In this document: positions 1 to 64,000 of the stretch, one piece after another
Layout of the letters: every line of letters begins with the position of its first letter
Position numbering within the stretch: position 1 is the stretch's first letter
Assembly: GCF_014642835.1 (NCBI RefSeq)
Contig: NZ_BMJA01000001.1
Location: 407,940 to 471,939, forward strand
Reading direction: 5' to 3'
Origin: Dyella nitratireducens
GTDB lineage: Bacteria; Pseudomonadota; Gammaproteobacteria; Xanthomonadales; Rhodanobacteraceae
DNA length: 64,000 bases
Notes under the pieces: model-generated
Database searches by the model: none
The model's input: the letters and a program-made list of their open reading frames with translations, nothing else
What the model was told of the DNA's origin: nothing
Made by a program: the position numbers and the translations under genes

Positions 1-19
1 CCGCAATGGTCTTGCTCAT
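1..19 (-). CDS. Start of an unidentified gene running off the left edge
   Basis: Only the first six codons (MSKTIA) lie in the window. An ATG on the minus strand at 17-19 is preceded by a good AAGGAG ribosome binding site at 28-33 with normal spacing, which is why a gene start is called. The product cannot be identified from six residues. Confidence 0.5.
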
Positions 20-208
20 GGTGGGAACTCCTTGGGGAATGAAGCGGGGATGCCGGCACGCAGGGGAAGGCGCCTGGCTGAAAACTGCGCAATTATCCCT
101 GATGCGCCTGTCGGCGAACAGCCTGAGAAGGCTGGCAGGCGTTGGAAATGCTCGTATGGAGCGTTGCTTCAATTCGAATGAAGGATTTCCCCGCGCAAAC
201 CTCAAATT

Positions 209-292
209 CGTCGTCCCAGCGAAAGCCGGGACCCAGCGACTTTGCTTTTCCCGCTTGAAAGGCACTGGGTCCCGGCTTTCGCCGGGACGACG
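209..292. repeat. REP-like inverted pair (family A, diverged)
   Basis: Two opposed units with a GTCCCAGCGAAAGCCGGGAC-type core face each other and could fold into a long hairpin. This is the only notable structure in the 20-334 gap, which otherwise shows no gene. It differs from the other family A copies by GTCCC replacing ATTCC. Confidence 0.75.
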
Positions 293-334
293 GTTCAAGG
301 CTCTTTTAGCCCCTGCGCCGAGAAGGCCATTCGA

Positions 335-727
335 TTAATCGTGCTCGCCGCAACCTTCCGCCTGCCCGACCGCAGTACCACCTTCCAGCCGATCCAGAAA
401 ATCCACCGCCCGTCGCAAATGCGGAATCACGATCGATCCACCCACCACCAGGCCCACGCTGAACACTTCAAAGAATTCATCGCGCGTCACGCCCACGTCC
501 TTGCACTGCGCAATGTGATAGCTGATGCAATCATCGCAACGCAGCACCATCGAAGCGACCAGGCCGAGCATCTCCTTGGTCTTCACATCCAGCGCGCCGG
601 GCTTGTAGGTCTGTGTGTCCAGCGCAAAAAAGCGGCGAACCACCTGGTTGTCTTCCGCCAGAATCCGTTCGTTCATGCGTTGGCGGAAAGCCGTGAATTC
701 GGCGACGCGATCCTTCTCGGAGCTCAT
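335..727 (-). CDS. Carboxymuconolactone decarboxylase / AhpD-like protein
   Basis: A 130-residue protein with the AhpD-type redox signature: E52, eleven residues, C64-x2-C67, then H71 (RCDDCISYH). Members of this family are usually alkylhydroperoxidase-like disulfide proteins; the exact substrate cannot be told. Its ATG overlaps the stop of the glutaredoxin gene before it (ATGA at 724-727), so the two are translationally coupled. The pairing with a glutaredoxin supports a thiol-redox role rather than aromatic decarboxylation (inference). The last 15 residues are polar and probably disordered. Confidence 0.85.
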   Translation of the reverse strand: MSSEKDRVAEFTAFRQRMNERILAEDNQVVRRFFALDTQTYKPGALDVKTKEMLGLVASMVLRCDDCISYHIAQCKDVGVTRDEFFEVFSVGLVVGGSIVIPHLRRAVDFLDRLEGGTAVGQAEGCGEHD

Positions 728-987
728 GCGGCGGCTCCCAGCAATTGGGCCAGTTTGCCGCTGCGATCGGCGGCGACCAGGTCGTCATAACCACCCACGT
801 GCTGATCGTTGATGAAGATCTGCGGCACGGTGCGACGCCCACCGCTGCGCCGGAGCATGGTGTCGCGCTGGGCCGGATCGGTATCCACCATCACCTCTTC
901 CCACGCCAGGCCTTTAGCCTTCAGCAGGTTCTTGGCGGCTACGCAGTACGGGCATACCGCGGTGGAATAGACTTCGATCTTGGGCAT
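724..987 (-). CDS. grxC: Glutaredoxin 3
   Basis: An 87-residue glutaredoxin with the dithiol site C12-P-Y-C15 and the cis-proline motif TVPQIFIN; the glutathione-binding GGYDD motif follows. It reduces protein and small-molecule disulfides with glutathione in the cytoplasm. The frame stays open 26 codons further upstream, but the ATG at 985-987 is preceded by CCGGAG at normal distance and gives the family's usual length, so that start was chosen. It is the first gene of a two-gene operon with the AhpD-like protein. Confidence 0.93.
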   Translation of the reverse strand: MPKIEVYSTAVCPYCVAAKNLLKAKGLAWEEVMVDTDPAQRDTMLRRSGGRRTVPQIFINDQHVGGYDDLVAADRSGKLAQLLGAAA

Positions 988-1101
988 CACGAAACTCCGG
1001 AATAACTTGCGCCGTAAATGGCGGCAGCGCTGATGAAAGCAACCCGTTCGGGGCTGAACTGACACACTGTCGAACGGTCTCAGTGATATTGTCGTTCATC
1101 T

Positions 1102-2802
1102 ATGACCACACCGCATCGCCATCTCCGTAAACGCCTGCTGATCACGCTGGCCGCCGCCAGCGTGGCCTTTGCCGCGGGCGCGCAAGACAAGCCCGACGAT
1201 ATCCGCCTACCCGATCTCGGCAGCTCGGCCAACGCACTGATCACACCACAGGAAGCGCAGGACTACGGCGCCATGATGCTGCAGCAGATGCGTGCGCTGG
1301 ACATGGTGGTGGACGACCCGCTACTGGATGACTACATCAATAACCTTGGCTTCCGCCTGGTCGCGAACTCAGCCAAGCCGAAGGACCACTTCGCTTTCTT
1401 CATCGCCAAGGACCCGGTGATCAATGCGTTTTCGGCACCCGGCGGCTACATCGGCATCGACTCCGGCTTGATCGTCATCACGCGCAACGAAGATGAGCTG
1501 GCTGCCGTGATGGCACACGAAATCGGCCATATCACGCAAAACCATCTGCAGCGCGCTTACGAATCGGCCAAGAAGGACACGCCACTGATGGCGCTGATCG
1601 CCCTGGGCGCGATCGCCGCGGGCGGTGCAGCCGGTGGGCAGGCCGCGGCGGCCACCTTGCTCGGCGGCCAGGGCGTGCTGATGCAGAAGGAAATCAACTT
1701 CACCCGCAAGGACGAAGCCGAGGCGGACCGCACCGGCATCGAAACGCTGGCCAAATCCGGTTACGACCCGAACGCCATGGCCGGTTTCTTCCAGCGCATG
1801 GAAGATGAGATGAGCGCCGACTCCGGTGGCTTCCAGGTGCCTTCCCTGCTGCAAGACCACCCGGTCACCGCCGAGCGCATCAGCGATGCCAAAGCACGCG
1901 CCGGCACGCTGATTGCCGCGCAAAAGCTGCAACCCAGCGGCAACCTGCTCGACAAGAACCGCTGGGCACAGCAGACCGCTCCGATCGCCTACGTCAAAGA
2001 TCCGACCACCCTGCTCCCTGCCAAGCGCAGCTCAGGCCAAGGCCCCAACACCTACCTGCTGATGCGTGAGCGCGTGCGCGTGTTGTCCGACGACGCCTAT
2101 CGCATGGCCAACTATTACGCAGGCCTGCTCGGCCGCCAGGATGGCCGCTACAACACCCCGGAGAACCACTACGGCTATGCGCTGGCATTGACGCGCAGTG
2201 GCCAGGGCGGCAAGGCCGTCGCTCAGTTGCAGCCCCTGCTGGATAAGTCTCCTGACAATCTGATCATTCGCCTGGCCATGGCCGATGCGCGCCTGCAGGC
2301 CGGTGAACGCGGTGCCGCCCTGGATATCTACGCTGCGCTTAACACCGAATCCCCGCGCAACAAGGCCGTCGGCGTGGCTTACGCCAATGCGCTCACCTTT
2401 GGTGGCAGCACCGAACAGGCCACCCAGGCCGCCCAGCTGCTGCGCCCGATGCTGGAAGACACGGACGAACCAAGCCTGTTCACCGCCTATGCCCGCGCCA
2501 GCGAAAAGGCCGGTGACAAGGTGCGTGCTGGCGAGGCCTACGCCCAGGCCAGCTACCTCTCCGGACGACCCTTCGATGCCATGGAGCAGCTCAAGACCCT
2601 GCTCAAGCGCAACGATCTGGACTACTACGCCCGCGCCCGCATCCAGGCGCACATCGCCGAACTCACTCCGCTGGTGATGGAGCTGCGCAAGCGGCGCGTA
2701 TCCACGGATGACAATCCGGATGGCACCAGTCAAACGCAGCAGCAATTCGGTTCGGGTTGCAAGGGCAGGCTTTGTTTCAGCATGGGGGCGAATGGCCAAT
2801 AG
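1102..2802 (+). CDS. bepA: M48 metalloprotease with TPR repeats, BepA-like
   Basis: A 566-residue periplasmic protein. Residues 1-27 form a signal peptide ending AGA-Q. The M48 zinc site is HEIGH at 139-143, and the downstream DEAEADRTG motif supplies the third ligand. The C-terminal half (about 300-530) is helical and TPR-like. The known homologue BepA/YfgC degrades or helps assemble stalled outer-membrane proteins such as LptD. The domain order and length match that family. The tail from about residue 535 is low-complexity and ends with an unusual Cys-containing stretch. Confidence 0.9.
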   Translation: MTTPHRHLRKRLLITLAAASVAFAAGAQDKPDDIRLPDLGSSANALITPQEAQDYGAMMLQQMRALDMVVDDPLLDDYINNLGFRLVANSAKPKDHFAFFIAKDPVINAFSAPGGYIGIDSGLIVITRNEDELAAVMAHEIGHITQNHLQRAYESAKKDTPLMALIALGAIAAGGAAGGQAAAATLLGGQGVLMQKEINFTRKDEAEADRTGIETLAKSGYDPNAMAGFFQRMEDEMSADSGGFQVPSLLQDHPVTAERISDAKARAGTLIAAQKLQPSGNLLDKNRWAQQTAPIAYVKDPTTLLPAKRSSGQGPNTYLLMRERVRVLSDDAYRMANYYAGLLGRQDGRYNTPENHYGYALALTRSGQGGKAVAQLQPLLDKSPDNLIIRLAMADARLQAGERGAALDIYAALNTESPRNKAVGVAYANALTFGGSTEQATQAAQLLRPMLEDTDEPSLFTAYARASEKAGDKVRAGEAYAQASYLSGRPFDAMEQLKTLLKRNDLDYYARARIQAHIAELTPLVMELRKRRVSTDDNPDGTSQTQQQFGSGCKGRLCFSMGANGQ

Positions 2803-2861
2803 GCTGGGCAGTCCCACCTGCGAAGGGCTTCAAATGCGCGCCAAGACACTGTTTTCACAAG

Positions 2862-2879
2862 CTGTCATAGGCTCGTAAC
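2862..2879 (+). promoter_or_regulatory. Putative PHO box upstream of phoB
   Basis: CTGTCAT, four bases, then TCGTAAC resembles the 7-4-7 direct-repeat PhoB site; the second half has two mismatches to CTGTAAC. It lies about 50 bases before the phoB start, which fits autoregulation. Inference from pattern only. Confidence 0.5.
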
Positions 2880-2929
2880 ATTGCACCGCTGCAATATTTG
2901 CGTCATAGGCCACCCCTCCGGACCTGAGC

Positions 2930-3619
2930 GTGCACAAACGCATCCTGATTGTTGAAGACGAAGCCTCCATCCGCGACATGGTCGCCTTCGCCCTGCGCAA
3001 GGCCGGCATGGATACCGCACAAGCGGCCGATGCACGCACGGCACAAATGTCCATCGCCGAACAGGTGCCGGATCTGATCCTGCTCGACTGGATGCTGCCC
3101 GGCACCAGCGGCCTGGACCTGGCCCGCCGCCTGCGCAAGGAAGAACTCAGTCGCGAGATCCCGATCATCATGCTCACCGCGCGCGGCGAGGAAATGGATC
3201 GTGTGAATGGCCTGGAAGCTGGCGTGGACGACTATGTCGTCAAACCCTTCTCCACCCGCGAGCTGATCGCCCGCATCAAGGCCGTGCTGCGGCGCAGCCA
3301 GGGCGACGACGGTTCGGGCATGGTGGAACTTGGCCGCCTGCGCATCGATGGTCCGGCGCACCGCGTGTTCGCCGGTGACGAGCCGGTGCCGATCGGTCCC
3401 ACCGAATACCGCCTGCTGTATTTCTTCATGACCCATCCGGAACGCGTCTACTCTCGCGCGCAATTGCTCGACCATGTGTGGGGCGGCAGCGTGTATGTGG
3501 AAGAGCGCACGGTTGACGTGCATATCCGCCGCCTGCGCAAGACACTCGAGCCGTGGAAGCTCGAGGACATGGTGCAAACGGTAAGAGGCGCCGGTTATCG
3601 TTTCTCGGCGAGCCCCTGA
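2930..3619 (+). CDS. phoB: Phosphate response regulator PhoB
   Basis: A 229-residue OmpR-type regulator. The receiver domain (1-120) has acceptor D53, T83 and K105; the winged-helix domain (about 130-227) ends with the [16 protein letters not shown] recognition region. It activates phosphate-starvation genes after phosphorylation by PhoR, encoded 12 bases downstream. The start is a GTG, the only start that gives the intact receiver N-terminus HKRILIVED. The order phoB-phoR-ppk-ppx ties phosphate sensing to polyphosphate turnover. Confidence 0.95.
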
Positions 3620-3631
3620 GGCAAAGCCCTG

Positions 3632-4921
3632 ATGAAAAACCTGGTCGAAAGCGCCTGGAAACTTCCCCTCGCGCTGGCCGGGGGGCTGGTCGTGGGCGCC
3701 TTCGGCGGCTGGCTGGCGGGTGGTCACGTGGCCACCGGTGTGGCGCTGGTCGCTATAGCAGAGATTGTCTTGCTGCTGACGCATTTGCGTCACATTCCTA
3801 AGCCCATCATGAGCTTACCCTCCGCCCCCCCGGTTGGTACTTCCGACCCCTCCCGGCATGACCGATTCATGATGCGCTCCCGACGCCTAGCCGCCAATCT
3901 GCATGATCTACGCCGTGCCGCAGGCAGCCTGCCGGACGCCATCGTGCTGCTCGACCAGGAGCAGCACGTGCGGTGGTTCAACCATGCCGCCGAAAGCCTG
4001 CTCGGCCTGCGCCGCCCGCAAGATCGTGGCGTGGTGCTGAAGGAACGCCTGCATAACTCCGAACTGGCTGGCTGGCTGGAAGAACCCTCGCCTGAGCCGC
4101 TCAACGACGTCAGCGCACCGGGCGCACCCAGCCGCCACATCAACGTGACCTTGCTGCCGTTCGGCGCACGCCAACGCTTGCTGCTGGCGCGCGACATCAG
4201 TCACATGTCGCGGCTGGAACAGATTCGCCGCGATTTCGTGGCCAACGTGTCGCATGAATTGCGCACGCCGCTCACCGTGATTCACGGCTATCTGGAACTG
4301 CTCGATCCAGAAGACGTACCGCACCTGGCGCCCGTGCTCAACGAGATGCGCGCGCAATCCAAGCGCATGGGCCAGATCGTGGAAGACCTGCTCACGCTGT
4401 CGCGCCTGGAAACGCAGGATCACGTCAGCGAAGAACGCGTGCCGATGGCACCGCTGCTTGCCACGCTGCGCAAGGAAGCCGAAGCGCTAAGCCAAGGACG
4501 CCACAGCATTACCGTGGAAAACATGGCGAACATCGACCTGCTCGGTTCGCCGAAAGATCTGCACAGCGCGTTGTCCAATCTGGTCAGCAACGCAGTGCGC
4601 TATACGCCCACCGGCGGGCGCATCACCATTCGCTGGGAACGCACGGCGGAAGGTGCCAACTATTCGGTCACCGACACCGGCTACGGCATTCCTGCCGATC
4701 ACCTGTCACGCCTTACCGAACGCTTCTACCGCGTCTCCTCCAGTCGTTCGCGCGACAGCGGCGGCACGGGCCTGGGACTTTCCATCGTCAAGCACGTGCT
4801 TGGCTTGCATCAGGCGCGTCTGGATATCCGCAGCACGCCGGGCCAGGGTTCCACCTTTACGTGCTGCTTTGGCCGTGAGCGGTTGATGGGGCCGGAAACG
4901 CAGGAGTCCCGGCCGGAGTGA
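3632..4921 (+). CDS. phoR: Phosphate regulon sensor kinase PhoR
   Basis: A 429-residue membrane histidine kinase. Two hydrophobic segments lie at about 13-31 and 33-50, followed by a PAS domain (about 95-190), the HisKA box with phospho-acceptor H208 (VSHELRTPL), and a HATPase domain with N, G1 and G2 motifs (NLVSNAVRYTP, DTGYGIP, GGTGLGLSI). Length and layout match PhoR, which autophosphorylates when phosphate is low and passes phosphate to PhoB. It is cotranscribed with phoB. Confidence 0.94.
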   Translation: MKNLVESAWKLPLALAGGLVVGAFGGWLAGGHVATGVALVAIAEIVLLLTHLRHIPKPIMSLPSAPPVGTSDPSRHDRFMMRSRRLAANLHDLRRAAGSLPDAIVLLDQEQHVRWFNHAAESLLGLRRPQDRGVVLKERLHNSELAGWLEEPSPEPLNDVSAPGAPSRHINVTLLPFGARQRLLLARDISHMSRLEQIRRDFVANVSHELRTPLTVIHGYLELLDPEDVPHLAPVLNEMRAQSKRMGQIVEDLLTLSRLETQDHVSEERVPMAPLLATLRKEAEALSQGRHSITVENMANIDLLGSPKDLHSALSNLVSNAVRYTPTGGRITIRWERTAEGANYSVTDTGYGIPADHLSRLTERFYRVSSSRSRDSGGTGLGLSIVKHVLGLHQARLDIRSTPGQGSTFTCCFGRERLMGPETQESRPE

Positions 4922-5005
4922 ACAGGCTGGGTCCGCATCGCATTACAAAACGTTGAACAGCTTCTTACAAACACATAGGCGCAACACCGGCTCCTGAGTA
5001 AGAAT

Positions 5006-7162
5006 GTGTGGATGCCGCGTCGCCAAGCCACCCAATCCGCTATTGTCGAAACGCCCCAGCCCGAGCTGTTCCTGAGCCGTGAGCTGGCCACGCTTGAGTT
5101 CAATTTCCGAGTGCTGGCGCAAGCGCGCGACACCCGCATTCCGCTGCTGGAACGCCTGCGCTATCTCAGCATCGTGGCCAACAACCTCGATGAATTCTTC
5201 GAAGTGCGCGTGGCAATGCTCAAGCATCACCACCAGTTCGGTTCGGCCGCACCCGGTCCTGACGGCATCCCTTCCGGCGATCTGCTGGCACGCATCCGCG
5301 AACGCGTGCTCGATCTGGTCAGCGCGCAATACACCACCTGGCAGGACGAACTCGGCCCGGCACTGGCTGCCGAGAACATCCACTTCCTCACGCGCTCGCA
5401 GTGGACGCCGCGCCAGCGCCGCTGGTTGCACGGCTACTTTGAAAACGAAGTGCTGCCGGTGTTGTCGCCGCTGGGACTCGATCCCGCGCATCCATTCCCG
5501 CGCATCCTCAACAAGACCTTGAACATCGCGGTGGTGCTGCAAGGCCGTGACGCCTTCGGTCACGAAGGCCACATGGCGCTGGTGCGCGCACCGCGTTCGC
5601 TGCCACGCATCATCCGCATTCCCAACGAGGTATGCGGCCCCGGCGATCACTACGTGTTCCTGGCCGAGTTGCTGCAAGCCTTCGTCGACATGATGTTCCC
5701 CGGCTTCAAGGTCGCCGGCTCCTATCAATTCCGCGTCACCCGCAACAGCGAGCTGATCGTGGAAGAGGAAGAAGTCGAGAACCTCGCCCGCGCCCTGGCG
5801 GAAGAGCTGCACGGCCGCGGCTATGCGCGTCCGGTACGGCTGGAGATCGGCGTCGATTGCCCGCAGTCGATCGTGTCGATGTTGATCAACAACTTCCAGC
5901 TCGAAGAAAGCGACGTCTATCGTTGCAACGGCCCGGTCAACATCATCCGCGCCGGGCTGGTCTACGACGAACTTGATCATCCCGCGCTGAAATTTCCACG
6001 CTTCACCTCAGCCTTGCCCGCAGCGCTGAGCGGTGGACGGAATATCTTCGACGTACTCAACCAGCGCGACATCCTGCTGCATCATCCCTACGAATCTTTC
6101 AACGCCGTGGTCGATCTGCTGCGCGAAGCCGTGCAGGATCCGGACGTGCTCGCCATCAAGCAGACGCTGTACCGCGCCGGCAAGGACACCCCGCTGGTGG
6201 ACTTGCTTATCGAGGCTGCACGCAGCGGCAAGGACGTCACCGTGGTGATCGAACTGCGCGCGCGGTTCGATGAAGAAGCCAACATCCGCTTCGCCACACT
6301 TCTGCAGGAAGCCGGCGTGCAGGTGGTGTACGGCGTGGTGGGCTTCAAGACGCACGCCAAGATGATGCTGATCGTGCGGCGCGAGAATGGCCACCTGCGT
6401 CGCTACGTGCACCTTTCCACCGGCAACTACCATCAAGCCAACAGCCGTCTCTACACCGACATCGGCCTGATGACGGCCAATCCGGAGTTCGGCGAAGACC
6501 TGCACAAGATTTTCCAGCAGCTCTCGGGCCTTGGGCCGATGATCAACCTCAAGCGCCTGCTGCACTCGCCGTTCACGCTGTACAAGAACGTGGTGGAGAA
6601 GATCGAACGGGAGACCGCGCACGCACGCAACGGCAAGCCAGCGCGGATCGTCGCCAAGCTCAACGCGATGAACGAGTCGCATGTGATCGAAGCGCTCTAC
6701 ACCGCAGCGCAGGCGGGCGTGGAGATCGACCTGATCGTGCGCGGCGCCTGCACGCTACGCCCGGGCTTGCCCGGCATTTCCGAACGCATCCGCGTGCGCT
6801 CGATCGTGGGGCGCTTCCTTGAACACAGCCGCGTGTACTGGTTCGCCAACGATGGCAAACCAGAGCTTTACTGCGCCAGCGCGGACTGGATGGAACGAAA
6901 CCTGATACGACGCATCGAAGTAGCCTTCCCCATTCTCGATCCGCAGCTCGCAACGCGCGTGTATGAGGAAACGCTGGCCAATTACCTGGCAGACAACACG
7001 GACGCCTGGTTGCTGGACAGCGGCGGCCAATACACGCGCGCCACACCCGGTGAGGACAAGCCGCATTCGGCGCAAGAAGCCTTGTTGGAGAAGCTGTGCA
7101 GTGCGTCGGTAATCACGCCTGCTCGCTCCCCCATTGCGTCAACGCTCCGGACCGGCCAGTAG
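5006..7162 (+). CDS. ppk: Polyphosphate kinase 1
   Basis: An approximately 718-residue PPK1, which reversibly makes polyphosphate from ATP. N-terminal, head and two phospholipase-D-like C-terminal domains can be followed; the histidine of GFKTHAKMML and the motif HLSTGNYH belong to the catalytic region. Start is GTG at 5006 or ATG two codons later. In the 84-base gap after phoR, TTACAAA occurs at 4943 and again at 4965, two 11-base steps apart, so PhoB control is possible but unproven. The TAG stop is made by the first bases of the family B repeat that follows. Confidence 0.95.
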   Translation: MWMPRRQATQSAIVETPQPELFLSRELATLEFNFRVLAQARDTRIPLLERLRYLSIVANNLDEFFEVRVAMLKHHHQFGSAAPGPDGIPSGDLLARIRERVLDLVSAQYTTWQDELGPALAAENIHFLTRSQWTPRQRRWLHGYFENEVLPVLSPLGLDPAHPFPRILNKTLNIAVVLQGRDAFGHEGHMALVRAPRSLPRIIRIPNEVCGPGDHYVFLAELLQAFVDMMFPGFKVAGSYQFRVTRNSELIVEEEEVENLARALAEELHGRGYARPVRLEIGVDCPQSIVSMLINNFQLEESDVYRCNGPVNIIRAGLVYDELDHPALKFPRFTSALPAALSGGRNIFDVLNQRDILLHHPYESFNAVVDLLREAVQDPDVLAIKQTLYRAGKDTPLVDLLIEAARSGKDVTVVIELRARFDEEANIRFATLLQEAGVQVVYGVVGFKTHAKMMLIVRRENGHLRRYVHLSTGNYHQANSRLYTDIGLMTANPEFGEDLHKIFQQLSGLGPMINLKRLLHSPFTLYKNVVEKIERETAHARNGKPARIVAKLNAMNESHVIEALYTAAQAGVEIDLIVRGACTLRPGLPGISERIRVRSIVGRFLEHSRVYWFANDGKPELYCASADWMERNLIRRIEVAFPILDPQLATRVYEETLANYLADNTDAWLLDSGGQYTRATPGEDKPHSAQEALLEKLCSASVITPARSPIASTLRTGQ

Positions 7163-7226
7163 GTTGGGGTGCAAACCCCAACATCGCCATGCCCATTCTT
7201 GCGTTGGGGTTTGCACCCCAACCTAC
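7159..7226. repeat. Family B palindromic repeat pair
   Basis: Starts GTAGGTTGGGGTGCAAACC and ends with the reverse complement, with a short spacer starting ACATCGCCATG. It fills the ppk-ppx gap, can form a long hairpin, and its first bases supply the ppk stop codon. Confidence 0.9.
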
Positions 7227-7294
7227 GAAACCTACAGGGTTGATGATGTTCGCATCCATGCGAGAATCCCCGGCAGTTCGAACAGGAGTCCCGC

Positions 7295-8812
7295 GTGAGC
7301 CTCGGTGACCAGATGCAGATCAAGGATGGCGAGCTCATGGCCGCCGTCGACATCGGCTCAAACAGTTTTCACATGGTCGTCGCGCGCATGGAGCATGGCG
7401 AACCGCGGGTGATCGACCGCCTGCGCGAAACGGTGCGCATGGCCGCCGGCCTGCGTGCCGATGGCACCCTGGATGCCGAGCATCGCGCCCGTGCCCTCAA
7501 TTGCCTGGCCCGCTTCGGTCAGCGCATTGCCGGCATTCCCACCGCCCGTGTACGCGCGGTGGCCACGAATACAGTGCGCCGCCTCGCTTCGCCACAAGCC
7601 TTCCTCACCGCCGCAGAAGCCGCGCTCGGACATCCGGTGGAAGTGGTATCCGGCCGCGAGGAAGGCCGTCTGATCTTCCTGGGCGTGTCGCATGACCTGC
7701 CCACTTCGCGCGATCCCCGCCTGGTCATCGACATCGGCGGTGGCAGTACCGAATTCATCATCGGCCGCGGCCTCGCCCCGCTGCACACTGAAAGCGTGCA
7801 GGTAGGCTGCATTGCCACCACGCAACGGTTTTTCCCCGGCGGCAAGCTCACACGCAAGCGCTGGCAACGGGCGCGCGGTGAAATCGGTGTCTTGCTGCAA
7901 CAGTTCTCGGAGGAGTACCTGGAAGCCGGCTGGATCGACGCCTTCGGCTCTTCCGGCAGCGCCAAGGCGATCGGCGCCGTGGTGCAAGCCATGAAGTTTT
8001 CCGATCACGGCGTGACTCCCACATCACTGGCCATGTTGCGCGATGCGCTGCTTGAACAGGGACAGATCAGCGCACTGAAGCTGCCGGGCCTGTCCGACGA
8101 TCGCGCGCCGGTGTTTACCGGTGCCGTGGTGATTTTCGAAGCAGCGTTCGCCGCGCTCGGCATCGAACGTCTGCAAGTATGCGAAAGCTCGATGCGCGAA
8201 GGCCTGCTATGGGATCTGATCGGCCGCGCCGGCGGCACCGATCCACGTACGTCCAGCATTGATGCGCTGGCCAACCGTTATGCCGTGGATCGCGCGCAAG
8301 CGCGCCGCGTGGAATCCACGGCGCTGATGCTGTTCGACCAGGCGGCTCCGAACTGGAAGCTGGATGGCGAAGCGCGCGAGTGGCTGTCATGGATCGCGCG
8401 TGTGCATGAAATCGGCCTGGCGATCGCACACAGCCAGTATCACCAGCATGGTGCCTACATCCTGCGCAACGCCGACCTCGCCGGCTTCTCCAAGCAGGAA
8501 CAGCATCTACTCGCCACCATCGTGCAAGCGCATCGGCGCAAGCCGGACAAGACCAGCTTCTCCGCCCTGCCGCAGCGCTACCGCCAGCTCGCCCGCTACA
8601 TCACCGCCCTGCTGCGCCTGGCTGTGCTATTCCGCCGTGCACGCCGCCCCGAATCGCTGCCACCGTTGCGCCTCTCGGCCAGCGCCCAGCGCCTGGGACT
8701 GAGCCTGCCGGCAACGTGGCTGGAACAGCATCCGCTCACGCAGGCGGACCTGGAGCAGGAAATCACGCCCATGGCCGAGCTGGGTCTGGCGTTGTCGATC
8801 GGCACCGAATGA
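7295..8812 (+). CDS. ppx: Exopolyphosphatase (Ppx/GppA family)
   Basis: A 505-residue member of the ASKHA phosphotransferase fold. AAVDIGSNSFHMVVA near residue 17 and DIGGGSTEFIIG near 145 are the phosphate-binding motifs; the C-terminal HD-like region contains VHEIGLAIAHSQYHQHG. It removes phosphate from polyphosphate ends, opposing Ppk upstream. GTG at 7295 follows AGGAG with correct spacing. Length is close to the usual 500-513 residues. Confidence 0.93.
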   Translation: MSLGDQMQIKDGELMAAVDIGSNSFHMVVARMEHGEPRVIDRLRETVRMAAGLRADGTLDAEHRARALNCLARFGQRIAGIPTARVRAVATNTVRRLASPQAFLTAAEAALGHPVEVVSGREEGRLIFLGVSHDLPTSRDPRLVIDIGGGSTEFIIGRGLAPLHTESVQVGCIATTQRFFPGGKLTRKRWQRARGEIGVLLQQFSEEYLEAGWIDAFGSSGSAKAIGAVVQAMKFSDHGVTPTSLAMLRDALLEQGQISALKLPGLSDDRAPVFTGAVVIFEAAFAALGIERLQVCESSMREGLLWDLIGRAGGTDPRTSSIDALANRYAVDRAQARRVESTALMLFDQAAPNWKLDGEAREWLSWIARVHEIGLAIAHSQYHQHGAYILRNADLAGFSKQEQHLLATIVQAHRRKPDKTSFSALPQRYRQLARYITALLRLAVLFRRARRPESLPPLRLSASAQRLGLSLPATWLEQHPLTQADLEQEITPMAELGLALSIGTE

Positions 8813-8913
8813 AACCCATCTTCCCACCAGGCGAGGTGCATCGGCACCCATCAGCCATAAGCAGACGCCACCCGCGTATCATGCCCGGATATTTCAGCCG
8901 TACCGCCCCTATC

Positions 8914-9588
8914 ATGCCCAAGTACCTGCTGACCGCCCTCTTCCTGCTCGCTGCTCCGCTCGCCGTTGCGCAGACCGCCAAGCCGTCTGCCGCACCCACT
9001 GCGCCCGCGGCCGCCAATCCCCAAGTGACGCTGCATACTTCGCAGGGCGACATCACGCTGGAGCTCTACGCGGACAAATCGCCCAAGAGCGTGGCGAATT
9101 TCCTGCGCTACGTGCACGAAGGCTTTTATGCCGGCACCGTGTTCCATCGGGTCATTCCCGGCTATTTGATTCAAGGCGGCCTCTATACCGCCGAGCTGCA
9201 GCCGCGCCGCACGCATTCACCGGTCGCCAGCGAAGCGGACAACGGCCTGTCCAATCTGCGCGGCACCGTTGCCGTCGCGCGCGGTGCCGATCCGAATTCG
9301 GGCACCTCGCAGTTCTTCATCAACCTCGTAGACGATCGCCGTCTCGACTACGCCGGCAACCAGAGCGGCCTCACCTGGGGCTACACCGTGTTCGGCAAAA
9401 TCATCAAGGGCATAGACGTGGTGGACAAGATCGCCGCCCTTCCCACGCATGCACAAGGGCCGTTCGCCGCTGACGTGCCCACACCGCTGGTGGTGATCGA
9501 AAGCGCAAGCGTGGCCGGCGAAGAAGCACCGGCAGCGCCCAGCACCATGGCAAAGCCATCCCCCATGGCGCCACGCAAGTCGAAATGA
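8914..9588 (+). CDS. ppiA: Periplasmic peptidyl-prolyl cis-trans isomerase, cyclophilin type
   Basis: A 224-residue cyclophilin with an N-terminal signal peptide (about 1-20, ending AVAQ) and a low-complexity Ala/Pro linker. The core includes FHRVIPGYLIQGG and the NSGTSQFFINLVDD motif that form the proline-isomerase site. It catalyses prolyl isomerisation, probably in the periplasm. The ATG at 8914 gives a clean signal peptide; an in-frame ATG at 8881 would add 11 residues. Its end overlaps the start of lpxH by four bases (ATGA), so they are coupled. Confidence 0.9.
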   Translation: MPKYLLTALFLLAAPLAVAQTAKPSAAPTAPAAANPQVTLHTSQGDITLELYADKSPKSVANFLRYVHEGFYAGTVFHRVIPGYLIQGGLYTAELQPRRTHSPVASEADNGLSNLRGTVAVARGADPNSGTSQFFINLVDDRRLDYAGNQSGLTWGYTVFGKIIKGIDVVDKIAALPTHAQGPFAADVPTPLVVIESASVAGEEAPAAPSTMAKPSPMAPRKSK

Positions 9589-10310
9589 GCACGCTGTTCA
9601 TTTCCGACCTGCACCTGGACGATAGCCGCCCGCACATCACCTCGCTGTTCGAGCACTACCTGGCCGGTGACGAAGTGCGCCGTGCCGATGCGCTGTACAT
9701 CCTCGGCGACCTGGTCGAGGCATGGGTGGGCGATGACGACGATGCCGAACTGCCCAACCGCATAGCCCGCGCCACCACCGCCGTACGCGATGCGGGCGTG
9801 CCGGTGTACTTCATCGTCGGCAACCGGGACTTCCTGCTCGGCGAAGCCTTCGCGACGCGTGCCGGTTTTACATTGCTCGAAGACGGCGCCGTGCACGATC
9901 TGTATGGCACGCCCACACTGCTGATGCATGGTGACGTGCTCTGCACCGATGACGTGGCCTATCAGCAATTGCGCCGCCAACTGCGCTCACCCCAATGGAA
10001 AGCACACGTCTTGTCCATGCCCCTGGATGCACGCCGAGCCCTGGCCGCCAAAGCGCGCGCCGAAAGCCGCAGCTACACCAGCAGCGCCGAAGAAACACTG
10101 ATGGATGTGAACGCTGACGCCGTCGCTGAAGCGATGCGCCATGCAGGTGTCACGCATTTGATCCATGGACACACGCATCGCCCTGCGGTCCACCATTTCG
10201 AATTGGACGGCCAGACCGCCGAGCGTATCGTGCTGGGCGATTGGTACGAGCAAGGCTCCGTGCTGCGAGTCAGCCCAGAAGGCCGCAAATTGCGGGCCAT
10301 CAGCAACTAG
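9585..10310 (+). CDS. lpxH: UDP-2,3-diacylglucosamine diphosphatase LpxH
   Basis: A 241-residue calcineurin-like metallophosphoesterase of lipid A synthesis. The metal motifs appear in order: SDLHLDD (7-13), GDLVEAWVGDDDD, GNRDFLLG, MHGDVLCTDD and HGHTHRPAVH. It hydrolyses UDP-2,3-diacylglucosamine to lipid X at the inner face of the membrane. Length matches the family (about 240). Translation is coupled to the cyclophilin upstream. Confidence 0.94.
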   Translation: MSTLFISDLHLDDSRPHITSLFEHYLAGDEVRRADALYILGDLVEAWVGDDDDAELPNRIARATTAVRDAGVPVYFIVGNRDFLLGEAFATRAGFTLLEDGAVHDLYGTPTLLMHGDVLCTDDVAYQQLRRQLRSPQWKAHVLSMPLDARRALAAKARAESRSYTSSAEETLMDVNADAVAEAMRHAGVTHLIHGHTHRPAVHHFELDGQTAERIVLGDWYEQGSVLRVSPEGRKLRAISN

Positions 10311-10337
10311 CCGCGAAGCGGGCTTGTTTGGCTTTTT
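10309..10337 (+). terminator. Possible terminator of lpxH
   Basis: AGCCGC-GAA-GCGGGCT hairpin with one bulge, beginning in the stop codon and followed shortly by a T-rich GGCTTTTT. The rest of the gap to 10514 shows no gene. Confidence 0.45.
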
Positions 10338-10514
10338 GCTGATGCCGACTTCGTGTCGACGCGTCCCTCTGACCTCGTAGAGAAGCGTAGGAATAGAGCA
10401 TCCATTCTGAAGGTCTAACTGCAGACCTTTTTCAGCTGCGCCCGACAGACCCAGCTTCAGCCGCTCAATTAGCGTATGGGCCACATACTCCCTCGCTAAG
10501 CCTGTGGCACGCCC

Positions 10515-11588
10515 ATGACACCTCTCTCGCTCACTTTCAACCGCATCTTCGACGTGCCACCGGAAAAACTGTACGACGCCTTCACCAGGAAGGAGATCAT
10601 CCAGAGTTGGTTCGGCCCCGAAGGCTTTACTATCCCGCGTGCAGATGTCGACGCGCGAGCCGGCGGCAAATACCGATGTGAAATGCATTCGCCCGTCGGC
10701 GCCGCGTATGTCGTGGTGGGCGAGTTTCGCGAACTCGTCCCACACGAAAGAATCGCCTTCACCTGGGCCTGGCTGGCAAACGGCGAGCTAGGGCCGGAAA
10801 CGCTAGTGACCTTGCACTTCGCCGACCGCGCTGGACGCACCGAGTTGACGCTCGAACATACCGGCTTTGCGACCGAGGACGCACGTGATTCGCATCAGGG
10901 CGGCTGGACCTCCTCCTTCGAAAGCCTCACCCATATGCTGGCCGGCAAGCCGCAACCGATGGAAAGCCGTATCAGCGTGGTGGGTGATCCGCGCAGTACG
11001 TATGTGCGCTCGGTGCGCATGGCGCTCATCGAAAAAGGCATCTCTTACACGCTCGATCCGCAACCGCCACATGGCGACATCGTCAACGCACTGAACCCCT
11101 TCGGCAAAATTCCCGCCTTCCGGGCCGGCGATTTCGTGCTGTTCGAATCGTCAGCCATCCTGCGCTACATCGACGAAGCTCATCCCGGCCCAAGACTGAT
11201 GCCGGATACACCCGCTGAGCGAGCCAAGGTCGAACAATGGATCAGCAGCATCAACGGCTATGGCTATGACGCCATGATCCGCCGCTTCCTGATGCAATTC
11301 CTTTTTCCGAAAGGCCCCAACGGCACACCGAACCGCGCGGTGATCAACACGGCCATCGTCGACATGCATAAACAGCTGACGATTCTCGACCGGGCGTACG
11401 GCGAGCGGGATTTCCTGGTCGGCCATCAACTCAGCCTTGCCGATCTTGAACTGGCGCCGATCATCGCCTATCTGGTCAGCCACCCCGAGAGCAAGGACAT
11501 CCTCGCTCCGTTTACCAACCTGATGCGCGGCCACGCCGTGATGGTGCGGCGCGCGAGCTTTGCGCAAACCGCTCCGCCTGAATTTTGA
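10515..11588 (+). CDS. SRPBCC (AHSA1-type) domain fused to glutathione S-transferase
   Basis: A single 357-residue reading frame carries two enzymes' worth of domains. Residues 1-145 are an SRPBCC/AHSA1-like lipid- or ligand-binding fold (FDVPPEKLYDAFT, ESWFGP-like QSWFGPEGF, GGWTSSFESL). Residues 152-357 are a glutathione S-transferase: thioredoxin-like half with NPFGKIPAF and the glutathione motif FESSAILRYI, then the helical half with LSLADLELAPIIAY. No stop or frame change lies at the junction (about 10960). Function unknown; a two-step detoxification or ligand-delivery role is only a guess. It is convergent with mdh. Confidence 0.85.
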   Translation: MTPLSLTFNRIFDVPPEKLYDAFTRKEIIQSWFGPEGFTIPRADVDARAGGKYRCEMHSPVGAAYVVVGEFRELVPHERIAFTWAWLANGELGPETLVTLHFADRAGRTELTLEHTGFATEDARDSHQGGWTSSFESLTHMLAGKPQPMESRISVVGDPRSTYVRSVRMALIEKGISYTLDPQPPHGDIVNALNPFGKIPAFRAGDFVLFESSAILRYIDEAHPGPRLMPDTPAERAKVEQWISSINGYGYDAMIRRFLMQFLFPKGPNGTPNRAVINTAIVDMHKQLTILDRAYGERDFLVGHQLSLADLELAPIIAYLVSHPESKDILAPFTNLMRGHAVMVRRASFAQTAPPEF

Positions 11589-11627
11589 TTTAAATCCATC
11601 GCCTGGCGTCTTTAGGTGTTGAAAGCA

Positions 11628-11654
11628 AAACGGCCACTCAACGGGTGGCCGTTT
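11628..11654. terminator. Bidirectional terminator between the GST fusion and mdh
   Basis: AAACGGCCAC and GTGGCCGTTT form a 10-bp stem around a 7-base loop, with A-tract and T-tract sides so that it can work for both convergent genes. Confidence 0.8.
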
Positions 11655-11678
11655 ACTTGGCAGTGGCAAAACCGCGAA

Positions 11679-12665
11679 TTACTTCTTCGCAAACAAATGC
11701 TCGACGCCAGCACGCTCTTCGCGCAGCTCCTTGTCGGTAGCATCCATGCGCGCACGCGAGAAGTTGTTGATCTCAAGACCCTGCACGATCTCGTACTTGC
11801 CGCCCTTCACCGTCACCGGGTAGCCGTAGATCACGCCCGGCTGGATGCCGTAGGAGCCATCGGACGGAATGCCCATCGACACCCAGTCACCTTCTGCAGT
11901 GCCCAGCGCCCAGGTGCGCATATGGTCGATGGCAGCGGAAGCGGCCGAAGCGGCCGAGGAAGCGCCACGCGCCTTGATGATCGCCGCACCGCGCTGCTGC
12001 ACGGTGGGGATGAAGTCCTTTTCGTACCAGGTCTGGTCGACCAGGCTCAACGCCGGCTTGCCGCCCACGGTGGCATGGTGCAGGTCCGGATACTGGGTGG
12101 AGCTGTGGTTGCCCCAGATGGTGACCTTCTTGATGTCAGTGGTGTGCTTGCCGGTCTTCTCGGCCAACTGCGACAGCGCGCGGTTGTGGTCCAGGCGAAC
12201 CATCGCGGTGAAGCACTTCGGATCGAGATCGGGAGCGTTCTGCTGCGCGATCAGCGAATTGGTGTTGGCCGGGTTGCCGACGACCAGCACGCGCACGTCG
12301 CGCTTGGCGTGGTCGTTCAGTGCCTTGCCCTGCGGAGCGAAGATCGCGCCGTTGGCTTCCAGCAGGTCCTTGCGCTCCATGCCCGGGCCGCGCGGACGCG
12401 CGCCAACCAGCAGCGCGTAGTCGACGTCCTTGAAGGCCACGTTGACGTCGTCGGTCGCGACCACGCCAGCCAGCAGCGGGAACGCGCAGTCGTTGAGCTC
12501 CATCACCACGCCCTGCAACGCGGGCAGCGCAGGCGTGATTTCGAGCAGATGCAGAATCACCGGCTGATCCGGACCGAGCATGTCGCCAGCGGCGATACGG
12601 AACAGCAGGGCGTAACCGATCTGGCCGGCTGCGCCGGTCACGGCAACACGAACGGGGGCTTTCAT
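11679..12665 (-). CDS. mdh: Malate dehydrogenase
   Basis: A 328-residue NAD-dependent malate dehydrogenase of the cytosolic-type group. The Rossmann glycine motif is [13 protein letters not shown] at 9-21; substrate-binding arginines lie in [15 protein letters not shown]; the catalytic histidine is in [12 protein letters not shown]. It converts malate to oxaloacetate in the TCA cycle. The ATG at 12663-12665 follows GGAG and gives the family length; the frame extends 14 codons further upstream without a credible start. Confidence 0.95.
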
Positions 12666-12699
12666 CGTGGCAACTCCTTCAGGTACATAAAACGACAAA

Positions 12700-12722
12700 G
12701 CCCGCATCCTAACGGTGCGGGC
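12700..12722 (-). terminator. Terminator of the aminotransferase gene
   Basis: On the minus strand GCCCGCA-CCGTTAGGA-TGCGGGC is followed by TTTGTCGTTTT. It separates the aminotransferase from mdh. Confidence 0.8.
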
Positions 12723-12734
12723 CGTAAAAAGAGA

Positions 12735-13934
12735 TCAACTCAGCTCGGCGAAGAACTCGGCGATACGTGCCAGCCCCGGCTCAAGCTGCGCCGTTGGGCA
12801 GGTATAGGAAATACGCATCGCGCGCGGCTCGCCAAAGGCCGAGCCCGGTACACACGCCACCCCTTTCGCGCCCAGCAACGCAGCGCAGAAATCCACATCG
12901 GATTCGATGCGCGTGCCGTTGTGGCTTTTACCGAACGCCACCGAGATATCCGGGAACGCATAGAACGCACCCTGCGGACGCGGGCACACCACGCCGGGGA
13001 TGTTCGCCAGCGCAGCCAGCACCACATCACGCTTCTGCGCGAATTCCTTGCACTTGGCTTGTGGCACATCCTGCGGACCGCTGAACGCGGCGATGGCTGC
13101 CGCCGCGACCACTTCCGGCACGCTGGTGATGTGATTGGAATTGAGCGTGGTCACCGCCTTGGCGACGTTTTCCGGCCCGGCGATCAGGCCCACGCGCCAA
13201 CCCGGCATGCCATACGTCTTGGAAATCGAATCGACGAAGATCAGCCGATCACGCAACTCCGGCCGCGCGAACACGAAGTTGTGATAGCCGATGCCGTCGA
13301 ACACCATCGAGTTGTAGATGTCGTCGGTAACGATCCAGGTGTCCGGATACTGCGCCAGCACGTCGGCCAGCGCAGCGATTTCCTCGCGCGTGTAGACCAT
13401 GCCGGTGGGGTTGGACGGATTGTTGAACAGAAACACTTTCGGCTTGCGCGCCAATGCCGTTTCCAGCTGCTGCGGCGTGAGCTTGTAGTTCTGGTCAGGG
13501 CCGCAATGCAGCACATTGGCCTTCGCGCCCACGATGTCGGCGATGTCGCGATAGGTCGTCCAGTACGGCGCGGGGAAGCAGATTTCGTCGCCGTCGTTGA
13601 GCAGTGCTTCGGCCAAGTTGTAGAGAATCTGCTTGGCGCCAATGCCCACCGACAGATTCAAACGCCCGTAGCCGGTAAAGCCCAAGGCTTCGATGTGCCT
13701 GAGGAAGGCATCCAGCAATGCATCCGAACCGCGGTTGCTGCCGTACTGGCCGCTGTCATGCGAAAGCGATTCGCGGGCGGCTGCGTACACATGCTCGCCA
13801 GGCAGGAAGTTCGGCACGCCGATGGAGAAGCTGATGATGTCGCGGCCTGCGGCCTTCAGTTGCTTGGCCGTTTCGGCGATGACCATGATCGCGCTGGGTT
13901 TGGCGCGGCCGATGCGCTGGGCGAGCTGGGGCAT
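12735..13934 (-). CDS. PLP-dependent aminotransferase (aspartate aminotransferase class I)
   Basis: A 399-residue fold-type I aminotransferase. The PLP lysine is in SISKTYGMPGWRVG, PLP contacts are FLFNNPSNPTGMVY, and the carboxylate-binding arginine is near the C-terminus (MRISYTCPT). It most likely transaminates aspartate with 2-oxoglutarate, but close relatives accept aromatic or keto-methionine substrates. ATG at 13932-13934 is preceded by AGGAAA; the open frame upstream has no good alternative. Confidence 0.88.
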   Translation of the reverse strand: MPQLAQRIGRAKPSAIMVIAETAKQLKAAGRDIISFSIGVPNFLPGEHVYAAARESLSHDSGQYGSNRGSDALLDAFLRHIEALGFTGYGRLNLSVGIGAKQILYNLAEALLNDGDEICFPAPYWTTYRDIADIVGAKANVLHCGPDQNYKLTPQQLETALARKPKVFLFNNPSNPTGMVYTREEIAALADVLAQYPDTWIVTDDIYNSMVFDGIGYHNFVFARPELRDRLIFVDSISKTYGMPGWRVGLIAGPENVAKAVTTLNSNHITSVPEVVAAAAIAAFSGPQDVPQAKCKEFAQKRDVVLAALANIPGVVCPRPQGAFYAFPDISVAFGKSHNGTRIESDVDFCAALLGAKGVACVPGSAFGEPRAMRISYTCPTAQLEPGLARIAEFFAELS

Positions 13935-14138
13935 GGCTTTCCTCGGTGGGGTACGGGGCAGCAAACCGGCGGATTTTAGCATGTGGCGATGCGTCATCCC
14001 GCAGGGTCGGGCGGCGGACCCAGAAAATTCCTATTGATCCGGGATCGCTCGCTGGCATCATGTCGCAGGGCCGCCGCAAGATCGGGCGGTGGGGTGTCAT
14101 GCGATTAACAGCAACGTCTTAGACGCGAGGGGTTATCC

Positions 14139-14393
14139 ATGTTCAGCATCATCTGGTCGATCATTGTTGGTTTCGTTGTCGGTCTTATCGCACGCTGGAT
14201 CGTTCCGGGCGCCGCCCACATGGGGTTCATGATGACCACCATCGTGGGCATCGTCGGCTCGGTCATCGGTGGCTTCATCGGCATGCTGTTCAAGAAGCCG
14301 GAGCCGGGTCAGAAATTCCACACGGCCGGCTTTATCCTGTCGATCATCGGCGCGATCATCCTGCTGTATCTGCTGCGTTTCTTTCAGCACTGA
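14139..14393 (+). CDS. GlsB/YeaQ/YmgE-type stress membrane protein
   Basis: An 84-residue protein of three hydrophobic helices with glycine-rich turns (GFVVGLIARWIVPG, GIVGSVIGGFIGML, GFILSIIGAIILL). This is the transglycosylase-associated protein family (PF04226), induced by general stress in several bacteria; the molecular role is unknown. GAGGGGTTATCC precedes the start. A strong terminator follows directly, so it is monocistronic. Confidence 0.88.
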   Translation: MFSIIWSIIVGFVVGLIARWIVPGAAHMGFMMTTIVGIVGSVIGGFIGMLFKKPEPGQKFHTAGFILSIIGAIILLYLLRFFQH

Positions 14394-14404
14394 CAAGCAC
14401 GCAC

Positions 14405-14440
14405 AAAAAAAGCACGGCGTTTTTTCCGCCGTGCTTTTTT
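14405..14440. terminator. Strong bidirectional terminator
   Basis: AAAAAAAGCACGGCG faces CGCCGTGCTTTTTT across a short T-rich loop. It serves the membrane-protein gene and, on the other strand, the YidB-like gene. Confidence 0.92.
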
Positions 14441-14455
14441 CTTTGTCTGTGTTGC

Positions 14456-14881
14456 TCAGGCCGTGCGCGAAGCGAGCAGCTTCTCGGCCAGGCCGCCGAG
14501 CATCGAGAGATCGAAACCGCCGCCGGAAGGCACGTCGCCATTCGGCGTCGCATGATCCACGGCATGCGGCAATACCTGCGCCAGTTGCCCAACCAGTTGG
14601 CCAGGATCGACGCCAAGCTTGCCGGCCGCGTTATTGACCACCGAGTCCAGTCCGGTCTTCTGCAACACCTGATTGAGCTGATCACCGGAGATGGCCTGGT
14701 TCGCACCCGTGCCGATCCAGGACTGCACCGCATCACCCAATCCGTGCTGCTGCAGCTTGTCAGCCAGACCCTGCACGCCACCGGCCTGCTGGATCAACTG
14801 CCCGGCCACCGAGACCAGCGAACCGGCCCCCTCACTCTGATTGCCACCTAACAGACTGCCCAAGCTGTCGAGTAACGACAT
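14456..14881 (-). CDS. YidB-like protein (DUF937)
   Basis: A 141-residue soluble protein of the YidB/DUF937 family: Gly/Gln-rich repeats such as LIQQAGGVQGLADKLQQHGLG and an acidic central part, ending with a short amphipathic helix GGLAEKLLAS. The function is unknown. A purine-rich AAGGAGAAC before the ATG is a good ribosome binding site. Confidence 0.85.
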   Translation of the reverse strand: MSLLDSLGSLLGGNQSEGAGSLVSVAGQLIQQAGGVQGLADKLQQHGLGDAVQSWIGTGANQAISGDQLNQVLQKTGLDSVVNNAAGKLGVDPGQLVGQLAQVLPHAVDHATPNGDVPSGGGFDLSMLGGLAEKLLASRTA

Positions 14882-15079
14882 GGCTGTTCTCCTTTGGGAA
14901 AGATTCCAAGCCGGTTGATTCTATGCGGACGCGCGCTACACAGACGTAACAGTAGTGTGAAAGCACGGCCATGCTTGATGACCATCGCCCCAGCCTGACG
15001 ACCTGCCGCTCGATCCCGGCATTTGCCGGGACGAACCTGCGATGTCTTCCAGAGCCTCAGAGAAGAGACACGCGGCAGC

Positions 15080-15589
15080 TCAACCGCGCTGTTCCAACAC
15101 CGCGTTCCACTCCGTCACGCGATCGGAGTGTGCCGCCAGCAAGGCATCCACGTCGCCTTCGACCGTCACTTTCTCGATCGTGTCGCCTTGCTTGATCGCA
15201 TCCACCACCTTCTGGTCGTCAACGCCGACCACCTCGCCGAACACGCTGTGCTTGCCATCCAGCCAAGGCGTAGCGCCATGCGTGATGAAGAACTGGCTGC
15301 CATTGGTCCGCGGGCCGGCATTGGCCATGGACAGGACACCCGGCTTGTCATGACGCAAGGAAGGGTGGAATTCGTCTTCGAAGCGATAACCGGGACCGCC
15401 GCGGCCACTACCCTCCGGGCAACCGCCCTGGATCATGAAGTCGGCGATCACGCGATGGAATGAGAGGCCATCGTAGTAACCGCGACGTGCAAGGTTGACG
15501 AAACTCGCCACCGTGACCGGCGTCTTGTCGTCATGCAAGCGCAGGTGGATGGGGCCGCGGCTGGTGGTGATCGTGACATTGATAGCCAT
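15080..15589 (-). CDS. ppiB: Cytoplasmic cyclophilin-type peptidyl-prolyl isomerase
   Basis: A 169-residue cyclophilin without signal peptide. Active-site motifs are [13 protein letters not shown] and [25 protein letters not shown]. It accelerates prolyl cis-trans isomerisation in the cytoplasm, complementing the secreted paralogue at 8914. ATG at 15587-15589 gives the canonical N-terminus [12 protein letters not shown]; the open frame continues upstream into low-quality sequence. A small half REP unit lies downstream near 15015. Confidence 0.93.
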
Positions 15590-15739
15590 GGGGATTCCTT
15601 GAAGTTGCAGGGTACGGACGCTTGCCCGGCGGGCGCGATCGGCAAGCATAACGCCAGCGCCGCCAGGTTGTAACAAACCACGACATCTTCCGATGAGGCA
15701 CCCGATGAAGCAGTGGCCGAAGGAACCAGTCAGCTATCC

Positions 15740-15811
15740 GTAAGCTGGGGCGCATACCCCAACATCACCCTGCTCATGCCAACGGCCATGGTGGGGTTTG
15801 CCCCAACCTAC
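15740..15811. repeat. Family B repeat pair, degenerate
   Basis: A diverged copy (GTAAGCTGGGGCGCATACCC on one side, intact CCCCAACCTAC on the other). Its right end makes the TAG stop of the oligomer hydrolase gene on the minus strand. Confidence 0.8.
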
Positions 15812-17637
15812 AGGCCAAGCATGCTCTGCTCTAACGCGCCGGCACCACGCGCCGTACCTGCCGGTGTCGGCAACTCGGTGGGCCAAGGCTGCTTCTGAAA
15901 CAGATGCGCCCACAACCGATCCAGCGCCGCATAGCCATACGGCAACAACGGTAGATGCTGGTCGCCGAAGCCCGGTAACGCGAGGAACGCATCGAAGTGC
16001 TGTGCATGCGGCACTTTCCAATACAACGGGCGCCGGTCTTCAGCGTGCAGCCACGCCACATAGGGTTCGGAGGTGAATGCGGTCGGCAGCAGGCCGTCGC
16101 TTGCGCCATGCAAGATCCACATCGGCAAATCCTTGCGCGGCAGCTTCACCGCCAGCGCACTCACCGATGCATGCAATGCCTGCGCATCCGCATCGTCACC
16201 CGTCCATAGCTTGCGCAGGCAGGTGATGCCGGCCAGATGCGGATCGGCGCTGTCATCGCTGCCGCCGAACAAACCAATTCCGTTGCCGGGAGGAATGCCG
16301 GAACCATCCGCCCACCAGCTTGCACGCGTGGCTTCGTCGGCCACACCCGGCTTGCCGTTGACGATGGCGGCGTAGTGATAACCACATGGCATGTGATTCG
16401 CACCGCGACGCAGATAGGCCGACGCATACGCGGCGCTGATCACGCGCCATAAATCCAGTGCCGTGGAGGATGCCGCCGTGGCCATCGCCTGATCGGTCCA
16501 ACCGGTGCCGTGCAGATGGTCATAGGCTTCGGCAACTTGCTGCTCGAGCGTAGAAGCTTTCAACAGGCCCTGCGCATGCAGACTCGCACAACGCGCTGCC
16601 CACGCAGCATGTTGCGCACCCTTGGCATCACGTGCGAAGGGCGTTGATGCAAAACGTGCATCCATCAAAGCACACGGCAACCACACCGCCGCTTCGCTGG
16701 CGTAGTCGTACAGCGCGCGGCCATGATTGGGCGTGTGCACATTCGGCTCCAGTGCCACCACACCGGCAAGCAGGTGATGTTCATCCACCCCCGCCGCCTG
16801 CAACACGGCACCGCCGCCATTGGAAAGACCTGTCGCGACGATCTTGGTGTTCTGCGGCGTAAAGGGCGCCTGATCCGGAAACGCACGATCCAGCATCGCC
16901 AGCCCGAACTGCGCCGCCTGCAAGACGTCACGTCCCCAATCGGCTTCCGGGTTGTCACCCGAATGCGCGTGCTTGAAAGCGATACCCTCGCCCTTCGTCT
17001 CTGTCGGCTCGAACTCCAGCACCGCCGTGCCGCGCTTGGCGCGCTCGCCATTCAAGGCCACGCCGCTGTCATCGGCATAATCGAAGTAGCCGGAGCCGGT
17101 GCCCTTGTCGGTATACGCCACGGCGCAACCATGTGGCAGACCCCACGCACCGGCCAATGCGATCGCGCCGTAAACACCACGCGAGCCCGACGAGGCCGTC
17201 ACGACCAGGCAACGATGCGTCTGATCGAAATGATCCGGTATTTGCACCAGCACACGATGCGGCTGATGTGCACCGGGAATCTTTGCAAACGCCTGGTACT
17301 CGCGTCCCGGCACATCGGGCACAGCGCCGTAGACGGTGCCATAGCCACCCAGCGGACCGAGATCGGCTATGCCCTTCCAGCTCGTCTGGATCGCGCGCCG
17401 GCGCAGCTCCTGAACGGTGGGTTGCACCGGGTTTGCAAACGGCGCCGGCGGTCCTTTCAAACCGTCGAGACCGAGTCCCGCACTGAGCAAATCGTCATGG
17501 CCGCGGTGCGTGGTGACACTCACCTCGCCCTGCACAAAATCGGTCCCTTGCATGGATGGCTCCGTCGCAAACGCCTGCGTCGCGCAGGCAAACAGGGCCA
17601 GCGCGGCGATACTTGCCAAAGGGTGTCGGATGTTCAT
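15808..17637 (-). CDS. Secreted 3-hydroxybutyrate oligomer hydrolase
   Basis: A 609-residue protein with a signal peptide (1-25, ending AFA). It matches the D-(-)-3-hydroxybutyrate oligomer hydrolase family (3HBOH), which cuts soluble oligomers released from PHB to monomers. The lipase box G270-L-S272-N-G274 holds the nucleophile; acid and histidine residues are probably in HGASDGLLPT and PHAQHFDAF. Length fits the family. It is divergent from the response regulator gene, and the 88-base gap holds a palindrome also found before the TonB receptor gene. The neighbouring depolymerase would supply its substrate. Confidence 0.88.
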   Translation of the reverse strand: MNIRHPLASIAALALFACATQAFATEPSMQGTDFVQGEVSVTTHRGHDDLLSAGLGLDGLKGPPAPFANPVQPTVQELRRRAIQTSWKGIADLGPLGGYGTVYGAVPDVPGREYQAFAKIPGAHQPHRVLVQIPDHFDQTHRCLVVTASSGSRGVYGAIALAGAWGLPHGCAVAYTDKGTGSGYFDYADDSGVALNGERAKRGTAVLEFEPTETKGEGIAFKHAHSGDNPEADWGRDVLQAAQFGLAMLDRAFPDQAPFTPQNTKIVATGLSNGGGAVLQAAGVDEHHLLAGVVALEPNVHTPNHGRALYDYASEAAVWLPCALMDARFASTPFARDAKGAQHAAWAARCASLHAQGLLKASTLEQQVAEAYDHLHGTGWTDQAMATAASSTALDLWRVISAAYASAYLRRGANHMPCGYHYAAIVNGKPGVADEATRASWWADGSGIPPGNGIGLFGGSDDSADPHLAGITCLRKLWTGDDADAQALHASVSALAVKLPRKDLPMWILHGASDGLLPTAFTSEPYVAWLHAEDRRPLYWKVPHAQHFDAFLALPGFGDQHLPLLPYGYAALDRLWAHLFQKQPWPTELPTPAGTARGAGALEQSMLGL

Positions 17638-17672
17638 CCGCCCACGATAGCAAGCCCACGCTCGCCGGCCAT

Positions 17673-17686
17673 CGTACGAAAGTACA
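17673..17686. promoter_or_regulatory. Palindromic operator shared with the receptor promoter
   Basis: CGTACGAAAGTACA, core GTAC-GAAA-GTAC, lies between the divergent hydrolase and response-regulator genes, about 43 bases before the hydrolase start. The almost identical TGTACGAAGGTACA lies upstream of the TonB receptor gene. Confidence 0.6.
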
Positions 17687-17725
17687 ACAGGCTCTTACAT
17701 CTCGACGTGACCGCTTACCGCGGTT

Positions 17726-18406
17726 ATGGTCCGCGTCATGCCGCGACTCCTTATCGCCGACGACCATCCCCTCTTCCGCGCCGCGCTGCGCCAGGCCGCC
17801 AGCGAGCACCTGGACGACTGCAGTGTGCGCGAAGCCTGCGATCTGCAAGGCGTGCTCGACGCGCTGGCGACCGACCCGGATATCGACCTGGTGTTGCTGG
17901 ATCTGCACATGCCCGGCAGCCAGGGGCTTTCCGGCCTTGCCGCTATGCGCGGGCAATATCCGGCGGTAGCGGTGCTGGTGGTATCCGCGCACGATGAGCC
18001 GCACGTCGTGCGACGCGTGCTCGATCACGGTGCAGCGGGCTTTATTCCGAAGAGCGCCAATCCAGGTGAGATCAGCGAAGCGGTACATGCGGTATTGAAT
18101 TGCGGCAACTGGCTGCCGCCCGCCCTGGCGCGCAGCGTCGCAGCCCTGCCGAGCAATCCCGCCGACGCGGACCTCGCTGCGCGCCTGGCGCGTCTGACCG
18201 AGCAGCAATATCGCGTGCTCGCGCTACTGGCGGAAGGTTTGCTCAATAAGCAAATTGCGGATCGACTGGGCATTCAGGAGCGCACGGTGAAGGCGCATGC
18301 GACGGCGATTTTTGAAAAGCTGGGCGTGCGCAATCGCACGCAGGCCGGCGTACTGTTGCACATGCTGGATCTCGGTGAGCCGGGTGCCTCCGCCGCAGCG
18401 TCGTAA
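17726..18406 (+). CDS. LuxR/NarL-type response regulator (CrbR/ErdR-like)
   Basis: A 226-residue regulator. The receiver domain (6-125) has acceptor D59 in LVLLDLHMPGS and a conserved lysine in GFIPKSA; the GerE helix-turn-helix (about 155-215) has LLNKQIADRLGIQERTVKAH. With the transporter-like hybrid kinase next door it resembles the CrbS-CrbR and MxtR-ErdR systems that control acetate and short-chain carbon use. It ends tail-to-tail with the kinase gene. Start could be the ATG four codons later (17738). Likely regulator of the surrounding PHB genes (inference). Confidence 0.85.
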   Translation: MVRVMPRLLIADDHPLFRAALRQAASEHLDDCSVREACDLQGVLDALATDPDIDLVLLDLHMPGSQGLSGLAAMRGQYPAVAVLVVSAHDEPHVVRRVLDHGAAGFIPKSANPGEISEAVHAVLNCGNWLPPALARSVAALPSNPADADLAARLARLTEQQYRVLALLAEGLLNKQIADRLGIQERTVKAHATAIFEKLGVRNRTQAGVLLHMLDLGEPGASAAAS

Positions 18407-18413
18407 CCCATGA

Positions 18414-18533
18414 CCGTCATTCCGGCGAAAGCCGGAATCCAGTTTAAATATGCGTCCGAAGGACACAACATTTTCTATATTGAGTGCTGCGCACGACGTA
18501 TTTGAACTGGATTCCGGCTTTCGCCGGAATGAC
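18414..18533. repeat. REPIN-like pair (family A)
   Basis: Two opposed units with core CGTCATTCCGGCGAAAGCC and its complement around an AT-richer centre. It lies between the convergent response regulator and kinase genes, where it may also end transcription. Confidence 0.85.
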
Positions 18534-18547
18534 AACCATAAATTGAA

Positions 18548-21500
18548 TTAAATAGGCGCCGACTCCCTCCCCACCATCACCTTCTGCATCACCTGCCGCA
18601 TCGCCAGCGGCTTCAGCGGCTTGTACAACACCACCACGCCCGCATCGAGCAAGCGCTGCCGCAACTCACCATCGCGATCGGCCGTCAGCATCACCGCCGG
18701 CACATCCGGATAGTCGCGACGCAAGTTCAGCAGCACATCCCAACCGGTCTGCCCACGATCGAGGTGATAATCGAGCACACATAAATCCGGCCGCCACGGC
18801 GTCGTCAAAACCTGTCCGGCATGCGACGCGGCATGCACCTCCCAGCCCCAGCTGTTCAACAACGCGCCGAGTGCAGCGAGCGCCGCTGGTTCGTTATCCA
18901 GAATCAGCGCGCGCCCTGCGGGCAAGGGACGCATATCTGCCGCCGTGGGTGCCGTAACGTGATACGCCGTGGTGGCACGCGGCACGTCGACATAAAACAC
19001 GCTGCCATGTCCAGGCCACGAACGCAGACCAAGCGGATGCTCCAGCAGCGCCGCCACACGTTGCGCAATCGACAGGCCCAGGCCGAGCCCTTGCCCACCC
19101 GCCGTGCTACCGCGACGAAACTGCTCGAAGATCAAGCCACGCTCTTCCTCGGCAATGCCTGGCCCCGTATCCCACACTTCCAACCGTAAACCGCCTGCCC
19201 GACGCCGCACACCAAGCAGGACGCGTCCACGCTCGCTGTAGCGCAAGGCATTCGACAAAAAGTTCTGCAACACGCGCCGCAACAGCAAGGGATCGGAATG
19301 CACCCACACCCGGCTGTCGACCACGCTCAAGCGCACGCCACGATCACGCGCCAGCGCACGGCACTCCGCCGCCAACGGCTCCCACACTTCCGCCAAGGGA
19401 AAATCGCGCGGCTGCGGATGCAATCGCCCGCCTTCCAAACGCGCGATATCGAGCAAGCCGGCCAGCAAACCCTCCGTCGCCGCCAGCGAATCATTGAGAT
19501 GCCGCACGCTGGCCGCGTCATATCCACGCTCCGCCAAGGCATGCGCAAACAACTGCGCCGCATGCAGCGGTTGCATCAAGTCGTGACTCACCGCGGCGAG
19601 GAAGTGGCTTTTCGCTTCGTTCGCCTGCGCGAGCGCACGCGTGCGCTCGACCACGCGCAACTCCAGCGTTTCATTGGTGAGCATCAACTCGTGCGCGGTT
19701 TCGCGGAATATCGTGACGTCGGTGAAGGTTGCCACGTAACCGCCGCCCGGCATCGGATGGCCGCGTATCTCCACCACCGTGCCATCGGGAAAGCGCCGCT
19801 CGGACATCAATTCCGTGCCGGCGCGCATATGCGCCAGGCGCCGCCGCACGCGTCCCTCTACATCGCCGGGACCGATGATGCCTGCCGCGATATTGCGGCG
19901 GATCAGATCCGCCACCGGCCGCCCCACCTGCAGTAGTTCGGGCGGATAACCGAACAACGCAGCGTAGCGGCCGTTCCACGCCACCAGCCGCAATTCCGAA
20001 TCCACCACGCAGATGCCTTGGCTCATGTTTTCCAGGGCCGCCTCCAGCACACGCTGGCTGAAATGCAGATCCTGCGCCGCTTCGCCGACGATCGCCGCGA
20101 CCGTGTCGAACTCGGCCTGCCCTTGGCGATGCACCACTTCCAGCAACAGTCGCGCGGAAGCCGCACCGATCACTGCCGCCAGCTCGTGCTCCACTTCCGC
20201 CACACGCGCATTGCCCGCGCGCGCTTGCATGGTCGTGCCTGCAAACACCCGTTCCACGCGCTCGGCGGGCAGAAAGCGTTCCGCCAATGCGCGCAGTTCG
20301 GCCACGGTGACGTTGCTGACGCCGGGCCGCCAGCGACGGCGGCCGTAACGCGTATTCGCCACCGCCAGCATGGCCAGCACGTTCGCCACCAGGCTCAGCA
20401 TCACCGCGCGGCCGAGGCGGCTCCAATCGTCCAGCCCTATAAAGCCATCAGGAGTGAGCCAACGCAGACCGAACGGCCCTTGCTGCAGCCAATAAGGCTG
20501 ATGGGAAAGCCCAGCCGGCAGCAACACGTACAACCACATCAGCGTGCCGATCGCCAAACCCCACATCACGGCACGCGGGCCAAGCTGTGGCCGATACACC
20601 GCCGCCAGCAGCGCCGGTGCAAGCCCCGCCAACGCAGAGAACGAGATCGCGCCGATATCCGCGAGCGCATCATTGCGCGCCAGCATGCGGCTGTACGCCC
20701 AGGCCAGCAGGATTACCGCAAGAATCGCCGCACGGCGCTGATTCAACACTTCGCCACGCAAATCGCCTTGCTCGTCGCGCCCCCAGCCAGCACGCACACG
20801 CAGCGGCGCAATGAAGTGATTCACCACCATCAGGCTCAAGGCCAGCGTCGCCACCACCACCATGCTCGTCGCCGCGCTCAAGCCACCGAGAAACGCCACC
20901 AGCGCCAGCCCATCCTGATTGCGCGCCAGCGGCAGGGCCAGCACGTAGAGATCGGAAGGCACGCCACTCGGCGCCAGCCATGCATCGCCCAGTTTCGCCA
21001 GCGGCAGGATCGGCAACGCGATCAGCAGCATGTACAACGGAAACAGCCAGCGCGCCGTGCGTACGTGCGAACTGTCACGACATTCGACCACGCCCGCATG
21101 AAATTGATGCGGCAACGTAAACATCGCGAGCGCGCCGAGCAAAATCAACGCCGGAAAGCCGCTGCTTTCGTGTGGCGGCGGCGAACCGATCGCGGCGCCT
21201 GCCGGCAACGGGGTAAACAGCAAGGTACCCAGCGCCAGCATCGCGCCGAGCTTGAACAAAGACTCGAACGCCATCGCCAACACCAGCCCGCGATTGTGTG
21301 CCATGGCCGAGGCGCGCCGCGTGCCGAACAACATCGCGAACAGCGCCATCAGCAGGGCCACGTACAAGGCGATGTCGTGCCACGGCGCCGATTCCGCCGT
21401 CTCGCCACGGCGCAGCAACATGTAGCTCATCGCCACCGCTTTCAGCTGCAAGGCGATGTACGGAACGATGCCCACCAGCACCACGCAAGTCACCAACGCC

Positions 21501-21844
21501 GCCAGCCCCGCATGCCGGCCCAACCGAACCACGATCAAGTCTGCGATGGAACCCGCGTTGTACTCGCGTGCCAACTGCACCAACTTGCGCAATACCGACA
21601 CGGCGAAGACGTACATCAGGATCGCGCCCACGAACGTCGGCGGCAGCCACCAGCCGGAACGGCTCGCCTGCGTGACGGTGCCGTAGAACGTCCATGAGGT
21701 GCAGTGAATCGCCAGCGAAAGCGCGTAGACGATGGCCCAATGTTTTTCGAACAAATGCGGACGGCGTTCGCCGGTCAGTGCGACACCGAATAGCAAGCCG
21801 AGCCAGATCAGCGCGGCAGTGGTGATCACGCCAATACTCAGCAT
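18548..21844 (-). CDS. Hybrid sensor kinase with Na+/solute symporter-like domain (CrbS/MxtR type)
   Basis: A 1098-residue protein. Residues 1 to about 480 have some 12-13 hydrophobic segments like the SSS transporter family; then come a PAS domain (about 595-715), coiled coil, HisKA with H near 752 (AAVSHDLMQPLHAAQLF), HATPase (NFLSNALRYSE, GLGLGLSIAQR) and a C-terminal receiver (D near 1025 in VLDYHLDRG). This layout is that of CrbS/MxtR kinases, which couple substrate uptake or sensing to a LuxR-type regulator. The ATG at 21842-21844 was chosen because upstream codons are part of a repeat. It lies downstream of, and on the same strand as, the receptor and depolymerase genes. Confidence 0.88.
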   Translation of the reverse strand: MLSIGVITTAALIWLGLLFGVALTGERRPHLFEKHWAIVYALSLAIHCTSWTFYGTVTQASRSGWWLPPTFVGAILMYVFAVSVLRKLVQLAREYNAGSIADLIVVRLGRHAGLAALVTCVVLVGIVPYIALQLKAVAMSYMLLRRGETAESAPWHDIALYVALLMALFAMLFGTRRASAMAHNRGLVLAMAFESLFKLGAMLALGTLLFTPLPAGAAIGSPPPHESSGFPALILLGALAMFTLPHQFHAGVVECRDSSHVRTARWLFPLYMLLIALPILPLAKLGDAWLAPSGVPSDLYVLALPLARNQDGLALVAFLGGLSAATSMVVVATLALSLMVVNHFIAPLRVRAGWGRDEQGDLRGEVLNQRRAAILAVILLAWAYSRMLARNDALADIGAISFSALAGLAPALLAAVYRPQLGPRAVMWGLAIGTLMWLYVLLPAGLSHQPYWLQQGPFGLRWLTPDGFIGLDDWSRLGRAVMLSLVANVLAMLAVANTRYGRRRWRPGVSNVTVAELRALAERFLPAERVERVFAGTTMQARAGNARVAEVEHELAAVIGAASARLLLEVVHRQGQAEFDTVAAIVGEAAQDLHFSQRVLEAALENMSQGICVVDSELRLVAWNGRYAALFGYPPELLQVGRPVADLIRRNIAAGIIGPGDVEGRVRRRLAHMRAGTELMSERRFPDGTVVEIRGHPMPGGGYVATFTDVTIFRETAHELMLTNETLELRVVERTRALAQANEAKSHFLAAVSHDLMQPLHAAQLFAHALAERGYDAASVRHLNDSLAATEGLLAGLLDIARLEGGRLHPQPRDFPLAEVWEPLAAECRALARDRGVRLSVVDSRVWVHSDPLLLRRVLQNFLSNALRYSERGRVLLGVRRRAGGLRLEVWDTGPGIAEEERGLIFEQFRRGSTAGGQGLGLGLSIAQRVAALLEHPLGLRSWPGHGSVFYVDVPRATTAYHVTAPTAADMRPLPAGRALILDNEPAALAALGALLNSWGWEVHAASHAGQVLTTPWRPDLCVLDYHLDRGQTGWDVLLNLRRDYPDVPAVMLTADRDGELRQRLLDAGVVVLYKPLKPLAMRQVMQKVMVGRESAPI

Positions 21845-21854
21845 GCGATGCACC

Positions 21855-21927
21855 GTAGGTTGGGGTGCAAACCCCAACATCGCCATGCTTGGTTTTGCGC
21901 CATGTTGGGGTTTGCACCCCAACCTAC
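21855..21927. repeat. Family B palindromic repeat pair
   Basis: A near-perfect pair starting GTAGGTTGGGGTGCAAACC. It fills the gap between the kinase start and the depolymerase stop; its right end provides the depolymerase TAG stop on the minus strand. Confidence 0.9.
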
Positions 21928-22943
21928 GGCAAACCCAGTGCCCTCACGGCATTGACCACCCACCGCGGCTGCACACCCTGCCGCGTGTCGTAGTTGCTGC
22001 CCGAATAACCCCACCAGTCCCAGCATGCCTGCGGATTCAACGGCGCGAAACTTGCCCGCGTCTGAGGATACAGGATGACCACGTCGTAGACGTCGGCCCA
22101 GCGATTGAAGCCGGCATCCTTCACAAATGCCTGGCCCACTGCATCGGCGTTCTGCTTGCAGCCATGGAATGCCACCAGCAAACCGCAGCGCTTGCCGGCT
22201 GCGCAATCCGGCGGCACGTAGAGGTAGCCGGTGGAAGCCAGCAAAGCATCCGCTCCGCCCGGCTTCAGCGCATCCTGATCGAAGCGTTGCAAGTTGCCGC
22301 GTGCATCGGCCGCTACCGCATGCGGAGCGGGGCCAAACAGGTGTGTGAAGACCGCGCCTGCGGCATCGAAGCCACAATGGCCCAGGTAAGGCGAAACGGA
22401 TTTGCTGCAGTCGTCGCCCGTGGCCGCTATCGGCAGGTTATGCGCAAAAGCTCGCTGGCCGTCATCGTCCACCTGCAAGCCGGATAGCCCAGGCTCACTA
22501 CGCAAGGCTTCGTAAAAATGCGCACCCGCTTCCGCCACCATCGGTGCTACGACGGCATCTTGCGTGCCATGCAGCAGATAGACGCGGCCATGCGCGAGAT
22601 TCTTCAATGGCCCGTTTTCGCCGCTCGCGGCACGCTGCTTTGCAGTTTTCACCAGCGCTGAAACATCCGGTGCCGGCTGGCCTTTCATGCATGTGCTCAA
22701 CGCGGTTTGCAGCTTGCCTTCGGCGCAGCCGTAAGGGCCGCCGGCTACCAAGGCGGCGTTCGGAAACAGCTCGGGGTAAGCGATCTGCATCTGGGTGGCC
22801 ATGTAAGCACCGGACGAAAGTCCGACCACTGCCGTCCGTGACGAGTCGAGTTTCAACTTGGGCAGCGGCTGCACAGCATCATCTGCATGTGCCGTCCCAG
22901 CCATCAACATCAAACCCATGCATAACGTGCCAATCAAACGCAT
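21924..22943 (-). CDS. Secreted poly(3-hydroxybutyrate) depolymerase
   Basis: A 339-residue secreted alpha/beta hydrolase with a signal peptide (1-20, ending AHA). The lipase box G41-L-S43-S-G45 lies very close to the mature N-terminus, and an oxyanion-type HGC motif (FHGCKQNADAVGQ) near the C-terminus; this order is that of the circularly permuted depolymerases typified by the Penicillium funiculosum enzyme. It hydrolyses PHB to oligomers. HGTQDAVVAP probably holds the catalytic aspartate. AGGA eight bases before the ATG at 22941-22943 decides this start over two upstream ATGs. There is no separate substrate-binding domain. Confidence 0.87.
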   Translation of the reverse strand: MRLIGTLCMGLMLMAGTAHADDAVQPLPKLKLDSSRTAVVGLSSGAYMATQMQIAYPELFPNAALVAGGPYGCAEGKLQTALSTCMKGQPAPDVSALVKTAKQRAASGENGPLKNLAHGRVYLLHGTQDAVVAPMVAEAGAHFYEALRSEPGLSGLQVDDDGQRAFAHNLPIAATGDDCSKSVSPYLGHCGFDAAGAVFTHLFGPAPHAVAADARGNLQRFDQDALKPGGADALLASTGYLYVPPDCAAGKRCGLLVAFHGCKQNADAVGQAFVKDAGFNRWADVYDVVILYPQTRASFAPLNPQACWDWWGYSGSNYDTRQGVQPRWVVNAVRALGLP

Positions 22944-22971
22944 GACTTTCATCCTAAAAAGGTAGTTCAAG

Positions 22972-23105
22972 CCTCACCGTCATTCCGGCGAAAGCCGGAA
23001 TCCAGTTTCAATAACCTGTGCGTAGCACACTCAACATAAAATCTGTTGTGTCCTTCGGACGCATATTCAAACTGGATTCCGGCTTTCGCCGGAATGACGG
23101 TGAGG
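22972..23105. repeat. REPIN-like pair (family A)
   Basis: CCTCACCGTCATTCCGGCG faces its complement across about 90 bases containing a TGCGTAGCACACTCAACAT type centre. It separates the depolymerase and receptor genes, which lie on the same strand. Confidence 0.85.
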
Positions 23106-23127
23106 CGGTAGCGTACATCTCAAAAAA

Positions 23128-25359
23128 TCAGAACGCGTACTTCGCCGACAACGTCACCATCCGCGGCGGCCCATAAAAGCCCGTTACGATGCCCAGCGCC
23201 GCAATGTTGTAGCCCGTGGTGCGATACGACTTGTTACCCAGATTCGTGCCCTGCAAACTGATCGACCACGGCTGATCGATCTGCCAGATCAAACCTGCGT
23301 TGAGCAACCCGTACGAGCCCTGCTTGATCAGTGGCGACAAGGTCGTCTCCGGCCACACGGACGTCTGGTACTGGTAATTCAGGCGTGCATTCAAGTCGCC
23401 ATACGCACCCAACGGGAAACTACGCTGCAGGGTGAAGCCGCCCGACCACTTTGGTGCATTGGTGAAAAACTGCGTATTGGCGATGTTGACCCCGCCGCTA
23501 AGAAACTCGGTGTACTTGGTGTGCAGATAGGAGAAGTTGCCGCTGAGCGTCCACGCCTGCGAGGGATACCAGGCGAACTCCTCTTCGAAGCCGTCGATAT
23601 GGCCTCTGCCTGCATTGGTGAAGTCGCCGAAGAAACCCTGCGTGCCGTTCGGCAGCGTGTATGACGTAAACACGGAGAGCTGGATGTTCGAGTAGACGTT
23701 GTGGAACACCGCCGAGTTCAGCATCAGCTTGTCATCGAAGAAACTCATCTTGCTACCCAGCTCGAACGACTGCACCTTCTCGTCCTGGATCGGGCGGCAG
23801 GATTCGGGGATCGCCGCACAGTTCGCGCGAATGTTGTAGCCGCCCGAGTGGAAACCTTCGCTGTAGCTGCCGTAAAGCTTGATCTGCTGGTTGACGGTGT
23901 AATCCAGCGATACCTTGGGCGACACATTGTGCGAAGTATGCGAACCGGTGAAGTCCGCCAGCACGCCAATCGGCACGCTAAAGGTGGCGTCGGAATATTC
24001 GTAGTTCTGGATGATTGCCGTCTTCTTCTCGTCCGTCGCGCGCACGCCAACGTCCAGACTCCACGATGGACTGATATCCCAGGTGAAATCGCCATAGGCC
24101 GCATAGCTGCGCGTCCCCATGCTGCCACCGGTGCTGCCGTACTCGGAGAAGCCCAGCAGGCTGTACGGCGGTGAGCCGAGGAAAATGTTGTGGATTTCGC
24201 CGGCAGCCGAGCCACTGAAGTAATACAGGCCCATCACGCCGTGCACCGCACCGCCGGAGTCGTAGTTCGCCTGGATTTCCTGACTGAATTGATGGTCTTT
24301 GTAAATCGCGCCGACGTCAGCCACCGCCACCGGCAAGGTATCGAAATCGATGTTGCTGTCCGTCTTCGACGAGCGATAGGCGCTGATCGATTTCAACGTC
24401 CAGTCCGAGCTAACGATCCAGTTCAACGTCAGCGCTGCACCCTTCATCTTGGTCCAGTTGAGCTGCTGCATGCCGCTGCGCGTGTTGTAGTCGCTGGTCA
24501 GCGGCTGGTACTGCGGATAGAAAGAATTGGCCTCCAGCATCTTCGCGCCGCGCGGATTGGAATTGTCGTGCATGCCGTCAATTTCCAACTGCGCATTGAA
24601 ATTCTGCGAAGGGAAGAAACCCAGCGTGCCGCGCGCCGCATTGGTGTTCTTGTTGCCGTTGCGGCTGCCGGTAAGGATGTCGCTGCCGAAACCGTTGTTG
24701 TGTTCGCTAGCTACGGCAACACGCCCGCGCCACACACCATCAGCCGAAGCACCACCTAGCGCCGCCTTTACGTCCTTCTCGCCATGCGTACCGGTGGTCA
24801 CTTCCACCGAACCTTCGGTCTTGGTCGGCAGCGGCTTGGAGACGTATTTGATGGCACCACCGATGGTGTTCTTGCCATACAGCGTGCCCTGCGGACCACG
24901 CAGCACTTCGATGCGGTCCACGTCGAACACATCCAGCAGCGTGCCTTGCGGGCGTGCCATGTAGACGTCGTCGAGATAAATGCCGACGGCAGGATCGAAG
25001 CCCCAGGTGGGATCGGCCTGGCCCAGGCCACGGATATATGCCGTGAGCGTGGTGTTGGAGCCACGCGCGGCATAGATCTGCAGGTTCGGCACCTTGCCTT
25101 GCAGATCACTCAGGTCTTGTACGTTCTGGTTGTAGAGCGATTGCGCCGTGAACGCACTGACCGCAATCGGCACGTCCTGCAGGGTTTCTTCGCGTTTGCG
25201 CGCGGTGACGGTGATCTGGTCGAGCTTCTTGGGGCTGCTGCCCTGGCTCGTCTGGGTGGCGCCGGACGTATTGGTGTTGCCCGCGGTTTGCTGCGCGTAC
25301 AGCGGTGCGGCGCAGGCCAAACTCAAACCAATGGCCAGACTCAAATGGCTACGCTTCAT
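23128..25359 (-). CDS. TonB-dependent outer-membrane receptor (PHB locus)
   Basis: A 743-residue receptor. Signal peptide 1-23 (ending LYAQ), a plug domain opening with ITVTARKREETLQDVPIAV and containing RGLG and VLRGPQGTLYGKNTIGGAI, then a beta barrel ending in phenylalanine (SAKYAF). It should import a ligand energised by TonB. From its neighbours, 3-hydroxybutyrate oligomers or a related acid are plausible substrates (inference). GGGGAGAC precedes the ATG at 25357-25359. An operator-like palindrome lies 80-93 bases upstream. Confidence 0.9.
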   Translation of the reverse strand: MKRSHLSLAIGLSLACAAPLYAQQTAGNTNTSGATQTSQGSSPKKLDQITVTARKREETLQDVPIAVSAFTAQSLYNQNVQDLSDLQGKVPNLQIYAARGSNTTLTAYIRGLGQADPTWGFDPAVGIYLDDVYMARPQGTLLDVFDVDRIEVLRGPQGTLYGKNTIGGAIKYVSKPLPTKTEGSVEVTTGTHGEKDVKAALGGASADGVWRGRVAVASEHNNGFGSDILTGSRNGNKNTNAARGTLGFFPSQNFNAQLEIDGMHDNSNPRGAKMLEANSFYPQYQPLTSDYNTRSGMQQLNWTKMKGAALTLNWIVSSDWTLKSISAYRSSKTDSNIDFDTLPVAVADVGAIYKDHQFSQEIQANYDSGGAVHGVMGLYYFSGSAAGEIHNIFLGSPPYSLLGFSEYGSTGGSMGTRSYAAYGDFTWDISPSWSLDVGVRATDEKKTAIIQNYEYSDATFSVPIGVLADFTGSHTSHNVSPKVSLDYTVNQQIKLYGSYSEGFHSGGYNIRANCAAIPESCRPIQDEKVQSFELGSKMSFFDDKLMLNSAVFHNVYSNIQLSVFTSYTLPNGTQGFFGDFTNAGRGHIDGFEEEFAWYPSQAWTLSGNFSYLHTKYTEFLSGGVNIANTQFFTNAPKWSGGFTLQRSFPLGAYGDLNARLNYQYQTSVWPETTLSPLIKQGSYGLLNAGLIWQIDQPWSISLQGTNLGNKSYRTTGYNIAALGIVTGFYGPPRMVTLSAKYAF

Positions 25360-25438
25360 GTCTCCCCTCGCATTGACGTGCATCCACCCACGGATGCCCA
25401 TGCTGCGCAGCTTAGGCAAGGGGTGGATGGGTGGCACT

Positions 25439-25452
25439 TGTACCTTCGTACA
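25439..25452. promoter_or_regulatory. Palindromic operator shared with the oligomer-hydrolase promoter
   Basis: TGTACCTTCGTACA; read on the other strand it is TGTACGAAGGTACA, differing at two positions from the copy at 17673-17686. It lies upstream of the TonB receptor gene. Confidence 0.6.
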
Positions 25453-25530
25453 GTGCCGTTGTGTGCAGGCCTACCGGGATACTCGTCGCACTCCTAATTT
25501 CCTGGGAGAGAGGTATCTGCACACTTGAGG

Positions 25531-25672
25531 CCATGCCTTGCCGTCATTCCGGCGAACGCCGGAATCCAGTCAAACATGCTGTGCGAAGCACACGACATAA
25601 AGGTTCTGAGTGCTTCGCACGACGTATTGAAACTGGATTCCGGCCTTCGCCGGAATGACGCTGAGGCATGGC
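25531..25672. repeat. REPIN-like pair (family A)
   Basis: CCGTCATTCCGGCGAACGCC and its complement, extended by CCATGCC/GGCATGG flanks, around a TGCGAAGCACACGACATAAA type centre. It fills most of the gap between the divergent receptor and permease genes. Confidence 0.85.
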
Positions 25673-25748
25673 GGGGTTACACCTGCAAGATGCAGATGGC
25701 ATGGAGTGATGCGTTGCGTCACTGAGTAGATCAAAAAGGAATAACGGA

Positions 25749-27146
25749 ATGGCTTTTCTCATCGTGCTGGCAGCACTGTGCTTTTTGATGCTGGCAGCGT
25801 ATCGCGGCTACAGCGTGATCCTGTTTGCACCGATCGCCGCACTCGGCGCTGTGCTGCTCACCGATCCGTCGCTGGTCGCACCGATGTTCACCGGCCTGTT
25901 CATGGAAAAAATGGTGGGCTTTCTCAAGCTCTACTTTCCCGTGTTCATGCTCGGCGCGGTGTTCGGCAAGGTGATCGAGCTGTCCGGTTTTTCCAAGGCC
26001 ATCGTCGCCTCCACCATCGGCCTGGTCGGCCGCAGCCGCGCGATGCTTTCCATCGTGCTGGTATGTGCCCTGCTCACCTATGGCGGTGTATCGCTGTTCG
26101 TGGTGGTGTTCGCGGTGTATCCGTTTGCGGTGGAGCTGTTTCGCGAATCGAATATTCCCAAGCGCCTGATTCCCGGAACGATCGCGCTGGGTGCCTTCAC
26201 CTTCACCATGGATTCGCTGCCTGGTACGCCGCAGATCCAGAACATCATTCCCACCGCCTTCTTCGGTACCACAGCGTGGGCAGCGCCATGGCTGGGCAGT
26301 TTGGGCGCGTTGTTCATCCTCGTCGTCGGCATGCTTTATCTGGAATCACGCCGCCGCAAAGCCGCGGCGGCCGGCGAAGGTTATGGCGACAACCTGATCA
26401 ATGAACCCGCACCGTTCGATGGCAGCAAACTGGCGCATCCGTTGATCGCCTTGCTGCCGCTGGTGCTGGTGGGCGTTGCCAATCTGGTCTTCACGCATGT
26501 GATCCCGCGCCTCTACGGCCACACGCAATCGTTCGTGCCGGCAGTGATCGGCAATCCGCCGCCCGTGGTGCAAGAAGTCTCGAAGATCGCCGCCATCTGG
26601 GCCGTCGAAGGTGCGTTGCTGCTGGGCATCCTGTGCGTCTTGTTGTTTGCCTGGCGTCCCGTCACCAGACACTTCGCCGAAGGCAGCAAAGCGGCTGTGA
26701 GCGGTGCGCTGCTGGCATCGATGAACACGGCTTCCGAATACGGCTTCGGCGCCGTGATCGCCGCCCTGCCCGGTTTCCGTGTGGTAGCCGACGCCCTGCG
26801 CGCCGTACCCAACCCGCTGGTCAACGAAGCCGTTTCGGTAACCTCGTTGGCCGGCATCACCGGCTCCGCCTCCGGCGGCATGAGCATCGCCCTGGCCGCG
26901 ATGGCCGATACCTTCGTGCAAAACGCCAAAGCGGCAGGCATTCCGATGGACGTACTGCATCGCGTGGCCGCGATGGCGTCCGGCGGCATGGATACGCTGC
27001 CGCACAATGGTGCGGTGATCACCTTGTTGGCCGTCACAGGACTGACACACCGCCAGTCGTATCGCGATGTGTTTGCCGTCACGCTGATCAAGACGGCGGC
27101 GGTGTTCGTGGTGATCGGGTGGTTCTATCTCACCGGATGGGTTTGA
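25749..27146 (+). CDS. GntP-family permease, probable 3-hydroxybutyrate/organic acid transporter
   Basis: A 465-residue inner-membrane protein with about 12 hydrophobic segments and the GntP-family hallmarks (FGKVIELSGFSKAI, TYGGVSLFVVVFAVYP, SLPGTPQIQN, ITGSASGGMSIAL). The family transports gluconate, citrate-like acids and D-beta-hydroxybutyrate. Beside a PHB depolymerase and an oligomer hydrolase the hydroxybutyrate role is the best guess. AAAAAGGAATAACGG precedes the ATG. It diverges from the TonB receptor gene. Confidence 0.87.
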   Translation: MAFLIVLAALCFLMLAAYRGYSVILFAPIAALGAVLLTDPSLVAPMFTGLFMEKMVGFLKLYFPVFMLGAVFGKVIELSGFSKAIVASTIGLVGRSRAMLSIVLVCALLTYGGVSLFVVVFAVYPFAVELFRESNIPKRLIPGTIALGAFTFTMDSLPGTPQIQNIIPTAFFGTTAWAAPWLGSLGALFILVVGMLYLESRRRKAAAAGEGYGDNLINEPAPFDGSKLAHPLIALLPLVLVGVANLVFTHVIPRLYGHTQSFVPAVIGNPPPVVQEVSKIAAIWAVEGALLLGILCVLLFAWRPVTRHFAEGSKAAVSGALLASMNTASEYGFGAVIAALPGFRVVADALRAVPNPLVNEAVSVTSLAGITGSASGGMSIALAAMADTFVQNAKAAGIPMDVLHRVAAMASGGMDTLPHNGAVITLLAVTGLTHRQSYRDVFAVTLIKTAAVFVVIGWFYLTGWV

Positions 27147-27239
27147 ACACCGCACAACGGCGCGCACGTCCGCCTGCGCGCTTGCCAATGTCATGAACGC
27201 CGGGCAAGCTTGCGCGCCTTTCAGCACGCGGAGCCGCCC

Positions 27240-27518
27240 ATGTCCAAGCAAACGAACATCCTGCAAATCCTTCCCGGCAACGGTTGGGTTGCCGTCTACG
27301 ACGAAAGCGGCGAAGAAAGCGCCGCTCCTCTGGTCTGCTTCGCCCTGGTGGAAACCCTCGACAACGGCAACAAGACCCAGGACGTCCGCCCGATGTGTGC
27401 CGACGGCAAGCGCATCGTCTTCGCTGACGACGCCGCCAACTTCGTGCGCGTCGAAGAGCTGGCGGAGTTCGAGGAAGGCGAAGAGGACGAGGAAGAAGAG
27501 GAAGACGCCGAGGCCTGA
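27240..27518 (+). CDS. Small acidic protein of unknown function
   Basis: A 92-residue protein, N-terminus MSKQTNILQILPGNGWVAVY, with a globular first 70 residues and a tail almost entirely Glu/Asp. ATG at 27240 follows a GGAG-like sequence (CGGAGCCGCCC). The domain is not recognised. The frame has coding character, but it might be read from an earlier ATG at 27210. The acidic tail suggests binding to a basic partner, which is only a guess. Confidence 0.7.
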   Translation: MSKQTNILQILPGNGWVAVYDESGEESAAPLVCFALVETLDNGNKTQDVRPMCADGKRIVFADDAANFVRVEELAEFEEGEEDEEEEEDAEA

Positions 27519-27553
27519 TCGGCATCGCCCAACTCCAATATGGAAACAAACGA

Positions 27554-27577
27554 GTTAGCGGCGCATACGCCGCTAAC
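27554..27577. other. Hairpin in the gap before typA
   Basis: GTTAGCGGCG and CGCCGCTAAC form a 10-bp stem with a 4-base loop but no T-run follows. It may still mark the 3' end of the acidic-protein message. The remainder of 27519-27903 holds a half REP unit and the typA promoter region, no gene. Confidence 0.5.
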
Positions 27578-27698
27578 CGGTCGCACAGGACGCGCACCTG
27601 CTCTTCCCGGCCCCCATCGGGTGCTGTGAAGTGTCGGAGGACAAGGCGCCCCGCCAGGGGGCATGGGCACGGATACCCGTGCTCCACGCAAGATTCAA

Positions 27699-27728
27699 AA
27701 TGGATTCCGGCCTTCGCCGGAATGACAA
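27699..27728. repeat. Solitary family A half unit
   Basis: A single GGATTCCGGCCTTCGCCGGA unit followed by ATGACAA, without its partner, in the gap before typA. Confidence 0.7.
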
Positions 27729-27834
27729 CAAGGTGATGGCAAACATCACTTCGAGATTGCCCCTCACCCCCACCCCTTTCTCCTGGAAAGGAGAGGGCGT
27801 TCAAGGGACGCAAGCAACCTGTCACATAACCCCG

Positions 27835-27840
27835 TATAAT
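27835..27840 (+). promoter_or_regulatory. Possible -10 box of typA
   Basis: A perfect TATAAT 64 bases before the typA start. No convincing -35 box lies at the right distance, so this rests on the hexamer alone. Confidence 0.35.
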
Positions 27841-27903
27841 CCACGGGTTAACCCTGACCAAAATCTGCGCGGCGGCCTTACAGCCCGCCCAAGCCCGGCA
27901 CTC

Positions 27904-29736
27904 ATGTCCATCGAAAATCTGCGCAATATCGCCATCGTCGCCCACGTCGACCACGGCAAAACCACCCTCGTCGACCAGCTGCTGAAGCAGTCGGGCACCC
28001 TGTCCGAACGCACGGTGCTGGCCGAACGCGTGATGGACAGCAACGACCAGGAAAAGGAACGCGGCATCACCATCCTGGCCAAGAACACCGCCATCACCTG
28101 GCGTGAAAACCGCATCAACATCGTCGACACCCCAGGCCACGCCGATTTCGGCGGCGAGGTGGAGCGCGTGCTGTCGATGGTGGACACCGTGCTAATCCTG
28201 GTCGACGCGATGGACGGCCCGATGCCGCAGACCCGCTTCGTGACGCAGAAGGCGTTCGCGATGGGCTTCAAGCCGATCGTGGTGGTCAACAAGATCGACC
28301 GTCCCGGCGCCCGTCCGGAGTGGGTGGTCGAGCAGGTGTGGGATCTTTTCGACCGCCTCGGCGCCACGCCGGAGCAGATGGAATTCCCGATCGTCTACGC
28401 CTCGGCGCTGAACGGCTACGCCTCGCTCGACCAGGACGCCCGCGAAGGCGACATGACGCCGCTGTACCAGGCCATCATGGACCACGCGCCGAAGCCGGAA
28501 GTGGATCCGGAAGGTCCGTTCCAGATGCGCATCAGCCAGTTGGACTACAACAACTTCGTCGGCGTCATCGGCATCGGCCGCATCCAGCGCGGCACGCTGA
28601 AGAAGAACATGCCGGTCGCCGTGATCGATCGCGAAGGCAAGAAGCGCCAGGGCAAGGTATTGCAGGTGCTCGGCTTCCTGGGCCTGGAGCGCATCGAGCA
28701 GGATTCTGCGGAAGCGGGCGACATCGTCGCCATCTCCGGTATCCAGGAACTCACCATTTCCGACACCGTCTGCGCGCTGGACAAGCCGGAAGCGCTGCCG
28801 GCCCTGACCGTCGACGAACCGACGATCAGCATGACCTTCCAGGTGAACAACTCGCCGTTCGCCGGCAACAAGGATCTCTCCGGCGGCAAGTTCCTCACCA
28901 GCCGCCAGCTCAAGGATCGTCTGGAGCGCGAGCAGGTGCACAACGTGGCGCTGCGCGTCGAGCAGGGTTCCGATGCTGACAAGTTCCTGGTCTCCGGCCG
29001 CGGCGAACTGCATCTGTCGGTGCTGATCGAGAACATGCGCCGTGAAGGCTATGAGCTCGCCGTATCGCGCCCCGAAGTGATCATCAAGGACATCGATGGC
29101 CAGAAGATGGAGCCGATCGAGCAGTTGGTGGTCGACGTGGAAGAAAACCACCAGGGCCCGGTGATGGAACGCCTGGGCGTGCGCAAGGGCCAGCTGAAGA
29201 ACATGGAGCCGGACGGCAAGGGTCGCGTGCGCCTGGAGTACATGATCCCGGCGCGTGGCCTGATTGGTTTCCAGAACCAGTTCAAGACCCTCACCCAGGG
29301 TTCGGGCCTGCTGTTCCACGTGTTCGACCATTACGGTCCGAAGGAAGAAGGCCAGATCGCCAAGCGCCTCAACGGCGTGATGATCGCCAACGCCGGCGGC
29401 ACCACCCCGGCTTACTCGCTCGGCCCGCTGCAGGAACGCGGCAAGCTGTTCGCTGCCGAAGGCGACAATGTGTATGAAGGCCAGCTGGTCGGCATCCACG
29501 CCAAGGACAACGACCTTACCGTCAACGCCATCAAGCCCAAGCCGCTGACCAATATGCGCGCCTCGGGCAAGGACGATGCAATCCAGCTGACCCCGGCGAC
29601 CAAGTTCTCGCTGGAGCAGGCGCTGGATTTCATCGACGATGACGAGCTGGTCGAAGTCACGCCGAAGGAAATCCGTCTGCGCAAGAAGCACCTGACTGAG
29701 AACGATCGCAAGAAGGCTTCGCGTGGCGCTGGTTGA
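27904..29736 (+). CDS. typA: Ribosome-associated GTPase TypA/BipA
   Basis: A 610-residue translational GTPase. G1 AHVDHGKTTL (14-23), G2 around RGITILAKNT, G3 DTPGHADFGGEV, G4 NKIDRPGARP; then two beta-barrel/EF-G-like domains and the TypA-specific C-terminal domain containing SRPEVIIKDIDG and MIPARGLIGFQNQF. It binds ribosomes and supports stress and low-temperature growth. The ATG at 27904 gives the canonical N-terminus MSIENLRNIAIVAHVDHGK; the open frame further upstream is repeat-derived. A terminator follows. Confidence 0.96.
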   Translation: MSIENLRNIAIVAHVDHGKTTLVDQLLKQSGTLSERTVLAERVMDSNDQEKERGITILAKNTAITWRENRINIVDTPGHADFGGEVERVLSMVDTVLILVDAMDGPMPQTRFVTQKAFAMGFKPIVVVNKIDRPGARPEWVVEQVWDLFDRLGATPEQMEFPIVYASALNGYASLDQDAREGDMTPLYQAIMDHAPKPEVDPEGPFQMRISQLDYNNFVGVIGIGRIQRGTLKKNMPVAVIDREGKKRQGKVLQVLGFLGLERIEQDSAEAGDIVAISGIQELTISDTVCALDKPEALPALTVDEPTISMTFQVNNSPFAGNKDLSGGKFLTSRQLKDRLEREQVHNVALRVEQGSDADKFLVSGRGELHLSVLIENMRREGYELAVSRPEVIIKDIDGQKMEPIEQLVVDVEENHQGPVMERLGVRKGQLKNMEPDGKGRVRLEYMIPARGLIGFQNQFKTLTQGSGLLFHVFDHYGPKEEGQIAKRLNGVMIANAGGTTPAYSLGPLQERGKLFAAEGDNVYEGQLVGIHAKDNDLTVNAIKPKPLTNMRASGKDDAIQLTPATKFSLEQALDFIDDDELVEVTPKEIRLRKKHLTENDRKKASRGAG

Positions 29737-29760
29737 TTAGCGTTTACGCGCTGACATGAA

Positions 29761-29784
29761 AGGCCGCCGCCGGGCGGCCTTTTT
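29761..29784 (+). terminator. Terminator of typA
   Basis: AGGCCGCC-GCC-GGGCGGCCT-type stem followed by TTTTT. Confidence 0.9.
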
Positions 29785-29810
29785 ATTGGCCACACGATAT
29801 GCCGGCATTC

Positions 29811-29884
29811 GTAGGTTGGGGTGCAAACCCCAACATCGTCATGTAACCATGCACAGCCATGTTGGGGTTTGCACCCCAACCTAC
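29811..29884. repeat. Family B palindromic repeat pair
   Basis: Full pair beginning GTAGGTTGGGGTGCAAACC, between the typA terminator and the porin gene. Confidence 0.9.
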
Positions 29885-29901
29885 ACCTAACATCCGCGCT
29901 C

Positions 29902-31239
29902 ATGCCCCTGATAGCAAAACGTCATCAGCTTTTGTCCTGCCTGCTATTCGCAGTACTGCCGCAGTGCTCACACGCCGACGACGCCCCGCTCTTCATCCCC
30001 CAATGGCTCGGCGCGCAATACACCTTCGTCGACCAAAATCAATCGCGCGTGCACTCGCCCTACGCTGGCCCACTCAGCCTGAAGCCGGATGGCTCCACCG
30101 CACGTTCGCACACCTTCGGCGCCTACTTCGGCATCGCCCTGCCCTGGCACTTCCAGTACTACTGGGACGTGGAGATGTTCAAAGGCGAAGGTGTCAGCAA
30201 TGCCACGGGCTTGGGCGGGCTTACCAACGGCGACATCATCCGCTCCGGCGTAGCCAGCCTGGGCAAGCGGCCGTATGTCGCGCGCAACTATCTGCGCTGG
30301 GTGCTGCCGTTAGGCGATGAAACCAATGAAGTGGAACGCGGCCAGGACCAACTGCCCGGCCACGAAGCGATCAAGCACATCGAAGTAAAAATCGGCCTGA
30401 TGGCCGCGAACGACGACTTCGACAAAAACCGCTACGCCAACGCCACCCGCACGCAGTTCATGAACTGGTCGCTGTGGAACAACACGACCTGGGATTTTGC
30501 ATCCGACACACGCGGCTACACCGACGGCGTCATGATCGGCTGGATGATGAAAGGCTGGACCTTGCGCTACGGCATCTATCGCATGCCGGTGGAAGCAAAC
30601 GGGCAAGCGCTGGTGAAATCACTCAGCGCATCCAGCGGACAACAGCTTGAATTGACACTGCAACCGAAGCCCGACGGTTGGGCACTGCGCTTCCTCGGCT
30701 ATTACAACAAAGGCAATCTCGGGATTTACCAGCAGGCGATCGAGATTGCGCAGCTCACCGGGCAGGTGCCGGATATCCATGCTGACGATGCACCCGATCG
30801 CCACAAGTTCGGCTTCGGCATCAATGGCGAACTGCCGGTGGCAGACAACGGCGACACCGGCTTCTTCATGCGCGCCGGCTGGAACGATGGACATACCGAG
30901 TCCTTCATCTTCGCCGAGGTCGATCGTTTGCTCAGCGGCGGCTTTCAGCTGTCCGGTGCACATTGGCAACGCTCGGATGACCGGCTTGGCGTTGGCATCG
31001 CGATCGAGGGGCTCTCACGCGATCACGCGCAGTACCTGCAGATGGGCGGTGATGGTTTTCTGCTCGGCGATGGTGGATTGCGTTACGGTCCGGAGCAGAT
31101 TGCCGAGGTGTATTACAGCATCGCGGTGATCAACCATCTCACCATCAGCCCGGATCTGCAGTTCATTCGCAATCCGGGGTACAACCGCGATCGCGGGCCG
31201 GCGAGGTTTGCGGGGTTGCGCGCGCACGTCCAGTTCTGA
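29902..31239 (+). CDS. OprB-type carbohydrate-selective porin
   Basis: A 445-residue outer-membrane protein: signal peptide (1-24, ending SHAD), then alternating beta strands rich in aromatic residues, ending in phenylalanine (RAHVQF). Features such as GAYFGIALPWHFQYYWDVEMFKGEG-like strands and the NRDRGPARFAGLRAH end fit the OprB family, which lets sugars diffuse in. It opens the sugar locus to its right (inference from neighbours). The ATG at 29902 was chosen because earlier codons come from the repeat. Confidence 0.8.
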   Translation: MPLIAKRHQLLSCLLFAVLPQCSHADDAPLFIPQWLGAQYTFVDQNQSRVHSPYAGPLSLKPDGSTARSHTFGAYFGIALPWHFQYYWDVEMFKGEGVSNATGLGGLTNGDIIRSGVASLGKRPYVARNYLRWVLPLGDETNEVERGQDQLPGHEAIKHIEVKIGLMAANDDFDKNRYANATRTQFMNWSLWNNTTWDFASDTRGYTDGVMIGWMMKGWTLRYGIYRMPVEANGQALVKSLSASSGQQLELTLQPKPDGWALRFLGYYNKGNLGIYQQAIEIAQLTGQVPDIHADDAPDRHKFGFGINGELPVADNGDTGFFMRAGWNDGHTESFIFAEVDRLLSGGFQLSGAHWQRSDDRLGVGIAIEGLSRDHAQYLQMGGDGFLLGDGGLRYGPEQIAEVYYSIAVINHLTISPDLQFIRNPGYNRDRGPARFAGLRAHVQF

Positions 31240-31263
31240 CTGCATGCGTGCGTTGGCGTTGAC

Positions 31264-31343
31264 GTAGGTTGGGTTAGCGCAGCGTAACCCAACAAACCTC
31301 ACGTCGAAGCATCGTTGGGTTACGCTGCGCTAACCCAACCTAC
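31264..31343. repeat. Variant family B repeat pair (GGGTTAGCGCAGCGTAACCC type)
   Basis: Opposed units with GTAGGTTGGGTTAGCGCAGC and its complement. Same ends as family B but a different centre. Its right end supplies the TAG stop of the beta-galactosidase gene on the minus strand. Confidence 0.85.
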
Positions 31344-33217
31344 CATTGCAACCGATCACTGCAACGAATGGCCGTCGGCATCACCTTGTGCATGTCGAAC
31401 ACCAGCACTTCATTGCGCCCGCGCCACAACCAGGGCCCCGGACAAAACAATCGCTGTTGCGGCCCAATGTGCCAATAGCGTCCAAGCAAATGGCCGTTGA
31501 CCCACACGTAGCCTTTATCCCAATCGCTCATGTCGATATAGCAATCGCCAACCTTGTCGAGCGTGAAGACAGATTTGAAGAACATGCCTGGACGCAAGCG
31601 CGAAGGCGAATCCGCCCGCATCGGCGGCAAGCCGGCGATATAGGTTTCATCCAGCGGCAGGCTGTGCGCCTGCCAACCATGCAATTCCTCGCCATCGAGG
31701 GTGACGGCACCAACGATGCCTTTGAAGTCATACATCGCCTGGCCATAGCCCACGTGGCCGAAGCTGTCGACCAGGACATCCACCACGGTGCCGGCACCGT
31801 TGGCCGGTGGCGGGATGTTCACATAGTGCTTTACGCTCAATCCCGGCTTGTCGACACGCGAAACATAGTCCAGATACTTGCCATCACTGAACACCGTGCC
31901 GTAATCGCGCAAACCTTCCATGTTCAACATGCCGCCGTTCAACAGCGTCTTGCGGTACACCACCATGCCCTGGTTCTGCGCGAACAGGATCTCATTCGGG
32001 TCGGGCTTCTTCACCATCCGTGATGGCAGCGGCAGGTTGTCCCAGATCGATGCGTAAGGTTGCGCGATCAGCTCGGGAAAATGCGCCAGCGGCACCGGCG
32101 GCGGCAGCTCAGGCGGAGAGTGCGGCAGATGCGCGGCGATGGTTTTGCGGAAGGCATGGTAATCGCGCGTGGGATCACCGCGCTCATTGATCGGCGCGCC
32201 GTAGTCGTAGCTGGTGATCACCGGCTCGAAGTTGGCGTAATCGTTGCGCGCGTTGGCGCCTGCGGTGAAGCCGAAATTGGTGCCGCCGTGCACCACATAC
32301 ATGCTGAAGGAACGGCCTTCCTCCATCAGCTTGCGCAAGGTAGGCAGATACTGGCCGGTCTGGAACGTCGGATCGCCCCAGTGCGTGATCCAGCCAGGAT
32401 AGCCTTCGCTCATCCACACCGGCGCGTCGCCGGCGATGGTCTGCGCGGCGGCAAAATCCGTATCGCCATCCAGGCCCAGCGCGGCGCCCGGCACATAGGT
32501 GCCCTCCTTCTGCAACTGCCCCAAGCCATCGGCAATCGCGAAGGGACCATCCATGCCTTGCGCCTGCCACATCGTGCGCAAGCGCAACAGATAGGGAAGG
32601 TCGTGGCCAAACGAGGCGTATTCGTTCTCGAGCTGCACCATCAGGATCGGGCCGCCGTTTTTTGCCATCAGCGGCACGATCTTCGGCCCTACCGCATCCA
32701 TGTAGCGCTGCACCGCCTGCATGTAGCGTGCATCGTCCTTGGTGCGCACACGAATGGAAGGATCGCGCAACAGATAAGCCGGCAAGCCGCCCAGATCCCA
32801 CTCGGCACAGACGTAAGGGCCGGGCCGCAGATACACCCACATGCCTTCCGCCTGGCACAGCTTGATAAAGCGCACGAAATCGCGATTCTCGGTGGTGAAG
32901 TCGAACACACCGGGTTCGCTTTCGAAGTAATTCCACATCAGGCAGATCGCGATGGTATTGAGGCCCATCGCCTTGGCCATGTGGATGCGGTGCCGCCAGT
33001 AATCGTTCGGAATGCGCGCGGGATGCATCTCGCCGCTGCGGATCTGGAAGGGTGCGCCGTCAAGCAGGAATTGCTGGTGGCCGAGTTCGAAGGAGCGCGG
33101 TTTGCCGTCGGGCGTGGGTTCGATGGAGGGCTTGCTGCCGACTTCGGCTTGGGCCACCGGAAGGGTTGCCGCCAACGGCGTCAGCAAAGCGAATCGAAGA
33201 AAATCGCGTCGTTGCAT
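31340..33217 (-). CDS. GH35 beta-galactosidase, Tat-exported
   Basis: A 625-residue glycoside hydrolase family 35 enzyme. The N-terminus MQRRDFLRFALLTPLAA is a twin-arginine signal. The acid/base glutamate is in VQLENEYASFG and the nucleophile in WMSEGYPGW; the substrate loop RPGPYVCAEWDLGGLP is typical. C-terminal jelly-roll domains follow (WVNGHLLGRYWHIGPQ). It removes beta-linked galactose from glycans in the periplasm or outside. A second in-frame ATG 18 bases upstream could also be used. It sits beside a GH36-like gene on the same strand. Confidence 0.9.
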   Translation of the reverse strand: MQRRDFLRFALLTPLAATLPVAQAEVGSKPSIEPTPDGKPRSFELGHQQFLLDGAPFQIRSGEMHPARIPNDYWRHRIHMAKAMGLNTIAICLMWNYFESEPGVFDFTTENRDFVRFIKLCQAEGMWVYLRPGPYVCAEWDLGGLPAYLLRDPSIRVRTKDDARYMQAVQRYMDAVGPKIVPLMAKNGGPILMVQLENEYASFGHDLPYLLRLRTMWQAQGMDGPFAIADGLGQLQKEGTYVPGAALGLDGDTDFAAAQTIAGDAPVWMSEGYPGWITHWGDPTFQTGQYLPTLRKLMEEGRSFSMYVVHGGTNFGFTAGANARNDYANFEPVITSYDYGAPINERGDPTRDYHAFRKTIAAHLPHSPPELPPPVPLAHFPELIAQPYASIWDNLPLPSRMVKKPDPNEILFAQNQGMVVYRKTLLNGGMLNMEGLRDYGTVFSDGKYLDYVSRVDKPGLSVKHYVNIPPPANGAGTVVDVLVDSFGHVGYGQAMYDFKGIVGAVTLDGEELHGWQAHSLPLDETYIAGLPPMRADSPSRLRPGMFFKSVFTLDKVGDCYIDMSDWDKGYVWVNGHLLGRYWHIGPQQRLFCPGPWLWRGRNEVLVFDMHKVMPTAIRCSDRLQW

Positions 33218-33240
33218 CAATCCCACAGCCTCCATGAATT

Positions 33241-33313
33241 GTAGGTTGGGGTGCAAACCCCAACATCGCCATGCCATGCAGATGGCAGCGTTGGGGTTTG
33301 CACCCCAACCTAC
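33241..33313. repeat. Family B palindromic repeat pair
   Basis: Full pair between the two glycoside hydrolase genes, just before the beta-galactosidase start. Confidence 0.9.
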
Positions 33314-33337
33314 GTCACACAGCCGCCGGAGGTTACC

Positions 33338-35344
33338 TCAAGGCGTCAGTTCAAGGGTCAATACTTCAAACGGCGCCAGCGTGATCGTGCTCACATGATC
33401 GGCATCCAGCTGCCCCGGCACATTGCCACCGCTCTGCCACACGTCACGCACATGGAATCGGCGCACCGCAGTTTTAGGCAATTCCAACTGCCTCTGCAGA
33501 TCGATCACAACGGCCTGTGGATGCGCGTCCGGATTGCGCAAGGTGATGATCGACTTGCCCGGCGACCACGCTGCCCAGCCGTACACATCGAGCCGCCCAG
33601 GATCACCGCCGATCCAATGCGTATCACGCAATACGTCGGCGTTGGCACGCGACCACTTCGCCGCATCCGCCAGCACATCCCAATCTTCTTTGCTCAGCAA
33701 GGAAGGCGTGATGTACATCTCCTGTAACTGCGTGCCAGTAGCGAAGTAGGAATGCACTTCATTGGCAAAGTCGTGCCCCGGATCGGTATTCAGCCGCTTG
33801 TTCATTTGCGCATAGATGATGCCGTGAAGCATCAGCGAGTTGAGCGGATACAGCGGGCCCTGGATCACGATGTTCTCGTAGGTCTGTTGATCGCGATAGG
33901 TGATCCACTGCTCGCGTTCCGTCCCCACGCCTGCGTGCCAATCATCCTCGCCACCACGCCAGATCGAATCGGCATAGCGCAGCCAGAACGGCGAGGCCCA
34001 GGTGCCGGTGGTGAGATTGATGAAGGTATCAGGCTTGTCGGCGCGGATGTCCTTGATCAACTCGATCGCCGCCGCGAAATCGCTGTCGAATCGACTCCCG
34101 GGAAACACACTGTCCGCATTGCCTGTACCGTCGAACTTGAATTGATTGATGCCATCCTCATTCAGCAGCTTCATCACCACGTCGTGGAAGCGCTGGTAGT
34201 ACTTCGGTCCGGACAGTGCCAGACCATCATTGACGATCTCGTAACCAGCTGCCTTGCCGTTTTTCACGCGCTCGTCCTTGGGCGTGCTGTAGCCACCCCA
34301 TGGCGACAGCCACATGCCGGGCGCTGCGCCGTATTGCGCTGCCGCTTCACGCAGCGGAATAAAGCCATGCGGGAAATCCTTGCTGAAATTCCAGCTGCCC
34401 GAACGATCATCCCAGCCGTCGTCGAACAGGAAGGAATCGAGCTTTACGCCGCGCTTCACACTCAGCTCCTCGCCGAACGCATGAATGCGATCCAGCGCCT
34501 GTGCTTCGGTATAAGGCGTGAAGTAGCCGATGTCGTACCAGGAGTTGTAGTGCAGAAAGGTTCGATACGGATGCGCCCGCTCGCGCTCCACATACGTAGC
34601 AAAGTCGCGGCGGAGCTGGCCGTCACGCACCACGCCTACCACGGCGGAATAGGTAATCGACTGCCCTTTCCGCAACGGCAAGCTGCGCGCCATCGACAAG
34701 AGCACATGCTTCCCACGCACATCGCTATCGGAAAGCGGATTCTCCAGGCCCATGTAGAGATTGCCAGCCACCACCGGCGAGCCTTTCACCACCCCATCCA
34801 CTTCGGCGTGATCGATGCTGGACGGCAACAGAGCAACACTGGTGAGCGGCTCATTCTGTTTCAGCGCGGTGATGACCACCACTTCGCGCAGGTAGGGCGA
34901 ACCTTCACGCTGGAGGAGTTGCCATTGGACGCGGAAACGATGATCCGTATCGCCGAAGACCGCCCTGATGGCCGTGCCCGGCAGACGATCGGCGAGCATG
35001 GAAGCTTTTGGGTCGACGGGTAACGCCTGCTGCGATGGCGGTACAAGCAGCTGCATGTCGCCGCCCTTGATGGACTGCTTGTTGGGCAGCATCAAGGCGA
35101 ACAGATCATCGACCTTCAGCACCTGCCCATTGTCGCGATCGGTGACGGTGATGCCAGAAAGCTTTCCGTCCGCTACATTCCAACGTGCCTCAATGGCCGC
35201 ATTACCGAAGCTTGCCTGGCCGTTGTTGAGTGCATAGGCGGGTGCGCCAGGGTCGAGGATGGCGGCATCATTGGCGTGTACCAGTCCCAACCATGCGCAC
35301 AGAACGCTCAAGGCGAGTACTTTTTTATAGTGTTTTTGATTCAT
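33338..35344 (-). CDS. GH36/clan GH-D glycoside hydrolase, putative alpha-galactosidase
   Basis: A 668-residue secreted protein with a signal peptide (about 1-24, ending VHA). An N-terminal beta domain is followed by a TIM barrel with YNSWYDIGYF, FLFDDGWDD and the nucleophile-type motif FKFDGTGN, then TGTWASPFWLRYAD. These are clan GH-D features, the alpha-galactosidase and alpha-N-acetylgalactosaminidase group; which sugar is cut cannot be decided. GAGG seven bases before the ATG at 35342-35344 fixes the start. It is separated from the GH35 gene only by a repeat, so they may be cotranscribed. Confidence 0.75.
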   Translation of the reverse strand: MNQKHYKKVLALSVLCAWLGLVHANDAAILDPGAPAYALNNGQASFGNAAIEARWNVADGKLSGITVTDRDNGQVLKVDDLFALMLPNKQSIKGGDMQLLVPPSQQALPVDPKASMLADRLPGTAIRAVFGDTDHRFRVQWQLLQREGSPYLREVVVITALKQNEPLTSVALLPSSIDHAEVDGVVKGSPVVAGNLYMGLENPLSDSDVRGKHVLLSMARSLPLRKGQSITYSAVVGVVRDGQLRRDFATYVERERAHPYRTFLHYNSWYDIGYFTPYTEAQALDRIHAFGEELSVKRGVKLDSFLFDDGWDDRSGSWNFSKDFPHGFIPLREAAAQYGAAPGMWLSPWGGYSTPKDERVKNGKAAGYEIVNDGLALSGPKYYQRFHDVVMKLLNEDGINQFKFDGTGNADSVFPGSRFDSDFAAAIELIKDIRADKPDTFINLTTGTWASPFWLRYADSIWRGGEDDWHAGVGTEREQWITYRDQQTYENIVIQGPLYPLNSLMLHGIIYAQMNKRLNTDPGHDFANEVHSYFATGTQLQEMYITPSLLSKEDWDVLADAAKWSRANADVLRDTHWIGGDPGRLDVYGWAAWSPGKSIITLRNPDAHPQAVVIDLQRQLELPKTAVRRFHVRDVWQSGGNVPGQLDADHVSTITLAPFEVLTLELTP

Positions 35345-35371
35345 GCAAAGCCTCATGTTCACACTGATCTC

Positions 35372-35445
35372 GTAGGTTGGGGTGCAAACCCCAACACCGT
35401 CATCCTGGTCGACATGGCAATGTTGGGGTTTTCACCCCAACCTAC
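35372..35445. repeat. Family B palindromic repeat pair
   Basis: Full pair with one substitution in the right unit, between the GH36-like gene and the large receptor gene. Confidence 0.9.
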
Positions 35446-35464
35446 GCCCGCTTAATGCGCTGTC

Positions 35465-38400
35465 TCAAAACTTCTGCTGATAACGCATATACACAAACCG
35501 CCCGATGTCATACGACGCGTTGTAATCGTTGTAGCTATCCGTACCGGAGTTGAAACCTCCGCCGTAAATGTACGGCCCCACGTGATTGAAGATATTGTTC
35601 ACGCCCAGTGAGAACGTACCATTCCATGGCGTCTTCCAGTGCACTTGTGCATCGTTGAAGGTGGCCGAGGCTTCCTGCGTCATCGGTGAAATACCCACGC
35701 CTGGTGCGTAATAGTTCGGCAAGGTACACGGGAAGATCGTGGTCGTGCTCGGCGGCGGATAAGTGCAAGGCCCCTTGAGCGGTGAGAAGTAACGCACCGT
35801 CCAGTCGACTCCAAAATCGTGCCAGTCCCAGCTCACGGTAAAGGTGCCGCGTACGCGCCATACCGCGCCATCCAGATTGCCCAAGGACGTACCTGCCGTG
35901 TACTGCACGGCGGCACCGACGGTGGGCTGCACGTTGTTGGTAGCGATGTACGTGCTTTGCAGCGCCAGCTTGAACTTGCCGACGCTGAACTCGGGCAACG
36001 CATAATTCACGCCGAAATCCCAACCACGCTCCTTCAGCCAACCGGCGTTGGTTTCCAGGTTCATCAGGTTGATGATCTGGCCGGCCAGCGGACCCGTACC
36101 ACCCTCGCGCTGGAACTGCGAGCACGCAGCGCTAATACCGAACTCGTAGCAGTCGGCAAGCACCTGGTTGTTACTGATGCCGGTGATCAGATTGCGGATG
36201 TTGTAGCTCCACCAATCGATCGTCGTGTTGAAACCCGGCAACCACGATGGGCTGTACACCACGCCGATATCGCTGTTGTACGCAGTCTCCGGCTTCAGAT
36301 TCGGATTGCCGCCGTTGTAGCTGTTGGTAATACCTGCTGCATTGGGCCCTTGCACCGGCGTGCCGGTGATATCAGTCTGCCGGAAATTCGCCGCCACACC
36401 AGGCAATCCGCCAAAACCCGTGAGGCAGCGCTGCGCCACCACCGGGCTGTAGCCATATTGCGACGGGCCGTATACGGCATCGCAGGGATCGGTGAAGCCG
36501 CCTGCCAGGTACAAGCCCTGGTACAGATCATTGATGGTCGGCGCACGGAAGTTGTTGCTGTAGCTGGCGCGCACCATCACGTCATCGATGGGTTTCCAGG
36601 CCAGCTTGAACGAATAATTGCGAGTGCCGCCGAAGTTGCTGTAGTACGACCAGCGCCGCGCCGCGTCGATCGACAGGCTCTGCACGCCCGGCAAATCCTT
36701 CAGCAGCGGCGCATACACTTCCAGATAGCCTTCATTGAGGCTAAAGCTGCCGCTGTTGGGCTCCACCGAGTAGTCGCTGGAATAGCCGGCGGTAGCGAAA
36801 GGATCGGTCGCGTCGTAACCGGATTCGTTGCGATGCTGCACGCCTGCCGCAATCGTCAGGTCGCCGCCGGGCAGTTCGTAGACGTCGCCACTGATGTCGG
36901 CCACGAAGGCTTTCTCGTCGTAGCCGGTGTGTTCGTCATTGTTGATCGCAATGTAGTTGAGCATTTGCTGGGTAATCGTGCCCAGCGGATTCAACGGCAC
37001 ACAGCCAGCGATGATATTGCCCGGCGTACCGCAATGAACGATACCATCGCCACCCATGAAGGACGGCCCCAACGCCTGCGTCACATTGATCAGGTTGTAT
37101 TGGCCGGGACGAATATCGATGTCGCGGATCTTGCTGTCGTAGTAGTAGGCATCCCAATTGAAAAGATGCTCGCCGACGCCGAAATCGCCTTCCAGTCCGG
37201 CGCTATAGCGAAAATTCCGCGAGGTGTTGTCGTTGAGATAGAGGTTCTGCGGAAACGCCCGCACGAATTGCACATCCTGCGGCGTCTGGCCCGGCACGTT
37301 GTAAGGGTTGTAATAGCTCTGTGCCGAAAGCACGATTGGGAATTGTGGCAGGTTAGGCGGATTGCTGGACTGGCCGCTGTACAAATAGCTCGGGCCACCC
37401 GCGCCGCCGTTCCAACTCTGGTTGTAGCCCAGTTCGACGTGCGCCGTGATGTGGGGGGTGATCTTGTAGCGGTCGGCCAAGTACAGGTTCTTGGTCCGGT
37501 TAGGGCTGAGAATCGTGCTGAGGTTGTTGTAGTTGTAGATGTACGAACCTGCGTTGGCCAGGCTGGCCACATTGCCATCAGCGCTGTAGCTGCGCGGCTG
37601 CAGGAAGGAATAATCGGCCAAATTGGTCGAATTGCCGCCTGGATTCAGCACCAGTGTGTGGTCGTTGGGAATGTTCGGATTGGTCAGCGGCGAATTGGTG
37701 ATCACGCCACTGTTCGGGGGAGAGTACGTAAGCCCGAAATAAGGGTAATGATCCGTCTGCGGATAGGCCGACCAGGGACGCGCACCGCCCCATACCGAGC
37801 CCTGGTATTGATAGGAAACGCTGCCGATCAGCGAGTTGCGCTCGGTGGTCGAGCCGGCGGTGATGCTGTATTGAGCTTGCGTTCCATCCCCGTGCGGGAC
37901 GTATTCGCCGGCATAAGTATCGACCTGCACACCCTGGAAGTTCTTGATCGTGACGATGTTGATCACACCGGCAATCGCATCCGAGCCATAGATTGCCGAA
38001 GCACCGCTGCCGAGCACGTCGATGTGATCGACGATCGAAGCCGGAATCACACTGATGTCGGTATAACCACCGTGTACGGCACCGATGCGCTGGCCATCCA
38101 CCAATACCAGCGTGCGTTGCGCGCCAAGTCCACGCAAATCGATAAAGGTACCGCCCTGGTTCGGCCCCAGTGACGCGGCGTCACCACGACTAAGATCGGG
38201 CGTCGCCGCGGCCGGAAGGTTTTGCAGCAACTGGCCAACCGTAGCAAAACCCTGGCGCTGAATATCCTGCCGCGTAATGGTGATGGTCGGCAGTGCCGTT
38301 TCCATATCCACACCACGGATATTGGTGCCGGTGACCGTTACCGCCTTGAGCTCCTTCACCGGCTTTTGTGACGATTCGGCATTCGATGCAGGCGTGGCGC

Positions 38401-38608
38401 CTTGATTGGCCGACGTAGAACTCTGCGCCGGATTGGTTCCGGACGATGTTGCGGGCGTATTCGTTTGCGCCGAGGCACTTCCCGCCAACACCAAGCCACC
38501 TGTGACACAAACCATCTGCATCGCGATCAGCGATTTGCGAATGGATACGGCCAACAACGCCCTGCTCTTGCCATCGACGGCAAGACAACTACGTTTCACA
38601 GCAAGCAT
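35465..38608 (-). CDS. Large TonB-dependent receptor (galactoside locus)
   Basis: A 1047-residue receptor, longer than average. Signal peptide about 15-47 (ending SASAQ), a Ser/Thr/Gln linker, a TonB-box-like VTVTGTNIRGVD, then a plug with LRGLGAQRTLVLVDGQRIG and GSDAIAGVINIVT, and a barrel ending YMRYQQKF. Xanthomonadales commonly use this type for oligosaccharide uptake; its place beside galactosidases points to galactose-containing glycans (inference). GGGAGGGTGATC precedes the ATG at 38606-38608. The open frame upstream lacks a signal and was discarded. Confidence 0.9.
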   Translation of the reverse strand: MLAVKRSCLAVDGKSRALLAVSIRKSLIAMQMVCVTGGLVLAGSASAQTNTPATSSGTNPAQSSTSANQGATPASNAESSQKPVKELKAVTVTGTNIRGVDMETALPTITITRQDIQRQGFATVGQLLQNLPAAATPDLSRGDAASLGPNQGGTFIDLRGLGAQRTLVLVDGQRIGAVHGGYTDISVIPASIVDHIDVLGSGASAIYGSDAIAGVINIVTIKNFQGVQVDTYAGEYVPHGDGTQAQYSITAGSTTERNSLIGSVSYQYQGSVWGGARPWSAYPQTDHYPYFGLTYSPPNSGVITNSPLTNPNIPNDHTLVLNPGGNSTNLADYSFLQPRSYSADGNVASLANAGSYIYNYNNLSTILSPNRTKNLYLADRYKITPHITAHVELGYNQSWNGGAGGPSYLYSGQSSNPPNLPQFPIVLSAQSYYNPYNVPGQTPQDVQFVRAFPQNLYLNDNTSRNFRYSAGLEGDFGVGEHLFNWDAYYYDSKIRDIDIRPGQYNLINVTQALGPSFMGGDGIVHCGTPGNIIAGCVPLNPLGTITQQMLNYIAINNDEHTGYDEKAFVADISGDVYELPGGDLTIAAGVQHRNESGYDATDPFATAGYSSDYSVEPNSGSFSLNEGYLEVYAPLLKDLPGVQSLSIDAARRWSYYSNFGGTRNYSFKLAWKPIDDVMVRASYSNNFRAPTINDLYQGLYLAGGFTDPCDAVYGPSQYGYSPVVAQRCLTGFGGLPGVAANFRQTDITGTPVQGPNAAGITNSYNGGNPNLKPETAYNSDIGVVYSPSWLPGFNTTIDWWSYNIRNLITGISNNQVLADCYEFGISAACSQFQREGGTGPLAGQIINLMNLETNAGWLKERGWDFGVNYALPEFSVGKFKLALQSTYIATNNVQPTVGAAVQYTAGTSLGNLDGAVWRVRGTFTVSWDWHDFGVDWTVRYFSPLKGPCTYPPPSTTTIFPCTLPNYYAPGVGISPMTQEASATFNDAQVHWKTPWNGTFSLGVNNIFNHVGPYIYGGGFNSGTDSYNDYNASYDIGRFVYMRYQQKF

Positions 38609-38824
38609 GATCACCCTCCCAGTTTTTGCCGCCTTGCGCAGATATGCGTTTCTCCCCTCTGCTGCAGGCAGCTTTGGATATCCGTGGAAATGTCCCCTTC
38701 CACGTTTTTTGGAAAATTCAGGCGCAGACGTCCCCGTCCGGACGATTAGCCGTCCGGTTGAGCGCTTCACCGTTTGTCATGTCAGGCGCTGTCTCCGTAC
38801 TTGCGGCAACAACGCTTCGATCAC

Positions 38825-38851
38825 TCCCTCCCCTGCTTGGCAGGGGAGGGA
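38825..38851. repeat. Palindrome in the gap 38609-39017
   Basis: TCCCTCCCCTGC-TTG-GCAGGGGAGGGA, a 12-bp perfect stem. A partial relative lies near 50931. It and the family B copy at 38893 are the only structures in this 400-base gap. Confidence 0.75.
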
Positions 38852-38892
38852 GCGGGTCCCTGCGGATTGAAATTCAACGTCAAGTAGCCGCC

Positions 38893-38966
38893 GTAGGTTG
38901 GGGTGCAAACCCCAACATTGCCGCACCGATCAGGGTGATGCTGTTGGGGTTTGCACCCCAACCTAC
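38893..38966. repeat. Family B palindromic repeat pair
   Basis: Full pair starting GTAGGTTGGGGTGCAAACC, upstream of the receptor gene and downstream of the kinase genes. Confidence 0.9.
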
Positions 38967-39017
38967 AGCGGCTTCGTTTTGCAATTCAGTATTCAAAAAT
39001 TCTTCGTCTTCGCACCG

Positions 39018-39944
39018 CTAAAGCCGACGTACAACCACATCAGCCACTAGTGCATCCACCTTGCTGCGCTCCGCAAAACCGGTTTCTTCCGATTCCGCAT
39101 TCGCTACGCCGCAGGCCACCGCCAAACGCAGCGCCTGTTCCAGCGGCAGCTCGCGCTTGATCGCCACCGCCATGCCGGCAAGAAAGCAATCGCCAGAACC
39201 CACGGCATTGCGCAGGCGCGCCGAGGCAAGCTGCGCATGCCACACGCCGGTGTCGTCCGCAGCGATGGCGCCCAGTTCGCCCAGCGTCACGACCGGCATC
39301 GCAATGCCGCGCTCACGCAGCGCCGTCACTGCCATGTGCGCTGCCTCGATGTTGATGACGGGATGCCCGACCAGCTCGCTGATCTCGTCACGATTCGGCT
39401 TCACCAGGTACGGCTTTGCATTCACCGCCTGGCGCAACACTTCGCCGCTGGCGTCGACCAGGCAATGCTTGCCGAGGTCGCGCACGTATTCGACCAAGCC
39501 GGCATACAGGTTCTCGGCAAAGCCGCGCGGCAGACTGCCGGAAAGAATCACCAGATCGCTCTTCTGTGCGCTACGGCCGAACTCGCGCAACAGATCGTCC
39601 TGCTCGAGCTGAGTGAGTTGCGGTCCCTGCCCCAGCACTTCGGTAATGCTGCCGCCCGTTTCCTGCAATGCCAGACAGTGGCGTAGCTCGCTTTCGATCT
39701 CCACGCCACGGAACAACACGCCGCGCGCACTCATCTGGCGAGCGATAAACGCCTGGTACGCGTCATCCACCGGGCCAACCAGACGCACGCGCTCACCGAG
39801 CGACGCGATGGTCTGCGCGACATGCACGCCTTTGCCGCCGGGATAGATTCTTTCGTCGCGTACCCGATGCACTTCGCCGGGCGTCAAGGCATCGATCTGG
39901 ATGAAACGATCGATCGCAGTATTGAAGCCGGCGACGGTGATCAT
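39018..39944 (-). CDS. PfkB-family sugar-phosphate kinase (LacC/FruK-like)
   Basis: A 308-residue ribokinase-fold enzyme. PGGKGVHVAQTIASLG near 37 binds sugar phosphate and NAVGSGDCFLAG near 252 holds the catalytic aspartate. The N-terminus MITVAGFNTAIDRFIQ is like 1-phosphofructokinase and tagatose-6-phosphate kinase. Beside agaS and an aldolase it most likely phosphorylates tagatose-6-phosphate to the 1,6-bisphosphate (inference). It overlaps the next kinase gene by four bases. Confidence 0.85.
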   Translation of the reverse strand: MITVAGFNTAIDRFIQIDALTPGEVHRVRDERIYPGGKGVHVAQTIASLGERVRLVGPVDDAYQAFIARQMSARGVLFRGVEIESELRHCLALQETGGSITEVLGQGPQLTQLEQDDLLREFGRSAQKSDLVILSGSLPRGFAENLYAGLVEYVRDLGKHCLVDASGEVLRQAVNAKPYLVKPNRDEISELVGHPVINIEAAHMAVTALRERGIAMPVVTLGELGAIAADDTGVWHAQLASARLRNAVGSGDCFLAGMAVAIKRELPLEQALRLAVACGVANAESEETGFAERSKVDALVADVVVRRL

Positions 39945-40873
39945 GGTGTTTCCCTCATCAAGGTCTCTGCCTCAATCGCCGTGGCTTGCCGCGTGGTGCC
40001 GCCAACGCCACGCGTGGACAGGCCGCCGCACGCACTGCCCCAGCGCATGCAATCGACCCACGGCATGTCGCGCAGCCAGGCATGCAGGAAACCGGCATCG
40101 AAGGAATCACCGGCGCCCGTGGTGTCGATGGCATGGATGGGATAAGCGGGCACGTTCAACCATTGCTCACCTTGCAAGCTTGTAGCGCCTTGCCGCCCGC
40201 GCTTCACCACGGTGCGCGTGTGTCCGTTCTGTGCGAAGCGCAACGCAGCATGCAGGTCGCTGCAACCGGTGATGGCCAGCAGCTCCTTTTCGTTGGGCAG
40301 AAAGATGTCGACTTCGCTCAAGGTCTCGAGCAGATCGTCGCCCCATTGCTGTGCAGGGTCGAAGCCCGGATCGAGTGATGTACTCAACCCGGCCGACTTC
40401 GCGCGCGCAAACAGTTCTCGACATCCCGCGCGCAAACCCTTTTGCAGGTAATACGAGGAGATATGCAGATGGCTGGCGGCTTGCAGCCATTCGTCCACGA
40501 TTTCATCGGCACGCAGTTCCGACATCGCGCCAGGAAAGGTCACCAGCGCGCGGTCCTGCGGCGTGGACAACGATGCCGTCACACCCGTGCGCAACGCAGG
40601 ATCGGGACTCAGCGACGACACATCGATGCCTGCATCGCGCAAGGCCTGCATGCAGAACAGGCCGGACGCATCGGTTCCCAGCAAGCCGTGAAACATCACC
40701 CGGTTGCCCAGGCGCGCCAGGCCCATCGCACAAATCATCGACGAGCTGCCCGGCGTCATCACGAAATCATCGGCCAGCACTTCGCAGCCTGGCGCGGGAA
40801 AGGCATGGCAGCCCTTGAACACGAAATCGACATTGATTTCGCCGATCACCAGGATGCGCGCGGGCGATGTCAT
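39941..40873 (-). CDS. PfkB-family sugar kinase
   Basis: A 310-residue ribokinase-like kinase. VIGEINVDFVF starts the fold, TPGSSSMICAMGLARLG contacts sugar, and DTTGAGDSFDAGF near 250 carries the anion hole and catalytic base. The substrate is not obvious; galactosamine, N-acetylgalactosamine or tagatose are the context-based candidates. It overlaps agaS and the LacC-like kinase by four bases each, so the three are one coupled operon read agaS - this gene - LacC-like kinase. Confidence 0.82.
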   Translation of the reverse strand: MTSPARILVIGEINVDFVFKGCHAFPAPGCEVLADDFVMTPGSSSMICAMGLARLGNRVMFHGLLGTDASGLFCMQALRDAGIDVSSLSPDPALRTGVTASLSTPQDRALVTFPGAMSELRADEIVDEWLQAASHLHISSYYLQKGLRAGCRELFARAKSAGLSTSLDPGFDPAQQWGDDLLETLSEVDIFLPNEKELLAITGCSDLHAALRFAQNGHTRTVVKRGRQGATSLQGEQWLNVPAYPIHAIDTTGAGDSFDAGFLHAWLRDMPWVDCMRWGSACGGLSTRGVGGTTRQATAIEAETLMRETP

Positions 40874-42027
40874 GGCGTCGCTCCATGCAACGCGAAATCC
40901 TCAACGACGCGCGTCAACACGCCTTCGGAAGGTGTATCCGGCTTGCCGCCCAATTGCAGGCAGCGGAAGAACGCCAGCAATTGCCCTGCCACCACGCCTG
41001 CCAGCAAGGGCGGCACATCCGGGTTCGATGCGCTTGCCGAAGTCGTGATCGCAACATCGCCCATGGAGAGCACATCCGCCGGAATCTCATCGCCCACGAT
41101 GAGCTTGGCCATGCCAAGTTGCTTGCGCGACAACTCACGCAGCAGGTCGCATTCGTAGCGGCGCACGGCGGGATCGGCCGACAGCACGGCCACCACCATC
41201 GTGTGCGGATGGACGAAGGACATCGGCCCATGGCGCAGGCCAAGAAAGGTTTCCGCCATCGTGACGACCTTGCCGCCGGTCATCTCCAGCATCTTCAAGG
41301 CGCCTTCGCGCGCAGCACCGAAAGCGGCACCGCTGCCCAGATAGACGGCCGAATGCATATCGCGCCGGGCCAGTGCGGCAATGGCATCGGCATGCGTATC
41401 GAAAATGCCTTGCGCATTCGCCGCCGCTTTCTCGATGGCTTCGGCAGTCATGGCGTCACGCAGCAAACCCAGACCGCCCAGCAGCAGATTGGTAAAGCTG
41501 CTGGTCATCACCAGGCTGCGGTCGTTGGTGCGCTCATCCAGCACGAGCGCACTCACGCGTGGCTCATCACGATACTGCGTGGCCAGCTTGCCCTCGGCAT
41601 TGCAGGTGATCACCAGATGCCGCCATGCCGGCGCCTCGGCCAGCACGGTGTTCACCACGGCGGCGCTTTCCGGGCTATCGCCCGAACGCGCCAGCGAAAT
41701 CAGCAAGCCAGGCCCCGGCGGCAGTACGCTGCGCCAATGCGTGAGCAAGGTGCCTGCGGCGATCGCCTGCACCGGCAACCCCAAACTCGCCTGCAGCAGC
41801 GGCGCCAGGCACTCGCCAATGTAGATGGAGCTGCCCGAGCCGGTCAGCACGATATGCGCAGGGCGTGGATCGAGGGCTCTGGTCAACAAGGATTGCGCTG
41901 CCGAGGCGTGAGTCAGCTGGAAAGTGCCCTCCCACGTGGCAGGTTGCTGCAGGATCTCGCGCAGGGTGTCGGCGTAGCCGGCGGCGCGCTGTACCTCGGC
42001 GGGTCTTTCCAGCAAGGCTGCCAGCAT
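40870..42027 (-). CDS. agaS: Galactosamine-6-phosphate deaminase/isomerase AgaS
   Basis: A 385-residue protein with two SIS domains (LTGSGSSIYIGE, SFARSGDSPES-like LARSGDSPESAAV; then VYLGSGAAFGAAREGALKMLE and GLRHGPMSFV). Length and the C-terminal PDTPSEG...RVVEDF block closely follow E. coli AgaS, which converts galactosamine-6-phosphate to tagatose-6-phosphate and ammonia. The ATG at 42025-42027 gives the family length; an ATG at 42063 would put an AgaR-like operator inside the gene. It heads a coupled operon with two kinases and is divergent from the aldolase. Confidence 0.88.
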   Translation of the reverse strand: MLAALLERPAEVQRAAGYADTLREILQQPATWEGTFQLTHASAAQSLLTRALDPRPAHIVLTGSGSSIYIGECLAPLLQASLGLPVQAIAAGTLLTHWRSVLPPGPGLLISLARSGDSPESAAVVNTVLAEAPAWRHLVITCNAEGKLATQYRDEPRVSALVLDERTNDRSLVMTSSFTNLLLGGLGLLRDAMTAEAIEKAAANAQGIFDTHADAIAALARRDMHSAVYLGSGAAFGAAREGALKMLEMTGGKVVTMAETFLGLRHGPMSFVHPHTMVVAVLSADPAVRRYECDLLRELSRKQLGMAKLIVGDEIPADVLSMGDVAITTSASASNPDVPPLLAGVVAGQLLAFFRCLQLGGKPDTPSEGVLTRVVEDFALHGATP

Positions 42028-42050
42028 GTCGTTTTCTTTCGTTTTCTTAT
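42028..42050. promoter_or_regulatory. AgaR-like operator between agaS and the aldolase
   Basis: The plus strand reads GTTTTCTTTCGTTTTCTTAT, matching the TTTCGTTTTCTTT-type core known for AgaR sites. It touches the agaS start and lies about 70 bases before the aldolase start, so it could control both divergent units. A related 14-bp palindrome, AGCTTTCGAAAGCT, lies inside the aldolase gene at 42139-42152. Confidence 0.55.
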
Positions 42051-42119
42051 GAAGACTTGACATTTTGTCCAATTCGCCCGAATGTGAAACCATTCGATGA
42101 CGCCTCCAGAGTATTCGAA

Positions 42120-43037
42120 ATGAAAGATCAGTTACAAGAGCTTTCGAAAGCTTCCGAAAAATTTTCCAAGCTTGCACTTTCCCATGGCAAGCGCACCCGT
42201 CTATGGCGCCTGATGTACGGCCATGGCCCACGCAACGGCAGCCTCCTGGTACTGCCGCTGGACCAGGGCCTGGAACACGGCCCCACCGATTTCTTTCCCA
42301 ACCCGCCGGCCATCGACCCGGACTACCAGTTCCGCCTTGCCGTGGAGGGTAATTTCTCCGCCATCGCCCTGGGTGTTGGCCTGGCGGAAAAGTACATGGG
42401 TGAGTGGTGCGGGCGGATTCCGCTGATTCTCAAGCTCAACGGCAAAACCAACATTCCCAGCGACGCCGAAGCCACCTCCCCCCTGTTCGCCTCGGTCGAA
42501 GACGCGGTGCGCCTGGGTGCGGACGCGGTCGGCTACACCATGTATGTCGGCTCGCCGCGCCAGCACGACGAATTCCGCCAGTTCGAAAAAGTGCGCCAGG
42601 ATTGCGAGCGCTTCGGCATGCCGCTGGTGCTGTGGTCGTACCCGCGCGGTGCCGCGATCGATGCCAAGGGCGGCAAGGGCAGTCTGTACGCGCAGGATTA
42701 CGCCGCGCGTGTGGCGCTGGAACTGGGTGCAGACATCGTGAAGCTGCATGAGCCCGATGACAGTACCGCCAACGCACCCAAGCCGTACAACGCGCTGCAG
42801 GAAGATGCCGCAGCACGTACGCAGCGCGTCGTGCGTTCGGCCGGACGCACCATGGTGTTGTTCTCCGGCGGCGAGAAGAACGACGACGACACGGCGGTGC
42901 TGCGCAAGGTGGAGTTCTACATGGCATCCGGCGCCACCGGCGTGATGTTCGGCCGCAACATGTGGCTGCGCCCGCTCGACCAGGCGATTGCGCTGGTGCG
43001 GCAGGTGCATCAGATCATGGTGAAGCATCCGCGCTGA
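42120..43037 (+). CDS. Class I aldolase of the DhnA/FbaB family
   Basis: A 305-residue aldolase of the archaeal-type class I group: LVLPLDQGLEHGP near 40, the substrate motif LKLNGKTNIP, WSYPRGAAID, DIVKLHEP with the Schiff-base lysine, and FSGGEKNDDD phosphate loop. In this locus it most likely splits tagatose-1,6-bisphosphate (or fructose-1,6-bisphosphate) to triose phosphates. This is unusual, since aga loci normally carry the class II aldolase. ATG at 42120 gives the family N-terminus; the open frame upstream overlaps agaS antisense and was rejected. Confidence 0.88.
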   Translation: MKDQLQELSKASEKFSKLALSHGKRTRLWRLMYGHGPRNGSLLVLPLDQGLEHGPTDFFPNPPAIDPDYQFRLAVEGNFSAIALGVGLAEKYMGEWCGRIPLILKLNGKTNIPSDAEATSPLFASVEDAVRLGADAVGYTMYVGSPRQHDEFRQFEKVRQDCERFGMPLVLWSYPRGAAIDAKGGKGSLYAQDYAARVALELGADIVKLHEPDDSTANAPKPYNALQEDAAARTQRVVRSAGRTMVLFSGGEKNDDDTAVLRKVEFYMASGATGVMFGRNMWLRPLDQAIALVRQVHQIMVKHPR

Positions 43038-43047
43038 GTGTTGAAGC

Positions 43048-43120
43048 GTAGGTTGGGGTGCAAACCCCAACATCGCCATGCTGACTATCACGCCATGTTG
43101 GGGTTTGCACCCCAACCTAC
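43048..43120. repeat. Family B palindromic repeat pair
   Basis: Full pair 10 bases after the aldolase stop codon; likely acts as a 3' hairpin. Confidence 0.9.
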
Positions 43121-43142
43121 GCACTCATAATCTTTCATATGT

Positions 43143-43199
43143 CGTGTGCTTCGCACGCCGTGTTTGTACTGGATTCCGGCCTTCGCCGGAATGACGGCA
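43143..43199. repeat. Family A half unit
   Basis: One unit (CTGGATTCCGGCCTTCGCCG and flank GTGCTTCGCACGCCGTG) without its inverted partner. Confidence 0.7.
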
Positions 43200-43236
43200 T
43201 GTAGTATCCGAGCCATCCAGACATCTCTAGCCAGCC

Positions 43237-44490
43237 ATGCCAAACAGCCAGCGCAAACCAGCCACGCCACACTGGTCCTTCCGCACCCAAACCCGCGCCG
43301 GCTGCTTCTGCTGCGCGCCACCCCACGGCGCCGGCACCATCCAGGCAAGCAGCAAAAACCCGCTGCAAACGGCCCCTGGCCACAACAAAAGCGATCTGCA
43401 GCTTAAAGACTTCAAACCACGCAGCATGCTACGCGTACCGAAGACGCGCATCGAGCAACCACGCTTTCCGGTGATCGACGCGCACACACATCTCACCTGG
43501 TCCACCCACGTACGCAACGGCGTATCCGTGGGCGAAGACATCACCGTGTTCGCCAAGCCGGAAGACTTGCTGCCCGTGATGGACCGCAAAGGCATACGCA
43601 CCCTGGTCAATCTCACGGGTGGTGTCGGCAAGGGCTTGGAGCAAAGCATCGAACTGTTCGACAAGGCGGCGCCAGGGCGTTTCATCACACTCACCGAGCC
43701 GTCGTTCGGACACGTTCCGCAAGCAAACTATCCGCAGTTGCAAGCAGATGCCATCGCGCATGCCCATCGCGTCGGTGCGCGCGGTTTGAAACTGCTGAAA
43801 ACGCTAGGGCTGTATCTGCGCGAACAACTCGACAGCGGTCCGCTGGTAGCCATCGATGACCGCCGCTTCGATCCGATGTGGGAAGCCTGTGCCGCTTACG
43901 ACATGCCGGTATTCATGCATGTTTCCGATCCAGAGGCATTTTTCCTCCCGACCGACGCCAACAACGAGCGCTACGAAGAACTGAGCAAGCACCCGGACTG
44001 GTCGTTCTACGGTCCCGAATTTCCCAGCAACGAGGAACTGCTTGCCGCACGCGACCGCGTGATCGCACGTCACCCCAAGACCACCTTCGCACTCATGCAC
44101 GTCGGCAATTGGGCCGAGAATCTCGAAGCCGTAGCCGATTGCCTCGACCGCTTTCCCAACACCCTGGTGGACATCAGCGCGCGCATCGGTGAACTCGGGC
44201 GCCAGCCGCGCACGGCGCAGCGCTTTTTCGATCGGTATCAGGATCGCATCCTGTTCGGCACCGACGCCGTGCCCTCTCCCTACGGCGACGACGTGCCGCA
44301 ACAGCTGTTCTGCGACGAGCTCTACGATATCTACTACCGCTTCCTCGAAACCGAGGACGAATACTTCGACTATGCCCCCGCCGAGACACCCCCTCAGGGC
44401 CGCTGGTCCATCTATGGGCTGGGCCTGAAAGACAGCGTGCTGCGCAAGATATACCATGACAACGCCGTCAGACTGCTGGGGATGCGCTGA
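43237..44490 (+). CDS. Metal-dependent amidohydrolase (PF04909 type)
   Basis: A TIM-barrel hydrolase of 417 residues from the first ATG. Metal motifs: VIDAHTHLTW, MHVSDPEAFF, ALMHVGNWAEN and LFGTDAVPSP. The conserved LKDFKPRSML lies just before the barrel, so the true start is at or before about 43400; the first 50 residues are Cys/Pro-rich, not a clean signal peptide, so the start is uncertain. The substrate is unknown. It is not NagA-like, so it is not an obvious GalNAc-6-phosphate deacetylase. Its last four codons form the left arm of the large palindrome that follows. Confidence 0.78.
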   Translation: MPNSQRKPATPHWSFRTQTRAGCFCCAPPHGAGTIQASSKNPLQTAPGHNKSDLQLKDFKPRSMLRVPKTRIEQPRFPVIDAHTHLTWSTHVRNGVSVGEDITVFAKPEDLLPVMDRKGIRTLVNLTGGVGKGLEQSIELFDKAAPGRFITLTEPSFGHVPQANYPQLQADAIAHAHRVGARGLKLLKTLGLYLREQLDSGPLVAIDDRRFDPMWEACAAYDMPVFMHVSDPEAFFLPTDANNERYEELSKHPDWSFYGPEFPSNEELLAARDRVIARHPKTTFALMHVGNWAENLEAVADCLDRFPNTLVDISARIGELGRQPRTAQRFFDRYQDRILFGTDAVPSPYGDDVPQQLFCDELYDIYYRFLETEDEYFDYAPAETPPQGRWSIYGLGLKDSVLRKIYHDNAVRLLGMR

Positions 44491-44748
44491 TCCATTCTAC
44501 GTGGGTGGCATGATGTCCAGAAGGCTTGCAGGGTGTGTTGCGCGGCGCCGGGAAGACTGGCCGTCTTGCCAAGCCGCGCGGCGCAGCCTGCGAGCCTTCT
44601 GGACATCACCCTTCGGGCCGGCCCTGTCTGTCCGCATCTCTTCGGTCCATCGTCTCGACAGACGGCCAGTCTGCCTTCGCCGATGGCCCTGCGATCTGCG
44701 AACAGACAGGGCCGGTGACACCCACGTAGAATGGATCAGCGCATCCCC
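44478..44748. other. Three-way-junction palindromic element
   Basis: Perfect 30-bp inverted arms at 44478-44507 and 44719-44748 (ending GTGGGTG and starting CACCCAC) enclose two long hairpins. Hairpin 1 (44511-44608) starts with a perfect 16-bp stem TGATGTCCAGAAGGCT; hairpin 2 (44618-44715) with a perfect 14-bp stem CCGGCCCTGTCTGT. The tips, AGACTGGCCGTCT at 44554 and AGACGGCCAGTCT at 44660, are each palindromic and complementary to one another. The left arm overlaps the amidohydrolase stop codon. No coding role is seen. Confidence 0.85.
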
Positions 44749-44763
44749 TGAGCTTCCGTCGTC

Positions 44764-45570
44764 ATGAATGAATCCCGCGCCGCCGCCCCCACGCAACGCC
44801 TGCTTGTTGAAGAGCGCCGACGCCTGATCGTCGAATACATCGAAGGCAACGGACGCGCCACGGTCGAAGAACTCGCCGCCCGTTTTGGCACCTCCACCGT
44901 CACCATCCGCAACGACCTGGAATCGCTGGCCCGCGTCGGCGCCATCGCCCGCTCGCACGGCGGCGCACTACCCGCCACGCAAACCTTCACCAACGACGTG
45001 CCCTTGAACATCAAGGAAACGCGCTCCCATCCGCAAAAACTGCGCATCGGCCAAGCCGCCGCCAAGCTCATCAACGAGGGCGACACCATCATCCTCGATT
45101 CCGGCTCCACCACTGCGGAAATCGCGCGGCAGATCCGACAGATGAAATTCGAGTCGCTGACGGTGGTGACCAATGCGCTCAATATCGCATTGGAGCTATC
45201 CGGCCTGCCCAACATCCGCGTGATGATGCTCGGCGGCCTGCTGCGTCCAACCGCCTATTCGCTGGTAGGCCCGGACGCGGAACAGGCGTTGTCGCGTATC
45301 TCGGCTGACAAGTTGTTTCTGGGCGTGGATGGTATTGATCCGCTGGTTGGCGTCACTACTCCCGATCCGCTGGAAGCGTCACTCAATGCTTTGATGATTC
45401 GAGTTTCCCGAGAGACCATCGCGGTATTCGATGCCAGCAAGCTGGGGCAGCGCAGCCTTTCGGTGATTACGCCGGTGTCGACGTTGAATACGGTAATTAC
45501 TGATGAAAGCGCGCCGGAGGAGATGGTGGAGGCGCTGCGTGGTGCGGGTGTGAATGTAATGCTGGTCTGA
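44764..45570 (+). CDS. agaR: DeoR/GlpR-family regulator, AgaR-like
   Basis: A 268-residue regulator. N-terminal winged helix (about 14-70) with ERRRLIVEYIEGNGRATVEELA and GTSTVTIRNDLESLARVG; C-terminal DeoR sensor domain with DSGSTTAEIA and SDKLFLGVDGID-like motifs that bind a sugar phosphate. Beside agaS, kinases and an aldolase it is the likely repressor of the amino-sugar genes, released by galactosamine- or tagatose-phosphate. An AgaR-like site in the agaS-aldolase gap supports this. Its promoter must lie in or next to the large palindrome ending 15 bases upstream. Confidence 0.82.
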   Translation: MNESRAAAPTQRLLVEERRRLIVEYIEGNGRATVEELAARFGTSTVTIRNDLESLARVGAIARSHGGALPATQTFTNDVPLNIKETRSHPQKLRIGQAAAKLINEGDTIILDSGSTTAEIARQIRQMKFESLTVVTNALNIALELSGLPNIRVMMLGGLLRPTAYSLVGPDAEQALSRISADKLFLGVDGIDPLVGVTTPDPLEASLNALMIRVSRETIAVFDASKLGQRSLSVITPVSTLNTVITDESAPEEMVEALRGAGVNVMLV

Positions 45571-45583
45571 AGACCTATTTCTC

Positions 45584-45657
45584 GTAGGTTGGGGTGCAAA
45601 CCCCAACGTCGTGGTCTACACACGCAGGGCAATGTTGGGGTTTGCACCCCAACCTAC
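45584..45657. repeat. Family B palindromic repeat pair
   Basis: Full pair between the regulator stop and the methyltransferase stop, in a convergent gap. Confidence 0.9.
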
Positions 45658-45666
45658 AAAATCGAA

Positions 45667-46272
45667 TCAAATCGACTGCGCTCGCTCCAACGCCGCCACC
45701 TGCCTCTCCAGCCGCGGCCCCAAATAACAATGCGACCCGCACGCCAACAACCCCACCTCGCGAAACTCCCGCAAATACCAAGCCGGTGAGCGCAGCGTCA
45801 GCTCATGCCGATCGCCTTCCAAGTCATCGCGATTAGTGAACACCTCCAGAAACGCAATCCCTTCCAGCATCTCCCCAATGCCGATCAAACCGGCGCGAAT
45901 CTCCGCCGGCTTCAGGTAATGCAACACATCCGTGCATACGATCACATCAAAACGCGTATCGAAGCGCAGATGCGCCAGTTGCTCGAAGCGTGCCAAGCCA
46001 ATATTCCGGCGGCTTCCATAGCGACGCACGGCATACTCACTGGAATCCAGCCCGCGGTACTCAACGCCCGGCCGCAAGGCCAGCAGCGGTGCCCGCCACA
46101 CACCCTCCCCGCAGCCCACATCAAGCACATTGCGGATCGGCCGGCCCAGGTAATACTCCGCCTGCGCCACCACCATCGCCACCTTGCGCTTCAACGCCGC
46201 CGTCGAGCGCACGGCATGCTTTGGATCGCGGTACCACTTGTCGAAATAGGCCTGATCGTAAGTTTTGCGCAT
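45667..46272 (-). CDS. Class I SAM-dependent methyltransferase
   Basis: A 201-residue methyltransferase with motif I VLDVGCGEGVWRAPLLAL near 49, GLDSSEYAV (motif II) and FDVIVCTDVLHYL (motif IV). The substrate is unknown; the small size and absence of added domains fit small-molecule methylation. It converges with agaR and diverges from the DUF1800 gene. Confidence 0.85.
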   Translation of the reverse strand: MRKTYDQAYFDKWYRDPKHAVRSTAALKRKVAMVVAQAEYYLGRPIRNVLDVGCGEGVWRAPLLALRPGVEYRGLDSSEYAVRRYGSRRNIGLARFEQLAHLRFDTRFDVIVCTDVLHYLKPAEIRAGLIGIGEMLEGIAFLEVFTNRDDLEGDRHELTLRSPAWYLREFREVGLLACGSHCYLGPRLERQVAALERAQSI

Positions 46273-46434
46273 GCTTCAGCTCCATGGGATCGACGATGGT
46301 AACCGTGCTTTAACAGGCAGAGCGCAAATTCGTGAATCACAGCCGAATATTTCTTTACGCTTGAGCCTGGCCCGGTCAGCGCAGCAAGCAGCCGGACGTT
46401 GAGGGCCTATGCGCCAACGGGGAAGCCACCCACC

Positions 46435-47991
46435 ATGCCCGCACCACGTTTGAAATGCCTGGGCCTGCTGTTTCTTGCCGCAGCGCCGCTCGCCACAGCC
46501 TTGCCATTGCAGGCGGCAGGCAGCGCACCACTGAGTGCAGACGATATCGCCTGGCTGCGCCGCGCCAGCTTTGGCCTGGATAGCGCCACCGTCGAGCGCT
46601 ATCACGAACTAGGCCGTACACGTTTCCTCGATGAACAACTGGCGGGTGGCGATGATCCCCTTCCACCCGCCGTCGCCCCACTGATCAACAGCTACGAGGT
46701 GTACAACACCTCGCCCGCCAAACTGATCGCCGACTACCGCGACGAAGCGAAAAAAGTAAAAGAAGTGGACGCGGCGGATGCCAACGCCAAGGAGATGGCG
46801 AAGAAAGATTTCCAGAAATATCGCCGCGATCTCTACAAACAAAGTGCAGAAGTGGAATTGCTGCGCGCGATCTACGGCCAGAATCAGCTCAAGGAACAAA
46901 TGGTCTGGTTCTGGCTCAACCACTTCAACATCTATGCACCGAAAGCTGCCGTGGGCCTGTTCGCCACGGACTACGAAGAGAACGACATCCGCCCGCACGC
47001 GCTGGGCAAGTTCAAAGACCTGGTGATGGCCACGCTGGAAAGCCCGGCCATGCAGCTGTACCTGGACAATGCACACAACGTGCGCGGCAAGACCAATGAA
47101 AATTACGCGCGCGAATTGATGGAATTGCATACGCTTGGCGTGCATGCCGGTTACACGCAACAGGATGTGCAGCAGCTGTCATTGATACTCACTGGCGCCG
47201 GCATCGTGCCGCAGCGCAAAGACAACGTCATCGATGGGATCGACGGCAACTTTCTCAATCCGCGCGCGGGCGTGGTACGCAACGGCCTGTTCGTTTTCCT
47301 GCCGGGCCGGCACGATTACAGCACCAAGCAATTCCTCGGGCACACCATCAAAGGCAGCGGCTTCGATGAAATCGATCAGGCCGTCGATCTGATCGTGCAT
47401 CAGCCGGCGTGTGCGCAATTCATCTCGCACCAGCTGGCGGCGTATTTCATTTCCGACGACCCGCCGCCGGCCCTGGTGAACGCCATGGCAGAAACCTTCC
47501 AGCGCACCGATGGCGATATCGCCGCCGTGTTGCGCACCATGTTCCTGTCCAAATATGCCACCACCGGCTCCGGCAAGAAATTCAAGGACCCCATGCAATT
47601 CGTGGTCTCCGCGATGCGCATGAGCTACGACGGCAAGCCGATCACCGATGCCGATCCGTTGGTGAACTGGCTCAACCAGATGGCCGAACCGATGTACGGC
47701 CATATCACGCCGGATGGCTACCCCAGCGACAGCACAAGCTGGTCCAGCTCCGGCCAGATGGCCAAGCGCTTCGATGTAGCGCGTGCCATCGGCAGCGGCC
47801 GCAACCGGTTGTTCGCGAATGCCGATGGCGACGTGCAGCGCGCCGATCCGCCGATGTTGAACTCCGCTTTGTTCCAGCAGACCTTGCAACCCACGCTATC
47901 CACCGCCACGCGTGACGCTCTCACCAAGGCCAACACGCCCGTGGAATGGAACACTTTCCTGCTGTCCTCACCCGACTTCAATTACCGCTGA
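46435..47991 (+). CDS. DUF1800 family secreted protein, copy 1
   Basis: A 518-residue protein with a signal peptide (about 1-28) and the DUF1800 core: DDIAWLRRASFGLDSATVERY, QMVWFWLNHFNIYA, NYARELMELHTLGVHAGYTQQDVQQL, ending SSPDFNYR. The family is exported and found paired with DUF1501, with unknown biochemical role. The next gene is the DUF1501 partner 16 bases on. A second DUF1800 follows at 49380. ATG at 46435 starts the signal peptide. Confidence 0.88.
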   Translation: MPAPRLKCLGLLFLAAAPLATALPLQAAGSAPLSADDIAWLRRASFGLDSATVERYHELGRTRFLDEQLAGGDDPLPPAVAPLINSYEVYNTSPAKLIADYRDEAKKVKEVDAADANAKEMAKKDFQKYRRDLYKQSAEVELLRAIYGQNQLKEQMVWFWLNHFNIYAPKAAVGLFATDYEENDIRPHALGKFKDLVMATLESPAMQLYLDNAHNVRGKTNENYARELMELHTLGVHAGYTQQDVQQLSLILTGAGIVPQRKDNVIDGIDGNFLNPRAGVVRNGLFVFLPGRHDYSTKQFLGHTIKGSGFDEIDQAVDLIVHQPACAQFISHQLAAYFISDDPPPALVNAMAETFQRTDGDIAAVLRTMFLSKYATTGSGKKFKDPMQFVVSAMRMSYDGKPITDADPLVNWLNQMAEPMYGHITPDGYPSDSTSWSSSGQMAKRFDVARAIGSGRNRLFANADGDVQRADPPMLNSALFQQTLQPTLSTATRDALTKANTPVEWNTFLLSSPDFNYR

Positions 47992-48007
47992 GCCAAGAGG
48001 GACCGTT

Positions 48008-49207
48008 ATGAACCGTCGCGAATTTCTGCTCGCCGCCGCCAGCGCCGCCGCACTGCCTGCGCTCTCTTTCTCGGGCCGGCTTTTTGCAGCGCCCGCCAAC
48101 TCGCCACGCTTCCTGTTTGTGTTCCTGCGCGGCGGCTACGACTGCAACAACTTCCTGGTGCCGTATAGCAGCGACTTCTATTACGAATCGCGCCCCACCA
48201 TCGCCATCGCCAAGCCGGATCGCAACAACCCGAATTCAGCGCTTCCGCTCGACGCGAATTGGGGCATGAACCCGGTGCTGCGCGATTCGATCTATCCGCT
48301 ATGGGAGAAAAAGCAGATCGCCTTCATCCCGTTTGCCGGCACCGATGATCTCTCGCGCAGCCACTTCGAAACGCAGGACAGCATCGAGCGCGGCGAACCC
48401 TTGAACACCTCCGGCAATTACCGCTCCGGGTTCCTGGCGCGCCTGTCCAGCCAGCTCACCGGCATACCGGCCATCGCCTTCACCAACAGCCTGCCGCTGA
48501 GCTTCCAGGGTGCAGGCAAGGACATTCCCAATATCTCGCTGAAGGGCAACACCAAGGCGAATTTCGATGAGCGGCAGTCCGCCATCCTGGCCGGCATGTA
48601 CAAGGACACCTCGCTCGCCTCAGCCGCTGCTGATGGCCTGAGCCTGCGCAGCACCGTCTCGATGGACCTGCAGAAAGAAATGACTGCCGCCAGCCGCGGT
48701 GCACCGAATGCCTCCGGCTTCGCGCAGGAAACGCAACGCATCGCCGCCCTGATGCGCGATCAATACCGCCTTGGCTTCGTCGACGTCGGCGGTTGGGATA
48801 CGCACGTCAACCAGGGCAACGTCACCGGCGGCCTCGCCAACAACCTGCATAACCTCGGCAACGGCCTTGCCGCGTACGCTGCGGCGCTCGGCAACGAATG
48901 GAACAACACGGTGGTGGTCGTGGTATCCGAATTCGGCCGCACCTTCCGCGAAAATGGCGACCGCGGTACCGACCATGGCCACGGCACCGTGCACTGGGTG
49001 CTGGGCGGGAAGGTCAACGGTGGCCGTATCGCCGGCGAACAGGTGGCGGTGACACAGCAGAACCTGCTGCAGAATCGCGATTATCAGGTGCTCAATAATT
49101 ATCGGGATGTGTATAGCGGGTTGCTCGGGCGCATCTGGGGCTTGCGCGGCAATCAATTGCAGGATGTGTTTCCGCAGGCAAAACCACGCGATCTGCAATT
49201 GGTCTGA
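48008..49207 (+). CDS. DUF1501 family Tat-exported protein
   Basis: A 399-residue protein with twin-arginine leader MNRREFLLAAASAAALPALS. The fold is alkaline-phosphatase-like: FVFLRGGYDCNNFLVPY, DDLSRSHFETQDS, VGGWDTHVNQGNVTGG, and VVVSEFGRTFRENGDRGTDHG are family signatures and probable metal ligands. The family is sulfatase-related but uncharacterised. It is cotranscribed with the DUF1800 gene in front. Confidence 0.88.
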   Translation: MNRREFLLAAASAAALPALSFSGRLFAAPANSPRFLFVFLRGGYDCNNFLVPYSSDFYYESRPTIAIAKPDRNNPNSALPLDANWGMNPVLRDSIYPLWEKKQIAFIPFAGTDDLSRSHFETQDSIERGEPLNTSGNYRSGFLARLSSQLTGIPAIAFTNSLPLSFQGAGKDIPNISLKGNTKANFDERQSAILAGMYKDTSLASAAADGLSLRSTVSMDLQKEMTAASRGAPNASGFAQETQRIAALMRDQYRLGFVDVGGWDTHVNQGNVTGGLANNLHNLGNGLAAYAAALGNEWNNTVVVVVSEFGRTFRENGDRGTDHGHGTVHWVLGGKVNGGRIAGEQVAVTQQNLLQNRDYQVLNNYRDVYSGLLGRIWGLRGNQLQDVFPQAKPRDLQLV

Positions 49208-49228
49208 AGTTAGTTGCACCCTCAAGGC

Positions 49229-49257
49229 TGTCATTCCCGCGAAAGCGGGAATGACGG
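49229..49257. repeat. Short family A-related palindrome
   Basis: TCATTCCCGC-GAAA-GCGGGAATGA, a self-complementary single unit after the DUF1501 gene. Confidence 0.75.
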
Positions 49258-49272
49258 CTCCGAGGCAGTTGC

Positions 49273-49346
49273 GTAGGTTGGGGTGCAAACCCCAACATCG
49301 CCATGCAAAGTGGCTCCGGTATGTTGGGGTTTGCACCCCAACCTAC
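49273..49346. repeat. Family B palindromic repeat pair
   Basis: Full pair between the DUF1501 gene and the second DUF1800 gene. Confidence 0.9.
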
Positions 49347-49379
49347 ATCATCCCACTCTCTGGAGACGAGACCTGCCGC

Positions 49380-50903
49380 ATGCGCCCCATCGCCCTAGCC
49401 ACCCTCACGCTATCGCTAAGCCTGCTACTCGCTCCTACCCTCACCCAGGCGGCCAGCACCAGCTTCACCTCCAACGACATCGCCTGGCTGCGCCGCGATA
49501 GCTTCGGCCTCAACTCCTCGACCGTCGCGCAATACCGCTCGCTGGGCCGCAACACATTGCTGACCAAGCAACTCAACAACCAACTCGGCGATACCCTGCC
49601 CGCCCCCATCGCCGCGCAAATCGATAGCTACGACGCTTTCCACACCCCGCTCGACCAGTTGCTCACCTCACTGCAACAGGAACAACAGCAACTGCGCAAC
49701 ATACCCGACGGCCCTGAAAAACAGGCTGCCAACAAAGCCATCCAAGAGCGTGGCAATCAGATCGGGCTGCAAGCACAGCAAGCCGAATTGCTTCACGCCA
49801 TCTACGGCCCGAACCAGCTCAAAGAACAACTGGTGTGGTTCTGGCTCAATCACTTCAGCGTCTATGCCGCCAAAGGGCGCGTGCGCTGGGAACTGGCCGA
49901 TTACGAAAACACCATCCGCGCGCATGCACTCGGCAAATTCCGCGACCTGGTGATGGCCACGCTGCAGAGCCCGGCCATGCTGGAATTTCTCGACAACGCG
50001 CAAAACGCCAAAGGCCACGTCAACGAAAACTACGCCCGCGAACTGATGGAGCTGCACACACTGGGCGTCAATGCCGGCTACACCCAGCAGGATGTGCAGC
50101 AACTGGCGTTGATCCTCACTGGCGTCGGCATCACCCCGGTGGATGGCAGGCCGCAGAACTTCAATCCGAAGATGGCCCCGCTGGTCGTGCAGGACGGCAT
50201 GTTCCAGTTCAACCCGCAGCGGCATGATTTCAGCGACAAGCAGCTGCTCGGCAAGACCATCAAGGGCAGCGGCTACGATGAAGTGAAGCAAGCCGTCGAC
50301 CTGATCGTGAAACAACCCGCCTGCGCACAATTCGTCTCGCGCAAGCTCGCCGAATACTTCGTGGCCGACAATCCGCCACCCGCGCTGGTAGCCAAAATGG
50401 CGCACACCTTCCAACGCACCGATGGCGATATCGCGCAAGTGATGCGCGTGATGTTCCAGTCACCGGAACTGCTTAGCGGCAGCGGCAAGAAGTTCAAAGA
50501 CCCCGCGCAGTTCATCGTCTCATCCGTGCGCCTTGCTTACGATGGTTCGCCCATCGTCAATGCGCAGCCCTTGGTAGGCTGGCTTAACCAACTGGATCAG
50601 CCGCTATTCGGCCGAATCACACCAGACGGCTGGCCACTCGACGGCGAAGCCTGGTCCAGCTCCGGACAGATGGCCAAACGCTTCGACATCGCCCACGCCA
50701 TCGGCACCGGCAACAACCAACTCTTCACCCCCGCCGGCAGCGCCGCACGCACCGCCGGCTTCCCGATGCTGACTACACGCCTCTACTACGACGCCATCGA
50801 TCCGTACTTGTCGAAAGCCACCCGCGACGCGTTGGCGAAGGCAACGTCGCAGCAGGAGTGGAACACCTTTCTGCTCTCGTCGCCGGATCTCAATTACCGC
50901 TAA
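49380..50903 (+). CDS. DUF1800 family secreted protein, copy 2
   Basis: A 507-residue paralogue of the protein at 46435, with signal peptide (about 1-23, ending TQAAS) and the same blocks (DIAWLRRDSFGLNSSTVAQY, LVWFWLNHFSVYA, NYARELMELHTLGVNAGYTQ, SSPDLNYR). It lacks its own DUF1501 partner, so it may share the one upstream. The central spacer is Gln-rich and differs from copy 1. ATG at 49380 is preceded by GGAGACGAG. Confidence 0.88.
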   Translation: MRPIALATLTLSLSLLLAPTLTQAASTSFTSNDIAWLRRDSFGLNSSTVAQYRSLGRNTLLTKQLNNQLGDTLPAPIAAQIDSYDAFHTPLDQLLTSLQQEQQQLRNIPDGPEKQAANKAIQERGNQIGLQAQQAELLHAIYGPNQLKEQLVWFWLNHFSVYAAKGRVRWELADYENTIRAHALGKFRDLVMATLQSPAMLEFLDNAQNAKGHVNENYARELMELHTLGVNAGYTQQDVQQLALILTGVGITPVDGRPQNFNPKMAPLVVQDGMFQFNPQRHDFSDKQLLGKTIKGSGYDEVKQAVDLIVKQPACAQFVSRKLAEYFVADNPPPALVAKMAHTFQRTDGDIAQVMRVMFQSPELLSGSGKKFKDPAQFIVSSVRLAYDGSPIVNAQPLVGWLNQLDQPLFGRITPDGWPLDGEAWSSSGQMAKRFDIAHAIGTGNNQLFTPAGSAARTAGFPMLTTRLYYDAIDPYLSKATRDALAKATSQQEWNTFLLSSPDLNYR

Positions 50904-50961
50904 ACCGCTTGTTACTCGACATGCAGCTCTCCCCTGCGCGGCAGGGGATCGTCACCCCTCA

Positions 50962-51088
50962 CCGTCATTCCGGCGAACGAACACCAGAATCCAGTCTAAA
51001 TACGTTGTGCGAAGCACTCCTAACTTTTTATTTTGAGTGCTTCGCACGGCATGTTTGTACTGGATTCCGGCGTTCGCCGGAATGACGA
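50962..51088. repeat. REPIN-like pair (family A)
   Basis: ACCGTCATTCCGGCGAACG and a complementary unit around a GTGCGAAGCACTCC type centre, in the convergent gap 50904-51118. Confidence 0.85.
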
Positions 51089-51118
51089 TCAGGCCATGGA
51101 AGAAACATCCCGGGCGGC

Positions 51119-51577
51119 TTACACATCCACCCGCCGATACTCCCCCTCCATCACCCTCTCCCAATTCACCCCACCATCAAACGAACTCTCCAACACCAAC
51201 CGATAAACCCCGTCCACCACCCACTCATAAATATGTCGCGTCTGCCCGCGCTGCGAACTGCGCAGAAACACCAGCCGCTTTCCATCCCAATGCCCTGTCG
51301 CCGGCTGCGCAGGCGTAAATCCATAACTATCGAACCAATACAACGCGTACTCGCCAGGCTCCTGCCCTGAAACAAGCACTGCATGCGCCTGCAACGCCAG
51401 CCTCCCATCGCGCTCTTCGCGGTAATCCAGCAACAACACCTTGCCACCAAGATCGAACCGCGCACTGACGCTGCCTATCGCAGGACCACCCTGTCCCCAG
51501 CGCGTGGTAGCAATCGTTTCATCGCCAACCCATTCACCTGCCAGCGCATCCAACACATTGCCTTCCAGAACGTCCAT
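51119..51577 (-). CDS. DUF1579-like small protein
   Basis: A 152-residue soluble protein with no signal peptide. The beta-rich pattern (LAGEWVGDETIATTRWGQGG, YALYWFDSYGFTPAQ, GHWDGKRLVFLRSSQRGQTRHIYEW) resembles DUF1579/lipocalin-like folds; the function is unknown. It follows the membrane-protein gene by six bases and is likely in the PadR operon. Confidence 0.72.
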   Translation of the reverse strand: MDVLEGNVLDALAGEWVGDETIATTRWGQGGPAIGSVSARFDLGGKVLLLDYREERDGRLALQAHAVLVSGQEPGEYALYWFDSYGFTPAQPATGHWDGKRLVFLRSSQRGQTRHIYEWVVDGVYRLVLESSFDGGVNWERVMEGEYRRVDV

Positions 51578-51583
51578 GGCCGA

Positions 51584-52525
51584 TCACTCCTTTGCGCTTC
51601 CCGCCACCAACAGGTGCTTGGCGATCTGTCCATGCAGATAACCCAGCCCACGTACGATATGCAGCGTGGCGAACAACATGACGATGCCGATAATCGACGC
51701 GCAAATCGTGCCCGGCCAACCACCCCACCAGGTCACCCATTCGCATATCCACGCCGAACCATTGCAGCTGGCGTACGGGATGCCGAACGACTCCAGCACC
51801 ACCTTTGCAATCGGCGACAACGCCAGCGCAAGCGATGTGGAAAGCATCGTCACCGCAATCGTGAAATAGGCAATGCCAAGCGGCAGCATCAGAACCATGT
51901 AGGCCAACGTGCCCCACGTGCGCGGATCACTGAGCACCGCACCAATGCGTTGCCAGAACGACATGCCACGCGTGGAGAACGGTGGCCGCCGCGGCATGCG
52001 CACACCGAGCATGGTTTCCACGATGCGCCCTTCCATCAGCGACAACATGCGCACGGAACCGAGGAACAACAACGCAAACGGAATGCCGATGATCAACACA
52101 AACAGGCCAAACGACAGCGAGATGCCCGTCACCGCCCAGGTAAAATAGAAGATACCCGTGGCGAGCGACAACACCATGTAGAACAGCGCACCGTAAGTGT
52201 GCGGATCCGCGGCCACACCGAAAAATTGTCCCAGCCACGAAGCCTGTTTCGGCGGCTTTGGCGGACGCAGTGCACGCTGAATCTTTATTTCCTGATCACG
52301 ATAAATATCCGCCACTTCCTCCGGCGCGCCGTAGCTGCTGACCACTTTCGCCAGCATGTCCGCCTCGCTGCGCCCCGGCTGATCGGCCAGTTCGGCGCGC
52401 AGATGTTCTTCGGCGTCATACAACGCATCCTGGATCAACGCCGGATCTGCGCCACGCAGCGCAGCGCGCAGTTGTTCCAGATACTCGGCAATCGTCCTTG
52501 GCATCTTTGGTGCATCCGCATTCAT
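51584..52525 (-). CDS. HAAS-domain membrane protein (PadR partner)
   Basis: A 313-residue protein. Residues 1-75 form a helical HAAS/DUF1700-type domain (YLEQLRAALRGADPALIQDALYDAEEHLRAE). Two related membrane modules follow (about 110-170 and 200-290), each with two or three hydrophobic segments after a DPHTYGALFYMV / DPRTWGTLAYMV motif, like the PF13796 sensor domain. Such proteins are normally encoded next to PadR regulators. Its ATG overlaps the padR stop (ATGA). Confidence 0.8.
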   Translation of the reverse strand: MNADAPKMPRTIAEYLEQLRAALRGADPALIQDALYDAEEHLRAELADQPGRSEADMLAKVVSSYGAPEEVADIYRDQEIKIQRALRPPKPPKQASWLGQFFGVAADPHTYGALFYMVLSLATGIFYFTWAVTGISLSFGLFVLIIGIPFALLFLGSVRMLSLMEGRIVETMLGVRMPRRPPFSTRGMSFWQRIGAVLSDPRTWGTLAYMVLMLPLGIAYFTIAVTMLSTSLALALSPIAKVVLESFGIPYASCNGSAWICEWVTWWGGWPGTICASIIGIVMLFATLHIVRGLGYLHGQIAKHLLVAGSAKE

Positions 52526-52890
52526 CGCCAGTCTCCTTGCAGAACCTTGTCAACCGAATCGCGCGTAGCCCCCCACGCCGCAATCCACTCACGCAGCACC
52601 TCACGTCCCAATTTGGTGATGCGGTAATAACGCCGCGGCGGCCCGCTCACCGAGGGCTCCACCTCGCTGGCCAACAGACCGCTCCCTTCCAGATTGCGCA
52701 GCACCGGATAAAGCGCGCTTTGCTTACCCGCCAGCACGCCCTCTTCCCCCAGCTCTTCCAAGCGCTTGGCAATCTGATAGCCATACAACGGCTGCCGCGA
52801 CTGCCCCAGCACCGCCAGCAAAACCAGCGACACAGTACCCGCCGACAGCTCTTTCTGAAACTTCTTGATTTGGGCCGCAATGTCTTCCAC
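52522..52890 (-). CDS. PadR-family transcriptional regulator
   Basis: A 122-residue winged-helix protein: LLAVLGQSRQPLYGYQIAKRLEELGEEGVLAGKQSALYPVLRNLEGSGLL is the PadR DNA-binding core, with RRYYRITKLGREVL wing. It should repress its own operon with the HAAS membrane protein and the DUF1579-like gene; the inducer is unknown. A near-perfect palindrome lies about 40 bases upstream. Confidence 0.9.
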   Translation of the reverse strand: MEDIAAQIKKFQKELSAGTVSLVLLAVLGQSRQPLYGYQIAKRLEELGEEGVLAGKQSALYPVLRNLEGSGLLASEVEPSVSGPPRRYYRITKLGREVLREWIAAWGATRDSVDKVLQGDWR

Positions 52891-52928
52891 GGCTGCCCTG
52901 CCCTTCCACTTATAGTGGAGGGAATAGT

Positions 52929-52945
52929 AGTGCGAAGTTCGTACT
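52929..52945. promoter_or_regulatory. Possible PadR operator
   Basis: AGTGCGAA-G-TTCGTACT, an 8-1-8 palindrome with one mismatch, upstream of the padR start. A plausible autoregulatory site; pattern-based only. Confidence 0.45.
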
Positions 52946-52986
52946 AGTGTATGGGTATGAAGTCATGGGCTAGCCGGGCGCTGCGT

Positions 52987-53060
52987 TTTGGGCACAACAC
53001 CAATGTATGTACCGGTTTCACATGCTTTGGTGTTCGCTGACATGTACAAACATTGGTGTT
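52987..53060. repeat. Left end of the island: terminal repeat and subterminal motifs
   Basis: The terminal repeat is 52987-53015. Motif copies: minus strand at 52996-53013 (GGTACATACATTGGTGTT), plus strand at 53019-53034 (CACATGCTTTGGTGTT) and 53043-53060 (TGTACAAACATTGGTGTT). Between here and the helicase gene, 53176-53191 is a perfect palindrome (ATGCGT-CAGA-ACGCAT), a possible operator; otherwise no gene is seen in 52891-53227. Confidence 0.7.
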
Positions 53061-53227
53061 AAGAAGGGCGCTGACCAGGGCCTGGGGACAACCGTTTTCG
53101 AATCTGAACAGATATCAGGCAATATATCGGCGGCCATTGGCCTAAAAACCAAGGACTTGCCCGCGGACGGGGGCAATGCGTCAGAACGCATAGAAGCCAC
53201 TACGGATAGAACATAGGGAGGAGAAAC

Positions 53228-56140
53228 ATGCCGCGACTTACCGACGTAAATGAGTTAATCCAGTCGGAGGGATTGACGCAAGCGCAGGCTGATGCGGTGG
53301 TTGACGATGCCCAGGCAATCCTGTGCATAGCGTGCGCCGGATCGGGAAAATCCCAGACGCTTGCCTATCGAATCGCTCGGCTAATGTCCCAGGGAGTGCC
53401 GGCGGCCTCCATTGTTGCCATTACCTTTACAGAGAAAGCTGCAGATGCGATCAAGCGCAGGATCGCATCCGTACTAGAACGCACGGGTCAAAGTTCGAAC
53501 CTAATCGGGCAGATGTTCATCGGTACCATCCATGCCTTTTGCCAAAATGTTCTTGCGGACGGCGATGCCTTATTCCGACAATACGATGTACTCGATGGGA
53601 ATCGTTTTACGCTGTATCTCATGTCGCGGTACTACGAACTCGGTATAGCTGACCTGAGGCCGCGATTTAATAATCGCTACTTTGAAACATTGGATCAGGT
53701 CCGCAACGCTTGGAATATTTTCCGAGACGAAGGTCTGTCGCTTGAGGACATTGAAGCGAGGGACGAGTCGATTGGAAGGACAGTACGCGCAATACGCGAT
53801 GGACTGCTACGCGACCAGTTTATTGACTTCGCCTCAATGATCCGAGAAACAGCTGACCGCGCAACCAATGCAGGTCGCGTGAGGGATCGGCTAGCAGCTA
53901 TACAGCATTTGCTAGTTGATGAATATCAGGATGTTTCCGGCGCACAGGAAGAGCTCGTCGCTATCGTTTATGCTCTAGGGGGAAACATCTTCGTCGTTGG
54001 TGACGATGACCAGTCAATTTACGGATGGCGTGGAGCACATGTAGCTAACATCTTGGAATTCGAACAGCGCTATCCCAACGTCCACAAACATGTACTGGCA
54101 ACGAATTTTCGGAGCACTCGTGCAATAGTCTCCGTGTCTAACGATTTCGTGACAACACAACTGGGACCGCAACGACTACCCAAGCAACCTCGTGAAAACT
54201 GGAATGCGGCACCTCGCCAACTTGTCGCGCACCATTTCGAGACACGAGCCGAAGAAGCCGGGTGGGTGGCCGACCGAATCGTTACCCTATTGGGCACCGA
54301 GTATCGTAAAAGTGCAGGTACCACCGCACGCGGCTTAACGCCAGCCGACTTTGCCATTCTTATGCGCTCCACAAAGTCACAGGAGCAAGACGGTAATCCT
54401 CGACACGCGGCGTTCTCGGACGCGTTGAGGACACGAGGAATTGAATTCACGCTGGCCGCAGGCGGAAGCGTATTCGATCAACCTGCTGTGAACGCGTTAC
54501 GTGAGGTGTTCATCGCGCTTGAGCAAGGGCCCATTGATCGCAACCAGGCCAATCAGCTCATTGCTGATCATATTCGACCAGCCTATCCACAAATAAACGT
54601 ACGGCGCACCTATGAAGTACTCGCTGACTGGGGAAGAAGAATTCACCAACCGCTAGGGGCGGTGCGACAGCGCTTGTTTCCGCAAGCACTTCTAGTTGAT
54701 CTGCTTGAAGCGTTCAACATCCGAGGATCCGATTTTTCGGAAACCGTTATGAGGGATATAGGTCTATTCAGCAAGATGCTGCAGGACGTCGAATCGGTAT
54801 ATCTCAGTATCGACTCCACAGATCGATTTCGCTCCGTTGTCCGATTCCTGCAACAGGTGGCGGAAGGCGGATATGACGTAAGCACCGAAGATATCGTCAC
54901 TCGGCCTAATGCGGTGACAATTTCAACGGTCCATCAGGTCAAAGGGCTTGAGTTCCCTGTCGTATTCGTGGTCGACGTAGTTCCAGGGCGATTTCCTGGC
55001 AATCAGCGACGCTTCGATTGTGCGCTGCCTCAGGACTTGCTAGCCGCAGCAATTGCAAGGGGAGCTTACGCAAGCGACCGTTCCGCAGAAGCAAGACTTT
55101 TCTATACCGCGCTAACTCGGGCGGAACGTTTCCTTCATGTAACCGGAGCAGCATTACTACCGAATGGTCGTCGGACCAATCGTCAATCGCCATTTGCTGC
55201 AGCGCTTCAGGACGAGGAGCTATGTTCCGATCCTGCAATCATTCCAGAAGGTCTCGTTCCAGCCCCACAACAACAAGAGCTGGACGAAGCTACGCTCCCT
55301 ACTTCATTTAGTGACATTAAATACTATCTAAACTGTCCTATGGACTACCGATTCCGCAAGAGCTTCGGTTTTAGCCCGCCCGTGCCGGAATTGTTCGGAT
55401 ATGGACGGGTAGTCCACGTAGCGATCGAAAAACTACACGAACTTTTCCCTGACCGCGCACCAACACGGCAAGAAGCTCAAGCAATTGCTCAAGAAAACTT
55501 CCATCTCAAACACGTGGCACAAAGTCGTGACCCTCAAAATCGTCCGGGCGCGTATGAGCGAGCCAAAGAAAAAGCACAGCAGATTGCGGAAGATTATGTA
55601 GCCAGCTATGCGGCTGACTTTACCCACCAGCGTCAGGTGGAGGTGCGATTCGAGATTCCCGCGCGTGGATGCCTTATCACCGGCTCAATCGATCTATTGA
55701 TGAGATGTAATGAAGCAGGTGACATCCTTGAGGCCCATGTCCTTGATTTCAAGACTATGGAAGGTGGCGCGGATCCTCAACAAAACAGAGACCTGGACTG
55801 GCGGGAGCTATCACTCCAAGTGCAGCTATACGCAAAAGCCGCCCGTGATGTTCTTGGTGAAAATGCCGCAACCGGCTCAATTCACTTATTGAAAGACAAT
55901 CAGCGCGTGCAAATTCCTATTGATGAAGCTTCTGTCAACGCGGCCATTGGCAACATCGAATGGGCCGTCCAAGGCATTCTCGAACAAGACTTCCCTATGC
56001 GACCGACACCCAATAAGTGTCGTGATTGCGACTTTCAGCGGCTATGCCCTCAACAGCAACAACAGTTTCGCGCTGATGCTGGCCTTCCTCCGCGCATTGC
56101 CACCCCCGCCGGCCCAGTGTTCGCGCGAGCTATCGAATGA
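53228..56140 (+). CDS. UvrD-like helicase with AddB-type iron-sulfur nuclease domain
   Basis: A 970-residue superfamily 1 helicase. Walker A is GSGKS at 38-42, motif II LLVDEYQD, motif III VGDDDQSIYGWRGAH, motif V HQVKGLEFPVVFV, motif VI YTALTRAE. The C-terminal 270 residues form a RecB/AddB-like PD-(D/E)XK nuclease: the active-site run GSIDLL ... VLDFKTME and cysteines C703, C931, C934, C940, the C-x2-C-x5-C spacing of AddB's 4Fe-4S cluster. It should unwind and cut DNA. AGGGAGGAG precedes the ATG. It lies 83 bases before the OLD-type ATPase, recalling Gabija but with an added nuclease. Confidence 0.88.
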   Translation: MPRLTDVNELIQSEGLTQAQADAVVDDAQAILCIACAGSGKSQTLAYRIARLMSQGVPAASIVAITFTEKAADAIKRRIASVLERTGQSSNLIGQMFIGTIHAFCQNVLADGDALFRQYDVLDGNRFTLYLMSRYYELGIADLRPRFNNRYFETLDQVRNAWNIFRDEGLSLEDIEARDESIGRTVRAIRDGLLRDQFIDFASMIRETADRATNAGRVRDRLAAIQHLLVDEYQDVSGAQEELVAIVYALGGNIFVVGDDDQSIYGWRGAHVANILEFEQRYPNVHKHVLATNFRSTRAIVSVSNDFVTTQLGPQRLPKQPRENWNAAPRQLVAHHFETRAEEAGWVADRIVTLLGTEYRKSAGTTARGLTPADFAILMRSTKSQEQDGNPRHAAFSDALRTRGIEFTLAAGGSVFDQPAVNALREVFIALEQGPIDRNQANQLIADHIRPAYPQINVRRTYEVLADWGRRIHQPLGAVRQRLFPQALLVDLLEAFNIRGSDFSETVMRDIGLFSKMLQDVESVYLSIDSTDRFRSVVRFLQQVAEGGYDVSTEDIVTRPNAVTISTVHQVKGLEFPVVFVVDVVPGRFPGNQRRFDCALPQDLLAAAIARGAYASDRSAEARLFYTALTRAERFLHVTGAALLPNGRRTNRQSPFAAALQDEELCSDPAIIPEGLVPAPQQQELDEATLPTSFSDIKYYLNCPMDYRFRKSFGFSPPVPELFGYGRVVHVAIEKLHELFPDRAPTRQEAQAIAQENFHLKHVAQSRDPQNRPGAYERAKEKAQQIAEDYVASYAADFTHQRQVEVRFEIPARGCLITGSIDLLMRCNEAGDILEAHVLDFKTMEGGADPQQNRDLDWRELSLQVQLYAKAARDVLGENAATGSIHLLKDNQRVQIPIDEASVNAAIGNIEWAVQGILEQDFPMRPTPNKCRDCDFQRLCPQQQQQFRADAGLPPRIATPAGPVFARAIE

Positions 56141-56222
56141 ATCAACCCGTCTAAACATAGGCCTCACTCGTCGCTGAAAATTAGCTTTGGTATATGGCGG
56201 ATTGATATAAAGGCGAAGGAAG

Positions 56223-58091
56223 ATGATCGATCTAAAGAAGGAAATTGAAGAGCTAGAGGCCCTTCGAGGTAAGTATCACATTGTATTTCCAGCGTACATC
56301 ACTCATATAAGGTTCCCCCGCTACAAGAATATGGCGTCAGGTGCGCGTATCGATTTTGATTTCCCCATAACGGCACTTGTAGGTGCAAACGGATCAGGCA
56401 AGACCTCTGTACTAAATGCACTCTACGGTGCACCAAAGCGACAATCGACCGGCGAATACTGGTTTAGTACGAAAGTTGACCCTATCGAAGAGGGTGAAGG
56501 TAGCCCTAATCGGTTCATTTACGGCCATTACAGCGCTGGCTTTAAGAAAGTTGTCGAGACGCGCAAAGCGCGTGTGCGAAAATTTCGCAACGGCCGTGAT
56601 GACCCAAACTATTGGGAACCAACTAAAGAGTCACCTGGTGACGGAATGGTTGTACCGTCCCTTGAACCTGGCAAGAACATCCAGGGACGCAGCCTAGATC
56701 GGTGGAATCCTGTGACGCGGAAAGTGCTTTATATCAACTTCCGTAAGGAGTTGAGTGCGTTCGACAAGTACTTCTATTTTGGCAAGAACCCTGCGATAGA
56801 AGCGGCAAGAGCAACAGCAGCGGCAAAGAAGGCGGGCAAGGTTGCCTCGGGACGTCGAATCCTAACCAAGATGGATCAGGTTCGCCTCGACGCCGGCTTG
56901 CTAGCTCGAGTCATTGCATCGGGCAATACATCCGAAAAATCTCATAACAGAAAGATCGCAACGGAGAACAGATTATTAGCGCCGGACGAACTTAAGGTAG
57001 TTAGCTTCATCCTCGGGCGGGATTACATTGAGGCTCGCTGGATTCGCCACCGCCTGTTTAAAGGCGATGGCGGCATCAGCATCGTCTTCAAAACTGAGTA
57101 CGGACGTTACAGTGAAGCCTTTGCTGGCAGCGGCGAGGTTGCTGTAGCAAGTTGCGTCGTACAGGTGCTAAATGAAAAGAAAAAAGGCACCCTCCTTCTT
57201 CTGGACGAACCTGAAGTCTCACTTCATCCTGGCGCCCAGGAACGTTTACTCGCATTTCTTGCTCAGACCGCCAAGCGCAAACAAATGCAAATCGTATTTT
57301 CAACACATTCGCCACATCTCATCTCAGCGCTACCGAACGACGCCATTAAGACATTCCACCAGCTTCAAGATGGAGCATTTTCGATCATCTCTTCGACACA
57401 CCCATACGCAGCATTTCGGCGATTGGGGGCCACTCACGGCGGCAAAGTGCTCGTGATAGTTGAAGATAGACTAGCCAAGCTCGTCGTTCAGCAGGCGCTA
57501 GCCTTGATCGAAGATGAAGCGACCAGACAACTTTTCCGCGTGGAATTTGTCAGCGGAGGAGCTAGCTCAATACTGAATACGCGAATTCCCGTTTTTATGG
57601 AGAGTTCGGAACACATTTTCGTGTTGCTGGACGGCGACCAGAAAAAAATCGATCAGATTCAGGACCCGGATGAGATACCTGAAGCGCAAAACAATCAGCT
57701 AGGGCAGAAGATCTCAGCGCAGATAGGAGCCAACCCAGAGCTGAACATAGACGGCGGATCCGGCGGCGGAAACCATGAGCAAAGGATAGCCAGCCAGCGC
57801 AAGTATCTTGCCTGGGTTAGGCGATGTCTCAACTACATACCTACTAGCTGTCCAGAGGAGCTTGTGCTACTCGCCGCCGGCAAAATGCTAGCCGACCAGG
57901 TGGGGAATGCGCCAAAATGCAAGGTGCGCCTACAAGCCGTTGCTACAGAGGCATTGGGCCGAGAAGCAGGTAGCGAGGAAACCGACAGATATGGCGAGTT
58001 CTTATTGGCGACGAACAGAGCAAAGTCGAAGGAACTAGCAGTCCTCACCTTACAGCTTACGGCATTTCTGGCAGCAATAAGGGCTCAGTAA
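56223..58091 (+). CDS. OLD-type ATPase with TOPRIM nuclease domain (GajA-like)
   Basis: A 622-residue protein. An ABC-type AAA ATPase with Walker A GANGSGKT (54-61), a long insertion, signature-like AFAGSGEVAVAS, Walker B LLLLDEPEVSLHPGAQ and switch His STHSPHLI. A TOPRIM-like domain follows (VIVEDRLAKLVVQ with the glutamate, then FVLLDGDQKK). This is the plan of OLD-family nucleases and of GajA of Gabija defence. With a UvrD-like helicase just upstream it may form a Gabija-like complex, though gene order is reversed. GAAGGAAG precedes the ATG. Confidence 0.83.
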   Translation: MIDLKKEIEELEALRGKYHIVFPAYITHIRFPRYKNMASGARIDFDFPITALVGANGSGKTSVLNALYGAPKRQSTGEYWFSTKVDPIEEGEGSPNRFIYGHYSAGFKKVVETRKARVRKFRNGRDDPNYWEPTKESPGDGMVVPSLEPGKNIQGRSLDRWNPVTRKVLYINFRKELSAFDKYFYFGKNPAIEAARATAAAKKAGKVASGRRILTKMDQVRLDAGLLARVIASGNTSEKSHNRKIATENRLLAPDELKVVSFILGRDYIEARWIRHRLFKGDGGISIVFKTEYGRYSEAFAGSGEVAVASCVVQVLNEKKKGTLLLLDEPEVSLHPGAQERLLAFLAQTAKRKQMQIVFSTHSPHLISALPNDAIKTFHQLQDGAFSIISSTHPYAAFRRLGATHGGKVLVIVEDRLAKLVVQQALALIEDEATRQLFRVEFVSGGASSILNTRIPVFMESSEHIFVLLDGDQKKIDQIQDPDEIPEAQNNQLGQKISAQIGANPELNIDGGSGGGNHEQRIASQRKYLAWVRRCLNYIPTSCPEELVLLAAGKMLADQVGNAPKCKVRLQAVATEALGREAGSEETDRYGEFLLATNRAKSKELAVLTLQLTAFLAAIRAQ

Positions 58092-58146
58092 AACGCGTAA
58101 AAGACATAACCCTACCTCCCATATAATCGACTAGATAACGTCAGTC

Positions 58147-59208
58147 ATGGCCGGCCACAAGAACGCAAAAACAAGCCATCGGGAACTTACTGCAGTCGAC
58201 CTGTTCAGCGGCTGCGGCGGCCTAAGTTGTGGCCTCATCAAGGCCGGCTTCAGCGTGGCCGCCGCTGTTGAGATCGACCGGAAAGCACAAGCCACCTACA
58301 GGCTCAATCACCCCGGCGTCCACTTATATGAGCAGGATATTCGTTCATTGGATCCGGCTCAGGTTCTTAGGGACGCCGGTCTAAAGCCAGGTGAATTGGA
58401 CTTGCTGGCAGGCTGCCCGCCTTGCCAGGGTTTCTCACGTTTAAGAACAAAGAATCAAAAAACTTCTGTAAAGGACGATCGCAACAATCTTGTGGCGGAT
58501 TTCCTTCGCTTCGTACGCGTGATGATGCCCAAGACCATCATGCTCGAGAACGTACCGGCCCTAGCAAAAGATGGCCGGTTCACAAAGATGCGCAATCAAC
58601 TTAGCCAACTAGGCTATGAAGCCGTCGTGCATGTTCTGGATGCAGCGGATTACCGAGTCCCCCAAAGACGCAAGCGGCTCATCATGTTAGCGTCCAGAGT
58701 CCACAAGCCCGAAATTGCTCCAAAAGCTTCCGCCAAGATCACTGTGCGACAAGCCTTGAAGGGCGTAGGCGCTCCCTCCCGAACAAAAGATAAGTTGCAT
58801 GCGGTATCAGAGAATCGCACTTCGGCGGTTCGTGAGTTGATCGCACTAATCCCAAAGGACGGCGGTAGTCGCTCAGACTTGGGCCAAGAATTCCAGCTCG
58901 ATTGCCATAAGAGAAGTTCGGGCTTTCGTGATGTGTATGGCCGCATGTCCTGGGATGATGTGGCACCGACAATTACAAGCGGTTGCCACAATCCTTCAAA
59001 GGGGCGTTTTTTACATCCCTCGTACAACCGGACTATTACCCTTCGTGAAGCAGCATTACTTCAGGGTTTCCCTAAAAAATATCGTTTTGATGTCTCACAT
59101 GGCAAGGAAGCTATCGCGCTGATGATCGGCAATGCCTTACCTCCGCCGTTCATTTCTGCACATGCAGGAGCACTACGAGATGGCCTACTAGCGTCTAGTC
59201 GAAACTAG
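58147..59208 (+). CDS. DNA cytosine-5 methyltransferase
   Basis: A 353-residue C5 methyltransferase. Motif I DLFSGCGGLSCG (18-29), motif IV GCPPCQGFS with catalytic C93, motif VI ENVP (134-137), motif VIII QRRKRLI, and motif X MIGNALPPP near the C-terminus. It methylates cytosine at an unknown target; the recognition region is about residues 190-280. It lies 55 bases after the ATPase gene and in front of vsr, so its marks may protect self DNA from the helicase/ATPase module (inference). Confidence 0.92.
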   Translation: MAGHKNAKTSHRELTAVDLFSGCGGLSCGLIKAGFSVAAAVEIDRKAQATYRLNHPGVHLYEQDIRSLDPAQVLRDAGLKPGELDLLAGCPPCQGFSRLRTKNQKTSVKDDRNNLVADFLRFVRVMMPKTIMLENVPALAKDGRFTKMRNQLSQLGYEAVVHVLDAADYRVPQRRKRLIMLASRVHKPEIAPKASAKITVRQALKGVGAPSRTKDKLHAVSENRTSAVRELIALIPKDGGSRSDLGQEFQLDCHKRSSGFRDVYGRMSWDDVAPTITSGCHNPSKGRFLHPSYNRTITLREAALLQGFPKKYRFDVSHGKEAIALMIGNALPPPFISAHAGALRDGLLASSRN

Positions 59209-59322
59209 AGACGAGAGACCGGCCGATTTATTTATGGCTCAGCCAACGTATTCTCAGACCCACGCCAGTTTCACGTCGATCATCTTATCGCGAGTACTTT
59301 TACTTTTGAGTGGAATTGTTCA

Positions 59323-59736
59323 GTGGACAAAGTGCCAGCCGAACAACGCAGACGCAACATGGCTGCCGTACGCTCTCGCGATACGAAGCCCGAGCGAATA
59401 GTGCGCAGCGCTCTGCATTCCCTAGGGCTACGGTTTCGTTTGCACCAGGCCTCGTTACCCGGAACTCCCGATATCGTATTGAGGAGATACCGCACCGTTA
59501 TCTTGGTACACGGATGCTTCTGGCACGGGCACAAATGTCGCAGGGGGCAACCGCCGAAAACACGCACGCAGTTCTGGTTACCAAAATTAGAACGAAATCG
59601 CGTGCGCGATCGAAGGCAGGTGAAAGAACTCAAATCGCTAGGTTGGCGCGTACTTATAATCTGGGAATGCGAATCTAAAAACGAAGCGAGATTAGCGATC
59701 CGACTGGCACGATGGTTCGGGGTGCGGCAGAACTAA
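59323..59736 (+). CDS. vsr: Very short patch repair endonuclease Vsr
   Basis: A 137-residue Vsr: SRDTKPE near the start, catalytic aspartate D50 in LPGTPDIV, then HGCFWHGHKC (H63, C65, H68, H70, C72) and a last cysteine in IWECES for the zinc site. Vsr nicks T:G mismatches made by deamination of 5-methylcytosine, so it is the normal partner of the methyltransferase before it. The GTG start at 59323 gives the full family N-terminus; a GAGTGGAA sequence precedes it. Confidence 0.92.
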   Translation: MDKVPAEQRRRNMAAVRSRDTKPERIVRSALHSLGLRFRLHQASLPGTPDIVLRRYRTVILVHGCFWHGHKCRRGQPPKTRTQFWLPKLERNRVRDRRQVKELKSLGWRVLIIWECESKNEARLAIRLARWFGVRQN

Positions 59737-60003
59737 TCACACCGAACACCTTTTATACGTCATAAAGCCCGTAAGAAAATGTCACGCCACGCAACTTGCG
59801 CTCATCCAAGACCCAAAATAGCCAAGCCTTGAGGCCCCCTTTATGTGCTAAAGGGACTTCGCAGCGGCTTGTAAGCTCTATTGAATGCACCACGATCAAT
59901 GCGTTACATGGATAGGCTTGTCTATGCAGTTCAACTTCATCTGCGGTCAGGAGGATCGATACAAGACCACTGGTCGTGACCTTGATCTCTCAACTTGTGT
60001 CGA

Positions 60004-60031
60004 AAAAAAGCACGCCAATGTGTGCTCTTTT
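60004..60031. terminator. Possible terminator between vsr and the small gene
   Basis: AAAAAGCAC and GTGCTCTTTTT form a short stem with T-run, in the otherwise empty gap 59737-60071. Weak. Confidence 0.4.
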
Positions 60032-60071
60032 TCATTTCAACAACGCCAACTTCAGGCAAGTTGCTAGGCGC

Positions 60072-60299
60072 TTAACGCTTCTTATCAGCCAACTCAATTT
60101 CTTCCGCTGTTAACTGATTTCGATGCAAGTATGCGCCGCCAGGGCTCCTCGGAACCCCGATGAGAGTTCCCCTATTTCCGGCGCCCACCAGCCCTATAAC
60201 TTCGTCATCATCATTCACGGCGAACGCCGCGACGTTCCACACAACATCACCAAACTTGTAGTACCAATCACCAGCTGGAATTAGCTGCTTGTAAGCCAT
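60072..60299 (-). CDS. Small protein of unknown function
   Basis: A 75-residue protein starting MAYKQLIPAGDWYYKFGD, without signal or membrane segment, with a charged C-terminus (AEEIELADKKR). The ATG at 60297-60299 is preceded by GAAGGTG at good distance, which argues that it is real. Not recognised; it is on the opposite strand to the other island genes, and an antitoxin or inhibitor role is only speculation. Confidence 0.55.
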   Translation of the reverse strand: MAYKQLIPAGDWYYKFGDVVWNVAAFAVNDDDEVIGLVGAGNRGTLIGVPRSPGGAYLHRNQLTAEEIELADKKR

Positions 60300-60547
60300 A
60301 AAAAACACCTTCTAGCCTAGAGGACTAAAGTCCATCGGCACACATCCAAAAAACTTTAGCCCCCCCCTTTACCCACCAACTGACTAATCTCCCGAAGACT
60401 TTATTCGACACCGGCGTGTGTGGATAATCTTCCGAAATCACCGCTCTCTTCAATCTGCGACAGAACGTAAAAATGTTAGCCGGCTAGATTCACGCTAGTC
60501 GTAATGAACGGCGTATCTCGCCCCCATGACACGATAGGCCTTAACAC

Positions 60548-61411
60548 ATGCTCGACCTAATTCACTCATCTATCACTGTGTACTCAAGGATACGGGATAC
60601 CTTCACTGAATCCATCGAAGCCTGCAGATTAACAGACCCCTTGTTCGCACAATTTTCTGGCTCGCAGATGCATTATTACTCCTCCAGGTGCCAGTCGATG
60701 AACCTGCTGCTGCAGGAGTGGAAGCTTTGGGATTGTGACATTTTGATGCGATCCGCCCTTGAGTGTGCAACGCGCTTCCTCTTCGTCGCCGTCGCCAATA
60801 ACCCCGAACGTAGCCAGCGAATCGAGGAGTACACAACCTCCCTAAATGAGATCGAAGATATTCTTCGCTCTGAAAAAGCCAAGACAGCAGCAGTGAATGC
60901 TGACGACGATCATGACGCAATGCTCCTCGGAGGCGCGGCTCTTAGTCCTGACAAAGAGGCCGAACTTCGTTCCAAATGGCCCCAATCCAAGCGGAAAGCA
61001 CTGAAGCAAAAATGGTCATTCTCCGAGATCGTTCGTGTGCTTGAGAGAGTCAATTATCCGACTCTTAACCTTACCAAGTATGGCTCGTTATTGCACAGTT
61101 ACGGCCTCAGTAGTCATCTAATTCACGCTGATCAGACAGCAATGAACTTGATGCGAGACAGAGCTACCCGCACCGCCGAAGAGCGACGTTTACTTGAGCA
61201 AGCCCACTTCGCCCGCCTTGCAGTTGAGCCAACGACTCTTCTCTTTATCTGTTGGCGTGCGATGGAGCATGCGATCGAAAGCACCACGAAGCACATATCA
61301 CTAGTAGAAGCGATGTTCGAATTGCTCGAGGAGGGTCGCCAATATCACGAGGAATTTGCGATTTCGCAAATGCACCTATATGAGGGCGTCACACCAACCA
61401 ATCCTCCTTAA
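60548..61411 (+). CDS. Protein of unknown function, DUF5677-like
   Basis: A 287-residue mainly helical protein. The layout (helical N-terminus, conserved WDCDILMRSALECATRFLF block, central KWPQSKRKALKQKW, and LLHSYGLSSHLIHAD) resembles DUF5677-type proteins found in defence and mobile regions. No enzymatic motif is clear. The gap 60300-60547 before it shows no gene. Its codon use is AT-rich like the rest of the island. Confidence 0.65.
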   Translation: MLDLIHSSITVYSRIRDTFTESIEACRLTDPLFAQFSGSQMHYYSSRCQSMNLLLQEWKLWDCDILMRSALECATRFLFVAVANNPERSQRIEEYTTSLNEIEDILRSEKAKTAAVNADDDHDAMLLGGAALSPDKEAELRSKWPQSKRKALKQKWSFSEIVRVLERVNYPTLNLTKYGSLLHSYGLSSHLIHADQTAMNLMRDRATRTAEERRLLEQAHFARLAVEPTTLLFICWRAMEHAIESTTKHISLVEAMFELLEEGRQYHEEFAISQMHLYEGVTPTNPP

Positions 61412-61540
61412 TTAGGCCCGAGTTCTCTACTCGTCGACTTTTCAACGGAATCCGTAAAGTGAACGACCCTCCATCCGCGCACCGGAGCAGCGTAGTGCAC
61501 GACAAACTACTGCTCCATATCGACATCCTCGGATTTTCAG

Positions 61541-61930
61541 GTGTTGTGGATCAAAACCCCTATCTGGGCCGTCGTACTGCGCATTGTGACGCAGCCAATT
61601 TCAGTTCGTAGCAAGGAGCTGCCGTTGAAAGACATCGAGACAATATCCGCTCAAACCAGGATTTTTGTGAATTCAAGGGTTAGAAAGATGGTGGCAACAC
61701 TGAGCGATAATCGCCGTTCATTCCCAGATTGTGACCAAGCACTATTGCTAGACGGAACAACATTTATTGGGGAGGTGGCCTCTATTGAAGCGTTAAGTGC
61801 TCATGACCCCAGGTACAATAATCAGACGGACTCATCTTCGCTGAGTGGTGCAGAAAATTTCCTCCTTCTCTGTCCAAACCATCACCGCATGATAGATCCG
61901 GGGCCTCACACGCTCAATAGCAGCGCTTAG
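61541..61930 (+). pseudogene. HNH endonuclease-like gene, probably frameshifted
   Basis: The 129-residue product has an HNH core of the type GEVASIEALSAHDPRYNNQ and FLLLCPNHHRMID, but ends 12 residues later (PGPHTLNSSA). Family members continue with a helix like SIAALRR. The other frame just past 61913 reads SIAALRRVMSK, so a one-base shift near 61905-61913 probably broke the gene. A long N-terminal extension before the HNH core has no recognisable domain. Confidence 0.55.
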
Positions 61931-62039
61931 GCGCGTAATGTCGAAGTCCATGCTCATTCGTCAGGCTTGCGCTTATTTGGCTGACTTTGGTTCGTATCCA
62001 AAGAAAGAAGCAGCTGAACTCCTGCGGAGCTTCGTTTTG

Positions 62040-62153
62040 TGGGCATGGTGGGATTCGAACCCACACTATCACTATGGATAAGGACCTTCCTAAGTCGCCT
62101 GGAAACCAAGCGACTTAGCTAAGGCCCCGCGTCTACCATTCCGCCACATGCCC
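62040..62153 (-). tRNA. tRNA-Leu-like gene with 29-nt hairpin in the anticodon loop
   Basis: Class II tRNA: acceptor GGGCATG/CATGCCC with A73, D arm GCGGAATGGTAGACGC, variable-arm stem TATC/GATA, T arm GTGGG-TTCGAAT-CCCAC. The anticodon stem GGGCC/GGTCC encloses a 36-nt loop instead of 7. Within it, plus-strand 62090-62118 is a 29-base hairpin (CTAAGTCGC ... GCGACTTAG, TGG/CCA inner stem). Removing it leaves a 7-nt loop TTAGGAA. Discriminator and D loop point to leucine, but the restored anticodon would read AGG. CCA is not encoded (ACA follows). Own promoter upstream. Confidence 0.75.
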
Positions 62154-62161
62154 AAGGTTCG

Positions 62162-62191
62162 AATATTGCACGCAATCGCTGAAATTGTCAA
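62162..62191 (-). promoter_or_regulatory. Promoter of the tRNA-like gene
   Basis: On the minus strand a perfect TTGACA (62186-62191) lies 18 bases before AATATT (62162-62167); the tRNA 5' end follows 8 bases later, so the transcript would have almost no leader. Confidence 0.65.
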
Positions 62192-62430
62192 GCAAGTCAT
62201 TAATTTTGTTATATTTTTTATAAAATATGCGGCTTTTAGCGAAGCCAAAATAGATGATTGGCGCGCAGGCACTGTTTTGACGCACTCACTTTACGTGTAC
62301 CCACCATTTTTCCCAACATGTACGAAGCTTGTCTGCTTGCAAATAACTTCGCCAATTCCGCCTTCACAACCTTCAGATCTGCCGGCTAGAGACCGTGCCG
62401 TGGAAATTCTTGCGAGATGACATTCGCCCC

Positions 62431-62610
62431 GGTACACACTTTAGTTGTCAAATGGCTTCCGAAGACTCAAATCCAAGCTTTCTAACCAATTGTTTTACCT
62501 ATTCATGTACGTACTTTGCCGTCTGATGGTAAGCAAAGTGCGTACATAAGGCTCTTGATTACACATACTTTGGTTATCAAACCTGCACACACTTTGGTGT
62601 CATGCCCACA
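62431..62610. repeat. Right end of the island: terminal repeat and subterminal motifs
   Basis: Motif copies: 62431 (GGTACACACTTTAGTTG), 62506 (TGTACGTACTTTGCC), minus strand 62533-62546 (TGTACGCACTTTGC), 62561 (ACACATACTTTGGTT), and the terminal repeat 62582-62610 (CCTGCACACACTTTGGTGTC on the plus strand). The 62154-62642 stretch holds only these, the tRNA promoter and no gene. Confidence 0.7.
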
Positions 62611-62642
62611 TGAATCCCGAGTCAGTGCCGACTCTGACTCGT

Positions 62643-64000
62643 TTAGGCGCGAGGCGGAAGCGTTTGACCGGGACTTTCTACCGGTGCTTTGCGCGGAACG
62701 AAAGCCAATACCAGCCACGCCGCCAGCGCGGTCAAGTCCAACCACGCGAACCAGTCTCCCCATCGCGCATAGAACGTGTGCGTTTCGCGCAGCGGAAGAT
62801 CGCCCACTAATTCGGCATCACGGCCTTCGCTGGAAGCCTCCGCCACAACACGGCCGCGGTCGTCGCTGAGCGTGAGTCGGCCGGCATGCGCGGCACGCGC
62901 GACGGCGAAGCCGCTTTCCACGCCGCGCATGACCGCAATGCGGCTGTGTAGCCAGCCGTCCACGGTAAAATCCGACGCAGGCACCAGCAACAGTTGCGCG
63001 CGGCGCGCGGCATAAGCGTCGCCAATGTCATGGAAATCCATGTCCTTGCAGATCGCCAATCCGATGCGCGGCTCGCCTTGAAGCATGGTGTAGTCGTCGC
63101 CGGGTAGAAAAGGGTCCATGCCGGGGAGCATATGGTGTTTGTTATAGGTAGCCGGAGACGTGGCGCCAGGTTGAAATACCATCAGCATATTGCGATGTCC
63201 GCGCGGATCGCCGTAGAAAACGACGCCGGAACCTACGATCAGATCGCGCTGTTTCGACATTTGAGAAAAGGCGGGAATGCTCATATCCGCGGCGGCGAAT
63301 GTCCCTTCCGGAGCCAGCACGATATGTGCGCCGTCGTTGGCGAAACGGCCGAATGCCTCCATGTAACGTGCTTCGAGAGCTTGCCCCTTCGGCTCGCTCA
63401 ATGCAGCCTGGGTCGGTTTTTGCAGCGATACCAGGCCAATGCGCAGCGTTTCGGTCGCCGGAGCCTGAAGTCGCCAGCCGCCATACGCCAGGGTGCCAAC
63501 CACCAAAATAGCGGTAAGCACGGCCACCGTGATACGACTGCGTTTGGAAGCTCGCGGCGTCGCCTGCAACGCGATGGTCGTGGGCACTAGCAGCAACAGA
63601 AAACCAATGCCCCAAATGCCGGTTATCGCCGCCATTTGAATGACGGCCAGCGCATCCATTTGCGTGTAGCTGATATTGGTAATCGTGCCGTGCGGCGAAA
63701 GCAGATTAGTGACGTATTCGAAGGCAACCCACATCGTCGGCACCGCCAATGCAGCGGCCAGCGTATGCCCGCGCAACAGCAATCGCCGATATAGCAGCAT
63801 GCACAGCATCAACATGACACCCGATACGCTAATCGCATACACATCGTAAAACCAAGGCAGGCCGATATACGTGTGGAGATAAGTCCAGGCGCTAAGCGAG
63901 CCTGCGGCATACGCGGCAAAAGCCGATAAGGCGGCCGAGCGCGCCCGAACCCGTGGTGCGAGCCATAGCACGGGCAATGGTGCGAGCCATGTCAGCCACC
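62643..64000 (-). CDS. Lnt-like apolipoprotein N-acyltransferase / nitrilase protein, partial
   Basis: At least 452 residues; the frame is open to the window edge, so the N-terminus is missing. Membrane helices come first, then a nitrilase domain with APEGTF (Glu), YNKHHMLPGMD (Lys) and AICKDMDF (Cys), the E-K-C triad of the superfamily, and a last membrane helix. Lnt adds the third acyl chain to lipoproteins; here the triad surroundings differ from typical Lnt, so another acyl or amide substrate is possible. The stop lies 33 bases outside the island's right end. Confidence 0.8.
   Translation of the reverse strand, partial: WLTWLAPLPVLWLAPRVRARSAALSAFAAYAAGSLSAWTYLHTYIGLPWFYDVYAISVSGVMLMLCMLLYRRLLLRGHTLAAALAVPTMWVAFEYVTNLLSPHGTITNISYTQMDALAVIQMAAITGIWGIGFLLLLVPTTIALQATPRASKRSRITVAVLTAILVVGTLAYGGWRLQAPATETLRIGLVSLQKPTQAALSEPKGQALEARYMEAFGRFANDGAHIVLAPEGTFAAADMSIPAFSQMSKQRDLIVGSGVVFYGDPRGHRNMLMVFQPGATSPATYNKHHMLPGMDPFLPGDDYTMLQGEPRIGLAICKDMDFHDIGDAYAARRAQLLLVPASDFTVDGWLHSRIAVMRGVESGFAVARAAHAGRLTLSDDRGRVVAEASSEGRDAELVGDLPLRETHTFYARWGDWFAWLDLTALAAWLVLAFVPRKAPVESPGQTLPPRA

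Follow-up and report, generated by a model that had tools for sequence, protein, structure and literature searches.

The window analysed here, a stretch of 64,000 nucleotides of Dyella nitratireducens DNA, carries a run of four genes (HEL, ATP, MT and Vsr; Table 1) separated by intergenic gaps of 82, 55 and 114 nt (HEL-ATP, ATP-MT and MT-Vsr, respectively, from the ORF coordinates). The original prediction of four close, co-directional genes of these families agrees with the ORFs, their shared location on the + strand and their Pfam and NCBIfam matches, and chance does not account for a series of long ORFs that each match a family. All four genes are genuine and intact, and they lie within a low-GC island, the GC profile giving 50-53% over the four genes vs 58-63% in the left flank. 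Among four congeneric genomes compared, two (L133, L134) are collinear with both flanks of the window, which there lie ~2.5 kb and ~3.2 kb apart, respectively, with other genes between; in the remaining two, a 99-base match aside, alignment was confined to the right flank (L132) or to most of it (L135). The presence of different genes between the same flanks in L133 and L134 indicates that the module occupies a variable chromosomal site. Among the six ORFs of the window that were scanned, the only other nuclease-like ORF is a short one of HNH type (61541-61930).

Table 1. Genes and island at the Dyella nitratireducens locus (window coordinates)
Feature	Description	Coordinates	Strand	Remarks
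HEL	UvrD-type SF1 helicase + PD-(D/E)XK (Cas4/AddB-like) nuclease fusion	53228..56140	+	970 aa; Pfam UvrD-helicase, UvrD_C, PDDEXK_1; accessory component
ATP	OLD-type ABC ATPase with C-terminal TOPRIM nuclease	56223..58091	+	622 aa; core component
MT	C5-cytosine DNA methyltransferase	58147..59208	+	353 aa; Pfam DNA_methylase, TIGR00675; core component
Vsr	Vsr-type T:G mismatch endonuclease	59323..59736	+	137 aa, GTG start; TIGR00632; accessory to MT
Island	Low-GC island, variable chromosomal site	52970..62432	.	GC profile and flank comparison with congeneric genomes

Sequence features of the four proteins

HEL joins helicase domains (UvrD-helicase, 169 bits; UvrD_C, 81 bits) to a nuclease domain (PDDEXK_1, PF12705; 82 bits), an architecture that matches the fusion designated 'UvrD-Cas4' in the literature. 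Residues C703, C931, C934 and C940, together with H730, D822, D840, K842, Q864 and Y868, are identical in the single close relative, and we take them to be Fe-S and nuclease motifs of the AddB/Cas4 type. Both close HEL genes known here, that of the window and its 67.8% identical copy in locus L046, belong to a four-gene set, while a remote copy (28.8%) is present in L043. Further remote relatives, in L113 and L119, are accompanied by an N6/N4 methyltransferase and a ResIII-type protein (the ResIII score in L119 lying just under the cut-off), so that HEL seems to serve more than one methylation-linked system as an accessory.

ATP matches the Pfam families AAA_21/AAA_15 and contains the TOPRIM-type acidic residues E414, D415, D470 and D472; it thus displays the arrangement of an OLD-family nuclease, namely an ATPase with Walker A/B and signature motifs followed by a TOPRIM domain with acidic residues, and the ATP model matches TsOLD (6p74). 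When the ATP family is defined as proteins scoring at least 395 bits with its own profile (members span 395-790 bits), Walker A/B, the SGE motif and H362 are present in 42 of 42 representatives and the TOPRIM residues in 41, the remaining ORF being truncated. Compared with solved chains, the family profile ranks the class 1 OLD protein 6p74 first (9e-14) and PtuA next (9e-12), with GajA reaching only 5e-4.

MT is matched by Pfam DNA_methylase (204 bits) and TIGR00675 (165.8 vs a cut-off of 100.65), and the PCQ, ENV and PQxRxR motifs are kept in all 41 MT partners of the ATP family. Vsr, in turn, is matched by Pfam Vsr (110 bits) and by the NCBIfam model TIGR00632 (166.6 vs a cut-off of 97.85).

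Searches against defence-system profiles gave as best PADLOC models GajB for HEL (172 bits), HEC-04 for ATP (117 bits, the best stretch being residues 246-480) and DruM2, a component of Druantia type II, for MT (298 bits), while none of DruE, DruF and DruG is among the 25 best PADLOC matches listed for the other five of the six ORFs scanned. GajA models reach at most 68 bits against ATP (best stretch 317-381). Conversely, the ATP-family profile gives 29 and 21 bits for the OLD proteins from two pairs that are Gabija-like by arrangement and not by profile. Membership of Gabija was rejected on these scores, and the comparison with Gabija made in the original prediction holds by analogy only.

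Conservation and genomic context of the ATP-MT pair

A pattern scan with the window ATP over a collection of 84,980 species, which reaches close relatives only, gave one match, a Rhodocyclales contig (L002) on which homologues of ATP (73% identical) and MT (78%) occur in the same order; this contig has no HEL, a CARF6-STK-AAA gene standing in its position, and its Vsr lies on the opposite strand, close to where the contig ends. Among 398 genomes of the phylum, a profile search revealed two long ATP homologues (G423 and G622), each with a C5-methyltransferase, one pair being convergent and the other an overlapping MT-ATP pair, as well as a partial ATP match (G710) without a C5-methyltransferase. 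In 151 genomes of the order, a profile search detected two more full-length homologues (L139 and L140), both adjacent to MT and neither with HEL or Vsr. All six full-length homologues from genome collections (window, L002, L010, L011, L139 and L140) are thus paired with MT.

Scans of viral contigs yielded 23 and then 72 loci, all 23 contigs being contained in the 72. Sixty-one of the 72 belong to the ATP family, 10 encode weaker OLD-like proteins (35-150 bits) and one, L109, gave no ATP ORF; a family MT (>60 bits) was found at none of the 10 loci of weaker OLD-like proteins, several of which are near-identical to each other. Ninety loci were counted, among them the window, three E. coli stretches and 22 contigs that are repeats; as the second viral scan returned all 23 contigs of the first, the number of distinct records is 68. 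These 68 records, some possibly from the same strain, comprise 61 viral contigs and seven others, and are mostly viral because a viral-contig collection was scanned.

Clustering of the ATP family at 80% identity gives 42 clusters (47 at 95%, 28 at 60% and 18 at 45%). Forty-one of the 42 contain MT, a count that rests on a profile built from 18 sequences, all MT-neighboured, such that lone ATP genes of other sequence would go uncounted; MT is adjacent to ATP in 38 clusters and one or two ORFs off in three (L025, L073 and L095), whereas in the sole cluster without MT (L076) the contig ends inside ATP. Gene order is ATP>MT in 26 clusters, MT>ATP in five and convergent in 10. A broken ATP together with an open MT is observed on three contigs (L034/L098, L035/L100 and L095), and within the ATP family no locus was observed in which a complete ATP lacks MT. 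Identities of ATP and MT are correlated across 40 representatives (rho 0.415, with 0 of 2000 permutations as high), though the correlation is modest and some loci, such as L046, depart from it. That ATP and MT have been kept together through rearrangement, with their active sites kept, provides strong evidence for a joint function.

HEL, by contrast, occurs in three of the 42 clusters and is missing from 39, and Vsr occurs in five (window, L002, L022, L043 and L046, the Vsr of L022 adjoining another methyltransferase), counts that hold within the fetched flanks; accessory genes may be missed where a contig is short. The conserved unit is therefore ATP plus MT and not the whole four-gene set. 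It follows that the division originally proposed, in which helicase and ATPase form an attack pair set apart from methyltransferase and Vsr, is not upheld, ATP being the near-constant companion of MT.

The complete set is nevertheless recurrent. On a prophage contig (L046), homologues of ATP (38.6% identical), MT (78.7%), HEL and Vsr (64.4%) are co-directional and arranged as ATP-MT-HEL-Vsr, in contrast to HEL-ATP-MT-Vsr in the window, and directly after Vsr comes an HNH gene that matches DUF3427 weakly, under the family cut-off. The strong divergence of ATP at this locus, while MT, HEL and Vsr remain near their window counterparts, suggests that the ATP part is exchangeable. More remotely, L043 carries an MT-ATP pair and, divergently, Vsr and the UvrD-PDDEXK relative of HEL, with an HsdR-type gene nearby. 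The reunion of the four families at these two loci indicates that the set recurs, HEL and Vsr nonetheless being accessories. Taken together, the prediction of a four-gene module is supported in part: the set is methylation-linked, defence-like and found again with varying gene order, and only ATP with MT is near-constant. MT itself is promiscuous, given that in Pantoea (L007) a related methyltransferase (52%) adjoins another ATPase, one with no similarity to ATP and remotely like a protein annotated ParaMORC3.

The ATP-MT pair is carried in many prophages. Matches to the cassette of L018 occur in 18 of 5,426 complete E. coli genomes; eight span the whole cassette at 99% identity or more, and the other 10 cover 39% of it at ~71%. 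Neighbourhoods were examined at three of these 18 loci (L038, L039 and L040): in L038 and L039 the pair is situated between antiterminator Q and holin, on the opposite strand, and in L040 between Q and the lysis region, a small hypothetical gene and another DNA methyltransferase intervening. The two proteins are shared by L039 and L040, whose prophages differ in their lysis genes; those of the L038 type are WP_231256136.1 and WP_047645442.1. The E. coli records label the pair only as 'ATP-dependent nuclease' and 'DNA cytosine methyltransferase'.

Comparison with known systems

Several described systems share features with the locus. Hudaiberdiev et al. (2017; PMC5704561) described loci that combine a UvrD-Cas4 fusion with Dcm and Vsr; these resemble the window in the architecture of HEL and in its association with Vsr and a C5-methyltransferase, the window likewise having a UvrD helicase with a pfam12705 nuclease beside both genes; the type III Mod/Res context given there for UvrD-Cas4 resembles L113 and L119. 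In the portions of that article available, the UvrD-Cas4 section names no OLD/TOPRIM partner, and the terms 'TOPRIM' and 'OLD family' are absent from the main text (PMC5704561). Gabija (GajAB; OLD class 2) is similar in that an OLD protein stands beside a UvrD-like helicase, but by profile scores ATP belongs to another OLD branch, the window helicase has a nuclease and is optional, and a methyltransferase is near-constant. A GajB-type constant partner without nuclease was likewise rejected, HEL having PDDEXK_1 and being so often absent from the fetched flanks. HEC-04/IbfA, the best PADLOC match of ATP, combines ATPase and TOPRIM and is reported to be active against phage, but the accessible account describes it as a single gene (PMC12111858), whereas ATP is paired with MT and its best stretch takes in residues 246-480 only.

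Other likenesses are more distant. Hma resembles the window in the names of its functions, these being helicase, m5C methyltransferase and ATPase (PMC8565338), but HmaA, HmaB and HmaC are not among the 25 best PADLOC matches listed per protein. MORC/paraMORC systems, as far as the accessible text goes, share an ATPase-driven logic akin to restriction-modification, a cytosine methylase and Vsr, whereas their ATPase is of the GHKL and not the OLD type and their helicases are SF2 and not UvrD-type (Iyer et al., 2008; PMC2292703). Similarly, the CxC-ABC-ATPase/DndE conflict systems couple an ABC ATPase with a cytosine methylase, but the ATPase belongs to the DndD/CxC clade, is partnered by DndE and is not an OLD-TOPRIM fusion (PMC10853773). 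A review of 2023 recognizes as OLD classes single OLD, Gabija, retron and possibly PARIS, and the word 'methyltransferase' occurs 0 times in its text as available (PMC10568477). As regards type II restriction-modification, in which a methyltransferase works with a sequence-specific endonuclease dedicated to it, the locus has a methyltransferase and Vsr, and ATP may fill the role of the restriction enzyme.

No description of a pair formed by an OLD protein and a C5-methyltransferase was found in the accessible parts of the open-licence literature, a body that excludes the likeliest source, the ABC-ATPase survey of Krishnan et al. 2020, which may already include OLD ATPases with methylases. Within these bounds the pairing is apparently undescribed; the association of HEL, Dcm and Vsr was already published in 2017.

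Proposed function and alternative readings

We put at about one in two the probability that the locus encodes an anti-phage module resembling restriction-modification, with MT and ATP as its core and an OLD nuclease in place of the restriction enzyme. MT would set 5-methylcytosine on its own site in resident DNA, and ATP, standing in for the restriction enzyme, would act on incoming DNA without the mark. In the window version, HEL would unwind and degrade DNA from breaks or nicks made by ATP, in the manner of RecBCD/AddAB, and Vsr would mend T:G mismatches left by deaminated 5-methylcytosine, limiting mutation at methylated sites. Discrimination of self from non-self by methylation, DNA as the target, and this division of labour are inferred from the families to which the proteins belong. 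On a broader and more tentative level, the ATP-gated OLD/TOPRIM protein could represent a distinct OLD class beyond single OLD, Gabija, retron and PARIS, one that forms the restriction arm of a C5-methylation system, is largely prophage cargo and is sometimes joined by UvrD-Cas4 and Vsr.

Several observations speak against the restriction-modification-like reading. The HNH gene after Vsr in L046 could be the real restriction enzyme there; the unequal identities of ATP (39%) and MT (79%) at the same locus suggest that ATP need not read the site of MT; MT is promiscuous, as in L007; a different restriction locus, on a Rhodovastum plasmid, contains a short HEC-04-like ATPase close to a methyltransferase and Vsr; and the OLD nucleases described so far are, according to the accessible text, mostly sequence-non-specific (PMC10568477). 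In P. aeruginosa, another OLD protein, PA1939, was described as working independently of an N6-methyltransferase (PMC6945700).

The near-constant pairing of ATP with MT would equally fit an effector and its silencer. ATP might be a suicidal OLD effector of abortive infection that is kept off by MT or by its mark, and that is freed to cut DNA or RNA once phage inhibits MT or unmarked DNA replicates, HEL and Vsr then being bystanders in the island. The three contigs on which MT stays open while ATP is broken agree with this proposal, as does the presence of MT with every complete ATP observed in the family; in addition, the PARIS TOPRIM protein cuts tRNA (PMC12839542), and the HEC-04 homologue IbfA is described, in the parts of the report available, as causing abortive infection (PMC12111858). 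The same pattern is, however, expected of a restriction pair, and hence the data do not separate the two readings, each of which accounts for the pairing equally well; the recurrence of HEL and Vsr with the pair in L046 and L043 argues against their being pure bystanders. On balance, an ATP toxin guarded by MT appears the less probable of the two.

It is unlikely that the genes are independent units sharing cargo sites, with MT (and Vsr) as a prophage anti-restriction or orphan methyltransferase, ATP as an exclusion gene like P2 Old, and HEL as a separate defence. Prophage cargo sites do gather such genes, a relative of MT has another partner in L007, and relatives of HEL occur also with type III-like genes in L113 and L119, but pairing with MT persists in nearly all clusters through changes of order and strand and characterizes every full-length homologue from the genome collections, as against none of the other OLD-like matches. 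Least probable by far is a divergent Gabija whose helicase gained a nuclease and which recruited a methyltransferase: an OLD protein does stand beside a UvrD-like helicase whose best PADLOC model is GajB, yet ATP is nearer to HEC-04 than to GajA, the solved-chain ranking places GajA well behind 6p74 and PtuA, and HEL is absent from most clusters within the fetched flanks.

OLD nucleases are common in defence, and this version linked to a C5-methyltransferase makes self/non-self recognition testable with marked vs unmarked DNA. ATP and MT furthermore constitute a defined pair to seek in prophages, where annotation stays generic, and for the UvrD-Cas4/Dcm/Vsr loci reported in 2017 the OLD protein is a further partner. 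If the pair works as it looks, it would be an unusual restriction system composed of a methylase and an ATP-driven DNA-cutting enzyme.

Other genes on the island and at its chromosomal site

Close to the right edge of the low-GC island lies a tRNA-like gene in which 58 nt stand in place of 17 in the Rfam tRNA model, and for which ARAGORN made no call. The short ORF that accompanies the DUF5677 gene on the island is matched by the SduA profile at its start only, and weakly by HNH_2, and is possibly a gene remnant.

Features on the island, at its site and at the compared loci
Feature	Location	Strand	Remarks
tRNA-like gene	window 62040-62153	-	Rfam tRNA, 43.9 bits
DUF5677 protein and short ORF	window 60548-61930		also on the island
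RES-domain gene, plus two genes that match no Pfam family	L134 5348-8303		occupy the island's chromosomal site in a second, congeneric species
Row with UvrD protein resembling HEL (the helicase-nuclease)	L119 4685-16657		with N6/N4 methyltransferase, ResIII-type protein and sacsin/NOV_C protein
CARF6-STK-AAA protein	L002 2182-5907		PADLOC PDLC01925, 1405 bits
HATPase/HEF_HK protein and receiver-domain protein	L073 7764-13433		between ATPase and methyltransferase
HNH protein, weak DUF3427 match	L112 11357-12136		contig shared with L046; directly after Vsr

Variation around the ATPase-methyltransferase pair

In three prophage contigs (L034, L035, L095), the gene for the OLD-type ATPase is broken but that for the C5-cytosine methyltransferase is still open. 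In the Rhodocyclales locus L002, the CARF6-STK-AAA gene lies immediately 5' of the pair, and the 468-aa protein that precedes it there has no Pfam match. The arrangement in L073, another locus of the ATPase family, looks as if one methyltransferase were common to two ATPase systems. The HNH protein of the second four-gene locus (L046/L112) could be a conventional restriction enzyme.
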